Assembly (NCBI RefSeq): GCF_004363235.1
Contig: NZ_SNYW01000013.1
Location: 62,001-126,000 of the forward strand
Reading direction: 5' to 3'
Length of the DNA: 64,000 nucleotides
Source of the DNA: Dongia mobilis
GTDB lineage: Bacteria; Pseudomonadota; Alphaproteobacteria; Dongiales; Dongiaceae
Below are positions 1 through 64,000 of the stretch, in pieces (position 1 is the first letter of the stretch; every line of letters begins with the position of its first letter). The translations under genes and the position numbers were made by a program. A model generated the notes under the pieces. It saw nothing but the letters and a program-made list of their open reading frames with translations. It did not search any database and had not been told where the DNA came from.

Positions 1-1
1 T

Positions 2-1017
<1,016 letters not shown>

Positions 1018-1018
<1 letters not shown>

Positions 1019-1623
1019 TGCGCCTCATCATGCTGCGCCATGGCGAGACCATGTGGAACGTTGATCTCCGCTTGCAGGGCCAGGACAATTCGGAGCTTTC
1101 CCCGCGCGGGATCGAGCAGGCGAAGCGCTTCGTCGGTTTCGCGCGCGCGCTGAAACCCTACCGCGTCGTCGCGTCCGACCTCGGCCGCACAAGAAAGACC
1201 GCCGAGATCATCGGCCATGGCGACGCGCCGACCGATCCGCGCCTGCGCGAGCTCAGCATGGGAAGCTGGACGGGACTTTTGAAAGCCGACCTCATCGCGC
1301 GTGAACCGGAGAAATACCATGCCTGGCGCGCGGGGCATTTCACGCCGGAAGGCGGCGAGACCTGGGACCAGTTCCGCGCCCGGACGGGCGAAGGCTTCCG
1401 CCACTGGCTGAAGGCGGGCGAGGGTGATCTCCTGGCCGTGGTTCATGGCGGCGTCATTCGCGCCGCCATGCACGAATTCATCGGCCTACCGCCCGCTCGT
1501 GTCATCCCGGTGACCCCAGGCACTGCGACCATCCTCAACTTCACGCATGCCGATGCAAAGGAAGCCCAACTCGAAGGCTACAATATCGGCGCCGTCGTAC
1601 CGGACCTAGCGGTCGCGGATTAG
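1018..1623 (+). CDS. histidine phosphatase family protein (phosphoglycerate mutase-like)
   Basis: Member of the histidine phosphatase superfamily, 201 aa. It carries the phospho-acceptor motif LRHGE (His8), the substrate-binding Arg in SDLGRTRKTA (about 58), a catalytic Glu in RELSMG (about 78) and the second His in VVHGG (about 143). The substrate cannot be read from sequence: alpha-ribazole phosphatase, phosphoglycerate mutase and sugar-phosphate phosphatase are all in this group. The GTG start overlaps the stop of the ABC ATPase by one base, which argues for a shared transcript and perhaps dephosphorylation of an imported compound (inference). A 7-bp inverted repeat begins at its stop codon. 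Confidence 0.85.
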
Positions 1624-1644
1624 TGAGGGGAGCCTTTCTCACTA
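1621..1644 (+). terminator. inverted repeat at end of phosphatase gene, possible terminator
   Basis: TAGTGAG and CTCACTA form a perfect 7-bp stem with a 10-base loop, starting on the stop codon itself. The bases after it (ATTGTCATT) are only moderately T-rich, so intrinsic termination is plausible but weak. Confidence 0.35.
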
Positions 1645-1647
1645 TTG

Positions 1648-1857
1648 TCATTCCCGCGTAAGCGTGTGATTCGGTGTTGGGCTTCGGCGCCTCCTCACGG
1701 GAGCAGGTGGTGTGTCGATAGCCTCGCCGGCTCGGCGTTGGGCCAGCAACCCGTCTGCCTTCACCTGCGCGCTCAACAGGGCGAACGCCAGTTCGCGATA
1801 TGACAGGCTGTCCTTCGGTAGGTTCAGGCCGTTTCGTTCGAACAAAACCTCTACCAC
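1648..1857 (-). pseudogene. possible remnant of a tyrosine integrase N-terminal region
   Basis: A 69-codon open frame whose first 45 or so residues (pattern ERNGL..PKDS..YRELAFALL.AQV) resemble, from memory, the linker just before the core-binding domain of alphaproteobacterial phage-type integrases with a DUF6538-like N terminus. The frame remains open upstream to about base 1950 without a recognisable start, and no catalytic domain (R-H-R-Y) follows. If real it is a decayed fragment. It lies on the 3' side of tRNA-Glu, where integrative elements commonly insert. The rest of the 455-base stretch between the phosphatase gene and the tRNA holds nothing else I can identify except repeat-like ends (TGTCAT at 1646, GGGATGAC at 1907). 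Confidence 0.3.
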
Positions 1858-2079
1858 GAACTCGACAGGCCTAGTGCGGCCGCGTGCCCGTAGCCTCCCG
1901 ATGGCCGGGATGACGATGGCCAGCCCTCGCCTTGCATCTCGATCACTCGGTTAGAAAGGCGGTGCGGCCGGGCTACTTCGTAGGCGGTGGGCAGGTGGCA
2001 GCTTTGGTGGGAATAGCCCTCGGCGAGAACAAGCCGCAGTCAGATGAGGGCATTGCGCCTACAAAAGGCTCGATATCGA

Positions 2080-2155
2080 TGGCGTCCCCAACGGGAGTCG
2101 AACCCGTGTCTTCACCGTGAAAGGGTGGTGTCCTAGGCCTCTAGACGATGGGGAC
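2080..2155 (-). tRNA. tRNA-Glu (anticodon TTC)
   Basis: Cloverleaf on the minus strand, 76 nt including an encoded CCA (bases 2082-2080). The acceptor stem GTCCCCA/TGGGGAC pairs fully, the discriminator base is G, the anticodon loop is CTTTCAC with anticodon TTC, and the T-loop is GTTCGACTC. This is the standard bacterial glutamate tRNA pattern. Confidence 0.96.
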
Positions 2156-2339
2156 GTCGAAAAGGCGGTTGCGGGCGCCTTTTAGCTTCTGGTGGGCCAG
2201 AAATCAACCACACATTGGGGTTGTTTGCGCCGGCTCCGCCGCCCCGGCATAATGCGCCGCCGACGCGGTGGCCCCACGGCCCTGCCGGACCGATTTTCGT
2301 CCTGAAAATCCGTTTTTTCTCAAGCAATTAGAGGTTAAC

Positions 2340-2690
2340 ATGTCTTTGAAGCGCCTGGGCGATCCGACCACCATCAGCGATGCCGTCATTCACAACAACA
2401 TCGTCTACCTCGCCGGCCAGGTAGCGGAAGAGCCGGTTTCCCCCTCGGTCTATGAGCAGACCAGGAACATCCTCGGCCAGATCGACGCCCTCTTGAAGGA
2501 GGCCGGTACCGACAAGACCAAGATCATCAAGACCAATATCTGGCTTGCCGACATCTCGACCTTCGCCGAGATGAACAAGGCCTGGAAGGAATGGGTCGCG
2601 GTCGGTCACGCCCCGGCCCGCGCCACCGTCGAAGCGAAGCTGGCCGACCCGAAATGGAAGGTCGAGATCATGATGACGGCGGCGATCTGA
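2340..2690 (+). CDS. ridA: RidA family enamine/imine deaminase
   Basis: Small cytoplasmic protein (116 aa) of the RidA/YjgF family, which hydrolyses reactive 2-aminoacrylate and related enamines made by PLP enzymes. The conserved PARATVEA segment contains the carboxylate-binding Arg (about 94), and the length is normal for one subunit of the trimer. An upstream ATG at 2268 is in frame, but ATG 2340 is chosen because GAGG lies 5 bases before it and because the family starts here. It is convergent with the following ABC-F gene and does not appear to share an operon. Confidence 0.93.
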   Translation: MSLKRLGDPTTISDAVIHNNIVYLAGQVAEEPVSPSVYEQTRNILGQIDALLKEAGTDKTKIIKTNIWLADISTFAEMNKAWKEWVAVGHAPARATVEAKLADPKWKVEIMMTAAI

Positions 2691-2721
2691 CGACGGCGCC
2701 TGCCTGCCGCCCGGCGCAGCG

Positions 2722-4563
<1,842 letters not shown>

Positions 4564-4593
4564 GGAACGGGATCTCCTGTTGCGGCCGATCCC

Positions 4594-5331
4594 CTACTTG
4601 ATGCCGCGCTCCTTGGCAATCCTGTCATAGGCGGCATTGATCGCCGCCATTTTTTCGTTGGCAAGCTCGACGAACTCCGGCGGCAGGCCGGCGGCAATCA
4701 GCCGGTCGGGGTGGTTCTCGCGCGAGAGGCGGCGCCAGGCAGCGCGGATTTCATCGTCCGATTGCGTTCGCTGGACTCCCAGCAGGGTATAGGGGTCGCC
4801 CTCGTCCGGACCCAGATTGGCCTCGCGGATGCGGGCGAAACCGGCATCGTCAAAACCGAAAATGTCGGCCACGTCGCGGATGAAGGCGATTTCGGCCTCA
4901 TGCACCTCGCCATCTGCGCGGGCGATATGGAAAAGGCCGTCCAGCAACTCCTCGAGCACCGCATGGCCTGGCTCGAACATCTGCGCCAGCTGCCGGGCAT
5001 AAGCGTCGAAACCGGCGACGTCGCGTTTCGCCTGGTCGAAGACGCGGGCGACGTTCTGGACCTCGTCCGGCGGAATCTTGAAGACCTGCTTGAAGGCCGC
5101 AACCTCGGACCGGCTGACCCTTCCATCGGCCTTGGCCATCTTGGCGCCGAGAGCGATGACCGCGATGGTGAAGGCGATCTGCCGGGTGGCGGCGCGATCA
5201 TCGGTAGGTTCCGGCGCCTCGGCCCGCTGCCGGTCGACGGCATGGCCGGCGATTGCCCCCAGCAGCGCGCCCAGAGGGCCACCCATGGCAAAGCCGGCGG
5301 CACCACCGATGATCTTGCCCCATATGCTCAT
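4594..5331 (-). CDS. djlA: DjlA-like TerB/J-domain co-chaperone
   Basis: 245 aa. The N terminus is a Gly/Ala-rich hydrophobic segment (MSIWGKIIGG then GGPLGALLGA), typical of DjlA membrane anchors. It is followed by an acidic TerB-like alpha-helical domain and a C-terminal J domain beginning at GDPYTLLGV with the HPD motif (ENHPDR) that stimulates DnaK. ATG 5331 is chosen because family members start MSIWGK; an in-frame ATG 19 codons upstream (5388) is possible. It lies 30 bases downstream of the ABC-F gene's start region on the same strand and may be co-transcribed with it. Confidence 0.85.
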   Translation of the reverse strand: MSIWGKIIGGAAGFAMGGPLGALLGAIAGHAVDRQRAEAPEPTDDRAATRQIAFTIAVIALGAKMAKADGRVSRSEVAAFKQVFKIPPDEVQNVARVFDQAKRDVAGFDAYARQLAQMFEPGHAVLEELLDGLFHIARADGEVHEAEIAFIRDVADIFGFDDAGFARIREANLGPDEGDPYTLLGVQRTQSDDEIRAAWRRLSRENHPDRLIAAGLPPEFVELANEKMAAINAAYDRIAKERGIK

Positions 5332-5447
5332 GATTTGACCGATGGCCCGTTCGGATGTGCTTGGCGGCGTGGTTGTCGAGGAACTCATGCGCCAACCATA
5401 CCCAGCGCCCGCCCGGCTGGCCAGCGCCCTTGCCGCCGCACCCGCAA

Positions 5448-7088
5448 TCAGCCGTTTCTCTCGCCCAGGATCAGCGCTGCCCCCTTTTCCGCCGCCATCA
5501 TCGTAGGCGCGTTGAGATTGGCGGAGGGAATGGTGGGGAAGATACCGGCATCGATCACCCGGATGCCATCGATCCCATGCACCCTGAGGCGGGCATCGAC
5601 CACCGATTGCCGGGGGTCGCGGCCCATCCGGCAGGTGCCGGCAGGATGGAAGATGGAATAGGTGTAGGAGCGGATATAGCGCTCGAACTCGGCATCGCTG
5701 GCAACCTCCGGCCCCGGCTTGGTTTCCCGTGCCGCAACCGCGGAAAGCGCCCGGGTTGCCGCCAGGCGGCGCAACAGCGCCACCGCCTCCAGCATTTCCT
5801 TCATGTCCTCGGGATGGGCCAGCAGATTGGGCTGGATCTCGGGCGCCGCTTCCGGCTGCGGCCCGGTCAGTTTGACGTGACCCCGGCTCAAGGGTCGGCA
5901 GGGCGAGACGCTGAGGCTGAAGGCGGGGGTGGGATCGACCTTCATCAACTGCTTGCTGTCCGGTGTCGTCTTCTCATAGGCGAGCGGGCAGAAATAGAGC
6001 TGGATGTTGGGGCGGGCCCGCCCGGGCGAGGAGCGGACGAAGCCGCCGGCCTGGTTGAGGCTCATGGAGAGCGGGCCGCGCCGCAGCAGCGCATATTGCA
6101 ACCCGGCGAAGCCGCGCCCGATCAATGTGCCGAGGGAGGAATTGAGCGTCGGTACCTTGGCCTCGAACATGTGGTCGTAGCAGATGTGGTCCTGCAGGTG
6201 CTGGCCGACGGCAGGCGAGTCCAGCCTGACCTCGATTCCCATTTCCCTGAGATGCGCCGCCGGGCCGATACCCGAGCGCATCAGCAGCATCGGCGAACCG
6301 ATGGCACCGGCGGAGAGGATCACCTCGCGCGCGGCCCGCGCCACCCTTTCGACGCCGTCGCGGCGATAGCGCACCCCAACGACGCGGTTGCCTTCGATCA
6401 CCAGGGCGAGGACCAACGCACCGGTCTCGACCGCGAGATTGGCGCGGGAGAGTGCGGGGCGCAAATAGGCCTTGGCCGAGGAATGGCGCTGGCCGTTCCT
6501 GGTGTTGATCTGGTAATGGCCAACACCTTCCAGTTCCGCCCCATTCAGGTCGCGCAGATGGGGGAAGCCAAGTTCCCCGGCGGCAGCGAAAAACGCCCGG
6601 CAGATGGGATGCGCGTCGCGGCCGATCTGGGTCACATGGAGGGGACCGCCGGCGCCGTGCAGGTCGCTGGCACCGAAATCGTGATCCTCCATGGCGCGGA
6701 AATGGGGCAGCACATCCGACCAGCCCCAGCCGGTATTGCCGGCGGCCGCCCAATCGTCGAAATCCCCCGGCTGGCCGCGGGCGTAGACCATGGCATTGAT
6801 CGAGCCGGAACCGCCCAGCACCTTGCCGCGCGGGTAATAGATGACGCGGTTGTCGAGCGAGGGGACCGGCGCGCTCTGGTACATCCAGTTGACGCGCGGA
6901 TCGAAATAGGTGCGGGCGTATCCCACCGGCACGTCGATGTCGAAGCGCCGGTCGCTCGGCCCCGCTTCCAGCAGCAGCACGCGGGAGGTGCCGTCGGCGG
7001 TCAGGCGGTTGGCGAGGATGCAGCCCGCCGAGCCGCCGCCGATGATGATGAAGTCGCTATCGGGCATGTTGTCGGTCTTGCTGGGCAT
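5448..7088 (-). CDS. GMC family FAD-dependent oxidoreductase
   Basis: 546-aa flavoprotein of the glucose-methanol-choline family, which oxidises alcohols to aldehydes. It has the FAD dinucleotide fold IIIGGGSAG near residue 14, GMC signature 1 (GGSGSINAMVYARG), signature 2 (SAGAIGSPMLLMRSGIGP) and the C-terminal HPAGTCRMG segment with the active-site His. The substrate is unknown; choline dehydrogenase-like and aromatic or aliphatic alcohol dehydrogenases share these motifs. ATG 7088 is chosen because GAAGGA lies 6 bases upstream. The start overlaps the 3' end of the LysR gene by 32 bases, so the pair is probably one transcript. Confidence 0.9.
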   Translation of the reverse strand: MPSKTDNMPDSDFIIIGGGSAGCILANRLTADGTSRVLLLEAGPSDRRFDIDVPVGYARTYFDPRVNWMYQSAPVPSLDNRVIYYPRGKVLGGSGSINAMVYARGQPGDFDDWAAAGNTGWGWSDVLPHFRAMEDHDFGASDLHGAGGPLHVTQIGRDAHPICRAFFAAAGELGFPHLRDLNGAELEGVGHYQINTRNGQRHSSAKAYLRPALSRANLAVETGALVLALVIEGNRVVGVRYRRDGVERVARAAREVILSAGAIGSPMLLMRSGIGPAAHLREMGIEVRLDSPAVGQHLQDHICYDHMFEAKVPTLNSSLGTLIGRGFAGLQYALLRRGPLSMSLNQAGGFVRSSPGRARPNIQLYFCPLAYEKTTPDSKQLMKVDPTPAFSLSVSPCRPLSRGHVKLTGPQPEAAPEIQPNLLAHPEDMKEMLEAVALLRRLAATRALSAVAARETKPGPEVASDAEFERYIRSYTYSIFHPAGTCRMGRDPRQSVVDARLRVHGIDGIRVIDAGIFPTIPSANLNAPTMMAAEKGAALILGERNG

Positions 7089-8010
7089 GTCGGGTCCTTC
7101 GGCGCGGGGCCGTTTCGGGGTGGGGCGGCGAACGTTCGGCAATGAGGGCCTGCTGCAGCCAGTCGCAGAACAACATGGTCTCGGCGCGGGGGGCATCAAT
7201 GCCGTCGCGCAGCAGCAGGTAATGTGACTGGTCCTGGGGCAGCAGCAGGTCAGGAACCTGGCGGATCCGCCCCTGCGCCACGAAGGGTCGGGCAAATCGC
7301 TCCAACACCAGGGCGACGCCCGCCCCGGCGGCCACCATCTCCAGGGCGGCGAGGCTGGTATCGACCGTGATGCCGACCTGGTCGAAAGGCGGTGCCCGGT
7401 CGGCCGTAGTAAAGAGGTGCTGCCAGTCGCCCTCGACGCCGAGGATGTGGATCAGCTGCCCGGGGCGAATGTCGCCCGGGCCATTGATGACGGCACCCGG
7501 CGGCGTCACCAGCACGACGGGGTCGTTGATCAGCAGCCGTGCCGAAAAGCCGGACCAGGCGCCGTGGCCAAAACGGATGTCTACATCGGTATTGTCGGCT
7601 GGCAGCGCGTCGCCCCAGATGGCGGAAAACAGCCGGATGCGGAAATTGCGGTGGTTCGCCAGGAAATCGCCCAGACGCGGCGCCAGCCAAAGCACGCCGA
7701 ATGAAACCGAGACGCGTACATCGATGGCGATATCCCCCTCCGGCCCGAAAATCCCGAGGGTTGAGACCGAAAGCTCGCTGAACGCCTTGCGGATGGATGG
7801 CAGGTAGGCCTTGCCCATGTCGGTAAGGCGCAACCCGCGCGGCAGGCGCTCGAAAAGCGGCCGGCCCAGCAGTTGTTCCAGCGCCCTGACCTGATAGCTG
7901 ACCGCCGCCGAGGTCAGGCCCAATTCGCCCGCCGCCGCCGAAAAGGAGCCACGGCGCGCCGATGCCTCGAACGAGCGCAGCCAGGGCAACGGCGGCAGGT
8001 GGTAGGACAT
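7057..8010 (-). CDS. LysR family transcriptional regulator (GcvA-like)
   Basis: 317-aa LysR-type regulator: an N-terminal winged helix-turn-helix (LRSFEASARRGSFSAAAGEL, about 10-60) and a periplasmic-binding-like effector domain. The opening PPLPWLRSFEA is typical of GcvA-like members. ATG 8010 is preferred; a TTG six codons upstream is possible. It ends with an Arg-rich tail (about 25 residues) that overlaps the GMC gene. The perfect palindrome 24 bases before its start, in the gap shared with the divergent solute-binding protein gene, is a likely binding site, so it probably controls both sides. Confidence 0.9.
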   Translation of the reverse strand: MSYHLPPLPWLRSFEASARRGSFSAAAGELGLTSAAVSYQVRALEQLLGRPLFERLPRGLRLTDMGKAYLPSIRKAFSELSVSTLGIFGPEGDIAIDVRVSVSFGVLWLAPRLGDFLANHRNFRIRLFSAIWGDALPADNTDVDIRFGHGAWSGFSARLLINDPVVLVTPPGAVINGPGDIRPGQLIHILGVEGDWQHLFTTADRAPPFDQVGITVDTSLAALEMVAAGAGVALVLERFARPFVAQGRIRQVPDLLLPQDQSHYLLLRDGIDAPRAETMLFCDWLQQALIAERSPPHPETAPRRRTRHAQQDRQHAR

Positions 8011-8033
8011 GACGGGGTTGACCGACAAAAATT

Positions 8034-8053
8034 TTATGGCCTAAGGGCCATAA
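8034..8053. promoter_or_regulatory. palindromic operator candidate in LysR/SBP divergent region
   Basis: TTATGGCC-TAAG-GGCCATAA, a perfect 8-bp inverted repeat with a 4-base centre, in the 188-base gap between the divergent LysR gene (start 8010) and the solute-binding protein gene (start 8199). Its size and position fit an autoregulated LysR binding site. The binding protein is inferred. Confidence 0.5.
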
Positions 8054-8198
8054 TACATCGTTTGATTTTTGTCTCTGTCAAGCGCGGAATGGGGATAGCG
8101 CGCGGTCGTCAGGTTTACCATGATGGGGAAGCTGCTGCCCGCGTGTGCAGAAGCCGACAAATCGTACTCGAAGAGAGAAAGACGGGAGGATCGTTGCA

Positions 8199-9782
8199 AT
8201 GGATCTCAAGACCATGAAGCATTTCGCCGCGAAGGGGAAAATGTCCCGCCGCGAGTTCGTACAACTCGCCATGGCCGCCGGCGTCACCGCCGCCGCCGCC
8301 GAGGGCATGTTCATCAAGGCGGCCCGCGCCGAACCTAAGAAGGGCGGCCGCTTCCGGGTCGCGGTCGGTAGTGGCGCCACCACCGACACACTTGATCCGG
8401 CAACCTTCCCGGATACGTTCAACGGCTTGTTCGGCTGGGGTTCGATCCGCTCCAGCCTGACTGAGGTCACCGCGGACGGCAAGGTCATCCCGGATCTCGC
8501 CGAGAGCTTCGAGGCGGCCGATGATGGCAAGACCTGGATCTTCACCCTGCGGAACGGCAGCGAATTCCACAATGGAAAATCGGTCGACGCGGATGACGTC
8601 GTCGCCTCGATCAACCATCACCGCGGCGAGGATTCGAAATCGGCGGCGAAGTCGCTGCTGACCGCGGTCACCGACGTCAAGGCCGACGGCAAGAACAAGG
8701 TGATGGTGACGCTGGACGCCGGCAATGCCGACTTCCCCTTCGTCATCGCCGACTACCACCTGCCGATCATGCCCGCCTCGGAAGGCAAGGTCGACTGGCA
8801 GTCGGGCGTCGGCACCGGCCCCTATGCCATGACCGCCTTCGAGCCGGGTGTGCGCGGCGAGGGCAAGCGTTTCGCCAATTATCACCGCGAGACCTATTTC
8901 GACGAGATCGAGGTCCTCACCATCATCGATGTGGCCGCGCGCATGAATGCGCTAACCTCGGGCAATGTCGACTTCATCGACCGCGTCGATCTGAAGACCG
9001 CGAACCGCCTGGCCGGCGGCGGCAATGTCAGCCTCGCCGAAGTCGCCGGCTTTGCCCACTACGTAGCACCGATGGACGTGCGCGTGGCACCCTTCGATAA
9101 CAAGGACGTCCGCCTCGCTCTGAAATACGCGATCGACCGCGAGGAGATCGTGAAGAAGGTGTTGCTGGGTCATGGCAAGCCGGGCAACGACAATCCGATC
9201 GCGCCGGGCGTCCCCTACTCGCATGACCCGGCTACCAAGCATACCTTCGACCCCGAAAAGGCTAAGTTCCACCTTAACAAGGCTGGTCTTTCCAGCCTCA
9301 AGGTCGACCTCTCGGCCGCCGACGCCGCCTTTGCCGGTGCCGTCGACGCAGCCCAGTTGATGAAGGAATCGGCCGCCAAATGCGGCATCGACATCAACGT
9401 GATCCGTGAGGCCGACGATGCCTATTGGGACAGCGTCTGGATGAAGAAGCCCTGGTGCCTGTCCTACTGGTCGGGCCGTCCGACGCCGGACCTGATGTTC
9501 AGCACGGCCTACACCACGGGCGCTGCCTGGAACGACAGCTTCTGGTCCAACGCCCGCTTCGACGAACTGCTGGTCCAGGCCCGTTCGGAACTCGACCAGG
9601 TCAAGCGTGCCGCGATGTATGCGGAGATGCAGGAACTGGTGGCCGATGATGGCGGCGTCGTCGTTCTCATGTTCTACAACTACGTCAATGCGCATGCGAA
9701 CAGCGTCGGCCGCCCCGAGGTGATCGCGCCCAATTGGGATGTTGATGGCCTCAAGGTGACCCAGCGCTGGTGGTTCGCCTGA
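8199..9782 (+). CDS. ABC transporter substrate-binding protein, family 5, Tat-exported
   Basis: 527-aa periplasmic binding protein of the peptide/opine/nickel class (SBP family 5), the capture subunit of an ABC importer. The N terminus has a twin-arginine motif (MSRREFV, Arg at 17-18) followed by an Ala-rich hydrophobic stretch ending AARA, a Tat signal. The body has the family pattern, e.g. LAESFEAADDGKTWIFTLR and DVRLALKYAIDREEIV. ATG 8199 has GGGAGGA 8 bases upstream and gives the correct signal peptide; an in-frame ATG at 8145 is less likely. No permease or matching ATPase is adjacent. A strong terminator follows, so it may be expressed well above the genes behind it. Confidence 0.92.
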   Translation: MDLKTMKHFAAKGKMSRREFVQLAMAAGVTAAAAEGMFIKAARAEPKKGGRFRVAVGSGATTDTLDPATFPDTFNGLFGWGSIRSSLTEVTADGKVIPDLAESFEAADDGKTWIFTLRNGSEFHNGKSVDADDVVASINHHRGEDSKSAAKSLLTAVTDVKADGKNKVMVTLDAGNADFPFVIADYHLPIMPASEGKVDWQSGVGTGPYAMTAFEPGVRGEGKRFANYHRETYFDEIEVLTIIDVAARMNALTSGNVDFIDRVDLKTANRLAGGGNVSLAEVAGFAHYVAPMDVRVAPFDNKDVRLALKYAIDREEIVKKVLLGHGKPGNDNPIAPGVPYSHDPATKHTFDPEKAKFHLNKAGLSSLKVDLSAADAAFAGAVDAAQLMKESAAKCGIDINVIREADDAYWDSVWMKKPWCLSYWSGRPTPDLMFSTAYTTGAAWNDSFWSNARFDELLVQARSELDQVKRAAMYAEMQELVADDGGVVVLMFYNYVNAHANSVGRPEVIAPNWDVDGLKVTQRWWFA

Positions 9783-9811
9783 TCCATCGAGACCTCTCCC
9801 GTTAGCGACCA

Positions 9812-9847
9812 GGCAGCGGAACCGTATGCGGTTCCGCTGCCGCTTTT
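9812..9847 (+). terminator. strong intrinsic terminator after SBP gene
   Basis: Perfect 13-bp stem GGCAGCGGAACCG / CGGTTCCGCTGCC with a TATG loop, followed by GCTTTT. It lies 30 bases after the binding protein stop and 25 bases before the next start, so it probably attenuates rather than fully isolates the downstream genes. Confidence 0.85.
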
Positions 9848-9871
9848 CTCCCCGCAGCCAGGCACCCCAAT

Positions 9872-11065
9872 ATGAAAATCAAGGGCCTCAAGACCTTTGT
9901 CGTCGGCAATCCGCCACCTTCCTTCGGCGGCCAGTACTTCATCTTCGTGAAGCTTGTCACCGATGACGGCATCGAGGGTTTGGGCGAGGTCTACGGCACC
10001 GCCTTCGGCCCGAAGGTAATGGTGGCGGCGATCGAGGACATGTTCCAGCGTTATGTCGAGGGCATGGACCCGTTCCATATCGAGAAATTGTGGCGCCTCG
10101 CCTACGGCTCGGGCTACACGCTGCGCCCCGATGTCACGACGATGAGCGTGCTCTCGGCGATCGAGATCGCGCTTTGGGACATCAAGGGCAAGGTGACCGG
10201 CAAGCCGGTCTATGAATTGCTGGGCGGGCGCGTGCACGAGCGCCTGCGCGCCTATACCTATATCTATCCCGATGTCGCGAAGGGCCAGGACAGCTCGATC
10301 TATTGGAATGCGGAAGCTTCGGCCGAGCGGGCTGCCCATTATGTTGGCATGGGCTTTACCGGCATCAAATTCGATCCTGCTGCCCCCTATTCCCCTTTCG
10401 ATCCCCGCCAGCCCTCGCTGGAATCAATGGATCTCTGCGAGAAATTCTGCCGCCTGATCCGCGAAGCGGTGGGATCGAAGGCCGATCTACTCTTCGGCAC
10501 CCATGGCCAGTTCACCACGGCAGGCGCCACTCGTTTGGCCAAGCGACTGGAGAAATACGAGCCGCTCTGGTTCGAGGAGCCGACCCCGCCCGAGAAGCCG
10601 GAGGAGATGGCACTCGTCGCCCGCGGCACGTCGATTCCAATCGCCACCGGCGAGCGACTGGTGACAAAGTACGAATTTGCCCGCGTGCTGGAGAATCGTG
10701 CCGCCGCGATCCTGCAGATGCAGGTGGGCCGCGTCGGCGGCCTGCTGGAAGCGAAGAAAATCGCCAGCATGGCGGAAAGCTACTATGCGCAGATCGCGCC
10801 GCATCTCTATGCCGGGCCGGTGATCGGCATGGCGAACGTGCATCTCGCCGCCGCCGCGCCCAATTTCCTGATTCTCGAGAGCATCGAGACCTGGAGCGGC
10901 TTCCACGCCAAGATCCTGAAGCAGCCGGTGCGCTTTGAAGCAGGCTATGTCATTCCCCCGACCCTGCCTGGCCTCGGCATCGAGCTTGATGAGGATGTCG
11001 CCCGGGCGCATCCCTATACAGGCAGGAACCTGCACCTCGAGATGACCAACAAGGTCATCCAATAG
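9872..11065 (+). CDS. mandelate racemase/muconate lactonizing enzyme family protein
   Basis: 397-aa enolase-superfamily enzyme. The N-terminal capping domain (about 1-120) is followed by a TIM barrel with candidate metal-ligand carboxylates in LWFEEP and IATGE and a likely general-base His in IAPHLYAG. Such enzymes abstract a proton next to a carboxylate, often in sugar-acid dehydration or cycloisomerisation; galactarolactone cycloisomerase and sugar-acid dehydratases are the nearest roles I can suggest. The downstream beta-hydroxyacid dehydrogenase fits catabolism of an acid sugar. The specific substrate is not readable. Confidence 0.85.
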   Translation: MKIKGLKTFVVGNPPPSFGGQYFIFVKLVTDDGIEGLGEVYGTAFGPKVMVAAIEDMFQRYVEGMDPFHIEKLWRLAYGSGYTLRPDVTTMSVLSAIEIALWDIKGKVTGKPVYELLGGRVHERLRAYTYIYPDVAKGQDSSIYWNAEASAERAAHYVGMGFTGIKFDPAAPYSPFDPRQPSLESMDLCEKFCRLIREAVGSKADLLFGTHGQFTTAGATRLAKRLEKYEPLWFEEPTPPEKPEEMALVARGTSIPIATGERLVTKYEFARVLENRAAAILQMQVGRVGGLLEAKKIASMAESYYAQIAPHLYAGPVIGMANVHLAAAAPNFLILESIETWSGFHAKILKQPVRFEAGYVIPPTLPGLGIELDEDVARAHPYTGRNLHLEMTNKVIQ

Positions 11066-11094
11066 CCACAAGAAGACGACCTGGGAGTAAAGGC

Positions 11095-12018
11095 ATGCGC
11101 TACGGTTTCATCGGCCTCGGCACCATCGGGCGACAACTGGCGGCCAATCTGCAACGCGGCGGCTTCCCCCTTGTCGTCCACGATCTGCACAAGGATTCCG
11201 CCGGCATGGTTCTGGAACTTGGCGCCAGCTGGGCGGATTCGCCACGCGCCGTGGCGGAGGCCTGCGACACTGTCATCACCTGCCTGCCCAGCCCCGGTGC
11301 CACCCAGGAAGTGCTGGCCGACAAGGACGGCATCCTGGCCGGGTTCGACCAGAAGGACACACAAGGTGGCAGCACCTGGATCGAAATGGGCACATTGGGC
11401 CGCGACGAGATCCAGCGTTTTGCGGAATTGGCGCAGCAGCACGGCGTGCGCACGCTGGAATCGCCGGTGACCGGGGGCGTGCATCTGGCGGCACAGGGCA
11501 AGATCACCATCCTGGCCGGCGGCGACAAGGATCTGTTCGAGACGCACCTGCCCGCCTTCAAGGCAATGGGCGACCGGATCTTCCACATGGGACCGCTGGG
11601 TTCAGCCGCGGTGATCAAGGTCATCACCAACATGCTGGCCTTCATCCATCTGAAGGCCGTCGGCGAGGCGCTGATGCTGGCCAAGCGCGGCGGGCTCGAC
11701 CTCGCCCAGTCCTATCACGCCATCGCCGCCTCCTCGGGCAATTCCTTCGTCCATGAAACCGAAGGACAGCTCATTCTCAACGGCTCCTATGACATCGGGT
11801 TTTCGATGGATCTGGCCCTGAAGGATCTGGGCTTTGCCCTGCATTTCGGGCGCGAGTTCGGCGTGCCGCTCGAGCTTGCCTCGATCACCAACCAGACCTA
11901 TGTGCTGGCCAAGGCTGCCTATGGCGGCAGGGCGGAATCGCCGATGATCGTGAAGCTGCTGGAGGATGCGCTGAGGACCGACCTGCGGGCGCCCGGCTTT
12001 CCGGCAAAGCTCAGCTAG
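11095..12018 (+). CDS. NAD(P)-dependent beta-hydroxyacid dehydrogenase
   Basis: 307-aa member of the 3-hydroxyisobutyrate/tartronate-semialdehyde reductase family. It shows the Rossmann motif GFIGLGTIG (4-12), the substrate-binding segment ESPVTGGV and the catalytic Lys175 with Asn179 (KVITNML). It reversibly oxidises a beta-hydroxy acid, so it could act on a semialdehyde made by the enolase-superfamily enzyme just upstream (29-base gap). GGGAG lies 7 bases before ATG 11095. Confidence 0.88.
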   Translation: MRYGFIGLGTIGRQLAANLQRGGFPLVVHDLHKDSAGMVLELGASWADSPRAVAEACDTVITCLPSPGATQEVLADKDGILAGFDQKDTQGGSTWIEMGTLGRDEIQRFAELAQQHGVRTLESPVTGGVHLAAQGKITILAGGDKDLFETHLPAFKAMGDRIFHMGPLGSAAVIKVITNMLAFIHLKAVGEALMLAKRGGLDLAQSYHAIAASSGNSFVHETEGQLILNGSYDIGFSMDLALKDLGFALHFGREFGVPLELASITNQTYVLAKAAYGGRAESPMIVKLLEDALRTDLRAPGFPAKLS

Positions 12019-12037
12019 CCGGCGAACGGCAGGCGCC

Positions 12038-12910
12038 ATGACACCACGTGAGAGGATGGATGTGAAGGTCAAGGACGCCGCCGACTACATCGACCTTGGA
12101 CGCTACCCGATCGCCAATGCGGGCCCAGCTCGCGGGGCTCTTATTGCCGAGTTGCGCGCCGCCATCAATCTGGATGGCTGCGCCGTGCTCAGGGGATTCG
12201 TCCGGGCGGAGCGAATCACCGATCTGGTGATGGAATGCGACCGCACCGCCATCCATGGCCACCGCAACTTCAATCGCACCAATGCCTATTTTACCCAGGA
12301 TCGCCCCGACCTGCCGGCCAGCCATCCGTTGCGGCGCTTCTTCGATCGCTCCAACGCCTTTGTGCCTGCCGACAATTTCGGGCCCGACAGCATCCTGCGC
12401 GCGATCTACGAATGGCCGGCCTTCGCGCCGTTCATCCAGGAAGCACTGGGTGAAGAGCGCTTCTTCCGCTACGCCGATCCGCTGGCCGACGTGATCGTTA
12501 ACCTGGCGGAAGAAGGCGGTGGCTTCCCCTGGCACTTTGATACCAACAACTATACCGTGACGCTGTGCATCCAGAACGCGGAGCATGGCGGCGCCTTTGA
12601 ATACAGCCCCTATCTGCGCTCGCCGACGGACGAGAATTTTGCCGGGGTTGAAGCCGTTCTCGATGGCGACAAACGGTTGATTCAAACCCTGCATCTGGAG
12701 CCGGGCGATCTTCAGATCTTCAAGGGCCGCTACTCGCTGCACCGCGTGGCGCCGCTGGCCGGCGCCAGACCGCGTTATGTCGCCATTTTCAGCTTCACCG
12801 AGGATGCCGACATGGTCGGCAGTCCCGAGCGTACCCGGCAACTCTACGGTCGGACCCTGCCGCTTCACCTGGAGCGCGCCGGCCTACGCCGCGACAAGCT
12901 GGTGGATTGA
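12038..12910 (+). CDS. putative Fe(II)/2-oxoglutarate-dependent oxygenase
   Basis: 290 aa. The segment GFPWHFDTNN supplies His166-x-Asp168 and SLHRVAPL supplies His235, followed by an Arg near 244-246 for the 2-oxoglutarate carboxylate: the facial-triad pattern of a double-stranded beta-helix oxygenase of the phytanoyl-CoA/HalD-like type. The preceding residues (LDGCAVLRGFV) also fit these folds. It would hydroxylate or demethylate a small molecule. It sits in a same-strand run with the dehydrogenase (19-base gap) and the MDR reductase (6-base gap). ATG 12038 is chosen; ATG 12056 is possible. Confidence 0.7.
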   Translation: MTPRERMDVKVKDAADYIDLGRYPIANAGPARGALIAELRAAINLDGCAVLRGFVRAERITDLVMECDRTAIHGHRNFNRTNAYFTQDRPDLPASHPLRRFFDRSNAFVPADNFGPDSILRAIYEWPAFAPFIQEALGEERFFRYADPLADVIVNLAEEGGGFPWHFDTNNYTVTLCIQNAEHGGAFEYSPYLRSPTDENFAGVEAVLDGDKRLIQTLHLEPGDLQIFKGRYSLHRVAPLAGARPRYVAIFSFTEDADMVGSPERTRQLYGRTLPLHLERAGLRRDKLVD

Positions 12911-12916
12911 GTTCGC

Positions 12917-14029
12917 ATGTCGGCTATACCGCCCGGCGAGGGTGCAAATCTGCCCGCCACCATGAAGGCGGTGGTCACCATCGGCAATGGCGGCTATGAC
13001 AAGCTGGTCTATCGTGACGTAGAGATGCCACTGCCAAGAACCGGGGAGGTTCTGGTCCGTGTTCTCGCAGCCGGCATCAACAACACCGAAATCAACACGC
13101 GCCTGGGCTGGTATTCGGCCAGCGTCACTGAAAGCACGGCAGACGTGGCAGGGATTGCCATCGAAGCCGCGCGCCCGGATGGTGGCTGGAACGCAAAGAC
13201 GCCGTTCCCGCTGATCCAGGGGACAGATTGCTGCGGTATCGTCATAGCCTGCGGACCTACCGCCAATACCGGCCTGATCGGTCGGCGGGTCCTGGTCCGG
13301 CCCTGCATGCGCCCGCATGGATTCGGGTCACCGGAGAACATCTGGATGGCGTCGGATTTCGATGGTGCTTTCGCTCAGTTCGTCAGGGTACCGGAGAAAG
13401 AGGTATTCGCCGTCGAGTGCGGCTGGAGCGATGCCGAACTGGCCACCATTCCCTGCGCCTATGGCACGGCCGAGAATATGCTGCACAGGGCCGGACTCAG
13501 GGCCGGCCAGCATGTGCTGGTTACCGGGGCATCGGGCGGTGTCGGATCGGCGACCCTCCAGCTCGCCAAACGACGCGGCGCGTATGTCACGGCTGTCACT
13601 ACGCCGGCAAAGGCAGATCAATTGCGCGCGATCGGTGCCGACCGGATCCTCGATCGCGACGCCGACCTCGTGGCACAGGCCGGGGAAAGCATGGACTTGG
13701 TGGTCGACAACGTGGCCGGGCCGGCATTCGGATCTGTTCTGCGGACCCTGAAACGGGGCGGCCGCTACGTATCCTCAGGCGCCATTGCCGGACCTGTGGT
13801 CACGCTTGACATGCGTGACTTCTATCTCAGGGATCTGACACTGATCGGCTGTACGGCCTGGGACGAGCCGGTCTTTCCCAACCTCGTCACCTACATCGAA
13901 CGTGGCGAGATCCGGCCGCTGCTTGCCGGAACATTCCCGCTGGCCGAGATTGCCAGGGCCCAGAGTGTCTTCCTCGAGAAGAAACATGTCGGAAACTTCG
14001 TTCTGATACCGCCGCCGGTGGGTGGCTGA
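12917..14029 (+). CDS. MDR superfamily alcohol dehydrogenase / quinone oxidoreductase
   Basis: 370-aa medium-chain dehydrogenase/reductase. It has the GroES-like N-terminal domain (GEVLVRVLAAGINNTEIN) and the nucleotide-binding motif GASGGVG at 194-200. The catalytic-zinc Cys of true alcohol dehydrogenases is replaced (INNTE), so it looks like the zinc-independent quinone-oxidoreductase branch. Expected activity is NAD(P)H-dependent reduction of an enone or carbonyl. It is the last gene of the plus-strand run and converges on the IclR gene. Confidence 0.85.
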   Translation: MSAIPPGEGANLPATMKAVVTIGNGGYDKLVYRDVEMPLPRTGEVLVRVLAAGINNTEINTRLGWYSASVTESTADVAGIAIEAARPDGGWNAKTPFPLIQGTDCCGIVIACGPTANTGLIGRRVLVRPCMRPHGFGSPENIWMASDFDGAFAQFVRVPEKEVFAVECGWSDAELATIPCAYGTAENMLHRAGLRAGQHVLVTGASGGVGSATLQLAKRRGAYVTAVTTPAKADQLRAIGADRILDRDADLVAQAGESMDLVVDNVAGPAFGSVLRTLKRGGRYVSSGAIAGPVVTLDMRDFYLRDLTLIGCTAWDEPVFPNLVTYIERGEIRPLLAGTFPLAEIARAQSVFLEKKHVGNFVLIPPPVGG

Positions 14030-14058
14030 CAGAACAGTTGCGGGATCCTGCCCATTGG

Positions 14059-14817
14059 TCACGGCAGCAACTTCTTCACCTGCTGTACCTCGTGCCGGAG
14101 TTCGGCGAGAAGCCTTGAGCGGCGGCGCGGTGTGAAGCGTTCGGCGGGCCCGTGCACGCTCAAGGTCGCTTGGACGATGCCGGCGGAATCCAGGACCGGC
14201 ACGGCGAGGGCGAAGGTATCGGGCGTGTATTCGTCTTCCTCGGTCGCGTAACCCTGGGCGCGGATGCGCGCCAGATCCTCCTCCAGTCTCCTCAAATCGC
14301 CAATGGTGCGCCGCGCGAGGCGGGTGAGTGGCAGGGCTTCCAGGAAGGCCGCGCGCATGGCCGGGGCTGCGAAGGCGAGGAAGCATTTCCCGGACGCACT
14401 GCCGTGCAGCGGCAAATCGCGACCCTTCAACGGCGTCTCCTTGAAGACAATGTCGCCGGCAAGGCTCTCCACCACCACCATGGCGCCGGAACCGGGCACG
14501 GTCAGGTTCACCATCTCGCCGGTCTGCTGACAGAGGCGGATGAGGGCGGGGCGGGCCAGATCGACAATGTCGCGCCTGGCCTCGACCCGGCGCCCCAGTT
14601 GCGCCAAGCGCCGGCCGAGGCGATAGCGGCCATTCGGCTTGATCTGTTCGGCATAATTCAGCGCCACCAGGCTTTGCAGCAGCGTCACCGTGGTGGTGGG
14701 GGCAAGGCCGATCGCGGCGGCGATGTCCGTGAGGCGCAGGCCGTCGCGCGGTGCCGCTGCCAGCACCGCCAGGATGGAATCGGCGCGTTTCAGGACCTGG
14801 ATGCGGATTTCAGCCAT
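14059..14817 (-). CDS. IclR family transcriptional regulator
   Basis: 252 aa. An N-terminal winged helix (LKRADSILAVLAAAPRDGLRLTDIAAAIGL) is followed by the IclR effector domain (for example SASGKCFLAFAAP and GYATEEDEY). IclR regulators usually repress a neighbouring catabolic operon until an effector binds. The gene is divergent from the creatinase-like hydrolase gene, and the palindrome directly before its start codon is the likely operator, so hydrolase plus oxoprolinase genes are the best regulon candidates. Confidence 0.92.
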   Translation of the reverse strand: MAEIRIQVLKRADSILAVLAAAPRDGLRLTDIAAAIGLAPTTTVTLLQSLVALNYAEQIKPNGRYRLGRRLAQLGRRVEARRDIVDLARPALIRLCQQTGEMVNLTVPGSGAMVVVESLAGDIVFKETPLKGRDLPLHGSASGKCFLAFAAPAMRAAFLEALPLTRLARRTIGDLRRLEEDLARIRAQGYATEEDEYTPDTFALAVPVLDSAGIVQATLSVHGPAERFTPRRRSRLLAELRHEVQQVKKLLP

Positions 14818-14821
14818 GCCA

Positions 14822-14843
14822 CAATATTCGATATTGTCGAATA
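14822..14843. promoter_or_regulatory. overlapping palindromes, IclR operator candidate
   Basis: Two overlapping perfect inverted repeats: CAATAT-TCG-ATATTG (14822-14836) and TATTCGA-TATTG-TCGAATA (14825-14843). They begin 5 bases before the iclR start and lie in the 99-base gap to the divergent hydrolase gene. IclR proteins typically bind AT-rich palindromes of about 15 bp in such positions. Confidence 0.6.
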
Positions 14844-14916
14844 AATGTCACTTTCGCTTTGCCGGCCATCCCGGCGCCGATGGAAGATGGTGCGACCGAT
14901 AAACAGGAGATGTCCG

Positions 14917-16068
14917 ATGCCGCTGCATTTCACCCGTGACGAGCTTGCCGGCCGCCGCCAGGCCACCATCGCCGCCCTGGAGGCGCGCGGCCTCGACGGA
15001 CTGCTGATGTTCCGCCAGGAGAGCATGTATTACCTCACCGGCTACGACACCTTCGGCTATGTCTTCTTCCAGTGCTATTACCTCGGCGCCGATGGCAGGC
15101 AGTTCCTGCTGACCCGCGCCCCCGATCTCAGGCAGGCCCAGCTCACCTCGGACATCGCCGATATCCGGGTCTGGGTCGACGGACCGGAAGCCAACCCCTC
15201 GGCCGAGCTGCGCGACATGCTGAAGGCTTGGGGATTGTCGGGGAAGAAGCTTGGCGTCGAATGGGAAGCGTATGGCCTCACCGCCCGCAACGGCATGCGG
15301 CTTGCCGCTGCCTTCGACGGCTTCGCCAAACTGGTCGATGCCAGCGAGATCGTCTCGAAACAGCGCCTGGTGAAATCGCCGGCCGAGATCGCCTATGTCG
15401 AGAAAGCGGCGCATCTCGCCGACCTCGCCCTCGACGAGGCGCACCGCCTCGCCGCACCGGGCGCCGCCGAGGCCGAGATCCTGGCCGCCATGCAATCCGT
15501 CATCATCCGTAATGATGGCGACGACCCTGCCAACGAATTCATCATCGGCTCGGGGCCGGAGGCCCTCCTCTGCCGCTATCACACCGGCCGCCGGGTGCTG
15601 GATGCGCAGGATCAGCTGACCCTGGAATTCGCCGGCGTCTTCCGCCACTACCATTCGGCTCTCATGCGCACGATTCCGATCGGCAAGCCGCCGGCGCGCC
15701 AGGTGGAGATGCACAAGGTCGCGGTTGACGCGCTGGAGGCCTGCAAGGCGGCGCTGAAGCCCGGTCGTCCAATCGGCGAAGTGTTCGACGCCCATGCCCG
15801 CGTGCTGGACCAGGCCGGCTACCAGAAGCACCGCATGAACGCGACCGGCTATTCCCTCGGCACCACCTTCGCGCCGAACTGGATGGATTACCCGATGTTC
15901 TATCACGGCAATCCGGAAGTGGCGGCACCCAACCAGGTCTATTTCATCCACCTCATCATCTTCGATTCCGAGGCCGGCCTCGCCATGACCTCCGGCCAGA
16001 CGGTGGTGGTGACCGAGACGGGCTGCCGCGTATTATCGAAGCGCGGCACGGAATTGGTGACGCGGTAG
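14917..16068 (+). CDS. creatinase-like M24 family hydrolase without metal ligands
   Basis: 383 aa with the creatinase N-terminal domain (LTGYDTFGYVFFQ) and the pita-bread C-terminal domain of M24. The two Asp metal ligands of aminopeptidases are replaced (LEFAG and HYHSALMRT), the usual GHGIG His segment reads GYSLG, and the glutamate at the EPG position is missing. This points to the metal-independent creatinase-type branch acting on a C-N bond of a small molecule, not a peptidase. ATG 14917 has AGGAG 7 bases upstream; an in-frame ATG at 14845 would overlap the operator region. It is followed by the oxoprolinase-type gene. Confidence 0.82.
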   Translation: MPLHFTRDELAGRRQATIAALEARGLDGLLMFRQESMYYLTGYDTFGYVFFQCYYLGADGRQFLLTRAPDLRQAQLTSDIADIRVWVDGPEANPSAELRDMLKAWGLSGKKLGVEWEAYGLTARNGMRLAAAFDGFAKLVDASEIVSKQRLVKSPAEIAYVEKAAHLADLALDEAHRLAAPGAAEAEILAAMQSVIIRNDGDDPANEFIIGSGPEALLCRYHTGRRVLDAQDQLTLEFAGVFRHYHSALMRTIPIGKPPARQVEMHKVAVDALEACKAALKPGRPIGEVFDAHARVLDQAGYQKHRMNATGYSLGTTFAPNWMDYPMFYHGNPEVAAPNQVYFIHLIIFDSEAGLAMTSGQTVVVTETGCRVLSKRGTELVTR

Positions 16069-16082
16069 GTAGCGTTCTCGCT

Positions 16083-16169
16083 TGTCATCCCCCGCGAAAG
16101 CGGGGGGTCCACGAGTTTGCCGGCATCCGAAGAAAGTCGTGGATGCCCCGGCCAAGCCGGGGCATGACA
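16083..16169. repeat. composite palindromic intergenic repeat, copy 1
   Basis: Bounded by TGTCAT and ATGACA. Inside are two perfect hairpins, CCCCCGC-GAAA-GCGGGGG (16089-16106) and ATGCCCCGGC-CAA-GCCGGGGCAT (16143-16165), separated by the inverted pair TCCACGAG / TCGTGGA. It fills most of the 123-base gap between the hydrolase and oxoprolinase genes. The same architecture recurs at 41410-41525. Confidence 0.75.
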
Positions 16170-16191
16170 GCAAGAGAAGGGACATCAAAAC

Positions 16192-19100
16192 GTGACCTGG
16201 CAGTTCTGGATCGATCGCGGCGGCACCTTTACCGACATCGTTGGCCGGGCACCGGACGGGCGGCTGGTGACGCACAAGCTGCTGTCGGAAAACCCCGAGC
16301 GCTACCGCGATGCGGCCCTTGCCGGCATCCGCGCCATCCTGAACCTTCCTGCCGACGCGCCCTTACCCGCCGATGTGACGGCGATCAAGATGGGCACGAC
16401 GGTTGCCACCAATGCGCTGCTGGAGCGCAAGGGCGAGCCCGTGGTGCTGGCGATCACCAAGGGCTTCCGCGACGCGCTCCGCATCGCCTACCAGAACCGG
16501 CCGAAGATCTTCGCGCGCCGGATCGACCTGCCCGAACTGCTGCACCGGGACGTGATCGAGATCAATGAGCGGGTCGATAGCCATGGCAATATCCTGCATC
16601 ACCTCGACGTGGCGACGGCTCGGCGCGATTTCCAGGCGGCCTTCGACCAGGGCTATCGCGCCATCGCCATCCTGCTGATGCACGGCTATCGCCATCACGC
16701 CCATGAGATCGCGCTCGCGCGCATCGCCCGCGAGATCGGCTTTACCCAGGTGTCGGTCAGCCACGAAATCTCGCCGCTGATGAAGCTGGTGAGCCGCGGC
16801 GACACCACCGTGGTCGATGCCTATCTGTCGCCGATTCTCAGGCGCTATGTCGACCAGGTGGCAGGCGAGATCGGCAACCGGACCACGCGGCTCATGTTCA
16901 TGCAGTCGAATGGCGGCCTCACAGATGCGCGCCAGTTCCAGGGCAAGGATAGCATCCTATCCGGTCCTGCGGGCGGCATTGTCGGAGCCGTGGAAACGGC
17001 GCGGCAAGCGGGTTTCGACCGCATTATCGGCTTCGACATGGGCGGCACCTCGACCGATGTGTCGCATTTCAACGGGGCATTCGAGCGCTCCTACGAGGCG
17101 CAGGTGGCGGGTGTGCGCATGCGGGCCCCGATGATGCTGATTCACACGGTCGCAGCCGGCGGCGGCTCGATCCTGCATTTCGATGGCAGCCGCTACCGCG
17201 TCGGGCCAGATTCCGCCGGCGCCAATCCCGGCCCCGCCTCCTACCGGCGCGGCGGGCCGCTTGCGGTCACCGATTGCAACATCATGTTGGGTCGCCTCAA
17301 TCCCGACTATTTCCCCAAGGTGTTCGGACCGAATGCCGATCAGCCGCTCGACCGCGAGGTAGTGGTGGCAAAGTTCCGCGACCTCGCCACCGAGATCGAA
17401 AAGGCTACCGGCAAGGAACAGCGGCCGGAGGATGTGGCGGAAGGCTTCCTCGACATCGCCGTCGCCAACATGGCGAACGCCATCAAGGAAATCTCGATCC
17501 AGCGCGGCTATGACGTGACCCATTACACCCTGGCCTGCTTCGGCGGAGCCGGCGGCCAGCATGCCTGCCGCGTTGCCGATGCTCTGGGGATGACGCGGGT
17601 TTTCCTGCACCCGCTGGCCGGCGTGCTCTCGGCCTATGGCATGGGTCTGGCCGATATCCGCGCCATCCGCCACAAGACGGTGGAAACGCCGCTGGGCGAT
17701 GCCATGACCGCCTATCTCAGCCGCGAACTCGATGCCATGGCCGGCGAGGCCCAGGCCGAGATCGCGGCGCAAGGTATTGCCGCCGGCGACATCCAGGTGC
17801 TGCGCCAGGTGCATGTGAAATATGCCGGGACCGACGCCCCGCTGGTGACGAGCTTCGGCAGTGCCCTTGAAATCCAGGCGGGGTTCGAGGAAGCGCATCG
17901 CCAGCGCTACGGCTTCATCGTCAAGGGCAAGCAGCTTATCGTCGATTCCATCTCGGTCGAGGCCATCGGCAAGTCCGAGCGCGTGACGGAGCCGAAGCTG
18001 AAGGCAGGCGGTGATGCCACCGGCCCGCTTGCCGAGGTGCCGTTCTATGGCCAGGGCCGGCATATGACGGCGCCGGTCTATGACCGCGCCGAACTTGTCC
18101 CTGGACAGCAGATCGACGGGCCGGCGATCATCCTGGAGCCGATCTCGACCAATGTGGTGGAGCCCGGCTGGCGCGCGATCCTCAACGATCGCGGCCATCT
18201 GATCCTGGAACGCTACATCGTCGCCCAGCGCCAGAACGCGATCGGCACCTCGGTCGATCCGGTGATGCTGGAAATCTTCAACAACCTCTTCATGTCGATC
18301 GCCGAGCAGATGGGCTCGACGCTGGAGAAGACCAGCCATTCGGTCAATATCAAGGAGCGACTCGACTTCTCCTGCGCGCTCTTCGACCGCTTGGGACATC
18401 TCATCGCCAACGCACCGCATATGCCGGTTCACCTCGGCTCCATGGGTGAAAGCGTGGAGAGTGTCATCCGCGCCCATGCGAAGAAGGGCGGCGGGACCGA
18501 CATGCAGCCCGGCGACGTATATGTGCTGAACGCGCCCTATAACGGCGGCACGCATCTCCCCGATGTCACCGTGGTGACGCCGGTCTTCGACCAGGACGGC
18601 GGCAATATCCTGTTCTTCGTGGCGAGCCGCGGCCACCATGCCGATATCGGCGGCCTCACCCCCGGCTCGATGCCGCCCACCAGCCGCACGGTCGAAGAGG
18701 AAGGCATCCTGATCGACAATTTCAAGCTGGTCGATCGCGGCATCCTGCGCGAGGCGGAGTTGCGCGCGCTGCTCGCCGGCGGCAAATATCCGGCCCGTAA
18801 TCCCGACCAGAACGTCGCCGATATGGGTGCCCAGGTGGCCGCCAATGAAAAGGGCGTGCAGGAGCTTCGCCGCATGGTGGCGCAATTTTCGTTGCCCGTG
18901 GTCGAAGCCTATATGGGTCACGTCAAGGACAATGCCGCCGAACAGGTGCGCCGGGTCCTCGACCGCCTCAATGATGGCAGCTTCGCCTATCCGATGGACG
19001 ACGGTGCGGTCATTAAGGTCGCCGTCACCGTCGACCGTGCGGCGCGACGCGCGAGGATCGATTTCACCGGCACCTCGGCGCAGCTGCCGACCAATTTCAA

Positions 19101-19800
19101 CGCACCCTCGGCCGTCGCCAAGGCCGCCGTGCTCTATGTCTTCCGCACATTGATCGACGACGAAATCCCGATGAACCAGGGCTGCCTGGAGCCCCTCGAC
19201 ATCGTGATCCCGGATGGCTCGATGCTGAAACCCGCATACCCGGCCGCCGTCGTCGCCGGCAATGTCGAAACCTCGCAATGCATCACCGATGCGCTCTATG
19301 GCGCCATGCGGGTGATGGCGGCGGCGCAGGGCACCATGAACAATTTCACCTTCGGCAATGAGCGCTATCAGTATTACGAGACCATCGCCGGCGGCTCCGG
19401 CGCCGGGCCGGATTTCGACGGCACCGACGCCGTGCAAACCCACATGACCAATTCGCGCCTGACCGACCCGGAGGTGCTGGAATTCCGCTTCCCGGTCCTC
19501 CTCGAAGACTTCCATATCCGCCGGGGCAGCGGCGGCAGGGGCAAGCACCGGGGCGGCGACGGCGTGGTGCGGCGCCTGCGCTTCCTGGAGCAGATGACCG
19601 CCGGCATTTTGTCCGGCCACCGCATCGTCGCCCCCTATGGCTTGCACGGCGGCGGAGATGGCGCCACCGGCCGCAACCATGTCATCCGCAAGGATGGCAG
19701 CATCCAGGAACTCAAGGGCACCGACGGCACCGAGATGATGCCGGGCGATGTCTTCGTCGTGGAAACCCCGGGCGGCGGGGGGTATGGTAGGCCCGACTGA
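16192..19800 (+). CDS. hydantoinase/oxoprolinase family protein, HyuA-HyuB fusion
   Basis: 1202-aa fusion of both subunits of an ATP-dependent ring-opening amidohydrolase. The HyuA half has an actin-like ATPase fold ([11 protein letters not shown] near residue 8 and [12 protein letters not shown] near 282). The HyuB half starts near residue 685 ([18 protein letters not shown]) and contains [12 protein letters not shown]. The length equals 5-oxoprolinases such as OplAH; N-methylhydantoinases are usually split. It would open 5-oxoproline or a hydantoin with ATP hydrolysis. The start is GTG with AGAAGG 11 bases upstream. The creatinase-like neighbour makes a hydantoin or guanidino pathway possible (inference). 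Confidence 0.88.
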
Positions 19801-19820
19801 AATTTGTTCGGGAAACGGCC

Positions 19821-21233
19821 ATGAACGCACCAGCCGCACCGCAGAAAGCGCCCCGTAACCTCGACCTCCCGGCGCTCCTTGCCGCCCTGGGCGAAACCCT
19901 GCCGCCGGACCAGATCTCGACCAATGCCGGCATCCGCGACCGCCATGGCCGCGACGAATCCTACCACGCGACAGAAATGCCGGATGTCGTGGTTTTTCCG
20001 CATTCAACCGAGGAAGTGGCGGCCATCGCCCGGGTGGCGCAGCGTTTCCAGGCGCCGCTCATCCCGTTTGGAGTCGGCACCTCGCTGGAGGGCCATGTCG
20101 CCGCCACTCATGGCGGCATCTCGGTCGATATGGGCCGCATGAACAAGGTTATCGAGGTGAACGCCGCCGATCTCGATGTGATGGTCGAGGCCGGTGTCAC
20201 CCGCAAGCAGCTGAACGCCTTCATCAAGGACCAGGGCCTGTTCTTCCCGATCGATCCGGGCGCCGATGCGACCCTGGGCGGGATGAGCGCCACCCGTGCC
20301 AGCGGCACCAATGCGGTGCGCTACGGCACCATGCGCGAGAATGTGCTGGGCCTGACCGTGGTGCTGGCCGATGGCCGCATCATCCGGACCGGCGGCAGGG
20401 CACGGAAATCGGCGGCTGGCTATGATCTCACGCGGCTTTTCGTCGGCTCCGAGGGGACGCTCGGCATCATCACCGAAGTGCGGCTGCGTCTCTACGGTAT
20501 TCCGGAAGCCATGGCGTCGGCGACGGCGAACTTCCCCGATATCGGTGCTGCCGTGAACACGGTCATCCAGGTGATCCAGAGCGGCATTCCGGTGGCGCGC
20601 ATCGAGCTCATCGACGAGGTGCAGATCGACGCCATCAATCGCTATTCGAAACTCGATCTGCCGGTGCGGCCCACCCTCTTCTTCGAATTCCACGGGTCCG
20701 AAGCGGGCGTCGCCGAGCAGTCGGAAAGCGTGAAGGCGATCGGCGAGGAATTCGGCATGAGCGATTTTGCCTGGAGCCTGAAGCCGGAGGAGCGCAGCAG
20801 ATTGTGGCAGGCGCGGCATGACGCCTTTTATGCCGGGCTTGCCTTGCGTCCCGGCGCCAAGGGTTGCCCCACCGATGTCTGCGTGCCCATTTCACGTCTT
20901 GCCGATTGCATCCTGGAAACCAAGGAAGATCTGATTGCGACCGGTTTGCTCGCCCCCCTGGTCGGGCATGTCGGCGACGGAAACTTCCACCTCAACATCC
21001 TGCTCGACCCCGACAACGCGGCCGAGTTCGCCCGCGTCAAGGATTTCACCGGCCGCCTCGCCCACCGCGCCATCGCCATGGGCGGCACCTGCACTGGCGA
21101 ACACGGCATCGGCTCCGGCAAAATCGCGTTTCTGGAAGCGGAGCACGGCGCGGCGGTCGCGGCGATGCGCCAGCTGAAAGCGGCACTCGATCCGGACAAC
21201 CGAATGAATCCGGGGAAGATCTTCCGGGCTTGA
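19821..21233 (+). CDS. FAD-binding oxidase, D-lactate/glycolate dehydrogenase type
   Basis: 470-aa flavoenzyme of the vanillyl-alcohol-oxidase fold. The FAD PP-loop is PFGVGTSLEGH (about 75), with later ATLGGMSATRASGTNAVRYG and SEGTLGIITE; the C-terminal cap ends with GGTCTGEHGIG. This is the architecture of GlcD and D-lactate dehydrogenase (cytochrome). It would oxidise a D-2-hydroxy acid and pass electrons to quinone or cytochrome c. No GlcE or GlcF partners are present, so the single-chain Dld type is more likely. It starts 20 bases after the oxoprolinase gene and ends 2 bases before the broken acetyltransferase. Confidence 0.88.
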   Translation: MNAPAAPQKAPRNLDLPALLAALGETLPPDQISTNAGIRDRHGRDESYHATEMPDVVVFPHSTEEVAAIARVAQRFQAPLIPFGVGTSLEGHVAATHGGISVDMGRMNKVIEVNAADLDVMVEAGVTRKQLNAFIKDQGLFFPIDPGADATLGGMSATRASGTNAVRYGTMRENVLGLTVVLADGRIIRTGGRARKSAAGYDLTRLFVGSEGTLGIITEVRLRLYGIPEAMASATANFPDIGAAVNTVIQVIQSGIPVARIELIDEVQIDAINRYSKLDLPVRPTLFFEFHGSEAGVAEQSESVKAIGEEFGMSDFAWSLKPEERSRLWQARHDAFYAGLALRPGAKGCPTDVCVPISRLADCILETKEDLIATGLLAPLVGHVGDGNFHLNILLDPDNAAEFARVKDFTGRLAHRAIAMGGTCTGEHGIGSGKIAFLEAEHGAAVAAMRQLKAALDPDNRMNPGKIFRA

Positions 21234-21235
21234 CG

Positions 21236-21952
21236 ATGCGGGTAACCGCGGAGATCGCCGCGCGCAACAATGCCGAGCTGTGTCATGCGGTTCTCGCGGC
21301 GCATGCTATCGCCGCCACCTTCGTCAGCGATTGCTGGTACAGCAACACCGATTTGCCCGAGCTGTATCCAAACCTGGTAACGTTCTCTCCGGCCTTCGAT
21401 CCGGACGGGCTCTCGCGCGTGAAGATTGGCGGTGCCTGGGCGATCAAGGACAGCTTTGCGACACTCGACCTCACCTCGCATAGCTTTACGCCGATCATCG
21501 AGGCAAGCTGGCTTGTCCATCCGGGACCGGATGCGGCCACGCATACGGGCGACATGACCTGGGAACGGGTGCAATCGCCGGTCACCTTCGGCGCGTGAGC
21601 TGCCCTCTGGGACCTCGACAATCCAGGCCTGGTCAGATCGCCCATGACGCTTCGCCTGCTCACGCAGCCGGCGTTGCGGCTTCTCGCCGGCATACATGAT
21701 GGCCGCATTGTCGCCGGCTGCGTTCTCAACCTCTCGGCGGGTGTCGTCGGTCTTTCCAATCTCTTTCACACGCCGGATGCGCCGGAAGACTGGCTCAGCA
21801 CCTGCCTTGCTTTCGTGGCACGGAATTGTCCGGATCTACCGATCGTCGACTATGAAACCGAGGATGACGCGTCGTTGCTGCTGGCGCATGGCTTCGAGCG
21901 ACTGGGGCCGTTGCGCATCTGGCTGCGGTCGGCTGACGATGCGAAAACGTGA
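21236..21952 (+). pseudogene. GNAT-family acetyltransferase interrupted by one in-frame TGA
   Basis: Two open segments in the same frame, 21236-21595 (120 codons) and 21599-21952, are separated only by TGA at 21596-21598. Read together they give one 238-residue protein that I recognise as a conserved alphaproteobacterial GNAT-like protein: an N-terminal IAARNNAELCHAV...IKDSFATLDL part and a C-terminal AGCVLNLSAGVVGLSNLF...GFERLGPLRIWL part. Neither half looks sufficient alone. Most likely a recent nonsense mutation or a sequencing error. ATG 21236 begins 2 bases after the FAD oxidase stop. Confidence 0.75.
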
Positions 21953-22030
21953 CATGACCACCGGCATCAATCCGCCGACCTAGCCAGTCCGCGCCTCCTC
22001 CTAATCCTCCTCTACATTGAGAAGAGGGGG

Positions 22031-24082
22031 TCAAATCGCCCGCGTCGCCTCGATCAGCCAATCCTTGTCGGCACCGTCGAGTTGCGGGCCGATCACCTCG
22101 CGCACGCGCGCGTGGTAGGCGTTGAGCCAGGCGATCTCATCGGGCGTCAGCAGGCTCTTCTCGATCGCATTGCGGTCGATGGGTGCCAGCGTCAGCGTCT
22201 CGAATTCCAGCATGTTCGGATGCTGGGCGCTGGGCTGCACCACCACCAGATTCTCGATGCGGATGCCGAACTCGCCTTCCTTGTAATAGCCGGGTTCGTT
22301 CGAGATGATCATGCCGGGTTCGAGTGCCACCCGGTTCGGCATCTTGGAGATGCGCTGCGGTCCTTCATGCACCGAGAGATAGGAGCCGACGCCATGGCCG
22401 GTGCCGTGGTCGTAATCAAGTCCCGCATCCCAGAGCGGGCGTCGCGCCAGCGCATCGAGCGCCGAACCGGTGGTGCCCTTCGGGAAACGCGCGGTCGCCA
22501 GCGCGATATGCCCCTTGAGCACGCGGGTGAAGCATTGCTTCATCTCCGGCGTCGGCGTGCCAATAGCCACCGTGCGGGTGATGTCGGTGGTGCCGTCGAG
22601 ATACTGCCCGCCTGAATCTATGAGATAGAGCGAGTTCAGCGGGATCTCGCGCTGCGTTTCCGGCATCGCATGGTAATGCGGGATGGCGCCGTTGGGCCCA
22701 GCGGCCGAGATGGAATCGAAGGAGAGATTGCGGAAGAGGTCGGCCGGGTGGCGCAGGCTGGCGAGCTTGTCGGAGGCCTCGATCTCCCTGAGGCCGCCCT
22801 TGGGCGCGCGCCCGGCGAGCCAGGCCAGATAGCGCGTCACCGCCGCCCCGTCGCGGGCATGGGCGCGGCGCGCGCCTTCCACCTCGGTTGCGTTCTTCGC
22901 CGCCTTCGGGAGCGCACAGATGCACTCGCCCGGCTGGACCTTGGCACCGGCCTGGGCGAGGCGGTCATGGATCCAGGCGCTGGTGGTCGCGGCATCGGTC
23001 GCGATCGCCGCCCCAGCGCCACCCAGAGCCTGCAGCGCATCGGCAAATGAATCAGGCTGGGCGATTGCCACCTCATTGCCGAGATGGGCGATGGTGCGCG
23101 GCGGCAGCTTGCGCCGGTCGATGAAGAGGTCGACCCGCGCGTCGTCATGCAGGATCGCATAGCCGAGGGCAAAGGGCGTGCGCGGCACGTCGGCGCCGCG
23201 GACATTCAAGAGCCAGCAGAGCGAATCCGGCGCCGAGATCACGGCCGCCTTGCGTCCCTCCTGCTTCAGCCGCGCGGCCAGCCGGCGCCGCTTGTCGCCA
23301 GCCGCCTCGCCGGCATAGGCGATGTCATGGGGCAGCATGGCGGAGAGCGGTTCGGCCGGGCGACCGTCCCAGACCGCATCCACCGGATTGCGCACAACGG
23401 CCATGAGGTCGACGCCGATCTTGGTTCCCGCCGCGCGGAAACGCTGCGCCTGGTCATGGGTGAAGAGGCGGGGGTCGAAGCCCAGCTTCTGGCCGGCAAT
23501 CATCGCCTCGCCGATATAGGCCTCGACCGGCTCGGTCACGAGGTGTCGGTATATATAGAGCGACGGGTCGACCTGTTCCTTCACCTGGATGGTGTAGCGG
23601 CCGTCGACAAAGATCGCGGCGCGGTCCTTGAGGATTAACGCCATGCCAGCCGAGCCGGTGAAGCCGGAGACGAATTGGAGGCGCTCGGCCGCCCGGGGCA
23701 CATATTCCCCCTGATGGTCGTCGGCCCGGCCAATGACGAATCCGTCGAGACCCTGGGCGGCCAGCTCCGCCCGCAGGCGCTGGAGCCGCGCCGCAATCGG
23801 CGGCTGGGCTGCGGCTGGCTGGCCGGCCAGCCAATGCTGGCGATAGGCGCGCAGCTGGGCCACCAGGGCTGGGCTGGGGTTCTCCGCCACCAGATCGATC
23901 CAGGCATCCGGCCGTTCGTCGACCGGCGCCGCAGCAACGCCCGGCATCAAGTCAGCCAGCATGGTTAAATTCACATGCGCCTGGTGTTTTTTAAGCATTA
24001 CAGCGAGGGCGTCATCCCCTTGATAAGCCTCGCGGCAGCCTGAATCCGGCGATGTCGCCATATCGAACCCCAAATTAACCAT
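22031..24082 (-). CDS. M24 family aminopeptidase P (Xaa-Pro aminopeptidase)
   Basis: 683-aa protein with the three-domain layout of large aminopeptidase P: two creatinase-like N-terminal domains and a C-terminal M24 domain. All metal ligands are visible: Asp in YLIDSGG and TTDITRT, His in GTGHGVGSYL, Glu in NEPGYY and IENL. It removes N-terminal residues before proline in the cytoplasm. Family members are about 600 aa, so the N terminus carries roughly 70 extra residues; starts at codon 8 (24061) or near codons 41-46 are possible. AGGA just precedes ATG 24082. It is convergent with the acetyltransferase pseudogene. Confidence 0.88.
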   Translation of the reverse strand: MVNLGFDMATSPDSGCREAYQGDDALAVMLKKHQAHVNLTMLADLMPGVAAAPVDERPDAWIDLVAENPSPALVAQLRAYRQHWLAGQPAAAQPPIAARLQRLRAELAAQGLDGFVIGRADDHQGEYVPRAAERLQFVSGFTGSAGMALILKDRAAIFVDGRYTIQVKEQVDPSLYIYRHLVTEPVEAYIGEAMIAGQKLGFDPRLFTHDQAQRFRAAGTKIGVDLMAVVRNPVDAVWDGRPAEPLSAMLPHDIAYAGEAAGDKRRRLAARLKQEGRKAAVISAPDSLCWLLNVRGADVPRTPFALGYAILHDDARVDLFIDRRKLPPRTIAHLGNEVAIAQPDSFADALQALGGAGAAIATDAATTSAWIHDRLAQAGAKVQPGECICALPKAAKNATEVEGARRAHARDGAAVTRYLAWLAGRAPKGGLREIEASDKLASLRHPADLFRNLSFDSISAAGPNGAIPHYHAMPETQREIPLNSLYLIDSGGQYLDGTTDITRTVAIGTPTPEMKQCFTRVLKGHIALATARFPKGTTGSALDALARRPLWDAGLDYDHGTGHGVGSYLSVHEGPQRISKMPNRVALEPGMIISNEPGYYKEGEFGIRIENLVVVQPSAQHPNMLEFETLTLAPIDRNAIEKSLLTPDEIAWLNAYHARVREVIGPQLDGADKDWLIEATRAI

Positions 24083-24252
24083 AATTCCTGTAACGGCTAA
24101 GTCTCTAAAGCATCTTCATAAAGTCTTAGTGATATGCGTCACACTGCCATCTCAGCCGACTACCATGCGCCCACTGCATTGCTGCGATGCAGCGAAAACA
24201 CTACTAAATGGGTCGGGTTAAATCTATATATCGTTCGTCCACAAACAAGAGC

Positions 24253-24270
24253 GATGGCAATGGTGCCATC
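24253..24270 (+). other. hairpin in 5' leader of DUF1127 gene
   Basis: GATGGCA-ATGG-TGCCATC, a perfect 7-bp stem with a 4-base loop, 38 bases before the ATG and upstream of the GGAAGG ribosome-binding site. It could stabilise or regulate the leader. I see no known riboswitch fold. Confidence 0.3.
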
Positions 24271-24308
24271 TGGAAGAGAAAGCCGGCCAGCCGGCATGGA
24301 AGGTTACT

Positions 24309-24971
24309 ATGAATCGGATCGTGAGCAATGAGAAGGTCCTGAGCGCTGCGATGTCGCCGGTTGCTCCCTCTCGCGAAATCGGATTGGCGGCATTCAAGCG
24401 GTTCGGCCGCGCCCTGGTCGCTTCGGCCAAGCGCGCCCATGCCCGCACCCAGCTCGAGAACGAGCTTTATGGTCTCGATGACCGCTCGTTGGCCGATATC
24501 GGCGTCAGCCGCGGCCTGATCCCGGCCATCGCCCGCGAGGCGATCCCGGACGAGGTGACTGGCTCGCTCTTCGCCGAGTTCAGCCGCATGATCGTCAACG
24601 GCGTGCTGCGCCCCTCGATCGACTGGAACCGCCGCCGCAAGGCGCGCGCCACTCTGGCCGCCCTCGATGACCGCCTGTTGGCGGATATCGGCCTCGCCCG
24701 CCACGAGATCGACGCCCATGTGGCCCGCCTCTCGGGTGCCATCAACGGTCCGCTGCCGGTGACCGTCGCGGCGATGGAGCAGGACGTCACCGCCCCGCTC
24801 AAGGCCTGGAGCGCAGCCCGCGCCACGGTGAAGGAACTCTCGCGCCTGACCGACCGCCAGTTGATGGATATCGGCGTCATCCGCGGCGACATCTCCGAAC
24901 TGGCCGACAATCTGGCCGAAACCGGTCTCGCCGCCGCCAACAGCAATCACCGCGCCCCGAAGGCCGCCTAA
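24309..24971 (+). CDS. protein with three tandem DUF1127 motifs
   Basis: 220-aa basic protein containing three copies of the DUF1127 core: LYGLDDRSLADIGVSRGLI (53-71), LAALDDRLLADIGLARHEI (116-134) and LSRLTDRQLMDIGVIRGDI (177-195), about 62 residues apart. DUF1127 proteins normally have one copy in 45-90 residues; small Arg-rich members have been linked to RNA binding and to phosphate or carbon metabolism in alphaproteobacteria. There is no signal peptide. GGAAGG lies 5 bases before ATG 24309 and a strong terminator follows, so it is monocistronic. Confidence 0.85.
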   Translation: MNRIVSNEKVLSAAMSPVAPSREIGLAAFKRFGRALVASAKRAHARTQLENELYGLDDRSLADIGVSRGLIPAIAREAIPDEVTGSLFAEFSRMIVNGVLRPSIDWNRRRKARATLAALDDRLLADIGLARHEIDAHVARLSGAINGPLPVTVAAMEQDVTAPLKAWSAARATVKELSRLTDRQLMDIGVIRGDISELADNLAETGLAAANSNHRAPKAA

Positions 24972-25025
24972 GGCCGCGGGCTCGGTAACAGAGCTAGCAC
25001 GAGCTTCCCCTAAGTAGTGCGCCGG

Positions 25026-25080
25026 AACGGCGGTCTGGATTTGCCCCTCGCGGGCTGGTCCAGGCCGCCGTTTCATTTTT
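25026..25080 (+). terminator. intrinsic terminator after triple-DUF1127 gene
   Basis: A 14-bp stem (25026-25039 with 25059-25072) with a single G-U pair and a 19-base loop, followed by CATTTTT. It lies 55 bases after the stop codon. Confidence 0.8.
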
Positions 25081-25097
25081 GACCCGGCCCACGCGTC

Positions 25098-25994
25098 CTA
25101 TTTCTTGCCGGCCGGTGGGCGGGCCGCCTTCTTCAGCACCAGAACTGACCAGTCGTTCTGGCGGATGCGGAAATCGAGTTCCAGCCCGACTGCCCGATGT
25201 GCCGCAATTACATCCTTCTCCTGGGCGACCAGCAGGCCGGACAGCACGGCGCGGCCGTTGCGCGCAAGATGCCTCGCCAAGTCGGGCGCCAGCGAGATCA
25301 GCGGATTGGCCAGGATGTTGGCCGTGACGAGATCATAGGGCCCGCCCGCGCGGATCGCCTTGGCGCGATAGCCGTCGGAAGTGACGATGCGGATCGCCTT
25401 CCTGAGGCCGTTGATCGCCGCGTTCTCGCGCGCGACGCGGACCGCGTCCTTGTCATTGTCGCCGGCCGTCACCGGCACTTTGAAGAGATGCCAGGCAGCG
25501 AAGGCGAGGATGCCCGTCCCGGTGCCGATATCGAGCGGCCGCTTGAACTTGTGCGACTTGGCGAGGCGCAGCAGCGCCTTGACACAGCCGCTGGTGGTTT
25601 CGTGCCGCCCGGTACCGAAGGCCATGCCGGCATCGATCTCCAGGGGAATGACGTTCTTCGGCGCCTTGCCGCGATCATGTTCGCCATGGACAAAGAAAGG
25701 CCCCATTTTCAGCGGTGCCAAGCCCTTGCGGCTCTCCGCCAGCCAATCCTTGTCCGGCACCGGGGCGATCACCGGCGTCAACCCGGCAAAGGGTTTGAGG
25801 GCCGCCTTGACCGCCGCGGCGCTCGGTTTCTCCTCGCCGATCACTTCCATGTGCCAGCCCTTCCCGCCATCGGTCTCGAAACTGACCAGGGCGGCTCCGA
25901 AGGGCTCCAGCGCCTCCTCCAGCGCCAGGCGCCAGCTTTCCTCCGGCTTGAAGGCGAGGTCGAGGCTGACCGCGTAGAGCTTTGGATTCTTCAT
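25098..25994 (-). CDS. prmA: ribosomal protein L11 methyltransferase
   Basis: 298-aa SAM-dependent methyltransferase that trimethylates ribosomal protein L11. The PrmA-specific region IDAGMAFGTGRHETT precedes the SAM motif I DIGTGTGILAFAAW; the catalytic-region motif is TANILANPL. The C-terminal tail is Lys-rich. ATG 25994 is preferred, with GAGGG just upstream; a GTG three codons earlier (26003) is possible. It lies 20 bases downstream of uvrD on the same strand and is probably co-transcribed. Confidence 0.93.
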   Translation of the reverse strand: MKNPKLYAVSLDLAFKPEESWRLALEEALEPFGAALVSFETDGGKGWHMEVIGEEKPSAAAVKAALKPFAGLTPVIAPVPDKDWLAESRKGLAPLKMGPFFVHGEHDRGKAPKNVIPLEIDAGMAFGTGRHETTSGCVKALLRLAKSHKFKRPLDIGTGTGILAFAAWHLFKVPVTAGDNDKDAVRVARENAAINGLRKAIRIVTSDGYRAKAIRAGGPYDLVTANILANPLISLAPDLARHLARNGRAVLSGLLVAQEKDVIAAHRAVGLELDFRIRQNDWSVLVLKKAARPPAGKK

Positions 25995-26014
25995 GTCCCT
26001 CACCAGAAATCTCG

Positions 26015-28282
26015 TCAGCCCGCCTGATCCGCCGGCACGACGAAGCCTGCCATGACCTTTTTCACCCCGGCCTTGTCGAAGGCGATTTCAAGCTTGTCGC
26101 CCTCGGCGGTCAAGACCTTGCCATAGCCGAATTTCTGGTGGAACACGCGCATACCGCCGGGATAGACACCGCCGGACTTCCTGACCGGCACCGCCTCAAG
26201 GTCGATGGTGGGCGCCATGCGCCGCTGCGGATAGCTGCCGCCACCGCCGAATCCGCTGCCATAGGAACGGGCCGGCCAATCGAGACCGCCAGCAAGTGCC
26301 CCCCCTTGCGGCGGCCGGAAGCCCTGATGGTCCTGGCGCTCGATATGTGCGGCCGGCAGTTCGGCGAGGAAGCGCGAGGGCAGCGCATTCTGCCACTGAT
26401 TGTGGATGCGGCGGCTGCCGGCATGGCAGATGATGGCGAGCCGGCGCGCGCGGGTGAGGCCGACATAGGCTAGGCGCCGTTCCTCCTCCAGTCCCTTGAT
26501 GCCGTTTTCGTCGAGCGAACGGGGATGCGGGAACAGGCCCTCCTCCCAGCCGGGCAGGAAGACGACATCGAATTCCAGGCCCTTGGCGCCGTGCAGGGTC
26601 ATGATGGAGAGCTGGTCGCGCGGGCCGGATTCGGCATTCTCCATCACCAGCGAGACATGTTCGAGGAAGCCTTCCAGGCTGTCGAAATCCTCAAGGGCCC
26701 GCACCAGTTCCTTGAGATTCTCGAGCCTGCCCGGCGCCTCGATCGACTTGTCGGCCTGCCACATGGCGGTATAGCCGCTTTCGTCGAGGACGATCTGGGT
26801 GAGCTCGGCATGATGCAGGGTCTGGGCAAGGCCGCGCCAGCGCGCAACGTCGTTCATGAACGATCCCAGCGCACGCCTTGCCGCGGGCTTCAGTTCGTCG
26901 GTCGTCACCACCTGGCGCGCCACTTCCGGGACCGAGACACTTTGCGCGCGCGCCAGTTCGTTCAGCTGCTTCAGCGTGGTGTCGCCGATGCCGCGCCGGG
27001 GCAGGTTGACGATGCGCTCGAAGGCCAAGCCGTCATCGGGCTGGTGGATCAGGCGGAGATAGGCGAGCGCGTCGCGGATCTCCTGCCGCTCGTAGAAACG
27101 GGGGCCGCCGATGACGCGGTAGGAAATGCCCAGCGTGATGAAGCGTTCCTCGAACTCGCGGGTCTGGAAGCCGGCACGCACCAGGATGGCGATGTCCTTC
27201 AGTTCCGTGCCACGCCGCTGCAGCGTCTCCACCTCATCGCCGATCTGGCGCGCTTCCTCGGCGCCGTCCCAGGCACCGAGGACGCGCACCTTTTCGCCCT
27301 CGTTGACATCGGTCCAGAGCGTCTTGCCGAGGCGCCCCTCGTTATGGGCAATGAGGCCGGAGGCGGCCGCCAGGATATGCGGCGTCGAGCGGTAGTTCTG
27401 CTCGAGGCGAATGATGGTGGCGCCCGGGAAGTCCTTCTCGAACTTCAGGATGTTCTCGACCTCGGCACCACGCCAGCCATAGACCGACTGATCATCATCG
27501 CCGACGCAGCAGATGTTCTTGTGCTGCTGAGCCAGCGCGCGCAGCCAGAGGTACTGCGCCACATTGGTGTCCTGGTATTCGTCGACCAGGATGTAGCGGA
27601 ATTGGCTTTGATAGCGCGCAAGCTGGTCCGGCGCCTTCTGGAAGATGGTGAGGTTGTGCAGCAGCAGGTCACCGAAATCGCAGGCGTTCAGCGTCAGCAG
27701 GCGCTGCTGGTAGGCGTGATAGAGGTCGAGGATGCGGCCCGAGGCGACTTCGGCCATTTCGGCGCGGCTGACCTTGTCGGGAGTGAGGCCGCGATCCTTC
27801 CAGCGTTCGATGATGCCGAGCACAACGCGCGACGGCCAACGCTGGGAATCGAGACCCTCCGCCTCGATCAGTTGCTTGACCAGGCGCAGCTGGTCGTCCG
27901 TGCCGACGATGGTAAAATTGGGCTTCAGCCCGACCAGTTCCGCCTGGGCGCGCAGGATGCGCGCCGCCAGCGCATGGAAGGTGCCCAGCCACCAGCCTTC
28001 CACCGGACGCCCGAGCAGGTGCGCGATGCGCTCCTTCATCTCGTTGGCGGCCTTGTTGGTGAAGGTGACGGCCAGGATCTGCGACGGCCAGGCAAGTCCG
28101 CTGGCGAGGATGTGGGCGAGGCGCGTGGTCAGTACCCGGGTCTTGCCGGTACCGGCCCCGGCCAGGACCAGGACGGGGCCGTCAAGTGCCAGCACGGCGT
28201 CGCGCTGGCGGTCGTTGAGACCCGCCAGATAGCCGGGTTGCGCCGGCGGAACGTCGGGTGGGAAAAGCGTCGATTCGGTCAT
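26015..28282 (-). CDS. uvrD: UvrD/PcrA family ATP-dependent DNA helicase
   Basis: 755-aa superfamily 1A 3'-5' helicase used in nucleotide-excision and mismatch repair and in clearing RecA. Motif Q is LNDRQRDAV and Walker A is AGAGTGKTR (about 41-49), followed by TFTNKAANEMKER, the DEYQD Walker B, the QNYRS motif and the C-terminal VGLTRAR motif. The last 40 residues (FHQKFGYGKV...) form the Tudor-like domain found in PcrA/UvrD that contacts RNA polymerase. Its length is normal. It is divergent from the AstE-like gene. Confidence 0.95.
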   Translation of the reverse strand: MTESTLFPPDVPPAQPGYLAGLNDRQRDAVLALDGPVLVLAGAGTGKTRVLTTRLAHILASGLAWPSQILAVTFTNKAANEMKERIAHLLGRPVEGWWLGTFHALAARILRAQAELVGLKPNFTIVGTDDQLRLVKQLIEAEGLDSQRWPSRVVLGIIERWKDRGLTPDKVSRAEMAEVASGRILDLYHAYQQRLLTLNACDFGDLLLHNLTIFQKAPDQLARYQSQFRYILVDEYQDTNVAQYLWLRALAQQHKNICCVGDDDQSVYGWRGAEVENILKFEKDFPGATIIRLEQNYRSTPHILAAASGLIAHNEGRLGKTLWTDVNEGEKVRVLGAWDGAEEARQIGDEVETLQRRGTELKDIAILVRAGFQTREFEERFITLGISYRVIGGPRFYERQEIRDALAYLRLIHQPDDGLAFERIVNLPRRGIGDTTLKQLNELARAQSVSVPEVARQVVTTDELKPAARRALGSFMNDVARWRGLAQTLHHAELTQIVLDESGYTAMWQADKSIEAPGRLENLKELVRALEDFDSLEGFLEHVSLVMENAESGPRDQLSIMTLHGAKGLEFDVVFLPGWEEGLFPHPRSLDENGIKGLEEERRLAYVGLTRARRLAIICHAGSRRIHNQWQNALPSRFLAELPAAHIERQDHQGFRPPQGGALAGGLDWPARSYGSGFGGGGSYPQRRMAPTIDLEAVPVRKSGGVYPGGMRVFHQKFGYGKVLTAEGDKLEIAFDKAGVKKVMAGFVVPADQAG

Positions 28283-28386
28283 GCGCCCTTATACCATCCG
28301 GCGCCGGGACAAGGGGCCTTTCCGAACCTTGACAGCATCGGGGGCGATGGGCCCAATGCCGCCCGAACGCCCAGGAGTGGACAACC

Positions 28387-29532
28387 ATGGCAAAATCGAT
28401 CGAGCGCATTTCCCTCAACAGCATGAGCCCCGGCACCGAGCGCTTCCTCAAGGTCCATCGCTACGGCACGAAGGGCGCGCGGCCGAAGGCCTACCTGCAG
28501 GCCTCGATCCACTCGGACGAAATTCCGGGCATGCTGGCGGCCCATCATCTGATGGGGTTGCTCGACGCCGCAGAGGCGCGCGGCGAGATCGTCGGCGAGA
28601 TCGTGCTGGTACCTGTCGCCAATCCGATCGGCCTCGGCCAGATCATCAATGGCAGCCATAGCGGCCGCTATGAGTTGCGCGGCGGCGGCAATTTCAACCG
28701 GCACTGGCCGGATCTCTTCGAGGGTGTGCGCGACCTGGCAGAGCCGAAGCTGGGGCCGGATCCGGCCGCCAATGTGGCTGCCATCCGTGCGGCAATCGGC
28801 GCCCGTATCGCCCGCCTGCCGATGGATACCGAACTTGCCTGCCTGAAGGCATCGCTCGCCCGGCTCGCCTATGATTCCGACATGGTGCTGGACCTGCATT
28901 GCGACGACGAGGCCTTGATGCATGTCTACATGCAGCCGGTGCACTGGCCCGAATTTCAGGATCTCGCGGCTGAACTCGGGGCGCGCGCCTCGCTCCTCTG
29001 TGTCGATTCCGAGGCCAATTCCTTTGACGAGACCTTTTCGCTGCCCTGGACCAAGATGGCGGCGGCGGTCGGGGAAAAATTTCCGATCCCTTCCGCCTGC
29101 TTTGCCACCACGGTCGAATTCCGCGGCCAGGCCGATGTCTTCGACGAGCTTGCGGAAAAGGATGCCGTCGGTCTTTATCGCTTCCTGCAGCGCCATGGCG
29201 TCATCGCCGGCGACCCAGGCCCGGCACCGGCGCTGCAATGCGCCGGCACCGATCTCGCAGCTACCGATATCGTGCGTGCGCCAAAGGCCGGAATTCTCGC
29301 CTACAAGGTCGAACTGGGGGCCAGCGTGAAGCGTGGCGACCTCATCGCCGAAATCGTCGATCCCCTGGCCGACAGCCACGCACAGGCGCGGACACCGGTG
29401 CGCGCCGTCAATGACGGCCTGGTGCTGTCGCGCTGCCTCAGGAAACTGGTGGCCCCCGGCGAAGGCATTTCGATGATCGTCGGCGCCGAAGCCCTGGCAC
29501 ACCGCAGGGCCGGCGCGCTGCTCAGTGACTAG
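28387..29532 (+). CDS. succinylglutamate desuccinylase/aspartoacylase family protein
   Basis: 381-aa zinc carboxypeptidase-like deacylase. The ligand pair is visible in IHSDEIPG (His-x2-Glu) and the third His in LDLHCDDEA; GGGNFNRHWP is the substrate-binding Asn-Arg region. The C-terminal 90 residues resemble the barrel domain of AstE/AspA (IVRAPKAGILAYKVELGASV). It would remove an acyl group from an N-acyl amino acid or peptide. There are no other arginine-succinyltransferase genes nearby, so the substrate is open. AGGAG lies about 10 bases upstream. Confidence 0.85.
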   Translation: MAKSIERISLNSMSPGTERFLKVHRYGTKGARPKAYLQASIHSDEIPGMLAAHHLMGLLDAAEARGEIVGEIVLVPVANPIGLGQIINGSHSGRYELRGGGNFNRHWPDLFEGVRDLAEPKLGPDPAANVAAIRAAIGARIARLPMDTELACLKASLARLAYDSDMVLDLHCDDEALMHVYMQPVHWPEFQDLAAELGARASLLCVDSEANSFDETFSLPWTKMAAAVGEKFPIPSACFATTVEFRGQADVFDELAEKDAVGLYRFLQRHGVIAGDPGPAPALQCAGTDLAATDIVRAPKAGILAYKVELGASVKRGDLIAEIVDPLADSHAQARTPVRAVNDGLVLSRCLRKLVAPGEGISMIVGAEALAHRRAGALLSD

Positions 29533-29539
29533 GTAAACG

Positions 29540-30403
29540 TCAGGTCGCCATCCGCGTCGCGACCGCCCACCAATCGGGCCGATGCCGCAGCACGGCATTG
29601 CGAGCACCAAGCGCTGCGACTTCGTTCTCGAAGAGACCGAAGCAAGTGGCGCCGCTGCCGGAGAGTCGCGCCAGCAGGCAATCCGGTGTCGCCGCGAGCG
29701 CGGCAAGCACGTCGCCGACCACCGGCGCCAGCCGGGTGGCGGGTTCGGCCAGATCGTTGCGCCTTGACGCCAACGCTGCCGCCAGTTCGTGCGCATCGCG
29801 CGGCCGTTCCAGCCAATCCGCCTTGGCCGAAAACGCGCCCGCACGTGCCTTGAACACGGCGGGGGTCGGCGTTTCGACCAGCGGGTTGACCAGCAGCAGC
29901 CAGGCTTCTGGCAGCGGCGGCAGCGGCTCGATGATCTCGCCGATGCCGCTGACCAGGCTGGCACGACCGTCGAGGCAGACCGGCACGTCGGCACCGAGCG
30001 AGGCGGCGAGATCGAACAGCGCCCGCCGGTCGGGCGTCACCTGCCAGAGTCGCATCAGCGCAATGAGGGTCGCCGCCGCGTCGGCAGAACCGCCACCAAT
30101 ACCCGAGGCCAGCGGCAGGATCTTGGTGAGGGAAATGCTGGCGCCCTGCGTCGTGCCGGCAAGCTGGCGCAATCCTGCAGCCGCGCGCAGCACCAGATTG
30201 TCGGAACCAGCACTCAAGCCCGCGCCGAAGGGGCCATCGATCACGAGCGAGAGGTCGTCGGCCGGCGCCACGCGAATCTCGTCGCCGATCTCGGCGAACA
30301 CGACCAGCATGTCGAGCAGGTGGTAGCCGTCCGGCCGCCGCCCGACTACATGAAGAAAGAGGTTGATCTTGGCGCGCGCTGGCGCGCACTCGAACCTGCT
30401 CAT
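29540..30403 (-). CDS. ispE: 4-diphosphocytidyl-2-C-methyl-D-erythritol kinase
   Basis: 287-aa GHMP kinase of the non-mevalonate isoprenoid pathway. It opens with the IspE pattern [20 protein letters not shown], has the ATP-binding motif [15 protein letters not shown] (about residue 103) and ends with [12 protein letters not shown]. It follows the TPR gene on the minus strand with a 15-base gap, an order common in alphaproteobacteria. It is convergent with the AstE-like gene, only 7 bases apart. Confidence 0.95.
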
Positions 30404-30418
30404 GACCAGCCGGCCCGC

Positions 30419-32197
30419 TCAGTTGCCGGTGGCCGGGGCGGCGGGCGTCTCGGCGGCGCCCAACCCGTTCTCCAGCTTGTCCTCGATCGGCTTCACCAGA
30501 TCCGCTTCCGGTTCGAAAGAGAGGGCGCGATGCCACTGGAAGCGCGCCTCGTTCTTGCGGCCCACGCGCCAATAGGCGTCGCCCAGGTGATCATTGAGCA
30601 CGGGATCCGTCGGCTGCAATTCGACCGCGCGTTCGAGATAGGTCACCGCCTGCTCGAAATCGCCGAGCTGGTAATAGGCCCAGCCGAGGGAATCGACGAT
30701 AAAGCCTTCTTCCGGTCGCTGGTCGACCGCGCGGTGCAGCATGTCGAGCGCCTCGTCGAGGCGCTCGCGCCGCTCGACCCAGGAATAGGCCAGGTAATTG
30801 AGCACATAGGGCTGGTCCGGCGACAGATCCAGCGCTTTCAGGAAATCCGGCTCGGCCTTTTCCCATTGCTTGGCGCGCTCATGGGCGACGCCGCGTGCAT
30901 AGAACAGGGTCCAGTCGCGGGTTGCCGGCTCCTTGATGCCTGCGATGACCCGGTCGTAGGTGGCGATCGCTTCCGTGAAACGCTGGTCACGACGATAAAG
31001 ATCGCCCAGCTCGACGATTGCCTCCATCCGGTTGGGCCGCGCGGCAACCAGTCCCTCCAGGGTCGCTATGGCGCCGTCGGTATCCTTCAGCTTCTGCTGG
31101 CAGTCGGCCACGGAAATCTCGGCCGACCAGCGATAGATCGATCCGGCCGGGATGCTGCGATACATCGCGATCGCATCCTGCCAGCGCTCACCCTCCTGCA
31201 TCAGATTGCCGAGCAGCAGGCGCGCAATGTCGAGATCGTCCTTGAGCTCGAGGGACAGCCGCGCCAGGATCTTGGCCTGCTCATTGACGTTCTCGGAACT
31301 CAGCAGCGAGCCGAGATCGAACATGGCGACAGCCAGGCCGCGGCGTGCGTCCTCTACCACCGGCCCCTTGGGTGCCGGCTGGGCAATGCGCTCGAGCAAC
31401 GGGTCGCTGATCGCGGCAGCTATGCCGGATTCATCTGCCGACAACCTGGTCAGGTAGTCGCGCGCTGGCGCCGCGTCGCCCTGCCGGTGCAGAATGTCAA
31501 CGTAGAGCTCGATGAAGCGGGCACTGCCATATCCCGATTCCGCCGCCTGGCGCAGGGTGGGCAACGCCTCGGCGCCCTTGCCGAAATGGTCGAGGATGAG
31601 CGCCCTGTGCATGACGGCAATGCCGCCAAGACCGTTGACCGCGTCGAGCGCGTCAAGCTCAGCGAGTACCGCCGCCTCGTCCTTGCCTTCGCCCAGTGCC
31701 ACCCAGGCGCCGAACATCGGCTTGGCGACCCGGCTGATATTGTCGCTGCCAAAGGCGGAGAGGGCCGCGCGCGCCGCCTTGAAGTCGCCGCGCTGCGCGG
31801 CATCGGCCAGTTCGACCAGCGGAACCAGCGGCGTGCGCGCACCGCTCTGTTTCAACTTTGCCGCCAGTTCCACGGCGGACGCGAAGTCGCCGCTGCCGAC
31901 CATCGCCGCCAGCGCCCGCGAGGCGGTCACCGGGTCGCCATCCGTCTCCTTCAGGATCATGCCATAGAGTTTTGCCGCCATGGCGTCGTCGCCGGTCTCG
32001 AAGGCATGGCGACCCGCCAGGATGGCGCCGGACAAGGACCATTCCTGCGGCTGGGCGTCTGGGGCGTTGCCGGGGACCGTCTCGGCCCGCGCGGCGCCAT
32101 GCCCCTGTTCCTCGCCGGCGCAGGCGATCATGGCCGGCAGCAGGGCCAGTGCGAACAGGGCGGGTCGCAGGCGCGGCACGGAAAGGCGGATCTTCAT
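30419..32197 (-). CDS. secreted TPR-repeat protein, possible lipoprotein
   Basis: 592 aa. The N-terminal hydrophobic segment ends MIACAG, which may be a lipobox (the -3 residue is Met, so atypical) or a signal peptidase I site. The rest is helical repeats with several TPR consensus motifs, clearest in the C-terminal half (for example YVLNYLAYSWVERRERLDEALDML and GWAYYQLGDFEQAVTYLERAVEL). These proteins are scaffolds, often for envelope assembly. The partner is unknown; it is probably co-transcribed with ispE. Confidence 0.85.
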   Translation of the reverse strand: MKIRLSVPRLRPALFALALLPAMIACAGEEQGHGAARAETVPGNAPDAQPQEWSLSGAILAGRHAFETGDDAMAAKLYGMILKETDGDPVTASRALAAMVGSGDFASAVELAAKLKQSGARTPLVPLVELADAAQRGDFKAARAALSAFGSDNISRVAKPMFGAWVALGEGKDEAAVLAELDALDAVNGLGGIAVMHRALILDHFGKGAEALPTLRQAAESGYGSARFIELYVDILHRQGDAAPARDYLTRLSADESGIAAAISDPLLERIAQPAPKGPVVEDARRGLAVAMFDLGSLLSSENVNEQAKILARLSLELKDDLDIARLLLGNLMQEGERWQDAIAMYRSIPAGSIYRWSAEISVADCQQKLKDTDGAIATLEGLVAARPNRMEAIVELGDLYRRDQRFTEAIATYDRVIAGIKEPATRDWTLFYARGVAHERAKQWEKAEPDFLKALDLSPDQPYVLNYLAYSWVERRERLDEALDMLHRAVDQRPEEGFIVDSLGWAYYQLGDFEQAVTYLERAVELQPTDPVLNDHLGDAYWRVGRKNEARFQWHRALSFEPEADLVKPIEDKLENGLGAAETPAAPATGN

Positions 32198-32413
32198 GGG
32201 CGGCGGCAGCCTTTAAGGTGTTGAATTGACGTGTTCAAACACCACTCTTAGCAGGAAGTGCCCGAACCAGAAAGGGGCGCCTGTCACAGGCATAAGCGGC
32301 GCCGGACCTGGCGCGTCGGCGTCGCGGCCATCGCAATCATTCCCGTCGCCTAAGTGTGCCGTGGCATTTCGCCGGCTCCCGCCGATCCCGCGTTCCCCGA
32401 CTGGCGCCGCCAG

Positions 32414-32459
32414 GACGAAGGGCGCCACCAAGACGAAGGGCGCCACGCGGGCGCCCTTC
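32414..32459 (-). terminator. direct repeats and stem-loop downstream of ETF-QO gene
   Basis: GACGAAGGGCGCCAC occurs twice with an 18-bp period (32414-32428, 32432-32446). The second copy forms a perfect 10-bp stem GAAGGGCGCC / GGCGCCCTTC with a 5-base loop (32435-32459), just past the ETF-QO stop at 32466. No T-run follows on the minus strand, so it is a weak terminator or a transcript-stabilising hairpin. The rest of the 268-base gap up to the TPR gene holds nothing I recognise. Confidence 0.4.
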
Positions 32460-32465
32460 TCGAAG

Positions 32466-34118
32466 CTACATGTTCGGATAGTTGGGTCCGCCGCCGCCCT
32501 CCGGCGTCACCCAGTTGATGTTCTGGGTGGGATCCTTGATGTCGCAGGTCTTGCAGTGGACACAGTTCTGCGCGTTGATCTGCAGCCGCGGATTGGTGCC
32601 ATCGCTTTCGCGCATGATCTCGTAGACGCCGGCCGGGCAATAGCGCTGTTCCGGCGCGTCATAGAGAGCCAGGTTGACCTCGATGGGAACTTTCGGATCC
32701 TTGAGCGTCAGGTGGCAGGGCTGGTCCTCCTCGTGGTTGGTTGAGGAGAGGAAGACCGAGGAAAGCCGGTCGAAGGACAGCTTGTTGTCGGGCTTGGGAT
32801 ACTGGATCGGCTTGAAGCCGTCTTTCTTCTTGATCTTGGCGTTGTCGGGCGTCTTGTTGTGGAGCGTCCAGGGCGCCTTGCCGCCGAACAGCTTCTGATC
32901 CATGCCGGCCATGATGGTGCCGAGGAGCAGGCCCTTGCTCATCCAGGGCTTGAAGTTGCGCGCCTTGTAGAGTTCCTCGTGCAGCCAGGATTTCTCGAAG
33001 GCCTCCGGATAGGCGGCAAGTTCGTCATGCTGGCGCTCGGCACCCAGGGCCGAGAAGGCCGCCTCCGCGGCCAGCATGCCGGTCTTGATCGCGGCATGGC
33101 TGCCCTTGATGCGCGGCACGTTGAGAAAGCCGGCATTGTCGCCGATGAGGGCGCCGCCGGGGAAGGTGAGCTTGGGCAGGGCCTGCAGGCCGCCCGTGAC
33201 GATGGCGCGGGCACCATAGGCGACACGGCGGCCGCCTTCCAGGAATTCGGCCACCGCCGGGTGGTGCTTGTAGCGCTGGAATTCCTCGAACGGATAGAGA
33301 TAGGGATTCTGGTAGCCGAGGCCGATGACGAAGCCCACCATCACCTGGTTGTTCTCGCCGTGATAGAGGAACGAGCCGCCATAGGTCGAATTGTCCATCG
33401 GCCAGCCGGCGGTGTGCATGACCAGGCCCGGCTTGTGCTTGGCGGGATCGATGTCCCACAATTCCTTGATGCCGATCGAATAGCTCTGCGCATCCTTGCC
33501 GTCATCCAGGCGGAAATGGCTGATGAGGCGCTTGCCGAGCGAGCCGCGGCAGCCTTCGGCAAAGAGCGTGTACTTGCCCATGAGGGCCATGCCGGGCTGG
33601 AACTCGGCCTTTTCGCTGCCATCCTTGGCGCGGCCCATATCCCCGGTGACGATGCCGAGCACTTTCTTCTTCTCGTCATCGAAAACGATGTCGGCAGCGG
33701 CGAAGCCCGGGAAGATCTCGACGCCCAGCGCTTCCGCCTGGGTCGCCAGCCAGCGGCAGACATTGCCGAGGCTGATGATGTAATTGCCTTCGTTGTGCAG
33801 GCTGTCCGGCAGCAGCGCATTCGGGAAGCGGATCGATTTCTGCTCATTGGTCAGGAACAGGAAGCGGTCCTCGGTCACCGGACAGTTGAGCGGCGCCCCG
33901 TCTTCCTTCCAGTTCGGCAACAATTCGGTAATTGCGCGCGGGTCCATGATGGCGCCGGAAAGAATATGGGCGCCGATTTCGGAACCCTTCTCGATCACGA
34001 CGACGGACACCTCCTTGCCGGATTCGGCCGCCATCTGCTTGAGGCGGATCGCGGCGCTCAAGCCGGCGGGGCCGCCGCCAACGATCACCACGTCATATTC
34101 CATCACTTCGCGATCCAT
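32466..34118 (-). CDS. electron transfer flavoprotein-ubiquinone oxidoreductase
   Basis: 550-aa membrane-associated flavoprotein that passes electrons from ETF, fed by acyl-CoA and choline-derivative dehydrogenases, to ubiquinone. The N-terminal FAD motif is VVIVGGGPAGLSAAIRL. The C-terminal ferredoxin-like domain has the four 4Fe-4S cysteines in YCPAGVYEI and NCVHCKTCDIKDP. The GxGYxNPY-type substrate region is present. GGAGG lies 7 bases before ATG 34118. Its upstream region has a consensus -35 box with a palindrome in the spacer, suggesting repressor control. Confidence 0.96.
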   Translation of the reverse strand: MDREVMEYDVVIVGGGPAGLSAAIRLKQMAAESGKEVSVVVIEKGSEIGAHILSGAIMDPRAITELLPNWKEDGAPLNCPVTEDRFLFLTNEQKSIRFPNALLPDSLHNEGNYIISLGNVCRWLATQAEALGVEIFPGFAAADIVFDDEKKKVLGIVTGDMGRAKDGSEKAEFQPGMALMGKYTLFAEGCRGSLGKRLISHFRLDDGKDAQSYSIGIKELWDIDPAKHKPGLVMHTAGWPMDNSTYGGSFLYHGENNQVMVGFVIGLGYQNPYLYPFEEFQRYKHHPAVAEFLEGGRRVAYGARAIVTGGLQALPKLTFPGGALIGDNAGFLNVPRIKGSHAAIKTGMLAAEAAFSALGAERQHDELAAYPEAFEKSWLHEELYKARNFKPWMSKGLLLGTIMAGMDQKLFGGKAPWTLHNKTPDNAKIKKKDGFKPIQYPKPDNKLSFDRLSSVFLSSTNHEEDQPCHLTLKDPKVPIEVNLALYDAPEQRYCPAGVYEIMRESDGTNPRLQINAQNCVHCKTCDIKDPTQNINWVTPEGGGGPNYPNM

Positions 34119-34190
34119 CTCATCCCTCCCCAGGCTGACGGACGACCGGCACCCAAGCGCTGGTCCTGGCGTCCGTTGGCAGCGATCTCG

Positions 34191-34213
34191 CTGTACACTT
34201 GTACAGTTGTCAA
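34191..34213 (-). promoter_or_regulatory. ETF-QO promoter with palindromic operator in the spacer
   Basis: On the minus strand a perfect TTGACA (-35, 34213-34208) is followed within the 17-base spacer by CTGTAC-AAGT-GTACAG, a perfect 6-bp inverted repeat (34206-34191). The -10 that would follow (CGAGAT) is poor. The palindrome is 73 bases before the ETF-QO ATG. A repressor bound there would block polymerase; a TetR-type fatty-acid regulator is a guess. Confidence 0.5.
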
Positions 34214-34314
34214 ATAACGCCCGTGTGCTTACACCGGCGAACCCATCAACGCAACCGTGCCGGCGCTATCGACGGCATGCAGATTGGCGCGTCAGCCGGT
34301 CGGCCAAACTCCCC

Positions 34315-34345
34315 TTTTGTGGACCCGGGCAAGCCCCGGATGCTA
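34315..34345. repeat. possible half copy of the composite palindromic repeat
   Basis: TTTTGTGGA followed by CCGGG-CAAGC-CCCGG and ATGC mirrors the right half of the elements at 16083 and 41410 (AAACTTGTGGAT-hairpin-ATGACA), but the ATGACA end is not conserved. It lies directly before the UDG gene. Confidence 0.35.
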
Positions 34346-34355
34346 GCCTTGCCGC

Positions 34356-35276
34356 ATGAGCAGCGACGGCCCATTTTCCGACACTCACGCGTCCATTCCC
34401 GACGCCGCATCCCTGGATGACGCAGCCGCGCTCCGCCTGCTCTCTTTATATACCGCCTTCGGGGCGGATGCCGCGATCGCGGATGAGCCGCAGGATCGCT
34501 TCTCCGAATCGGCGCGGCCAGAAGGCAATCGCCCCGGCCCGATCGCGCCCCGGCCGGCGACAATGCGGGAACCAGCGCCGCCACGCCAGGCCGAGCCGAG
34601 GGTGCCACGGTCGATCCCAGCCGGAACCGGCATTGGCAGGGGTGGTGGTGAAAGCCAACTGGCCCAATCGGCCCGCGAGGCTGCGCGCAGTGCCGCCGAT
34701 CTCGACGCCTTGCGCGCCGCCCTCCTTGCCTTCGACGGGCTTGCCGCCCTGCGCCAGCGGGCGACCAACCTGGTGTTTGCCGACGGCAATCCGGAAGCCA
34801 GGGTGATGCTGGTGGGCGAGGCGCCAGGCGCCGACGAGGACCGCATCGGCAAACCATTCGTCGGGGTCTCCGGCCAGTTGCTGGACCGGATGCTGGCGGC
34901 AATCGGCCTCGACCGCAGCCGTTTCTACATCACCAACACCTGTTTCTGGCGGCCACCGGGCAACCGCAAGCCGACCGAGGCGGAACTGGTGGCCCAGGCC
35001 CCCTTCGTCAGCCGCCATATCGAGCTCATCAACCCGGCCATCCTGGTCCTGGTCGGCGCCAGTGCTGCCCATACCCTGCTCGGCACCCAGGACGGCATCA
35101 CGCGACTGCGTGGGCGCTGGTTCGACTATCGCTCGGACGGGCTCGCCCGGGCGATCCCAGCCCTGCCGATCTTCCATCCCGCCTTCCTTCTGCGCCAGCC
35201 GGCCCAGAAGCGCGAAACCTGGGCTGATCTGCTCAAGCTAAAGGCGCGGCTGGCCGCACTCGCCATGCCGGCCTGA
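34356..35276 (+). CDS. uracil-DNA glycosylase, family 4-like, lacking Fe-S cysteines
   Basis: 306 aa. A low-complexity Pro/Ala/Arg-rich N-terminal region (about 1-120) is followed by the catalytic domain: [21 protein letters not shown] (motif A), [10 protein letters not shown], and the C-terminal [14 protein letters not shown] (HP loop). Family 4 UDGs bind [4Fe-4S] through four cysteines, but this protein has a single Cys (NTCFW), so the cluster must be absent. It would excise uracil from DNA or act on another damaged base. It is divergent from ETF-QO with a 237-base gap. Confidence 0.85.
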
Positions 35277-35582
35277 TGGGGCTGGCAGTGTTTTGGGCAA
35301 GAATGCTGTCCCATTAACGAAATTGTGCCGCGTCAAGTCCCCGCGACGATATTTCACGTCGGCTAAAATTTTAGGCGCTTAATCAATATATTGTAGGACG
35401 CGCCCCACCAGGCACCATATCTGTAGATCGGTCACGGTTTTTTTGCTGGACTGGCTGGGTTTCAGACGCTAACGCTGGAACCCGCAAACACGCTTCTTGT
35501 TAACATTCGGCGAGGATGGGACGCCGAAGCCCGCGGGACTGAACGATGGGCACTCGCTCTTAAGGGGGGCGACAGGTTGAAG
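35277..35582. promoter_or_regulatory. 306-base AT-rich gap upstream of slt
   Basis: This gap is clearly more AT-rich than its surroundings between about 35320 and 35440. It contains the perfect 12-bp palindrome CTAAAATTTTAG (35363-35374) and a following TTAATCAATATATTG stretch with TATATT as a possible -10. No gene or RNA is recognisable. It probably holds the slt promoter. Confidence 0.4.
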
Positions 35583-37169
35583 ATGATTATTCGGCAACAC
35601 GGCTGGCGCCGGATCCTGGCGTCGACCGCGCTGGTGGCCCTGTTCACGCAGGGGCTGCCGGTCGCTGGTACGAGTCTCGGGATCAAACCCGCAGCGGCGC
35701 AGGAAGCCGCCGAGGAACTGAGCGCCGCCACCTTGGGCAATGGCAGCACCGCCTCGCTGCCCAGCGACATGCCCGAGATGTTGGGTGCCGCCCTGCCCAA
35801 TCCGCTCGATCCGGTCGATGCCGACCGCTATCGCCAGATTTTCCGCCGTCAGGCCGCGGGCGATTTCGCCGGCGCCGACCGCCTGATCGGCAGCCTCACC
35901 GATCCGCTGCTGCTCGGCCACGTTCTGGCGGACCGCTATCTGTCGCCCAGCTACAAGAGTCGGGCCAAGGAACTGACCGAATGGATGGCGGCCTATCCGG
36001 GTCATCCGCAGGCCAAGTATATCTACCGCCTCGCCCTGAAGAAGGGCGCCAGCGAGGGCGCGCTGAAATCGCCGAAATTCGACATCACCCGGGTCGGCAC
36101 GCCGGACGAGAGCACCAAGGATACCGACCAGAACTGGCGCGCCGGTCTCGCGGCCTGGGGCAAGCGCGATTACGCGCGCGCTGCCGCGCTGTTCGAGAAG
36201 GCCGCCGGACAGAAATCGCTTTCGGACTGGGAACGCTCGGCAGCCGCCTATTGGGCGGCGCGCGCCCATGTCCGCGCAAAGCAGCCGCAGCAGGTCAGCG
36301 AATGGCTGAAGCTGGCGGCCGCCGCCCCGCGGACCTTCTATGGCCATCTTGCCACGCGCGCCCTCGGTCTTGAGCCCAGCTATGACTGGCGCGTGCCGAC
36401 ACTGAATACCGGCCATGGCGACCAGTTGATGCAGAGCCGCACCGGCCAGCGCGCCCTTGGCCTGCTGCAGATCGGCCAGACCGATCTGGCCGAGAAGGAA
36501 TTGCTGATCCTGCAGAGCGAGGCCGGAAGCAGCTTGTCCGACGCGCTGCTCGCGATCTCGCAATCCTACCGCCTGCCCTCGCTGGCCCTGAAGATCGGCA
36601 CCTGGCATGCCATCAAGGGTGGCGAGCGGCGCGATTCCGCGCTCTATCCGCTGCCCTCCTGGAAGCCGGCCGGCGGCTTCAAGATCGATCCGGCGCTGCT
36701 TTATGCGATTATGCGCCAGGAATCCGGGTTCAATCCCAATGCCATCTCGAGCGCCGGCGCTACCGGTCTGATGCAGCTGATGCCGGCCACGGCCAGGGCC
36801 ATCGGCGCGCCGGAATCCGCCTCGCTCAAGGATCCGCTGGTGTCGCTGAAATATGGCGAGAAGTACATCGATCGCCTGCTCGCCGAGCCTTCCGTCGGCG
36901 GCGACCTCTTCCTGATGGCGATCTCCTACAATGCGGGACCAGGCAACCTCATCAAGTGGAAGAAGAGCATCAAGGGCAGCGACGACCCGCTCTTCTTCAT
37001 CGAGAACATCCCTTCGCAGGAAACCCGCAATTTCGTCGAACGCGTGATTGCCGCCTATTGGGTTTATCAGGCGCGCCTCGGCCAGCCGCAGCGCTCTCTC
37101 GAAGCCGTCGCCAACGGCGCCTGGCCCACCTACCAGAAGAGCGGCGCCACGGCGACTGCGGCGAACTGA
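35583..37169 (+). CDS. slt: soluble lytic murein transglycosylase
   Basis: 528 aa, exported: a signal peptide (WRRILASTALVALFTQGLPVAG...AAAQ) leads an alpha-helical superhelix of TPR-like repeats (about 60-350) and a C-terminal SLT domain. The SLT domain shows the catalytic Glu in AIMRQESGFNP, then SSAGATGLMQLMPATA and AISYNAGPGN. It cleaves peptidoglycan glycan strands with 1,6-anhydro product formation. ATG 35583 is used; a TTG two codons upstream is also possible, with a GGGGGG stretch 8 bases before it. Confidence 0.93.
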   Translation: MIIRQHGWRRILASTALVALFTQGLPVAGTSLGIKPAAAQEAAEELSAATLGNGSTASLPSDMPEMLGAALPNPLDPVDADRYRQIFRRQAAGDFAGADRLIGSLTDPLLLGHVLADRYLSPSYKSRAKELTEWMAAYPGHPQAKYIYRLALKKGASEGALKSPKFDITRVGTPDESTKDTDQNWRAGLAAWGKRDYARAAALFEKAAGQKSLSDWERSAAAYWAARAHVRAKQPQQVSEWLKLAAAAPRTFYGHLATRALGLEPSYDWRVPTLNTGHGDQLMQSRTGQRALGLLQIGQTDLAEKELLILQSEAGSSLSDALLAISQSYRLPSLALKIGTWHAIKGGERRDSALYPLPSWKPAGGFKIDPALLYAIMRQESGFNPNAISSAGATGLMQLMPATARAIGAPESASLKDPLVSLKYGEKYIDRLLAEPSVGGDLFLMAISYNAGPGNLIKWKKSIKGSDDPLFFIENIPSQETRNFVERVIAAYWVYQARLGQPQRSLEAVANGAWPTYQKSGATATAAN

Positions 37170-37232
37170 TCCTCGCGACCGCCGGCATCTGGCCTGTATA
37201 CTGATCGCGGCTTTAACATCGAGGCAGCGACC

Positions 37233-37769
37233 ATGTCCCGCATCGACGAGCAGCGCCCCTTTCTTCCCGTCAACATCGCCATTCTGACGGTCTCGGATTC
37301 GCGCGGACCTGCCGATGACCGGTCAGGCGACGCACTCGTCGAGATGCTGACCCGCGACGGCCACCGCCTTGCCGACCGGGCTATCGTCAAGGACGATATC
37401 CCGGCCATCGTCGGCAGGCTGACGCAATGGATCGCCGACCCCGCGATCGATGTGGTCATCTCCACGGGCGGCACGGGTGTGACCGGCCGCGACGTGACGC
37501 CGGAAGCCTTCGAACGCGTCTTCGAGAAGAAGATCGACGGTTTCGGCGAGCTCTTTCGCTGGCTCTCCTACCAGAAGGTGAAGACCTCGACCATCCAGTC
37601 ACGCGCCGTGGGCGGGGTCGCCGGCGGCACCTATCTCTTCGCCCTGCCCGGCTCGCCTTCCGCCTGCCGCGACGGCTGGGAGGAGATCCTGAAATGGCAG
37701 CTCGACAACCGCCACCGCCCCTGCAACCTGGTCGAGTTGATGCCGCGTCTGCAGGAGCATCGGCGCTGA
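37233..37769 (+). CDS. moaB: molybdenum cofactor biosynthesis protein B
   Basis: 178-aa MoaB/MogA-fold protein. LTVSDSRG, ISTGGTGVTGRDVTPEA and the C-terminal LPGSPSACRDGW are the molybdopterin-binding signatures. It is predicted to adenylylate molybdopterin for molybdate insertion, or to act in a related step. It stands 63 bases after slt and on the same strand as the radical SAM gene. No other moa or moe genes are in the window. Confidence 0.92.
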   Translation: MSRIDEQRPFLPVNIAILTVSDSRGPADDRSGDALVEMLTRDGHRLADRAIVKDDIPAIVGRLTQWIADPAIDVVISTGGTGVTGRDVTPEAFERVFEKKIDGFGELFRWLSYQKVKTSTIQSRAVGGVAGGTYLFALPGSPSACRDGWEEILKWQLDNRHRPCNLVELMPRLQEHRR

Positions 37770-37825
37770 CTCTCACCTGATTCTTTGTTCTTGAAATGTT
37801 CCATTTCGCGTGGCAGGTTTTTGCC

Positions 37826-39058
37826 ATGCGCTACGAACGTGACCTCAGCCAGTTGGAACCCGATATCGCCCTGCCGGCGATGGCCCGCAAGGGGCGCGGC
37901 GCCGTCACCAACAAGGCCGGACGCTTCGAGCGCGGCCAGCGCCCGCTGGAGGATGACGGCTGGCAGCAGGGCGACGCAGCGGAAACCCCGGTCGCGGCCC
38001 TGACCTTTCGCGGTACGCCAGTGAGGCTCGACAGTGCGAAACTCGGCAGGAATGAGCCGGCCGACGAGGACGCTCTGCCGCCGCTCAGGACCAGCGTCGC
38101 GCTCGATTCCGCCAAGTCGATCATCAGCCGCAACCAATCGCCCGACATTCCCTTCGACCAGTCGATCAACCCCTATCGCGGCTGCGAGCATGGCTGCATC
38201 TATTGCTACGCGCGGCCGAGCCACGCCTATCTCGGCCATTCGCCGGGTCTCGATTTCGAAACCAGGCTCTACATGAAGGCGGATGCCGCGCAATTGCTGG
38301 AGCGGGAATTGCGCCGCCCCGGCTATCGCCCAACCGTCATCGCGCTCGGCGCCAATACCGACCCCTACCAGCCGATCGAGCGGCGCTATCGCCTGACGCG
38401 GGAAATCCTGGAAGTGCTCTCGGCCTACAACCATGCCGCCGGCATCACCACGAAATCGGCCAATGTCACGCGCGACGTCGGTCTTCTGGCCGACATGGCC
38501 AAGCGAAAGCTGATGAAGGTCTATATCTCGGTGACGACGCTGGATCGCGATCTCGCCCGCGTGATGGAGCCGCGCGCCTCGGCGCCGGCGAGAAGGCTGG
38601 AGGCGATCCGCACCTTGAGCAATGCCGGCGTGCCGGTCGGCATCTCCGTGGCGCCGATCATCCCCGCCCTCACCGATCACGAGATCGAGGCCATCGTCAA
38701 GGCAGGCGCCGAGGCGGGAGCCAGCAGCGTCTCCTGGACGGTTCTCCGCATGCCGCTGGAGATCAAGGAACTGTTCACCGAATGGCTGGAGGCGCATCAC
38801 CCCCTGAAGGCCAAACGCATCATGGATCTGGTGCGCGACTGCCATGGCGGTGCGCTCTACAAATCCGATTTCGGCAGCCGCATGAAGGGGACCGGCCCCT
38901 ATGCCGCCCTCATTCGCCGCCGCGTCCTCACCGCCGCCCGCAAATACGGCCTCGACGGCTATAAATGGGACATCGATACCGGCCGCTTCGCCATTCCGGG
39001 CGACCGCCCGGCCCCGCTCTCGGGTCGCGATTCCGGCCAGCTCAGCCTGTTCGGCTGA
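37826..39058 (+). CDS. PA0069 family radical SAM protein
   Basis: 410-aa radical SAM protein with the cluster motif CEHGCIYC (Cys-x3-Cys-x2-Cys) after NPYRGC, preceded by RKGRGAVTNKAGRFE, the hallmark of the PA0069/Rv2578c-type family related to spore photoproduct lyase. The reaction is unknown. The C-terminal part (SDFGSRMKGTGPYAALI) is conserved in the family. ATG 37826 is preferred (CAGG 9 bases upstream); ATG 37796 is an in-frame alternative with no ribosome-binding site. Confidence 0.88.
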   Translation: MRYERDLSQLEPDIALPAMARKGRGAVTNKAGRFERGQRPLEDDGWQQGDAAETPVAALTFRGTPVRLDSAKLGRNEPADEDALPPLRTSVALDSAKSIISRNQSPDIPFDQSINPYRGCEHGCIYCYARPSHAYLGHSPGLDFETRLYMKADAAQLLERELRRPGYRPTVIALGANTDPYQPIERRYRLTREILEVLSAYNHAAGITTKSANVTRDVGLLADMAKRKLMKVYISVTTLDRDLARVMEPRASAPARRLEAIRTLSNAGVPVGISVAPIIPALTDHEIEAIVKAGAEAGASSVSWTVLRMPLEIKELFTEWLEAHHPLKAKRIMDLVRDCHGGALYKSDFGSRMKGTGPYAALIRRRVLTAARKYGLDGYKWDIDTGRFAIPGDRPAPLSGRDSGQLSLFG

Positions 39059-39132
39059 GGAGAGCGGAACCGGGTCGCGTCAACGGGGTTTGGCCCATGG
39101 CCCGCCGGTGCCGTCAGCAAAGGGAGAGAAGC

Positions 39133-39468
39133 ATGACCCGCGTCATCCTTGAACGCCTGATCGCCGCCCGTATTGTCCTTGCCATCCTCGCGGCGCTGTC
39201 GATCATCATCCTCTCCGCCATGATCCCTGCATTTGCGCAGGATGCACAGCCCAATCTCCCCAGCGGCAACAATTGCACCGAGGGCGAGGTGATCGACAGC
39301 TCGACCCCTGAGGATGCCAAGAGAAAATTCGAGGCCGCCGGCTACAGCAATGTCGTTATCACCAGCAAGGGCTGCGACAATTTCTGGCACGCGACGGCGG
39401 TCAAGGACGGCATGCCGGTCAATGTCGTGCTCGCGCCCGACGGCCTGGTGTTGACCGAAGGAAACTGA
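39133..39468 (+). CDS. small exported protein, PepSY-like
   Basis: 111 aa. A signal peptide (hydrophobic LAILAALSIIILSAMIPAFA, then Gln) is followed by a short Cys-containing domain: TPEDAKRKFEAAGYSNVVITSKGC then FWHATAVKDGMPVNVVLAPDG, which has the layout of a PepSY-type domain. Two Cys (in NNCTEG and SKGCDN) may form a disulfide in the periplasm. AGGGAG lies 7 bases before ATG 39133. The function is unknown; related small proteins are common in alphaproteobacteria. Confidence 0.75.
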   Translation: MTRVILERLIAARIVLAILAALSIIILSAMIPAFAQDAQPNLPSGNNCTEGEVIDSSTPEDAKRKFEAAGYSNVVITSKGCDNFWHATAVKDGMPVNVVLAPDGLVLTEGN

Positions 39469-39597
39469 GGGATTGGTCCAGGGCACTACTGCCTGTAGAT
39501 CCCGCGCTATTCAGGTGGGGCTTTTCCGATTGTGGCAAGGGCGCGGTCCCGGCAGAATTGCCGCGCGATTGAATTCTTGCTGCCGCGTGCGGAGACG

Positions 39598-40219
39598 ATG
39601 CCCGACTGGACTTATGAAATGGCCGCCGGCCTCGCCAAGGGCCAGCTCGTCTGCGGCGTCGATGAGGTCGGGCGGGGTCCCTTGGCGGGACCAGTAATTG
39701 CCTGCGCCGTGATCCTGGACCCCGCGCGCCTGCCGAAGGCGCTGGAGAAGCGCCTGGATGATTCCAAAAAGTTGAGCGCCGGGGCGCGCGAAGATATCGC
39801 CGCCGCCTTGCAGGAAGTGGCCATCTTTGCCGTGGCGGGGGCGAGCCCGGCCGAGATCGATGCCGTCAACATCCTCAAGGCCACCCACCTTGCCATGCGC
39901 CGCGCCGTCGAGGGTCTGGCGCTGGCGCCCGCCCATGCCCTCATCGACGGCAACCGGCCACCCGCCCTGCCCTGTCCCGGCACCTGTATCGTCAAGGGCG
40001 ACCAGAAGAGTCTCTCCATCGCTGCCGCCTCGATTCTCGCGAAGGTGGAGCGGGACAAGATCATGAGTCAGCTGGCCAGCGTGCATACCGTATATGGGTG
40101 GGAACGCAATGCCGGCTACCCGACGCCCGAGCACTTGGCTGCCATCCGCGCCCATGGCATCACCCCACAACACCGACGGACATTTAGACCTGTTTCTGAG
40201 AACATTCTGATAACCAGTT

Positions 40220-40221
<2 letters not shown>
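39598..40221 (+). CDS. rnhB: ribonuclease HII
   Basis: 207-aa enzyme that removes ribonucleotides embedded in DNA and RNA primers. The acidic active site begins at VCGVDEVGRGPLAGPV (Asp-Glu near 20), with a further Asp in AHALIDGN; IVKGDQKSLSIAAASILAKVERD is the RNase HII signature. ATG 39598 has GGAG just upstream; a GTG 22 codons earlier (39532) is possible. The stop codon overlaps the first GANTC site of the ccrM promoter region. Confidence 0.94.
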
Positions 40222-41388
<1,167 letters not shown>

Positions 41389-41409
41389 ACGACGGCAAAG
41401 CGCTTTTTG

Positions 41410-41525
41410 TGTCATGGCCCGCCCCGTCAACCAATGTCGACATGCGGGCCATCCACGAGTTTCACTGCAAGTGACTGACCTGTTGCGATAAACTTGTGGA
41501 TCCCCCGCCTGCGCGAGGGATGACA
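41410..41525. repeat. composite palindromic intergenic repeat, copy 2
   Basis: TGTCAT, hairpin arms GGCCCGC (41416-41422) / GCGGGCC (41444-41450), then ATCCACGAGTTT (41451-41462), a 27-base centre, AAACTTGTGGAT (41490-41501, inverted copy with one mismatch), an imperfect hairpin starting CCCCCGC, and ATGACA (41520-41525). Same order of parts as 16083-16169. It sits between ccrM and the dnaB promoter and may also end ccrM transcription. Confidence 0.75.
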
Positions 41526-41564
41526 ACAGAAACTGCGACGAAGCAACGCGTCTTCTTCGCGCGC

Positions 41565-41654
41565 GACTCGAATCATTCTTTTATGATCCCATGATTCACG
41601 TTATCCACAGGCACGGATTGCTTCGTGCCCTGCTAGGGTCGCGCCCATGGAATC
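41565..41654 (+). promoter_or_regulatory. dnaB promoter region: GANTC cluster and DnaA box
   Basis: GACTC (41565-41569) and GAATC (41570-41574) abut, GATTC follows at 41593-41597 and GAATC at 41650-41654 overlaps the second codon. GAATCAT (41570-41576) and ATGATTC (41591-41597) are a perfect inverted repeat around a good -10 (TATGAT, 41582-41587); no clear -35 is seen. TTATCCACA at 41601-41609 is a perfect consensus DnaA box, 38 bases before the dnaB ATG. Confidence 0.75.
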
Positions 41655-43134
41655 GACACAGTCAAACAACATTGCCCATATTCGCGGCGGTCCCACCACG
41701 CCGACGCGGATCCCGCCGGTCAATTACGAGGCCGAGCAGGCGCTCCTCGGCGCCATCCTCGCCAACAATCTGGTCTTCGACCGGGTCAACGAGTTCCTGC
41801 GGCCCGAACATTTCGCCGACGCGCTGCACGGGCGCATCTTCGCCGCCATCGCCAAACTGATCGAGCGTGGCCAGATCGCCAACCCGGTGACGCTGAAGAA
41901 TCTGTTCGACCAGGACGGCGCGCTGGCCGAGATCGGCGGCGCCGCCTATCTCGTGCAGCTGGCCCAGGCCGTCGTCACCGTCATCAATGCCGAGGATTAC
42001 GGCCGCACCATCCATGACCTGTACCTGCGCCGGCAATTGATCGATCTCGGCGAGGCAACGGTCAACGAGGCCTATATCCACGACACCGAAGTGACGGCGC
42101 TGCAGCAGATCGAATCCGCCGAAGCCAAGCTTTTCGCCCTGGCCGAGACCGGCCAGGTGGAGGGCGGGCCGAAGGATTTCAAGTCGATCGTCATCTCGGC
42201 GCTCAACATGGCCGAGGCTGCGTTCAAGCGCGACAGCCACCTGACCGGCGTCACCACCGGATTGACCGATATCGACCGCAAGCTGGGCGGGCTGCAGCCC
42301 TCCGACCTCATCATCCTCGCCGGCCGCCCCTCGATGGGCAAGACGGCGCTTGCCACCAATATGGGCTTCAACGCCGCCAGCGCCTTCAAGGAGGGCGATA
42401 CCGGGACGCGCTACAAGGTCGCCTTCTTCTCGATGGAAATGTCCTCGGAACAGCTGGCGCTGCGTATCATGGCGGAAAAATCCGGCGTCTCCTCCGACCG
42501 CATCCGCCGCGGCGACATCAAGGGCGATGACGAGTTCACCCGCATCGTCGAGGCCTCGACCGAGATGAGCTCGGCCGGCTTCTTCATCGACGACACGCCG
42601 GCCCTCACCATCCCGGCCCTCCGCACCCGCGCCCGGCGCCTGAAGCGCCAGCACGGCCTCGACCTCATCATCATCGACTATCTGCAGCTGATGCGCTCGG
42701 CCAACAACCGCGGCTCGGAGAACCGGGTCCAGGAAATCTCCGAGATCACGCGGGGCTTGAAGGCCATCGCCAAGGAACTGAACGTCCCGGTGATCGCCCT
42801 CTCGCAGCTCTCCCGCGCCGTCGAGCAGCGCGACGACAAGCGCCCGCAATTGGCCGATCTGCGCGAATCGGGTTCGATCGAGCAGGACGCCGACGTCGTC
42901 ATGTTCGTCTATCGCGAGGAATATTATCACGAGCGCAAGAAGCCCGGCGACCACGAGGCCGAGAAGATGTCCGAATGGCTGCGGGAGATGGAGCGCGTCC
43001 ACAACGTGGCCGAAGTCATCATCGCCAAGCAGCGCCATGGTCCCATCGGCACCGTGCCGCTGCAATTCGAGGGCATGCTGACCAGGTTCAGCGACCTGGT
43101 GCGCAGCGACTACCTGCCGGCACAAACGGAATAG
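41647..43134 (+). CDS. dnaB: replicative DNA helicase DnaB
   Basis: 495-aa hexameric 5'-3' replicative helicase. The N-terminal collar domain (NYEAEQALLGAILANN) is followed by a RecA-like ATPase with Walker A GRPSMGKTA, Walker B LIIIDYLQLM and the arginine-finger region LADLRESGSIEQDADVV. No intein is present and the length is normal. It is the first gene of a tight same-strand series (dnaB-alr-mlaE-mlaF-radA-cvpA-purF). Upstream GANTC and DnaA sites suggest cell-cycle control. Confidence 0.96.
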   Translation: MESTQSNNIAHIRGGPTTPTRIPPVNYEAEQALLGAILANNLVFDRVNEFLRPEHFADALHGRIFAAIAKLIERGQIANPVTLKNLFDQDGALAEIGGAAYLVQLAQAVVTVINAEDYGRTIHDLYLRRQLIDLGEATVNEAYIHDTEVTALQQIESAEAKLFALAETGQVEGGPKDFKSIVISALNMAEAAFKRDSHLTGVTTGLTDIDRKLGGLQPSDLIILAGRPSMGKTALATNMGFNAASAFKEGDTGTRYKVAFFSMEMSSEQLALRIMAEKSGVSSDRIRRGDIKGDDEFTRIVEASTEMSSAGFFIDDTPALTIPALRTRARRLKRQHGLDLIIIDYLQLMRSANNRGSENRVQEISEITRGLKAIAKELNVPVIALSQLSRAVEQRDDKRPQLADLRESGSIEQDADVVMFVYREEYYHERKKPGDHEAEKMSEWLREMERVHNVAEVIIAKQRHGPIGTVPLQFEGMLTRFSDLVRSDYLPAQTE

Positions 43135-43142
43135 CGCGGCCC

Positions 43143-44273
43143 ATGCCGGACAGCTATGCGCCGCTCCTGAGCGTCGATCTCGGCGCCGTTCTCGCCAATT
43201 TCAATCTGCTGTCGCGTCGTGCCCTGCCGGCTGTCGCCGGCGCCGTGGTCAAGGCCGATGCCTACGGCCTCGGCGCCGCCGTCATCGCCCCGCTGCTGAA
43301 GCGCGCGGGCTGCAGCGATTTCTTCGTGGCGACGGTGGATGAGGGCATGGCACTCCGCCAGGCCCTGCTGCCCGGGGTGCGCATCTATCTCCTCGGCGGT
43401 TTGCCGCCGGGATCGGAGCGCGAGATCGACGCCGCCGGCCTCATCCCCGTGCTCAACACCTTGGCTGAAGTCGACCGCTGGCAGGCCTACCAGAAGGGAC
43501 CCGGAAGCGACGGCGCCTTGCGCCGCCAGGCTGCGCTGCATCTTGATACCGGGCTCAACCGCCTTGGCCTCACCCTGGGCGAATGCCGCGCGCTCGCCGC
43601 GGATCCGCGCCGGATCGGCGCCGGCAATATCGGCCTCGTTCTCAGCCACCTCGCCTGTGCCGACGACCCGGAGCATCCGATGAACCGCCGCCAGCTCGCC
43701 GCCCTGCGCGAGTTGCTGGCGGCCCTCAAGCTGCCGCCGGTCCAGGGCCGAAAGCCGCTGGTCTCGCTTGCCGCCTCTTCGGGCATCTTCCTGGGGCCGG
43801 ATTATCATTTCGACCTGGTGCGCCCAGGGGCCTCGCTTTATGGCATCAACCCGCTCCTGGGTGCCCCGAACCCATTGCGGCCGGCCTTGCGTCTGCAGGC
43901 AAAAATCCTGCAATTACGCGACGTTGACTTGGATATGACCGTTGGCTATGGTGCCTCGCATCAAGTCCGGGGGCCCACCCGCATCGCGACTTTGGGGGTC
44001 GGATATGCGGATGGGATTTTCAGGTCGCTGGGTAATCGCGGCTGGGTCGTCGTGGCCGGCCAGCGGGCCCCGATCGTGGGGCGCATCTCGATGGATCTCA
44101 TGACGATCGATGTTGGTCACCTGCCGCCCGAAGCGGCGACGCCGGGAACGCTGGTCGACCTCATCGGCCCGCAGCAATCGATCGACCAGTTGGCCGCCGA
44201 TGCCGGCACGATCGGCTACGAGGTGCTCACCAATCTCGGCGCGCGCTTCCAGCGCCGCTACAGCGGCGGCTGA
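43143..44273 (+). CDS. alr: alanine racemase
   Basis: 376-aa PLP enzyme converting L- to D-alanine for peptidoglycan. The PLP-binding Lys is in AVVKADAYGLG (near 38) and the second catalytic base Tyr is in TVGYGASHQV. HLDTGLNRLG and GRISMDLMTIDV are the usual active-site segments. It starts 8 bases after dnaB and ends 3 bases before mlaE, so it is part of the same transcription unit. Confidence 0.94.
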   Translation: MPDSYAPLLSVDLGAVLANFNLLSRRALPAVAGAVVKADAYGLGAAVIAPLLKRAGCSDFFVATVDEGMALRQALLPGVRIYLLGGLPPGSEREIDAAGLIPVLNTLAEVDRWQAYQKGPGSDGALRRQAALHLDTGLNRLGLTLGECRALAADPRRIGAGNIGLVLSHLACADDPEHPMNRRQLAALRELLAALKLPPVQGRKPLVSLAASSGIFLGPDYHFDLVRPGASLYGINPLLGAPNPLRPALRLQAKILQLRDVDLDMTVGYGASHQVRGPTRIATLGVGYADGIFRSLGNRGWVVVAGQRAPIVGRISMDLMTIDVGHLPPEAATPGTLVDLIGPQQSIDQLAADAGTIGYEVLTNLGARFQRRYSGG

Positions 44274-44276
44274 GGC

Positions 44277-45068
44277 ATGGCTGGCGAGATGGCGACGCGC
44301 ATCCTGCAACCGATCGGGCGGACCTTCCTCGCCGGCCTCGAATCCGCGGGCCGGCTCGCGCTCTTCACCCTGCAATCGGTCATGCATTGCCTGGTGCCGC
44401 CGATCTATCCGCGGCTGATCGTCAGGCAGATGATCGAGATCGGATTCTATTCCCTGCCGGTGGTCGGCATGACTGCGGTCTTCACCGGCATGGTGCTGGT
44501 GCTGCAGACCTATGTCGCGGTGTCGCGCCTCAATGCCGAATCGACCATTCCCTATGTCGTGGTCATCTCGCTCACCCGCGAACTGGGCCCGGTGCTGGCC
44601 GGCCTGATGCTGGCGGGGCGCGTGGGCGCCGCCATGGCGGCCGAGATCGGCACCATGCGCGTGACCGAGCAGATCGACGCGCTCCGGACCCTCTCGACCA
44701 ATCCGTTCAAGTACCTGATCGCCCCCCGCCTGATCGCCGCCATCCTGATGCTGCCGGTGCTGGTTGCTATCGCCGACATCATCGGCGTCTTCGGCGGCTA
44801 TCTGGTCAGCGTCTACCGTCTCGATTTCAGCCCGGCGATCTACCTCAAGAACACGGTCGATTTCGTCGAGACGATCGACATCGTCTCCGGCCTCGTCAAG
44901 GCGGCGGCCTTCGGCTTCATCGTGGCATTGATGGGCACCTATAGCGGCTTTCATTCGCGCGGCGGCGCCCAGGGCGTCGGCAAGGCGACCACCGATGCCG
45001 TGGTCTCGGCCTCGATCCTGATCCTCGCCGCCAATTTCATCATCACAGGGCTGTTCTTCACGCGATGA
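44277..45068 (+). CDS. mlaE: MlaE family lipid ABC transporter permease
   Basis: 263-aa inner-membrane permease of the Mla phospholipid transport system that keeps outer-membrane asymmetry. It has five or so hydrophobic segments and the MlaE family core (FTGMVLVLQTYVAV, TRELGPVLAGLMLAGRVGAAMAAEIGTMRVTEQIDAL). The coupling helix and EQIDAL segment contact MlaF. Its last four bases overlap the mlaF start (ATGA). No MlaD gene follows; it must be elsewhere. Confidence 0.93.
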   Translation: MAGEMATRILQPIGRTFLAGLESAGRLALFTLQSVMHCLVPPIYPRLIVRQMIEIGFYSLPVVGMTAVFTGMVLVLQTYVAVSRLNAESTIPYVVVISLTRELGPVLAGLMLAGRVGAAMAAEIGTMRVTEQIDALRTLSTNPFKYLIAPRLIAAILMLPVLVAIADIIGVFGGYLVSVYRLDFSPAIYLKNTVDFVETIDIVSGLVKAAAFGFIVALMGTYSGFHSRGGAQGVGKATTDAVVSASILILAANFIITGLFFTR

Positions 45069-45838
45069 GCGATCTCAAGATCAAGGTGCGGGATCTGCGC
45101 AAGTCGTTCGGGCCGAAGAAGGTCCTCAACGGCATCGATCTCGACGTGCCGCGCGGGGAATCGCTGGTGGTGATCGGCGGCTCCGGCACCGGCAAGTCGG
45201 TGCTGATCAAATGCATCCTCGGCCTCATGGAACCCGATTCCGGCTCGATCGAGATCGACGGCCAGGAAGTGGTCGGCATGAAGGCCTCGGAGCGCGAGGA
45301 GATCATGCGCAAGTTCGGCATGCTGTTCCAGGGCTCGGCCCTGTTCGACAGCCTGCCAGTCTGGGAGAACGTGGCCTTCGGCCTCATCGCCGGGCGCGGC
45401 ATGGGCCGCAAGGCGGCCAAGGACGTGGCGCTGCGCAAGCTGGCCGCCGTCGGCCTCGGCCCGGAAGTGGGCGAGCTTTTCCCGGCCGAGCTCTCGGGCG
45501 GCATGCAGAAGCGCGTCAGCCTCGCCCGCGCCATCGCCGCCGAGCCGGAGATCATCTTCTTCGACGAGCCGACCACCGGGCTCGATCCGATCATGGCCCA
45601 GGTGATCAACGAACTCATCGTCAAATGCGTCAAGTCGCTGGGCGCGACGGCACTCTCCATCACCCATGACATGCATTCGCTCCGCGCCATCGCCGACAAG
45701 GCGGCGATGATCTATGAGGGGCGCATCATCTGGGAGGGCGACGCCCGCGACATCGACCGAACCGGCAATGCCCATGTCGAGCAATTCGTCCAGGGCCGCT
45801 CGGAAGGGCCCATCCGCATGCCCGTGCGGCCGCTCTGA
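45065..45838 (+). CDS. mlaF: Mla lipid transporter ATP-binding protein
   Basis: 257-aa ATPase partner of MlaE. Walker A is GGSGTGKSV, the signature LSGGMQKRVSLARAIA, Walker B IIFFDEPTTGLDP and the H-loop SITHDMHS. The GLFQGSALFDSLPVWENVAF-like Q-loop region is typical of Mla ATPases. Translation is coupled to mlaE by a 4-base overlap. Confidence 0.93.
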   Translation: MSDLKIKVRDLRKSFGPKKVLNGIDLDVPRGESLVVIGGSGTGKSVLIKCILGLMEPDSGSIEIDGQEVVGMKASEREEIMRKFGMLFQGSALFDSLPVWENVAFGLIAGRGMGRKAAKDVALRKLAAVGLGPEVGELFPAELSGGMQKRVSLARAIAAEPEIIFFDEPTTGLDPIMAQVINELIVKCVKSLGATALSITHDMHSLRAIADKAAMIYEGRIIWEGDARDIDRTGNAHVEQFVQGRSEGPIRMPVRPL

Positions 45839-45850
45839 GGCGCCGGGGCG

Positions 45851-47314
45851 ATGGCACGGCCAGCCCGCAACTATGTCTGCCAGTCCTGCGGCGCCGCCTT
45901 TCCAAAATGGGCCGGCAAATGCGAGGCCTGCGGCGCCTGGAACTCGATCGTCGAGGAAGCGCCGGTCGAGAGCGTGCCCAAGGGGCTGTCCGGCAAGCGC
46001 GGCAAGGGTGTCACCTTCGTCACACTCGACGGCGATGTGCCGCAGACCATCCGCCGGCCGACCGGCATCGCCGAATTCGACCGCGTCACCGGTGGCGGCC
46101 TAGTGCGCGGGTCGGCTGTCCTCATCGGCGGCGATCCCGGCATCGGCAAGTCGACCCTGCTGCTGCAGGTCGTGACCGCATTGAAGAACACCCGCTCTGC
46201 CTATATCTCGGGCGAAGAGGCGGTCGAGCAGGTGCAATTGCGGGCGCGGCGCCTGGGCCTTGGCCCGGATGACAGGATGCCGGGCGGCAAGGCGGGCGAG
46301 ATGAAGACCGAACTGGCCGCGGCGACATCCCTGCGCGACATCATGGCGAGCCTCGACCGCGACGACGCACCCGAGATCGTGGTGATCGATTCCATCCAGA
46401 CTCTCTATCTCGACAGCCTGGATTCCGCCCCCGGCACCGTCGCCCAGGTCAGGACCTGTGCTGCCGAGCTGATTCGCCTTGCCAAGAGCCGGGGCTTCAC
46501 CCTGCTGCTGGTCGGGCATGTCACCAAGGAGGGCCAGATCGCGGGGCCCCGCGTGCTCGAACATATGGTCGATACCGTGCTCTATTTCGAGGGCGAGCGC
46601 GGGCATCATTTCCGCATCCTGCGCTCCGTCAAGAACCGCTTCGGCCCGGCCAACGAGATCGGCGTCTTCGAGATGTCGGACCGGGGTCTCGCCGAAGTGC
46701 CGAATCCCTCCGCCCTGTTCCTGGCCGAGCGCCACGGCAATGTCAGCGGCGTTTCGGTCTTTGCCGGCATCGAGGGAACGCGGCCCGTATTGGTGGAAGT
46801 GCAGGCCCTGGTCTCGCCCTCGCCCCTCGCCACCCCGCGCCGCGCCGTGGTCGGCTGGGATTCCGCGCGCCTTGCCATGATTCTGGCGGTCCTCGAGACA
46901 CGCTGCGGCCTCGGCCTTGCCGGCAGCGAAGTCTATCTCAACATCGCCGGCGGCCTCAGGATCACCGAGCCGGCGGCCGATCTTTCCGTGGCACTGGCCC
47001 TCGTTTCCTCGCTCTCCGACCGCTCGGTGCCGGGCGATCTCATCGCCTTCGGCGAGATCGGCCTCTCGGGCGAGGTGCGCATGGTGGCCCAGGCGGAAAC
47101 GCGCCTCAAGGAAGCCGCCAAGCTGGGCTTCAAGCGCGCCATTCTGCCAAAGCGCATGACCCAGGCCGGCGGCAAGCCGATCCGGGTTCCCGGCCTCGCG
47201 CTCGTCGAAATCGGCCATCTGCAAGAAATGATCGATTGGCTCTATAATGAAGTGCGCTCCAATGCCCTCCAGGCAACGGTGAGCGCCAGTCGACAACAGC
47301 ACAACAAAGGCTAA
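45851..47314 (+). CDS. radA: DNA repair protein RadA
   Basis: 487-aa RadA/Sms, a RecA-like helicase that extends recombination D-loops. The N-terminal zinc finger is CQSCGAAFPKWAGKCEACG; Walker A is GGDPGIGKST (about 99); the RadA-specific KNRFG motif is present; and the C-terminal third is Lon protease-like without a functional Ser-Lys pair. It starts 12 bases after mlaF. Confidence 0.95.
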   Translation: MARPARNYVCQSCGAAFPKWAGKCEACGAWNSIVEEAPVESVPKGLSGKRGKGVTFVTLDGDVPQTIRRPTGIAEFDRVTGGGLVRGSAVLIGGDPGIGKSTLLLQVVTALKNTRSAYISGEEAVEQVQLRARRLGLGPDDRMPGGKAGEMKTELAAATSLRDIMASLDRDDAPEIVVIDSIQTLYLDSLDSAPGTVAQVRTCAAELIRLAKSRGFTLLLVGHVTKEGQIAGPRVLEHMVDTVLYFEGERGHHFRILRSVKNRFGPANEIGVFEMSDRGLAEVPNPSALFLAERHGNVSGVSVFAGIEGTRPVLVEVQALVSPSPLATPRRAVVGWDSARLAMILAVLETRCGLGLAGSEVYLNIAGGLRITEPAADLSVALALVSSLSDRSVPGDLIAFGEIGLSGEVRMVAQAETRLKEAAKLGFKRAILPKRMTQAGGKPIRVPGLALVEIGHLQEMIDWLYNEVRSNALQATVSASRQQHNKG

Positions 47315-47344
47315 GGGACGAGCCGCAACAGGAGCGCCCGCGCG

Positions 47345-48049
47345 TTGAACTTTCTCGATCTCATCATCCTTGGCGTCCTCGCCCTGTCGGCGCTGCTCGC
47401 TTTCTCGCGCGGCTTCGTCAAGGAGATGCTCTCGATCCTGGGCTGGATCGGCGCGGTCGTGGCGACCATCATGCTGTTCGCCCCGGCCCGGATCCATGTG
47501 CGACAATACATCACGGAGCCGCTGCTGGCCGACATCGCCACCGGCATCGGCATCTTCGTCATCACTCTGTTTCTGTGCGGCCTGGTGAACCACTGGCTGT
47601 CGGGGCATGTGCGCAATAACGGGCTGGGGGCCCTCGACCGGTCGCTGGGCCTGGTCTTCGGCCTGGTGCGCGGGGCGGTGGTGATCTGCGCCGCCTATAT
47701 TCTGATGGCCTGGGTCATGCCCGATCGCGAGGAACGGCCGGACATCGTCAACGAAGCCCGGACCCTGCCGGTGGTCGAACGGGGGGCCGCCTATCTCCTC
47801 ACATTGCTGCCCGAAGATATTCTCAAGCAGGGCGAGGAAGCGCTGGGCCAGGGCCTCAAGGCAGTGGAACAGGGCCAGGCGATCGGAAATGCGATCGGCA
47901 CCATCCAGGGCAGTCCTGCGCCGGATGCGCCCCTCCCCGGCGCGAATGCCGGACCTCAGTCCCAAGAACCCGGTGGACAAGATGCCGGATCAGGGTATAA
48001 GGACGCCGAACGCAACGACCTAAACCGACTGATCCAGGGCACCCAGTAA
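47345..48049 (+). CDS. cvpA: CvpA family membrane protein
   Basis: 234 aa with four predicted membrane segments in the first 120 residues, beginning FLDLIILGVLALSALLAFSRG, the CvpA consensus, then a long Pro/Gln/Gly-rich cytoplasmic tail. CvpA, first found through colicin V production, lies upstream of purF in many proteobacteria, as here. Start is TTG 47345 with AGGAG 10 bases upstream; no in-frame ATG gives a complete first helix. Confidence 0.88.
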   Translation: MNFLDLIILGVLALSALLAFSRGFVKEMLSILGWIGAVVATIMLFAPARIHVRQYITEPLLADIATGIGIFVITLFLCGLVNHWLSGHVRNNGLGALDRSLGLVFGLVRGAVVICAAYILMAWVMPDREERPDIVNEARTLPVVERGAAYLLTLLPEDILKQGEEALGQGLKAVEQGQAIGNAIGTIQGSPAPDAPLPGANAGPQSQEPGGQDAGSGYKDAERNDLNRLIQGTQ

Positions 48050-48085
48050 CGCTGTGAAAGCCCGGCCGGAAAAAGGTAACTGCCG

Positions 48086-49540
48086 ATGCTGACCACGCAC
48101 CCCTTCGATGACGACCATTTGAAGGAAGAGTGCGGCATTGTCGGCATTTTCGGGGTCGACGAAGCCGCCACCCGCACCGTCCTCGGTCTCCACGCTCTGC
48201 AGCATCGCGGGCAGGAAGCCGCCGGCATCGTCGCCCATGACGGCGAGAGCTTCCACGCCCATCGCGCCATGGGCCATGTAGCCGACAATTTCTCGGCGGA
48301 AAGCGTCGTCGGCCAGTTGGCGGGCCGCGCCGCGATCGGCCATGTGCGCTATTCGACCACCGGCGAGACGGCGCTCAGGAACGTGCAGCCCTTCTTTGCC
48401 GAGCTTGCCTTCGGCGGCATTGCCGTCGCCCATAACGGCAACCTCACCAATGCCTCCGCCATCCGCCGCGAACTGGTCAAGCGCGGCTCGATCTTCCAGG
48501 CTTCCTCGGATACCGAGGTCATTCCGCATCTGATGGCGACCCATCTCAGGGGCAATGTGGTCGACCGCCTGATCAATGCCTTGCATCAGGTCGAGGGCGC
48601 CTATTCGCTGGTCGTTCTCGCCAAGGACATGGTGATTGGCGTGCGCGATCCCTTGGGCGTACGACCGCTCGTACTTGGCAAGCTCGGTGACGGCTACATC
48701 CTCGCCTCGGAGACCTGCGCCCTCGATATCGTCAGCGCCGACTATGTGCGCGATATCGAGGCGGGCGAGATGGTCATCCTGGACGGCAAGGGCGTCACCT
48801 CGCTCCGGCCCTTCTCGCCGGCGCCGCACCGCTTCTGCGTGTTCGAATACATCTATTTCGCCCGGCCGGATTCGGTCATGGAGGGGCGCAGCGTCTATGA
48901 CGCCAGGAAGGCGATCGGCGCCGAACTCGCCCGCGAGGCCGCGGTCGCCGCCGATGTCGTCATTCCGGTGCCGGATTCCGGCGTGCCGGCGGCACTGGGT
49001 TATGCCGAGGGTTCCGGCATTCCCTTCGAATACGGCATCATCCGCAATCATTATGTCGGCCGAACTTTCATCGAGCCGACCGACCAGATCCGGCATCTCG
49101 GCGTCAAGCTGAAGCACAATGCCAACCGCGCCAAGGTGGCCGGCAAGAAGATCATCCTGGTCGACGATTCGATCGTGCGCGGCACCACCTCGAAGAAGAT
49201 CGTCGAGATGATGCGCCAGGCGGGTGCCACCGAGGTGCATATGCGCATCTCGAGCCCGCCCACCTCGCATTCCTGCTTCTACGGCATCGACACGCCGGAA
49301 CGCAGCAAACTGCTGGCGGCACAGATGAGTGTCGACGAGATGGCCCGCTTCATCGGCGCCGACAGCCTCGCCTTCATCTCGCTGGACGGACTTTACCGCG
49401 CCATGGGCCACAAGGGCCGCGATGCCGCGGCTCCGCAATATTGCGACGCCTGCTTCACCGGCGACTACCCGACCGAATTGACGGATCACAGCAACGAGAA
49501 AGTGGCCCAGTTGTCGCTGCTGGCGGAAAAGAGCGCATGA
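48086..49540 (+). CDS. purF: amidophosphoribosyltransferase
   Basis: 484-aa first enzyme of purine synthesis, making phosphoribosylamine from PRPP and glutamine. The class II glutaminase nucleophile Cys is in KEECGIVGIFG, exposed after removal of a short propeptide; HRGQEAAGI and GHVRYSTTG follow. The PRPP loop is ILVDDSIVRGTTS. It sits 36 bases after cvpA, and its ATGA overlaps the SDR start. Confidence 0.96.
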   Translation: MLTTHPFDDDHLKEECGIVGIFGVDEAATRTVLGLHALQHRGQEAAGIVAHDGESFHAHRAMGHVADNFSAESVVGQLAGRAAIGHVRYSTTGETALRNVQPFFAELAFGGIAVAHNGNLTNASAIRRELVKRGSIFQASSDTEVIPHLMATHLRGNVVDRLINALHQVEGAYSLVVLAKDMVIGVRDPLGVRPLVLGKLGDGYILASETCALDIVSADYVRDIEAGEMVILDGKGVTSLRPFSPAPHRFCVFEYIYFARPDSVMEGRSVYDARKAIGAELAREAAVAADVVIPVPDSGVPAALGYAEGSGIPFEYGIIRNHYVGRTFIEPTDQIRHLGVKLKHNANRAKVAGKKIILVDDSIVRGTTSKKIVEMMRQAGATEVHMRISSPPTSHSCFYGIDTPERSKLLAAQMSVDEMARFIGADSLAFISLDGLYRAMGHKGRDAAAPQYCDACFTGDYPTELTDHSNEKVAQLSLLAEKSA

Positions 49541-50259
49541 GCCAGGGCAATTCGGGGCGACTCGCCGGCCGCATCGCGCTGGTGACCGGGGCTTCGCGCG
49601 GGCTTGGCGCCGCCATCGCCCGCGCCTATGCGCGGGAAGGCGCCGATCTGGTCCTGACCGCCCGCACCGTGGGCGGGCTGGAGGAACTCGACGACGAGAT
49701 CCGCAAGATCAACGGCAAGACCAGCCTGCTGGTGCCGCTCGACCTGAAGGACGGCGAGGCCGTCGACCGGCTGGGTGCCGCCCTCTACGAACGCTATGGC
49801 CGCCTCGACGTGCTGGTGGGCAATGCCGGCCAGTTGGGCACCCTGTCGCCGCTCGGCCATATCAAGCCGGCGGAGTGGCAGGACGTCATCGACGTCAACC
49901 TGACCGCCAATTGGCGCCTGATCCGCTCGCTGGACCCGTTGCTGCGTCAATCGCCGGCTGGCCGTGTCATCTTCGTCACCTCGGGCGCGGCGCGGGGTCC
50001 GCGCGCCTATTGGGGGACCTATGCCGTCTCCAAGGCGGCACTGGAGATGCTGGCCGGCATCTATGCCCGGGAAGTCGAACAGAGCAATCTGCGCGTCAAC
50101 CTGATCGATCCCGGCCGCGCCCGCACGCGCATGCGCGCCAGAGCCTATCCCGGCGAGGATCCGATGTCGCTCAAGGCGCCGGACGAGATCACGCAGGCCT
50201 TCGTCGACCTAGCCAGCGCGGATTTTTCCGGCAACGGCCAGCTGGTGATGGCGCAATAG
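49537..50259 (+). CDS. SDR family oxidoreductase
   Basis: 240-aa short-chain dehydrogenase. The NAD(P) motif is TGASRGLG, NAG appears in VGNAGQLG, and the catalytic Ser-Tyr-Lys is visible as VTSGAA and YAVSK. The substrate is unknown. Placement directly after purF, with a 4-base overlap, is common in alphaproteobacteria. ATG 49537 matches the coupling; upstream in-frame starts fall inside purF. Confidence 0.9.
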   Translation: MSQGNSGRLAGRIALVTGASRGLGAAIARAYAREGADLVLTARTVGGLEELDDEIRKINGKTSLLVPLDLKDGEAVDRLGAALYERYGRLDVLVGNAGQLGTLSPLGHIKPAEWQDVIDVNLTANWRLIRSLDPLLRQSPAGRVIFVTSGAARGPRAYWGTYAVSKAALEMLAGIYAREVEQSNLRVNLIDPGRARTRMRARAYPGEDPMSLKAPDEITQAFVDLASADFSGNGQLVMAQ

Positions 50260-50372
50260 CCGCGCCAGCCCGCGAACATGCCCGCCTGCGATCGTGCCGA
50301 TCACTGCGATGGCAAGTCATGCTATAGTGGCATTGGCCGCTTGTCGCCGGCCGAACTCGACCGGGCAAGACC

Positions 50373-50903
50373 ATGACCACCGAGGAGCAATTCCCCGAAT
50401 TCAGCAACAGCCCGGACGGCATAACTTCGCCGCGGATTCGCCGTCTGCTGGACTACTGGTACAGCAAGCGGCATGGCAACGCCTTGCCACGGCGCGACGA
50501 TATCGACCCCGGCGAGATCCGCGACCTGCTGCCCAACCTCGTGCTGGTGGATATCGAGCAGCCCTTCCGCATCCGCTATCGTCTGGTCGGTACGCGGGTC
50601 GCCGATTTCAATCGGATCGATTTTACCGGGCGCTATCTCGACGAACTGCGTTGGGATGGACAGGGGCGCTATACCCGCGCCTACCAGCTGGCCAGCACGG
50701 CGCGGGAACCGGTCTTCGGGTTCGATTCATGGCCGCTGGCCCGCGACCATACCGGCCGCAGCGAGATTGTGCTGCTGCCGCTGTCCGCCGACGGCAAACG
50801 GGTCGACCGCTGCATCGGGCTGGAGGATTTCCTGTTCCCGGAACACCAGTTGCTGAAGCAGGATTATCTGGAAACCGAGCGCGATACTGGCCGCAATTCC
50901 TGA
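50373..50903 (+). CDS. PAS domain protein (PAS_5 family)
   Basis: 176-aa cytoplasmic protein with a single PAS-like domain of the type frequent in alphaproteobacteria (LLDYWYSKRHGNALPRRDDI, DLLPNLVLVDIE, FRIRYRLVGTRV). No output domain is attached, so it probably acts through partners or binds a ligand alone. The 113-base gap before it holds no feature I recognise. It is convergent with the pterin dehydratase gene (2 bases apart). Confidence 0.8.
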   Translation: MTTEEQFPEFSNSPDGITSPRIRRLLDYWYSKRHGNALPRRDDIDPGEIRDLLPNLVLVDIEQPFRIRYRLVGTRVADFNRIDFTGRYLDELRWDGQGRYTRAYQLASTAREPVFGFDSWPLARDHTGRSEIVLLPLSADGKRVDRCIGLEDFLFPEHQLLKQDYLETERDTGRNS

Positions 50904-50905
50904 CA

Positions 50906-51193
50906 TCAGGCGATGGCATCGATATCGCGGGCCAGCCGAAGGTCGCGCGCACTCAGGCCACGGCAGTCATGGGTCGTGAGCCGGATCGAGACGCGGTTAT
51001 AGACATTCGACCATTCCGGATGATGGTCCTGTGCTTCGGCCAGCAGGGCAACGCGGCTCATGAAGGCCCAGGCTTCGCTGAAATTGCGGAACCTGAAGTC
51101 GCGCTGCAAGGCGGTGCGGTCCGCGCTCACCTGCCAATGCCCGAGTTCCTGGGCGGCGGCGGCGATCTCGCTGTCGGTCAGTCTGGCAATCAT
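50906..51193 (-). CDS. phhB: 4a-hydroxytetrahydrobiopterin dehydratase
   Basis: 95-aa pterin-4a-carbinolamine dehydratase that regenerates the pterin cofactor. The active-site segment [20 protein letters not shown] holds the catalytic histidines. ATG 51193 has GAGG 6 bases upstream and gives the family length; open reading continues upstream but without supporting features. No phenylalanine hydroxylase gene is nearby. Confidence 0.92.
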
Positions 51194-51218
51194 GTGCACC
51201 TCATGTTTGTTTGCGGCA

Positions 51219-51818
51219 TCAGCGCATGAGCGGACCGAGATGCTGGCTGATGCGCTGCTCCAGCCGTGCATCGAGATCCTTCATGGCGGCATCCAGCATG
51301 TTGTAGAGTACCGCCTCGCGCTGGTTGAGGGTCAGGTCCTCGAGTACCGTCTGGCTGCGCGTGACGCGCTCGGTCAGCGTGCCACTTACGCCAATGACCG
51401 GGTTGAAGGCGGTGATCCTGACCTCCAGCGCCAGATCATAGCGGTCGGATTGTTCCTTGCGCAGCGCCGCGTCTAGGCCACTCGATCGCGGCAGCGGCGT
51501 CCGGATCGCCCGTGCCTCGACGATCGTCACATCGGCCTGGCCGCGGATACCAACGGCACGCAGCCGATCCCCCGCCCATTGATTGACCGCCGCCGCCGGG
51601 GATTGCGGAAACTCGGCACTGACATCCTCGGCGCCGCTGGGCAGGGCAGCCGCCGGCTCCGTCTCGACCTGCACGGACGCCACATCGAGGGAAATGGCTG
51701 GCCGATGCTGGAATGTCATGTCGGCGAATTTCTGGCGGTTGGGCGGTGCGTCGCAGGCCGCGAGAAGAAGCAGCGACAGGGCGCCAAGACAGATGCTAAA
51801 TGATTGGAATGTATTCAT
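51219..51818 (-). CDS. putative lipoprotein of unknown function
   Basis: 199 aa. The signal peptide ends in a clear lipobox (LLLLAAC, Cys near 22), so it is probably lipid-anchored. The mature part has no domain I know; a segment near [20 protein letters not shown] recurs in alphaproteobacterial lipoproteins. ATG 51818 has GGGAGG 5 bases upstream. It is 25 bases from the pterin dehydratase gene on the same strand and divergent from the next gene. Confidence 0.8.
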
Positions 51819-51899
51819 TTTTCCTCCCGTTCCGGGGATTTCACTTGGGGGCGAGAGTGCCAGCGGCAGCGCCCTGAGGCAAGCAAGGCAAACATGCGA

Positions 51900-51918
51900 T
51901 TGCAAATCATTTGCAAAT
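51900..51918. promoter_or_regulatory. repeated TTGCAAAT motif in divergent promoter
   Basis: TTGCAAAT occurs at 51900-51907 and 51911-51918, 11 bases apart (one helix turn). TGCAAAT-C-ATTTGCA (51901-51915) is also a perfect inverted repeat and ATTTGCAAAT (51909-51918) a palindrome. The site lies in the 161-base gap between the lipoprotein and the next gene, and is far more AT-rich than its surroundings. Confidence 0.5.
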
Positions 51919-51979
51919 AAATCTGGACAGCATTAGACTGCCCGCCATATCCAAAACCATCCAAAGCCGCCCCCCGCTC

Positions 51980-52510
51980 ATGACCGCCAACGACAATCAC
52001 TGCGCCGATCCGGACCTTCGCGACACCACGGAAAAGCCGGCCGAGACCTGTATCGAGCAACTCGGCTTTGCCAGCCAGTTCGTCATCTGGGTTGCGCGCG
52101 CCTGGGTAACGGCCCTGAAGAGCGAGCGGGATTTCGCCGTCGTGAGCGGTGGCACCTTCCTGCAGCTCGGCCTCGATGCGGCCGAGGGCGCCCTCGACGA
52201 GTTCTTTCTGGTGGTCGCCCATTCGGCCAACCGGCAGATCGATATCCGCTGTCTGAAATGCCGTCAGGTCAGCCCGGACGAGTTGGTGTTCCACCGCGCC
52301 GTTGCAGCCGCGCAGAACGGGCTTGCCTTTCAGGCCTATCATGAACTGCGCTGCTGGCTGGCGCCGGCTGCCGCGCGTCTGGCCTTCGCGCCCCTGATGC
52401 GGCTCGGGATGGCCCTGGCGCGCGGCAAGCTGCTGCTCCCTGCCCCCGCGCCGGAAACCGCATCATCGGCGCTGCCAGATTTGCCGATGCCATCCCGCAG
52501 CCTGCATTGA
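51980..52510 (+). CDS. conserved hypothetical protein with CxxC motif
   Basis: 176-aa soluble protein of unknown function. I have a recollection of similar proteins in Rhodospirillales with the pattern FxSQFVIWxARxWV and a short IRCLKCRQVSPDE segment containing Cys-x2-Cys, possibly a metal or disulfide site. The last 60 residues are Ala/Pro/Leu-rich. No signal peptide. ATG 51980 is chosen; an in-frame ATG at 51911 would overlap the repeated motif region. Confidence 0.6.
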   Translation: MTANDNHCADPDLRDTTEKPAETCIEQLGFASQFVIWVARAWVTALKSERDFAVVSGGTFLQLGLDAAEGALDEFFLVVAHSANRQIDIRCLKCRQVSPDELVFHRAVAAAQNGLAFQAYHELRCWLAPAAARLAFAPLMRLGMALARGKLLLPAPAPETASSALPDLPMPSRSLH

Positions 52511-52726
52511 TACATGAACACCTGCCGGCATTTGTGCCCATCTTCCTAATGCGGCTGCATCCTTTAACAGCAAGAAACTATTAACCTTGCGCTTTGACAT
52601 CCGGGCGGCCACCATTCCGCCCGGTCGCGCAAGCAATCTGCGTCCGGGGCCGCCGCCGCGAATTCGCGGTGCGCCAAATATCTGCCCTTGTTGTCACTGC
52701 CGGAACCACCGCACAGGTCTTGCCTG
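52511..52726. other. 216-base gap upstream of histidine kinase
   Basis: AT-rich in the first 80 bases (two TTAA tetramers 13 bases apart at about 52564-52584). No RNA, terminator or clear promoter was recognised. Confidence 0.3.
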
Positions 52727-54475
52727 ATGAGTCTCGTCGCCGAGCATGAGACATCTCCGATCGGCCCCGATTCGGATGATCTGCAGCAAGGGAACGCAAG
52801 TGAACCGCGCCACAGCCTGATGCTACTGATCGCCGTGCCGATCGTGACCCTGGTCATCGGCGTTCTTGCCACTGTGGTGATCTATGGCGAGCTGCGCCAA
52901 CGGGCCGACGCGGTCTGGCTTGGCAACGTTGAAGGCGCGCTGGCACGGCTCGACGACGCCTTTTCCGACCTGGTGAGCGCCGAGATGGTGCCGCTGCGCA
53001 CCATGACCGGCCTGTTCCTGGGTTCCGAGAGCGTCACGGCCGAGGAATTCCAGCGCGTCGTCGACGGCATGTCGCGCAACGGGACCGCCAACCGGCAGGT
53101 GGCCCTGGCCTATCTGGAGGAAATGCCGGATGGCGGGCATCGCCTGGCACTGGATGCCGGCCTCCCTCGTTTCGGTGACATCGCGCGGGACGCGGCGCAG
53201 TGGCCGGGACTGGCTGCCGCTGCCGCGCTTGCCCAGGCGCAGCCGCATCACATTCTGCTCAGCCCCGAGCCGCTCTTCAATGACGGCACGTTCGACCGGT
53301 TCGGCCTGGTCCTGGCACTCGACCAGGGTTCGATGAAGGGGTTGCTGGTCGCCCCGCTGGAGCTCGAAAGGCTGCGCGCCAGGTTTGTCGAGCAACGCGT
53401 TCCCGGCGATCTGTTCCTTGACCTGTCGGTGCGCCCGGACAACGCGACGCGGACCTGGTCGGTTTCCCGCACGGGCGATGCCGTGCCGGCGGCCGGGGCG
53501 GAGCAGGTCCACCGTGCCGTCTCACTTGCCGGCAGCGATTGGATGCTGCTCTGGCATGTGTCGGACAGGTTCCAGGGTGGGCCGGATCGCAGTTTCCCGC
53601 ACGCCGTCCTGGTCGGCGGTCTCAGTTTCTCGCTGATGGGCGCCCTGCTGTTCCTTCTGGCAATCTACGAGATCCGGCGCGAGCGCAGCCAGACGCTGAT
53701 GGCGCAGCGCACTGCCGCACTGTTCCAGCGACACGCGGTCGAACTGGCTCTGGCCCGCGACAGCGCCGAGCGGGCGAACCGCGCAAAATCCGAATTCCTG
53801 GCCAATATGAGCCACGAATTGCGGACCCCGCTCAATGCCATCATCGGCTTTTCCGACATGGTGCGCCTCGGCTTGTGCGGACAGCTTGCCAACCAGCGGC
53901 AGCAGGAATGCATGCAGCACATTGCCGAAAGCGGCGCCCATCTGCAGCACCTGATCAGCGACCTGCTTGACACGGCCCGCATCGAGAGCGGGCAGATCGA
54001 GTTGAACGAGGAGCCCCTGGATGCAGCGGCGATCGCGCGCGAGGCGGCCGCGTTCCTGCAACCGGAAGCCGCCAAGAGGGGTATCGGAATAGAGCTGGAT
54101 GTGGGCAACCATCTGCCGGTCTGGCAGGCCGACCGCCGCGCCGCCCTGCAGATTCTCACCAATCTGCTCGGCAATGCGGTCAAGTTCTCGCCAGCCAACG
54201 GCGTGGTCGCGATGCGTCTGCAGCGCCTGCCCGATGACGGCCTCGGCATCGACATCGTGGATCAGGGGCCGGGAATCGATGCGTCAACCCAGGCGCGCAT
54301 CTTCGAGCGCTTTGCGCGCGGTGACCCGATGATATCGCGCGAAACCGACGGGCTGGGCCTCGGCTTGTGGATCGTCAAGAGCCTGGTAGAATTGCATCGC
54401 GGCCGGATTGATATCGAAAGCGCGCCGGGCCGGGGAACCACGGCTCGCCTTGGATTCCCGCCGCCCAGTATCTAG
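52727..54475 (+). CDS. CHASE-domain sensor histidine kinase
   Basis: 582-aa membrane sensor. A transmembrane helix ([20 protein letters not shown], near 34) precedes a periplasmic CHASE-like domain, a second helix ([20 protein letters not shown], about 300), then HisKA with [14 protein letters not shown] (phospho-His) and a HATPase with N-box [17 protein letters not shown] and [13 protein letters not shown]. No response regulator is adjacent, so it is an orphan kinase. It overlaps the hslO 3' end by 4 bases tail to tail. ATG 52727 is used; a TTG 13 codons upstream is also open. Confidence 0.9.
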
Positions 54476-55410
54476 CCGGCAGTGCCGCCCGGTCCTGCCA
54501 GGATAGCGGTCAGCGGAAAGCGATAGGTCGAATTGCAGAACTCGCAGGTGACGTCGAGCGCACCGTCGATCGCGAGGTCATGCAGTTCCTCCGGGGCCAG
54601 GGAATAAAGGACGCGCTCGACGCGCTCGGCCGAACAGCGGCAGCGCGCCTGCAGGGCGTGGCCCGGAAAGACGCGCACGCCGTCCTCGTGGAACAGGCGA
54701 TAGAGCAGGTCCGTGAAACCGACTGCCGGCCCGGTCAGTTCGTCATCGCGGGCACTCGCCATCAGGACCATGGCGCGGCGCCAGGCATCCTCCTCGTCCA
54801 GGTCGCCACCTCCGCCCGGGGTGCCACCCTCGCTCGGCACGCGCTGCAGCATGATGGCGCCCGCGCGCCAGCCGCCGGCATGGCGCTCGACCGCCAATTT
54901 GAAGCCCGCCTGCATCTGCTCCGACTGGCGGAAATAGTGGTGGATGCACTCGACCAGATCCGGCCCGTCCAGCTCGACAATGCCCTGATAGCGATCGGCA
55001 TGATCGCCCTGATCGACGGTGAAGGCGAGATAGCCGCCACCGGTGAGGCGCGGGAGGCTGGCCTGTTCCGGCGGAATCGCCGCCACCGCATCGGCATCGA
55101 ACTGGGCATAGCCGCGTATGTCGCCATCCGAGGTGACGTCGGCAACCATGAGGCGGAGCGCGCCGTTGCCCTTGGTCTGCAGGGTAAAGACGCCGTCATA
55201 CTTCAGCATCGCCGCGAGCGTCGCCGCCAGCACCATCATTTCGGCAAGCTGACGGGCAACCGGCAGGGGATAGGCGTGTCTGGCGATAATCTCGCTGGCG
55301 GCACGATCGATGCGCACCATGCGGCCGCGCACGCCATGACCCTCGATCTGGAATGGCTGCACGAAATCGCTGGCGGGGATGAAGCTCCCGGGATCTGCCA
55401 TGTCCGACAT
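54472..55410 (-). CDS. hslO: Hsp33 family redox-regulated chaperone
   Basis: 312-aa holdase activated by oxidative unfolding. The N-terminal domain is followed by the C-terminal zinc-binding redox switch with four cysteines, CRCSAERV and CEFC. The length is normal. It is the third gene of argD-argF-hslO (9-base gap after argF) and converges on the histidine kinase with a 4-base overlap. Confidence 0.93.
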
Positions 55411-55419
55411 ACTAGACGA

Positions 55420-56346
<927 letters not shown>

Positions 56347-56348
56347 GA

Positions 56349-57527
56349 TCAGGCAGCCTTGGCTTCGGCCGCGGCGGCGGCCAGCATGTCGATGGCGGAA
56401 TCCACTTCCGCATGGGTGACGATCAGCGGCGGCAACAGGCGCAGCACGTTGTCCCCGGCAGCGACCGTCAGCAGACCGAGGCCCCGCAGCTGGGTGACGA
56501 GGTCGGTATTGGTAATGCCGTCGGCGCATTTCAGGCCGCGCATCAGGCCCTTGCCGCGCAGGCCGACGAAGGTCGCCGGGAACCGGCGCAGCAATTCATG
56601 GATGCGGGCATCGAGATGTGCGGCGACTGCATTGACCTGGTCGAGGAAGCCGGGCGCCAGGATCACGTCGAGAACCGCGTTGCCGATTGCCATGGCGAGC
56701 GGGTTGCCGCCGAAGGTGGTGCCATGCGCGCCCGGCTGGAAGGCCGCCGCGACCCGGTCGGTCGCAAGGCAGACGCCGAGCGGAAAGCCGCCGCCGATGC
56801 CCTTCGCCGTCGCCAGGATGTCGGGCGCGATACCGGCCCATTCATGGGCGAAGAACCTGCCGGTACGGCCGACACCGCATTGCACCTCGTCGAACATGAG
56901 AAGCAGGCCGAATTCGTCGCAGACCTTGCGCAGGCCCTGAAGGAACTCGATTTCGGCGGCGCGCATACCGCCCTCGCCCTGCACCGGCTCGACCAGGATC
57001 GCCGCCGTTTCCGGCCCGATCTTGGCGCGCACCTCGTTGAGATTGCCGAAAGCGCAATGGTCGAAGCCCTCCACTGCCGGGGCATAGCCCTTGGAATATT
57101 TCTCGTTCCCGGCGGCGGCCAGCGCCGTCAGGGTGCGGCCGTGGAACGAACCTTCGAAGGCGATCACCCGATAACGGTTGGGATCGCCGAAATCGTCGTG
57201 ATACTTCCGGATCAGCTTCACGCCGCATTCGACCGCCTCGACGCCGGAATTGGCGAAGAAGACCTTGTCGGCGAAGGTGGCGGCCGCCAGTCGCTCGGCA
57301 AGGCGCTCCTGCCCCGGTATCCGATAGAGATTCGAGGTATGCCAAAGTTTCCGGCCCTGCTCGATCAGCGCCTCAACCAGATGCGGGTGGCTGTGACCGA
57401 GGGCGTTCACCGCGATGCCGCTGGCGAAATCCAGGAATCGTCGACCGTCCGCCGTGAAGAGATAGACCCCCTCGCCCCGCTCGAAAGCAAGGTCGCAACG
57501 GCCATAGGTCTGCATCAGCGCATTCAT
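56349..57527 (-). CDS. argD: acetylornithine/succinyldiaminopimelate transaminase
   Basis: 392-aa class III PLP aminotransferase. The PLP Lys is in ATAKGIGGGFPLG, with the upstream FDEVQCGVGRTG acidic pair; the N-terminal SGIAVNALGHSHP is typical of ArgD. It forms N-acetylornithine for arginine and can serve lysine synthesis. ATG 57527 has GAGG 7 bases upstream. It heads argD-argF-hslO. Confidence 0.95.
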   Translation of the reverse strand: MNALMQTYGRCDLAFERGEGVYLFTADGRRFLDFASGIAVNALGHSHPHLVEALIEQGRKLWHTSNLYRIPGQERLAERLAAATFADKVFFANSGVEAVECGVKLIRKYHDDFGDPNRYRVIAFEGSFHGRTLTALAAAGNEKYSKGYAPAVEGFDHCAFGNLNEVRAKIGPETAAILVEPVQGEGGMRAAEIEFLQGLRKVCDEFGLLLMFDEVQCGVGRTGRFFAHEWAGIAPDILATAKGIGGGFPLGVCLATDRVAAAFQPGAHGTTFGGNPLAMAIGNAVLDVILAPGFLDQVNAVAAHLDARIHELLRRFPATFVGLRGKGLMRGLKCADGITNTDLVTQLRGLGLLTVAAGDNVLRLLPPLIVTHAEVDSAIDMLAAAAAEAKAA

Positions 57528-57550
57528 GGACAGCCTCTTCGGGTGATGGC

Positions 57551-57567
57551 CCGGGCGCAACGCCCGG
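57551..57567 (-). other. GC hairpin in argD leader
   Basis: Perfect 7-bp stem CCGGGCG-CAA-CGCCCGG, 24 bases before the argD start, with GGGCC/GGCCC arms next to it. There is no leader peptide rich in Arg codons and no T-run, so attenuation is unproven. The whole 455-base stretch 57528-57982 has no other gene that I recognise. Confidence 0.35.
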
Positions 57568-57753
57568 TGAAATGGGCCCAACAAGGCCCGGGAAAGCGGC
57601 GACTATCGGGAGATGCCTCCCGACTGTCAACCGCAGGCGAAAGATGCGTTCGGAGTATCAGGGCACGGCTCCGGCCGAGGTGTTCGGCCTCGATGGAATC
57701 CTCTTTTTGATCAACGGCATATCCGGGTTCGCACAGGGCATCGCACAAGCTTG

Positions 57754-57780
57754 AAAAACCCCGCCGACCGATCCGGTGGG
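57754..57780 (-). terminator. possible terminator of ABC-2 permease operon
   Basis: On the minus strand an imperfect 7-bp GC-rich stem (57780-57774 with 57766-57760, one mismatch) is followed by GTTTTTC. It lies about 200 bases beyond the permease stop at 57983, so the assignment is uncertain. Confidence 0.35.
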
Positions 57781-57982
57781 CAGGGCGATTTGACTTAACG
57801 AGAACGGGAACTAGCGGCTGCTAGGCCATCCGGTTCGCGCGACAAGTCGATCGCTCCGCACCAAGGGGCGGAGACGACGTCGTTCGCGGATGATGGTGTA
57901 AGCAGCCGACATGGCGGCGACCCTAGGGGACTATCGCCGGGCGGTCAAGTTCGGCCGCGGCAAGCTCTCAGGACATCAGATA

Positions 57983-58777
57983 TCAGGGTTTCAGGCGATA
58001 GCCGCGCCGCAACCAGACCCAGGCGAGGACAAAGAGCGCCAGATTGACCGCGACCAGCACCACCGCCCCTTTCCCCAGCGACGCCGCGGCCTCGCCGCTG
58101 ACGCCGTAGCGGAACCCGTCGATGACATAGAAGACCGGGTTGAACAGCAGCAGCGCCTGGCCCAGCGCCGGCAGATCCTGGACGCGGTAGAAGAGGCCCG
58201 AGAGAAAGGCCAGCGGCAGCAGCAGAAAAGTATGGATGGCGGCATAGGAATCCCACTTCTCGGCCCAGATGCCGACCAGTATGCCGATGAGGCTGTGCAG
58301 CACCGTGCCCATGAGCCCGAAGAAGACCAGCGCCAGCGGGTCGTGCAGCCCCAGAGGGGCGAACAGCAGGGCGGCGATGGCGACGGCGGCACCCACCACC
58401 CAGCCGGCGGCGCAGGCGCCGCCGAGATAACCCAGCACCCGCTCGATCGGCGAGAGCGGCGCCATCAGGAGATCGGCGATCACCCGCTCGTGCTTGTCGA
58501 AGATGAGCGAGCCGCAGGCATTCTCGAACGCCTTTTCACAGGCGACAAAGACGACCAGTCCCGGCGCGATGAAAGCCAGCATCGCCGCGGCCCCGCCGGC
58601 GCCGATGGTTGACCAGGCAAGGTGAAAGATGGCGAGATAGAGCAGCGCGGAGACGATCGGCCCGAGGAGCTGGTAGTTGTAATCCTTGAGGCCGCGCCGA
58701 CCCTCGCGCCAAGCCAGCGTGGCGAGACCCAGCCAGTTGACGGCACCAAAACGCCGCGGCTGCGCCAGAAGGCTCAT
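57983..58777 (-). CDS. ABC-2 type transporter permease (second of a pair)
   Basis: 264-aa inner-membrane protein with six hydrophobic segments of the ABC-2/polysaccharide or drug export type. It is paralogous to the gene upstream: both have NWxGLA, LxPLSPxExxLG, LAFLSGxFY and NPxFYxIDGFRYG. ATG 58777 overlaps the upstream stop by 4 bases (ATGA). No ATPase gene is nearby. Confidence 0.87.
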   Translation of the reverse strand: MSLLAQPRRFGAVNWLGLATLAWREGRRGLKDYNYQLLGPIVSALLYLAIFHLAWSTIGAGGAAAMLAFIAPGLVVFVACEKAFENACGSLIFDKHERVIADLLMAPLSPIERVLGYLGGACAAGWVVGAAVAIAALLFAPLGLHDPLALVFFGLMGTVLHSLIGILVGIWAEKWDSYAAIHTFLLLPLAFLSGLFYRVQDLPALGQALLLFNPVFYVIDGFRYGVSGEAAASLGKGAVVLVAVNLALFVLAWVWLRRGYRLKP

Positions 58778-59583
58778 GCCTTCAACCGCCAGCCACGGGC
58801 GAAGGCGCGGTAGTTGACCGCGAGCAAGGCCAGATTGACGCCGCCGAGGACGCCGATACCCAGTACCAGCGAACCGTCGGCATGGCCGATCATGCCGTAG
58901 CGGAAGCCGTCGATCATGTAGAAGAACGGATTGAGATGGGCGAGCAGCTGGCCGAATTCCGGCAGGCGTTCGGTCGAATAGAAGGTGCCGGAGAGGAAGG
59001 CGAGCGGCGTCACCACGAAATTGGTCACCGCCGCCATGTGGTCGAATTTCTCGCACAGGATCCCGGCGAGGACGCCGAGCTGCGCCAGCATCAGGCTGGC
59101 CATCACGGCATGGAAGACCAGGAAGAAGGGCTGCGCCGCGCCGAGCGGCACGAAGACCCCGATGGCGGCGGCAGTCGCAATGCCGACGGCCAGGCCTCTG
59201 GTAAGCCCGCCCAGCGCGACGCCCAGGGTCAGTTCCAGCGGCGACAAGGGCGGCATCAGGAGATCGACGATATTTCCCTGCACCTTGGCGATCAGCAGCG
59301 AGGAGGAGGTGTTGGCGAAGGCGTTTTGGGTCATCGCCATCATGATGAGGCCGGGCGCCAGGAACTCCATGTAGGAGACGCCGCCGATGGTCCCTGCCTG
59401 CCGCCCCAGGGCCAGCACAAAGATGGCGAGGAAAAGCAGCCCGGTCACCATCGGTGCCAGGATGGTCTGGGTGGCAACCGCCCAGAACCGCCGCACTTCC
59501 TTGCGATAGAGGGCGGCAAGGCCGATCCAGTTGATGCGGCCGTAGCGCCGCGGGGCAAGTCGGGTGGAAACCATATCGCTCAT
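58774..59583 (-). CDS. ABC-2 type transporter permease (first of a pair)
   Basis: 269-aa ABC-2 permease with six predicted membrane helices and the same core as the downstream gene (LMPPLSPLELTLGVALG, FLSGTFYSTERLP, NPFFYMIDGFRYG). Such tandem permeases probably form a heterodimer; the ATPase must be encoded elsewhere. ATG 59583 is preferred, with only weak AGG support about 12 bases upstream; ATG 59637 is in frame. Confidence 0.87.
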   Translation of the reverse strand: MSDMVSTRLAPRRYGRINWIGLAALYRKEVRRFWAVATQTILAPMVTGLLFLAIFVLALGRQAGTIGGVSYMEFLAPGLIMMAMTQNAFANTSSSLLIAKVQGNIVDLLMPPLSPLELTLGVALGGLTRGLAVGIATAAAIGVFVPLGAAQPFFLVFHAVMASLMLAQLGVLAGILCEKFDHMAAVTNFVVTPLAFLSGTFYSTERLPEFGQLLAHLNPFFYMIDGFRYGMIGHADGSLVLGIGVLGGVNLALLAVNYRAFARGWRLKA

Positions 59584-59651
59584 GATGGCGCGGACCTTAG
59601 GCGCCACCGCCGCCGCCGGCAATTGCGATCTGCGCATTCCCCCCTATACCC

Positions 59652-60869
59652 CTACAGGCGCCGGGGGAGCTTGAGCGCGAGTCCGGCGCAGATCAGGGCA
59701 AAGCCGGCGTTGACCAGGAACACGGTCCAGAGCGGGAAGAAGGTCAGCAAGACGGCGAAGATGGCGGGCGGGATGAGGGCAGCGGCATCGCGGAATATGC
59801 TGAAGACCATGGTCATCTGCGGCCGTTCGAAAGACCGCACGGCACGCAGGAAGGTGACCACGGCGACGGAATCGAGCGAGACGGCGCCCACCGCCGAGAC
59901 GATCAGCAGGGCGCTGGCGATATCGGGCCGGTCATGAAACCAGACGACGCCGAAGGTGGCGGCCGATACCCAGAGGAAGGCGCCGGCGATGAAGCGCCGG
60001 AGCCCGATGCGCCGGCCGAGCCAGCCGAAGACGAGCGCCACGAACAGCATCGCTGTGCAGGCCGACAGCAGATTGCCCGCCGCCACCTGCGGCATGCCGT
60101 TCTGCACCAGATAGATCGGCGCATAGGTAAAGAGCGTCACCCACCAGGTCTCGCGGCCGAAATTGAGGATCCAGGCCAGCGTCAAGCGCTTTTGGCCGAA
60201 ATAGCGCCGGATATTCGCGACGGGGTTGGAGCGCTGGGCGATCCCGGGTACCGGTGCCTGAAGCCGCAACCGGCGGAAATAGAGAAAGAGCAGCAGCGCC
60301 GTTCCCGCCGAGACGACGAAGGGCAAGGCCGGATCGATCTCGTAGAGGCGGATGCCGAGAAAGGGCCCACCGGCCCAGGCGGTGGCCGAGAAGAAGGTAC
60401 GCAAGGGTTCGGATTTTGCCAGCGCCTTTTTCCCGATGAAGGCGGCGATGTAGATATTGAGGAGGCCGAGGAGCCCGGCCGCTGCCATCGCGCGCAGCAT
60501 CCAGCCGAGGCCGAAGCCGGCGATATGTGCCGTCATCATCGCCAGCGAGGCGATGCCAAGCAGTGCGATGGAGAGCAGATAGGTGGCACGCGGACGCCAG
60601 CGCAGGATGATGCCGGGCAGGATCAGCGCCGCGACGACGCCGGCAATGCCGACGATCGTCACCATGATGCTGACATCGCGTGCCGAGCCCAGCAGGCGCA
60701 GGGCCTCCAGCGGCAGCACCGGCGCCACAATGGCGCGGGCGATGGAATCGACGGTGAAGAGCGTTGCGAAGAGGACCGGGCCAGGTTGCGTCACCGGCGC
60801 GTGCCACGGCCGGTGCACCGGACTGCGAGGCCCGGCCAACGGCGGAACGAAGGTGGTATCGGTGGGCAT
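59652..60869 (-). CDS. MFS transporter
   Basis: 405-aa major facilitator with about 12 hydrophobic segments. The N-terminal LFTVDSIARAIVAPVLPLEALRLLG and a central loop (RLRLQAPVPGIAQRSNPVANIRR) fit a single-chain carrier. The substrate is unknown. It lies downstream of cobB (176-base gap with an inverted repeat) on the same strand and 68 bases before the ABC-2 pair. Confidence 0.85.
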   Translation of the reverse strand: MPTDTTFVPPLAGPRSPVHRPWHAPVTQPGPVLFATLFTVDSIARAIVAPVLPLEALRLLGSARDVSIMVTIVGIAGVVAALILPGIILRWRPRATYLLSIALLGIASLAMMTAHIAGFGLGWMLRAMAAAGLLGLLNIYIAAFIGKKALAKSEPLRTFFSATAWAGGPFLGIRLYEIDPALPFVVSAGTALLLFLYFRRLRLQAPVPGIAQRSNPVANIRRYFGQKRLTLAWILNFGRETWWVTLFTYAPIYLVQNGMPQVAAGNLLSACTAMLFVALVFGWLGRRIGLRRFIAGAFLWVSAATFGVVWFHDRPDIASALLIVSAVGAVSLDSVAVVTFLRAVRSFERPQMTMVFSIFRDAAALIPPAIFAVLLTFFPLWTVFLVNAGFALICAGLALKLPRRL

Positions 60870-60930
60870 CGGGATGGCGAAAGGGTCTGCAGCTGGGATC
60901 GCGGCGGATCATAGCGCGCGGACCGACCGC

Positions 60931-60953
60931 CCGCCGGAGCAATCGTCCGGCGG
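60931..60953. other. inverted repeat between cobB and MFS gene
   Basis: CCGCCGGA-GCAATCG-TCCGGCGG, perfect 8-bp stem with a 7-base loop, in the 176-base gap. It is GC-rich without a T-run on the minus strand, so it is only a weak terminator candidate. I see no cobalamin riboswitch here. Confidence 0.35.
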
Positions 60954-61045
60954 AATTTGCATGGCGGTCATCCGTTCCTGGACGAATGGACCGGAAAGCG
61001 GAACCGGCAGACCGATGGCGTCCATTGGGCGATACGCCTTCGCCG

Positions 61046-62362
61046 TCAGGCCGCGCGATCGATCAGGTGCATGAAGGAACCCATCACCGGCCCCACCCGG
61101 CGGCCGGCAGGACCAAGATCGCGGCCCCTGGCATCCGTCAGCCGGAAGAGCGCCGGCGCGTCGCCTTCGTGAAGGATGGTGGCGTAGTGGAACTCATGGC
61201 CGCGCAAGGTCGTGCCGGGCGTCCCGAACGGCGCAGCCGCTAGGAGTTCCGCCGCACGGTAGCCGAGATGCAGCCGACGCGTCGCGAAGGAGGTGGCGAC
61301 GGGCAGCAACCCGGCCATTTGATGCTGCACACCGGCGGCATCGGTGAGATGCGACCCCAAGGTCATATAGCCACCGCATTCGCCATAGACGACGGCCCCG
61401 CGCGCAGCGGCCGCGCGCAAGCCGTCGAGAAAGCGGCGATTGCCGGCGAGGCGCCCGGCATGGAGTTCCGGATAGCCGCCCGGCAGGAAGACGGCATCGG
61501 CGCTCGCATCGGGTGCCTGATCGGCCAGCGGCGCGAAGGGCAGGATCTCGGCTCCGGCCGCCCGCCATTGTTCAAGATGGAAGGGATAGGAAAAGGCGAA
61601 GGCCGCATCCTCGGCAAGCGCAATCCGCTGGCCGAGCGGCGGCAGAAGCACTGAGTTGGCCGGGCGTGCCGCAATCTCGCCCGCCGCCGCGACGATGCCC
61701 TCGAGTTCGAGCGCATCGCCGAAGGCAGCGCGGGCGGCGGCGAAGAAATCATCCAGGGCGGCATGTTCGCGCGCCTGGACGAGGCCGAGATGCCGCTCCG
61801 GCACGGCAAGCTCGGCAACGCGCGGCAGACAGCCGAAGACCGTCAGCCCGGCCTCTGCGGCAGCGCGTGCGAGGATGTCGCGATGGCCCGGCCCGCCCAC
61901 CTGGTTGAAAATGACACCCGCGAATTGCAGGGAAGGATCATGGGTGACGATCCCCTGCAGCAGGGCCGCAGCGGTCGCCCCCATGCCTTTCACATTCATG
62001 ACGAGGAGGATGGGCAGGCCCAGGGCGCGGGCGAGTTCAGCGGTCGAACCGTTCTCGCGCGCAGAGAAGCCGGGGATACCGTCGAAGAGACCCATGACGC
62101 CTTCGACGACAACCAGATCGCCGCGCGATGCCTGGCGCGCCAGCAGTCCGTCGAGGCCTTCGCGCCGCATCGCCCAGATGTCGAGGTTAAAACAGGGCTT
62201 GCCCGTGGCAGCCGCGTGGAAGCCGGGATCGATATAGTCCGGTCCCGCCTTGCAGCCCACCACATCGATGCCGCGTGCCTTCAGCAGCGAGAGCAGGCTG
62301 AGGGTCGTCAGGGTCTTGCCGCTGCCCGATGCGGGGGCGGCGATGATGAGGCCGTGCGCCAT
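61046..62362 (-). CDS. cobB: cobyrinate a,c-diamide synthase
   Basis: 438-aa two-domain enzyme. The N-terminal P-loop domain (IIAAPASGSGKT, about 6-17) activates carboxylates with ATP; the C-terminal class I glutaminase has the nucleophile in VVYGECGGYMTLG (about 330). It amidates the a and c side chains of the corrin ring. It starts 12 bases after cobA, and both belong to the cobalamin pathway with the divergent cbiD. Confidence 0.94.
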   Translation of the reverse strand: MAHGLIIAAPASGSGKTLTTLSLLSLLKARGIDVVGCKAGPDYIDPGFHAAATGKPCFNLDIWAMRREGLDGLLARQASRGDLVVVEGVMGLFDGIPGFSARENGSTAELARALGLPILLVMNVKGMGATAAALLQGIVTHDPSLQFAGVIFNQVGGPGHRDILARAAAEAGLTVFGCLPRVAELAVPERHLGLVQAREHAALDDFFAAARAAFGDALELEGIVAAAGEIAARPANSVLLPPLGQRIALAEDAAFAFSYPFHLEQWRAAGAEILPFAPLADQAPDASADAVFLPGGYPELHAGRLAGNRRFLDGLRAAAARGAVVYGECGGYMTLGSHLTDAAGVQHQMAGLLPVATSFATRRLHLGYRAAELLAAAPFGTPGTTLRGHEFHYATILHEGDAPALFRLTDARGRDLGPAGRRVGPVMGSFMHLIDRAA

Positions 62363-62374
62363 GAAAGGCGTCGC

Positions 62375-63214
62375 TCAGCCGGTCTGGTCGCGGCGGCGCA
62401 GGCCGAGCGGATCGGGTTCCAGCCGGCGGCCCTGCAGGGCGCCCATCCAATCCATCGCCGCCCGCAGGCGCACCACCTCGCCCACCACCACCATGGCCGG
62501 CGGCTCGATGCCGGCCGCTTCCACCTCGGCCGCCGCCCGCGAGAGGGTCGTTTCCAACACCGCCTGATCGGCCGTCGTGGCGCGCGCCACGACGGCGACC
62601 GGCGTCGTCGCGGACCGGCCGCCGGCCATCAGGCGCTCGGCAATGCGCCCCAGATGCTTCAATGCCATGTAAAGCACGATCACCGGGGCACCCCTGGCGA
62701 GCGAGGCCCAATCGACCGAATCCGGCACCTCGCCTGTGGCGTCATGGCCGGTGACGAAGGCGACCGCCGAATTGACCTCGCGATGCGTCACCGGAATGCC
62801 GGCATAGGCCAGGCCGCCGATGCCGGCGGAAATGCCAGGGACGATGCGGAAGGGAATGCCGGATTCGACCAGGGTGAGCGCTTCCTCGCCGCCGCGGCCG
62901 AAGACGAAGGGATCGCCGCCCTTCAGGCGCAGCACGCGCTTGCCCTCGCGCGCCAGTTGTACGAGGCGCAGCGAAATATCGGGCTGCTTTGCAGACGGCT
63001 TGCCGCCGCGCTTGCCGGCATATTCGAGGACGGCGCCGGGGCGCGCGAGATCGAGGATCGACCGATCCACCAGCGCGTCATAGACGATGACATCGGCCGA
63101 CCCCAGAGCCTTCACCGCCAGCAGGGTCAGCAGGCCGGGGTCGCCCGGCCCGGCTCCGGTCAGCCAGACCCAGCCCGGCTCCATTTCCGGCAATGTCGCA
63201 AATAGCTTATCCAT
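62375..63214 (-). CDS. cobA: uroporphyrinogen-III C-methyltransferase
   Basis: 279-aa SAM-dependent enzyme adding the two first methyl groups (C2, C7) for precorrin-2. The N-terminal VWLTGAGPGDPGLLTL and the GGDPFVFGRGGEE motif are those of CobA/SUMT. It has no CysG Fe-chelatase domain, so it is a dedicated methylase. ATG 63214 is preferred; a GTG at 63244 is possible. Divergent from cbiD. Confidence 0.93.
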   Translation of the reverse strand: MDKLFATLPEMEPGWVWLTGAGPGDPGLLTLLAVKALGSADVIVYDALVDRSILDLARPGAVLEYAGKRGGKPSAKQPDISLRLVQLAREGKRVLRLKGGDPFVFGRGGEEALTLVESGIPFRIVPGISAGIGGLAYAGIPVTHREVNSAVAFVTGHDATGEVPDSVDWASLARGAPVIVLYMALKHLGRIAERLMAGGRSATTPVAVVARATTADQAVLETTLSRAAAEVEAAGIEPPAMVVVGEVVRLRAAMDWMGALQGRRLEPDPLGLRRRDQTG

Positions 63215-63284
63215 AGCGGCCCAAATTAGCGCAGTATCCGCCACTGACTAGCCCGCAAAAGACATCCGCCCATACAATTGCGTC

Positions 63285-64000
63285 ATGGCTGCCGAAACCG
63301 AGAACCCGCCCACCCAAAACACCAAGCGCCGCCCCGATGGCCCCCTGCGCAAGGGCTGGACCACCGGATGTTGCGCCACGGCAGCCACCAAGGCGGCTTT
63401 TTCCGCCCTTTTGACCGGAAAATTCGCCGATTCAGTGACGATTACCCTGCCCAAGGGCGAAAAACCCGTCTTTTCCCTGCTGGAACCGGTGCTTTCGGGC
63501 GATTTTGCCGAGGTCGGCATCATCAAGGACGCCGGTGACGACCCAGATGTCACCCATGGTGCCCATATCCGCGCCCGGGTACGGCACCTCGCCCCGGGCT
63601 CGGGCACGGTGTTCAGGGCCGGTGCCGGCGTCGGCACGGTGACCAAGGCCGGCCTGCCGATCCCGCCCGGCGAGCCCGCCATCAACCCGGCCCCCCGCGC
63701 CATGATCGAAGGCGTGCTCGAAGAAGTCGCCGCCGCCCATGCCACCCATGCCGATGCCGAGGTGACCATCTCGGTCATCGGCGGCGCGGAGATTGCGAAG
63801 CAGACCTGGAACCCGCGCCTTGGCATCGTCGGCGGCATCTCGATCCTCGGCACCACCGGGATCGTGCATCCCTTTTCCTGTGCTGCCTGGATCGCCTCGA
63901 TCCATCGCGGCATCGACGTGATCCGGGCGGCCGGCCTTGCCCATGCCGCCGCCTGTACCGGCTCCACCACCGAAGCGGCCGTCGAGAAGCGCCATCACCT
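63285..64000 (+). CDS. cbiD: cobalt-precorrin-5B (C1)-methyltransferase (3' truncated)
   Basis: Starts at ATG 63285 and stays open to the window end (238 codons). The family motif LRKGWTTGCCATAATKAA is near residue 24; later GTVTKAGLPIPPGEPAINPAPR and LGTTGIVHPFS segments match CbiD. It methylates C1 of the corrin ring, part of the same pathway as the divergent cobA and cobB. The 70-base divergent gap has no clear operator. Confidence 0.93.
   Translation, partial: MAAETENPPTQNTKRRPDGPLRKGWTTGCCATAATKAAFSALLTGKFADSVTITLPKGEKPVFSLLEPVLSGDFAEVGIIKDAGDDPDVTHGAHIRARVRHLAPGSGTVFRAGAGVGTVTKAGLPIPPGEPAINPAPRAMIEGVLEEVAAAHATHADAEVTISVIGGAEIAKQTWNPRLGIVGGISILGTTGIVHPFSCAAWIASIHRGIDVIRAAGLAHAAACTGSTTEAAVEKRHH

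Follow-up and report, generated by a model that had tools for sequence, protein, structure and literature searches.

A predicted DnaA- and GANTC-marked control region upstream of the replicative helicase gene dnaB in Dongia mobilis

The ccrM-dnaB locus and its sites

The DNA analysed is a stretch of 64,000 nucleotides from Dongia mobilis, referred to below as the window. It contains dnaB, the gene of the replicative DNA helicase (NCBIfam NF006606, 723.8 bits; TIGR00665, 517.8 bits), and directly upstream of it ccrM, a neighbour that a preliminary description of the region had overlooked. The ccrM product is an orphan GANTC adenine methyltransferase with the Pfam domains N6_N4_Mtase and RAMA. 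By far its best NCBIfam match is the CcrM equivalog DnaMtaseCcrMCaul (NF050803), with 636 bits; this falls short of the model's curated cut-off (830), possibly because the model was constructed from Caulobacter relatives. One copy of gcrA is present in the genome. Both CcrM and GcrA, the pair on which a GcrA/CcrM promoter relies, are thus encoded, and the proposal that GANTC is read here in the CcrM manner is a possible one. The features are listed below in window coordinates.

40220-40262, plus strand: ccrM promoter region, with GACTC (40220-40224), a -35-like TTGACA (40239-40244), GAATC (40249-40253) and GACTC (40258-40262)
40294-41388, plus strand: ccrM, start codon uncertain
41565-41569: GANTC site 1, GACTC in CGACTCG, conserved in the genus; at -29 relative to the candidate promoter P1
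41570-41574: GANTC site 2, GAATC in CGAATCA (TGATTCG on the minus strand); at -24 relative to P1
41582-41587, plus strand: TATGAT, the -10-like element of the candidate upstream promoter P1
41592-41600, plus strand: TGATTCACG, by eye a weak DnaA-box-like element, abutting the strong box
41593-41597: GANTC site 3, GATTC, inside TGATTCACG; among relatives common to G001 only
41601-41609, plus strand: exact DnaA box TTATCCACA, centred at -41 from the predicted leaderless start
41631-41639, plus strand: extended -10 element TGCTAGGGT of the predicted main promoter P2; 7 bases separate it from the ATG
41647-43134, plus strand: dnaB
41650-41654: GANTC site 4, GAATC (ATGGAATCG), in dnaB codons 2-3; found in some family members only

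The elements first reported for this region were all recovered in their places: four GANTC sites, of which sites 1 and 2 abut, the inverted repeat GAATCAT/ATGATTC flanking TATGAT, and the exact DnaA box, which 37 bases separate from the dnaB ATG at 41647. They had been presented as a promoter cluster of four GANTC sites; the fourth, however, lies in the dnaB coding region.

GANTC is depleted in the window (125 sites observed, 299.5 expected from shuffles), as is known for alphaproteobacteria with CcrM (PMC3973325). Background rates were drawn from 464 kb of the same genome, where one site occurs per 516 bases, with densities of 2.6 per kb in non-coding DNA (crudely called) and 1.85 per kb in coding DNA. 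For a given non-coding stretch of 90 bp, the probability of at least four sites is about 9e-5, and one further cluster of four in 90 bp was encountered in 400 kb sampled outside the window. The cluster at dnaB is rare, but not unique. Within the window, another group of four sites in 90 bases lies at 46388-46475, inside the radA coding region. Abutting GANTC pairs are found at 17 places genome-wide, compared to 7 for a reversed control pattern.

The exact box TTATCCACA occurs 12 times in 4.19 Mb, and its reversed control 14 times. Since it is no commoner than the control, its presence alone proves nothing, and the weight of the argument rests on conservation. One of the 12 copies lies 141 bases upstream of gcrA (L146, G000:C2:236856-236864, minus strand), a position that DnaA control of gcrA, of the kind known from Caulobacter, would lead one to expect. 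Exact boxes were also seen upstream of an apparent lexA (L154, G000:C9:216843) and an apparent uvrC (L150, C7:254903), both genes being recognised by eye from their translations.

A conserved start-proximal promoter and phased DnaA boxes

DnaA boxes with at most one mismatch were counted within 160 bases upstream of dnaB in 16 genomes of the family and 97 other alphaproteobacterial genomes. A box was present in 12 of the 16 and in 43 of the 97, while 300 permuted DnaA motifs gave means of about 0.4 and 2.4 genomes, respectively, and none reached the observed counts. Across 10 aligned genomes from two genera, TATCCACAG is invariant between scrambled flanks; several family members possess degenerate boxes only, of the TTATCCCCG type. 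The box accompanies dnaB even where ccrM is no neighbour. It is both conserved in relatives and close to the promoter, which are the marks of a DnaA-regulated promoter, and we regard it as a deeply conserved, predicted DnaA site in the dnaB control region. Comparison with related genomes, which had been put forward as a check on the first reading of the locus, gave a mixed answer: both kinds of site are conserved upstream of dnaB, but GANTC only within the family, and the inverted repeat is not preserved. As a separate observation, the dnaB upstream regions of many alphaproteobacteria (relatives of the L111 type, for example L174, L217 and L285-L313) carry TTATCCCC followed by facing boxes (CCACAGGCTGTGGATAA), an array larger than that of the window's genus.

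The second conserved element is a -10-like hexamer next to the start codon. Of 113 alphaproteobacterial genomes, 51 have the pattern TANNNT at a distance of 6 to 8 bases upstream of the dnaB ATG, compared to about one genome per position elsewhere, and the extended form TGnTANNNT was found in 23 of 60. Among held-out genomes, 65 of 69 had TANNNT 6 to 10 bases before the ATG, an ATG having a -10-like element being preferred where several were in frame. A -10 element at 6 to 8 bases from the start codon is what characterises a leaderless transcript. The upstream TATGAT had been taken as the -10 of dnaB; given this strongly conserved element, the main promoter is probably TGCTAGGGT instead. Its position puts the predicted start of transcription on the A of the ATG or no more than one base away, and we infer a dnaB mRNA that is leaderless or nearly so. 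P2 has no recognisable -35 hexamer, and a consensus sigma-70 scan of 41380-41660 found no promoter, which is to be expected where a -35 is lacking. The AGGG of TAGGGT could in part serve as a ribosome binding site; the variants TAGTGT and TAGGAT argue against this reading, and neither these nor TAGATT and TACAGT, which also occur as -10 hexamers, are ribosome binding sites. Leaderless mRNAs are common in Caulobacter, where 375 cases are described (PMC4117421); a mapped dnaB start for that organism was not found in the main texts of the literature searched.

With the start placed at the ATG, the centres of plus-strand boxes fall at about -41, -51, -61, -71, -82, -93 and -103. When periods from 6 to 16 were compared in the discovery set, 10.3 gave the best fit (R = 0.63, n = 23 with genera de-duplicated). 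The period and phase of the discovery set were then applied to held-out genomes, and the periodicity was again present and the phase reproduced (n = 15, R = 0.58, P of about 0.006), with a phase of 0.2 compared to 0.7 in discovery. Taking one box per genus, the Rayleigh test gave no better than P = 0.006. A control with permuted motifs was too sparse to help (13 motifs had at least 8 sites, and one equalled the observed value); it was replaced by random shifts, for which P was 0.0007 per genus and 0.003 per family. A single genus may exhibit two layouts, with boxes at -61 and -51 in G003 and a single box at -41 in the window's genome. The phasing suggests that DnaA may contact RNA polymerase from a single helix face. 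No description of a leaderless dnaB start or of phased boxes was found in the literature searched, which included few subscription papers.

Could DnaA bound at such a site act instead as a repressor, by blocking elongation from P1 or by occluding the -35 area of P2, so that dnaB expression drops when DnaA is abundant? The box does lie a short way past the P1 start and covers the place of P2's missing -35, and in E. coli many targets are repressed by DnaA, which can also be a roadblock (PMC11317965). Repression by occlusion, however, does not account for boxes at many helical steps up to about -100, a distance too great for occlusion of the polymerase, and in phase with the -10. Moreover, according to a review, dnaB was assigned to the Caulobacter DnaA regulon by an experiment that delayed the transcription of dnaA, part of a study on genes whose expression increases at the G1-S transition (PMC8203912). 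We consider repression improbable, and activation by DnaA the better prediction. Less credible still, to the point of being very improbable, is a role of the region as a small titration site for DnaA, or as an element resembling an origin, with an incidental link to dnaB transcription: paired or inverted boxes (TTATCCCCG ... CCACAGGCTGTGGAT) do occur in several relatives, but the element goes with dnaB irrespective of which gene lies next to it and keeps phase with the -10 of dnaB, and the window's genome has no large box cluster.

GANTC sites in the window's family

The simplest account of the locus would stop at the DnaA box: DnaA would drive the leaderless promoter, and the GANTC sites would be bystanders, produced by the non-coding excess and a chance cluster beside ccrM. 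The densities given above and the existence of other clusters of four fit this account, as does the distribution of GANTC in the class. Outside the family, 54 GANTC were counted upstream of dnaB in the 97 genomes, compared to a mean of 43 for control pentamers, which is within the control range and no excess; in leaderless-promoter spacers outside the family there were just 3 in 110. GANTC as a class-wide dnaB signal was rejected, the enrichment being limited to the window's family. Within the family, by contrast, 29 GANTC were counted in the 16 dnaB upstream regions, where the 24 pentamers of identical composition averaged 9, which speaks against bystanders.

The conserved sites, moreover, sit in promoter spacers, although the promoters themselves are predicted. 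In 5 of the 6 genomes of the window's genus, the conserved CGACTCG/CGAATC sites are followed at 16 to 17 bases by a TANNNT, so that GANTC falls at -28/-29 of this upstream element; the second GANTC of G000 (the window's genome) and G002 is at -23/-24 of the upstream TANNNT. P1 has no -35 and its TATGAT-type element is absent in G001; it is probably a secondary upstream promoter at best. In the sister genus it is the leaderless promoter that carries the site: all four species have a GANTC at one aligned spot, -24/-25, reading GATTC, GACTC, GAATC and GAGTC. That the central base takes all four letters while GA-TC stays constant suggests that the methylation site itself is under selection, four genomes being few, and counts against the bystander account.

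The GcrA motif is YGAKTCG (PMC7987155). Sites 1 and 2 match it on the minus strand and would be the candidates for GcrA binding; sites 3 and 4 do not match, and neither they nor the inverted repeat are generally conserved, which again is what the bystander account would predict for this part of the cluster. We hold it to be unlikely overall, though deserving of consideration. The inverted repeat was also considered as an operator and rejected, since it is not kept in relatives. Linkage of ccrM and dnaB was likewise rejected as the cause of the cluster: among family genomes the two genes are adjacent in G000 and G002 only, and box and GANTC occur without adjacency. The ccrM gene itself has 2 to 4 GANTC upstream in all 16 family genomes, with a varying central base, pointing to a possible methylation feedback on ccrM.

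A two-input reading and its relation to known systems

We favour the reading that dnaB possesses a two-input cell-cycle promoter region, in which DnaA is the main input and GANTC, methylated by CcrM and read by GcrA, is the second; we give it a probability of about 0.6. DnaA would bind the box at 41601-41609, whose centre lies some 41 bases before the predicted start, from the same side of the helix as in other alphaproteobacteria. So bound, it would recruit or stabilise RNA polymerase at the extended -10 TGCTAGGGT. The second input would be specific to the family: GcrA would read GANTC that CcrM has methylated in the spacer of a promoter. At this locus, the pair at 41565-41574 would act on the upstream TATGAT. 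The output of dnaB would then also track the methylation state after fork passage. Timing by fork passage, which the preliminary description had inferred together with DnaA binding, is plausible for the window's family only, because elsewhere in the class dnaB exhibits no GANTC enrichment.

A broader version, which we put forward tentatively and at somewhat less than even odds, extends the leaderless dnaB promoter to the alphaproteobacteria as a whole. DnaA would act there as an activator of the CRP type from any of several whole helical turns (centres from about -41 to -103), and CcrM/GcrA control would have been added in the window's family, with GANTC shifting between two promoters, always in the spacer.

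The preliminary description knew of no described CcrM-DnaA control of dnaB; as regards DnaA, the literature contradicts it. According to a review (PMC8203912, citing Hottes et al. 2005), dnaB of C. crescentus belongs to the DnaA regulon and has predicted DnaA boxes. The likeness to our locus lies in the gene and the upstream box, DnaA-dependent expression being reported for Caulobacter; the boxes there are predicted only, and the review text mentions no leaderless start, phasing or GANTC. The DnaA of M. tuberculosis also binds upstream of dnaB, and dnaB expression is reduced in a mutant whose DnaA is impaired in binding (PMC7738170); this organism belongs to another phylum and has no CcrM or GcrA.

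For the GANTC sites, the closest parallels are again in Caulobacter, where GANTC between -35 and -10 marks CcrM-timed promoters active at 40 to 60 min, and where 19 promoters combine DnaA and GANTC (PMC4287350). The Caulobacter promoters podJ P2 and mipZ P2 have DnaA motifs plus sites for CcrM or other master regulators, and podJ P2 joins a DnaA motif to a GANTC at -24, the spacing of the sister genus and of site 2 relative to P1. They differ in that other genes are concerned and that their transcripts have leaders, with DnaA motifs at -52 to -83 (PMC4287350). The ctrA P1 promoter, of the GcrA/CcrM type, has GANTC at -28/-29 in its spacer, as do site 1 and TATGAT here (PMC4287350); it is also repressed by CtrA, and that text describes no DnaA box there.

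DnaA control of dnaB and joint DnaA and GANTC promoters are thus already known, and the part worth testing is the phased leaderless architecture. The mode by which DnaA activates transcription is called poorly understood (PMC11317965), and a set of promoters belonging to a single gene, in which the start is fixed while the boxes move by helical turns, would provide a clean natural test of a face-of-helix contact between DnaA and polymerase. According to a study of GcrA regulons, the control of replication genes is conserved within Caulobacterales and not beyond (PMC7987155); a GANTC-marked dnaB would extend such control to another order. If the two-input reading is true, the initiator would set the level of the helicase that DnaA loads, and the methylation clock would be a later addition in the window's family.
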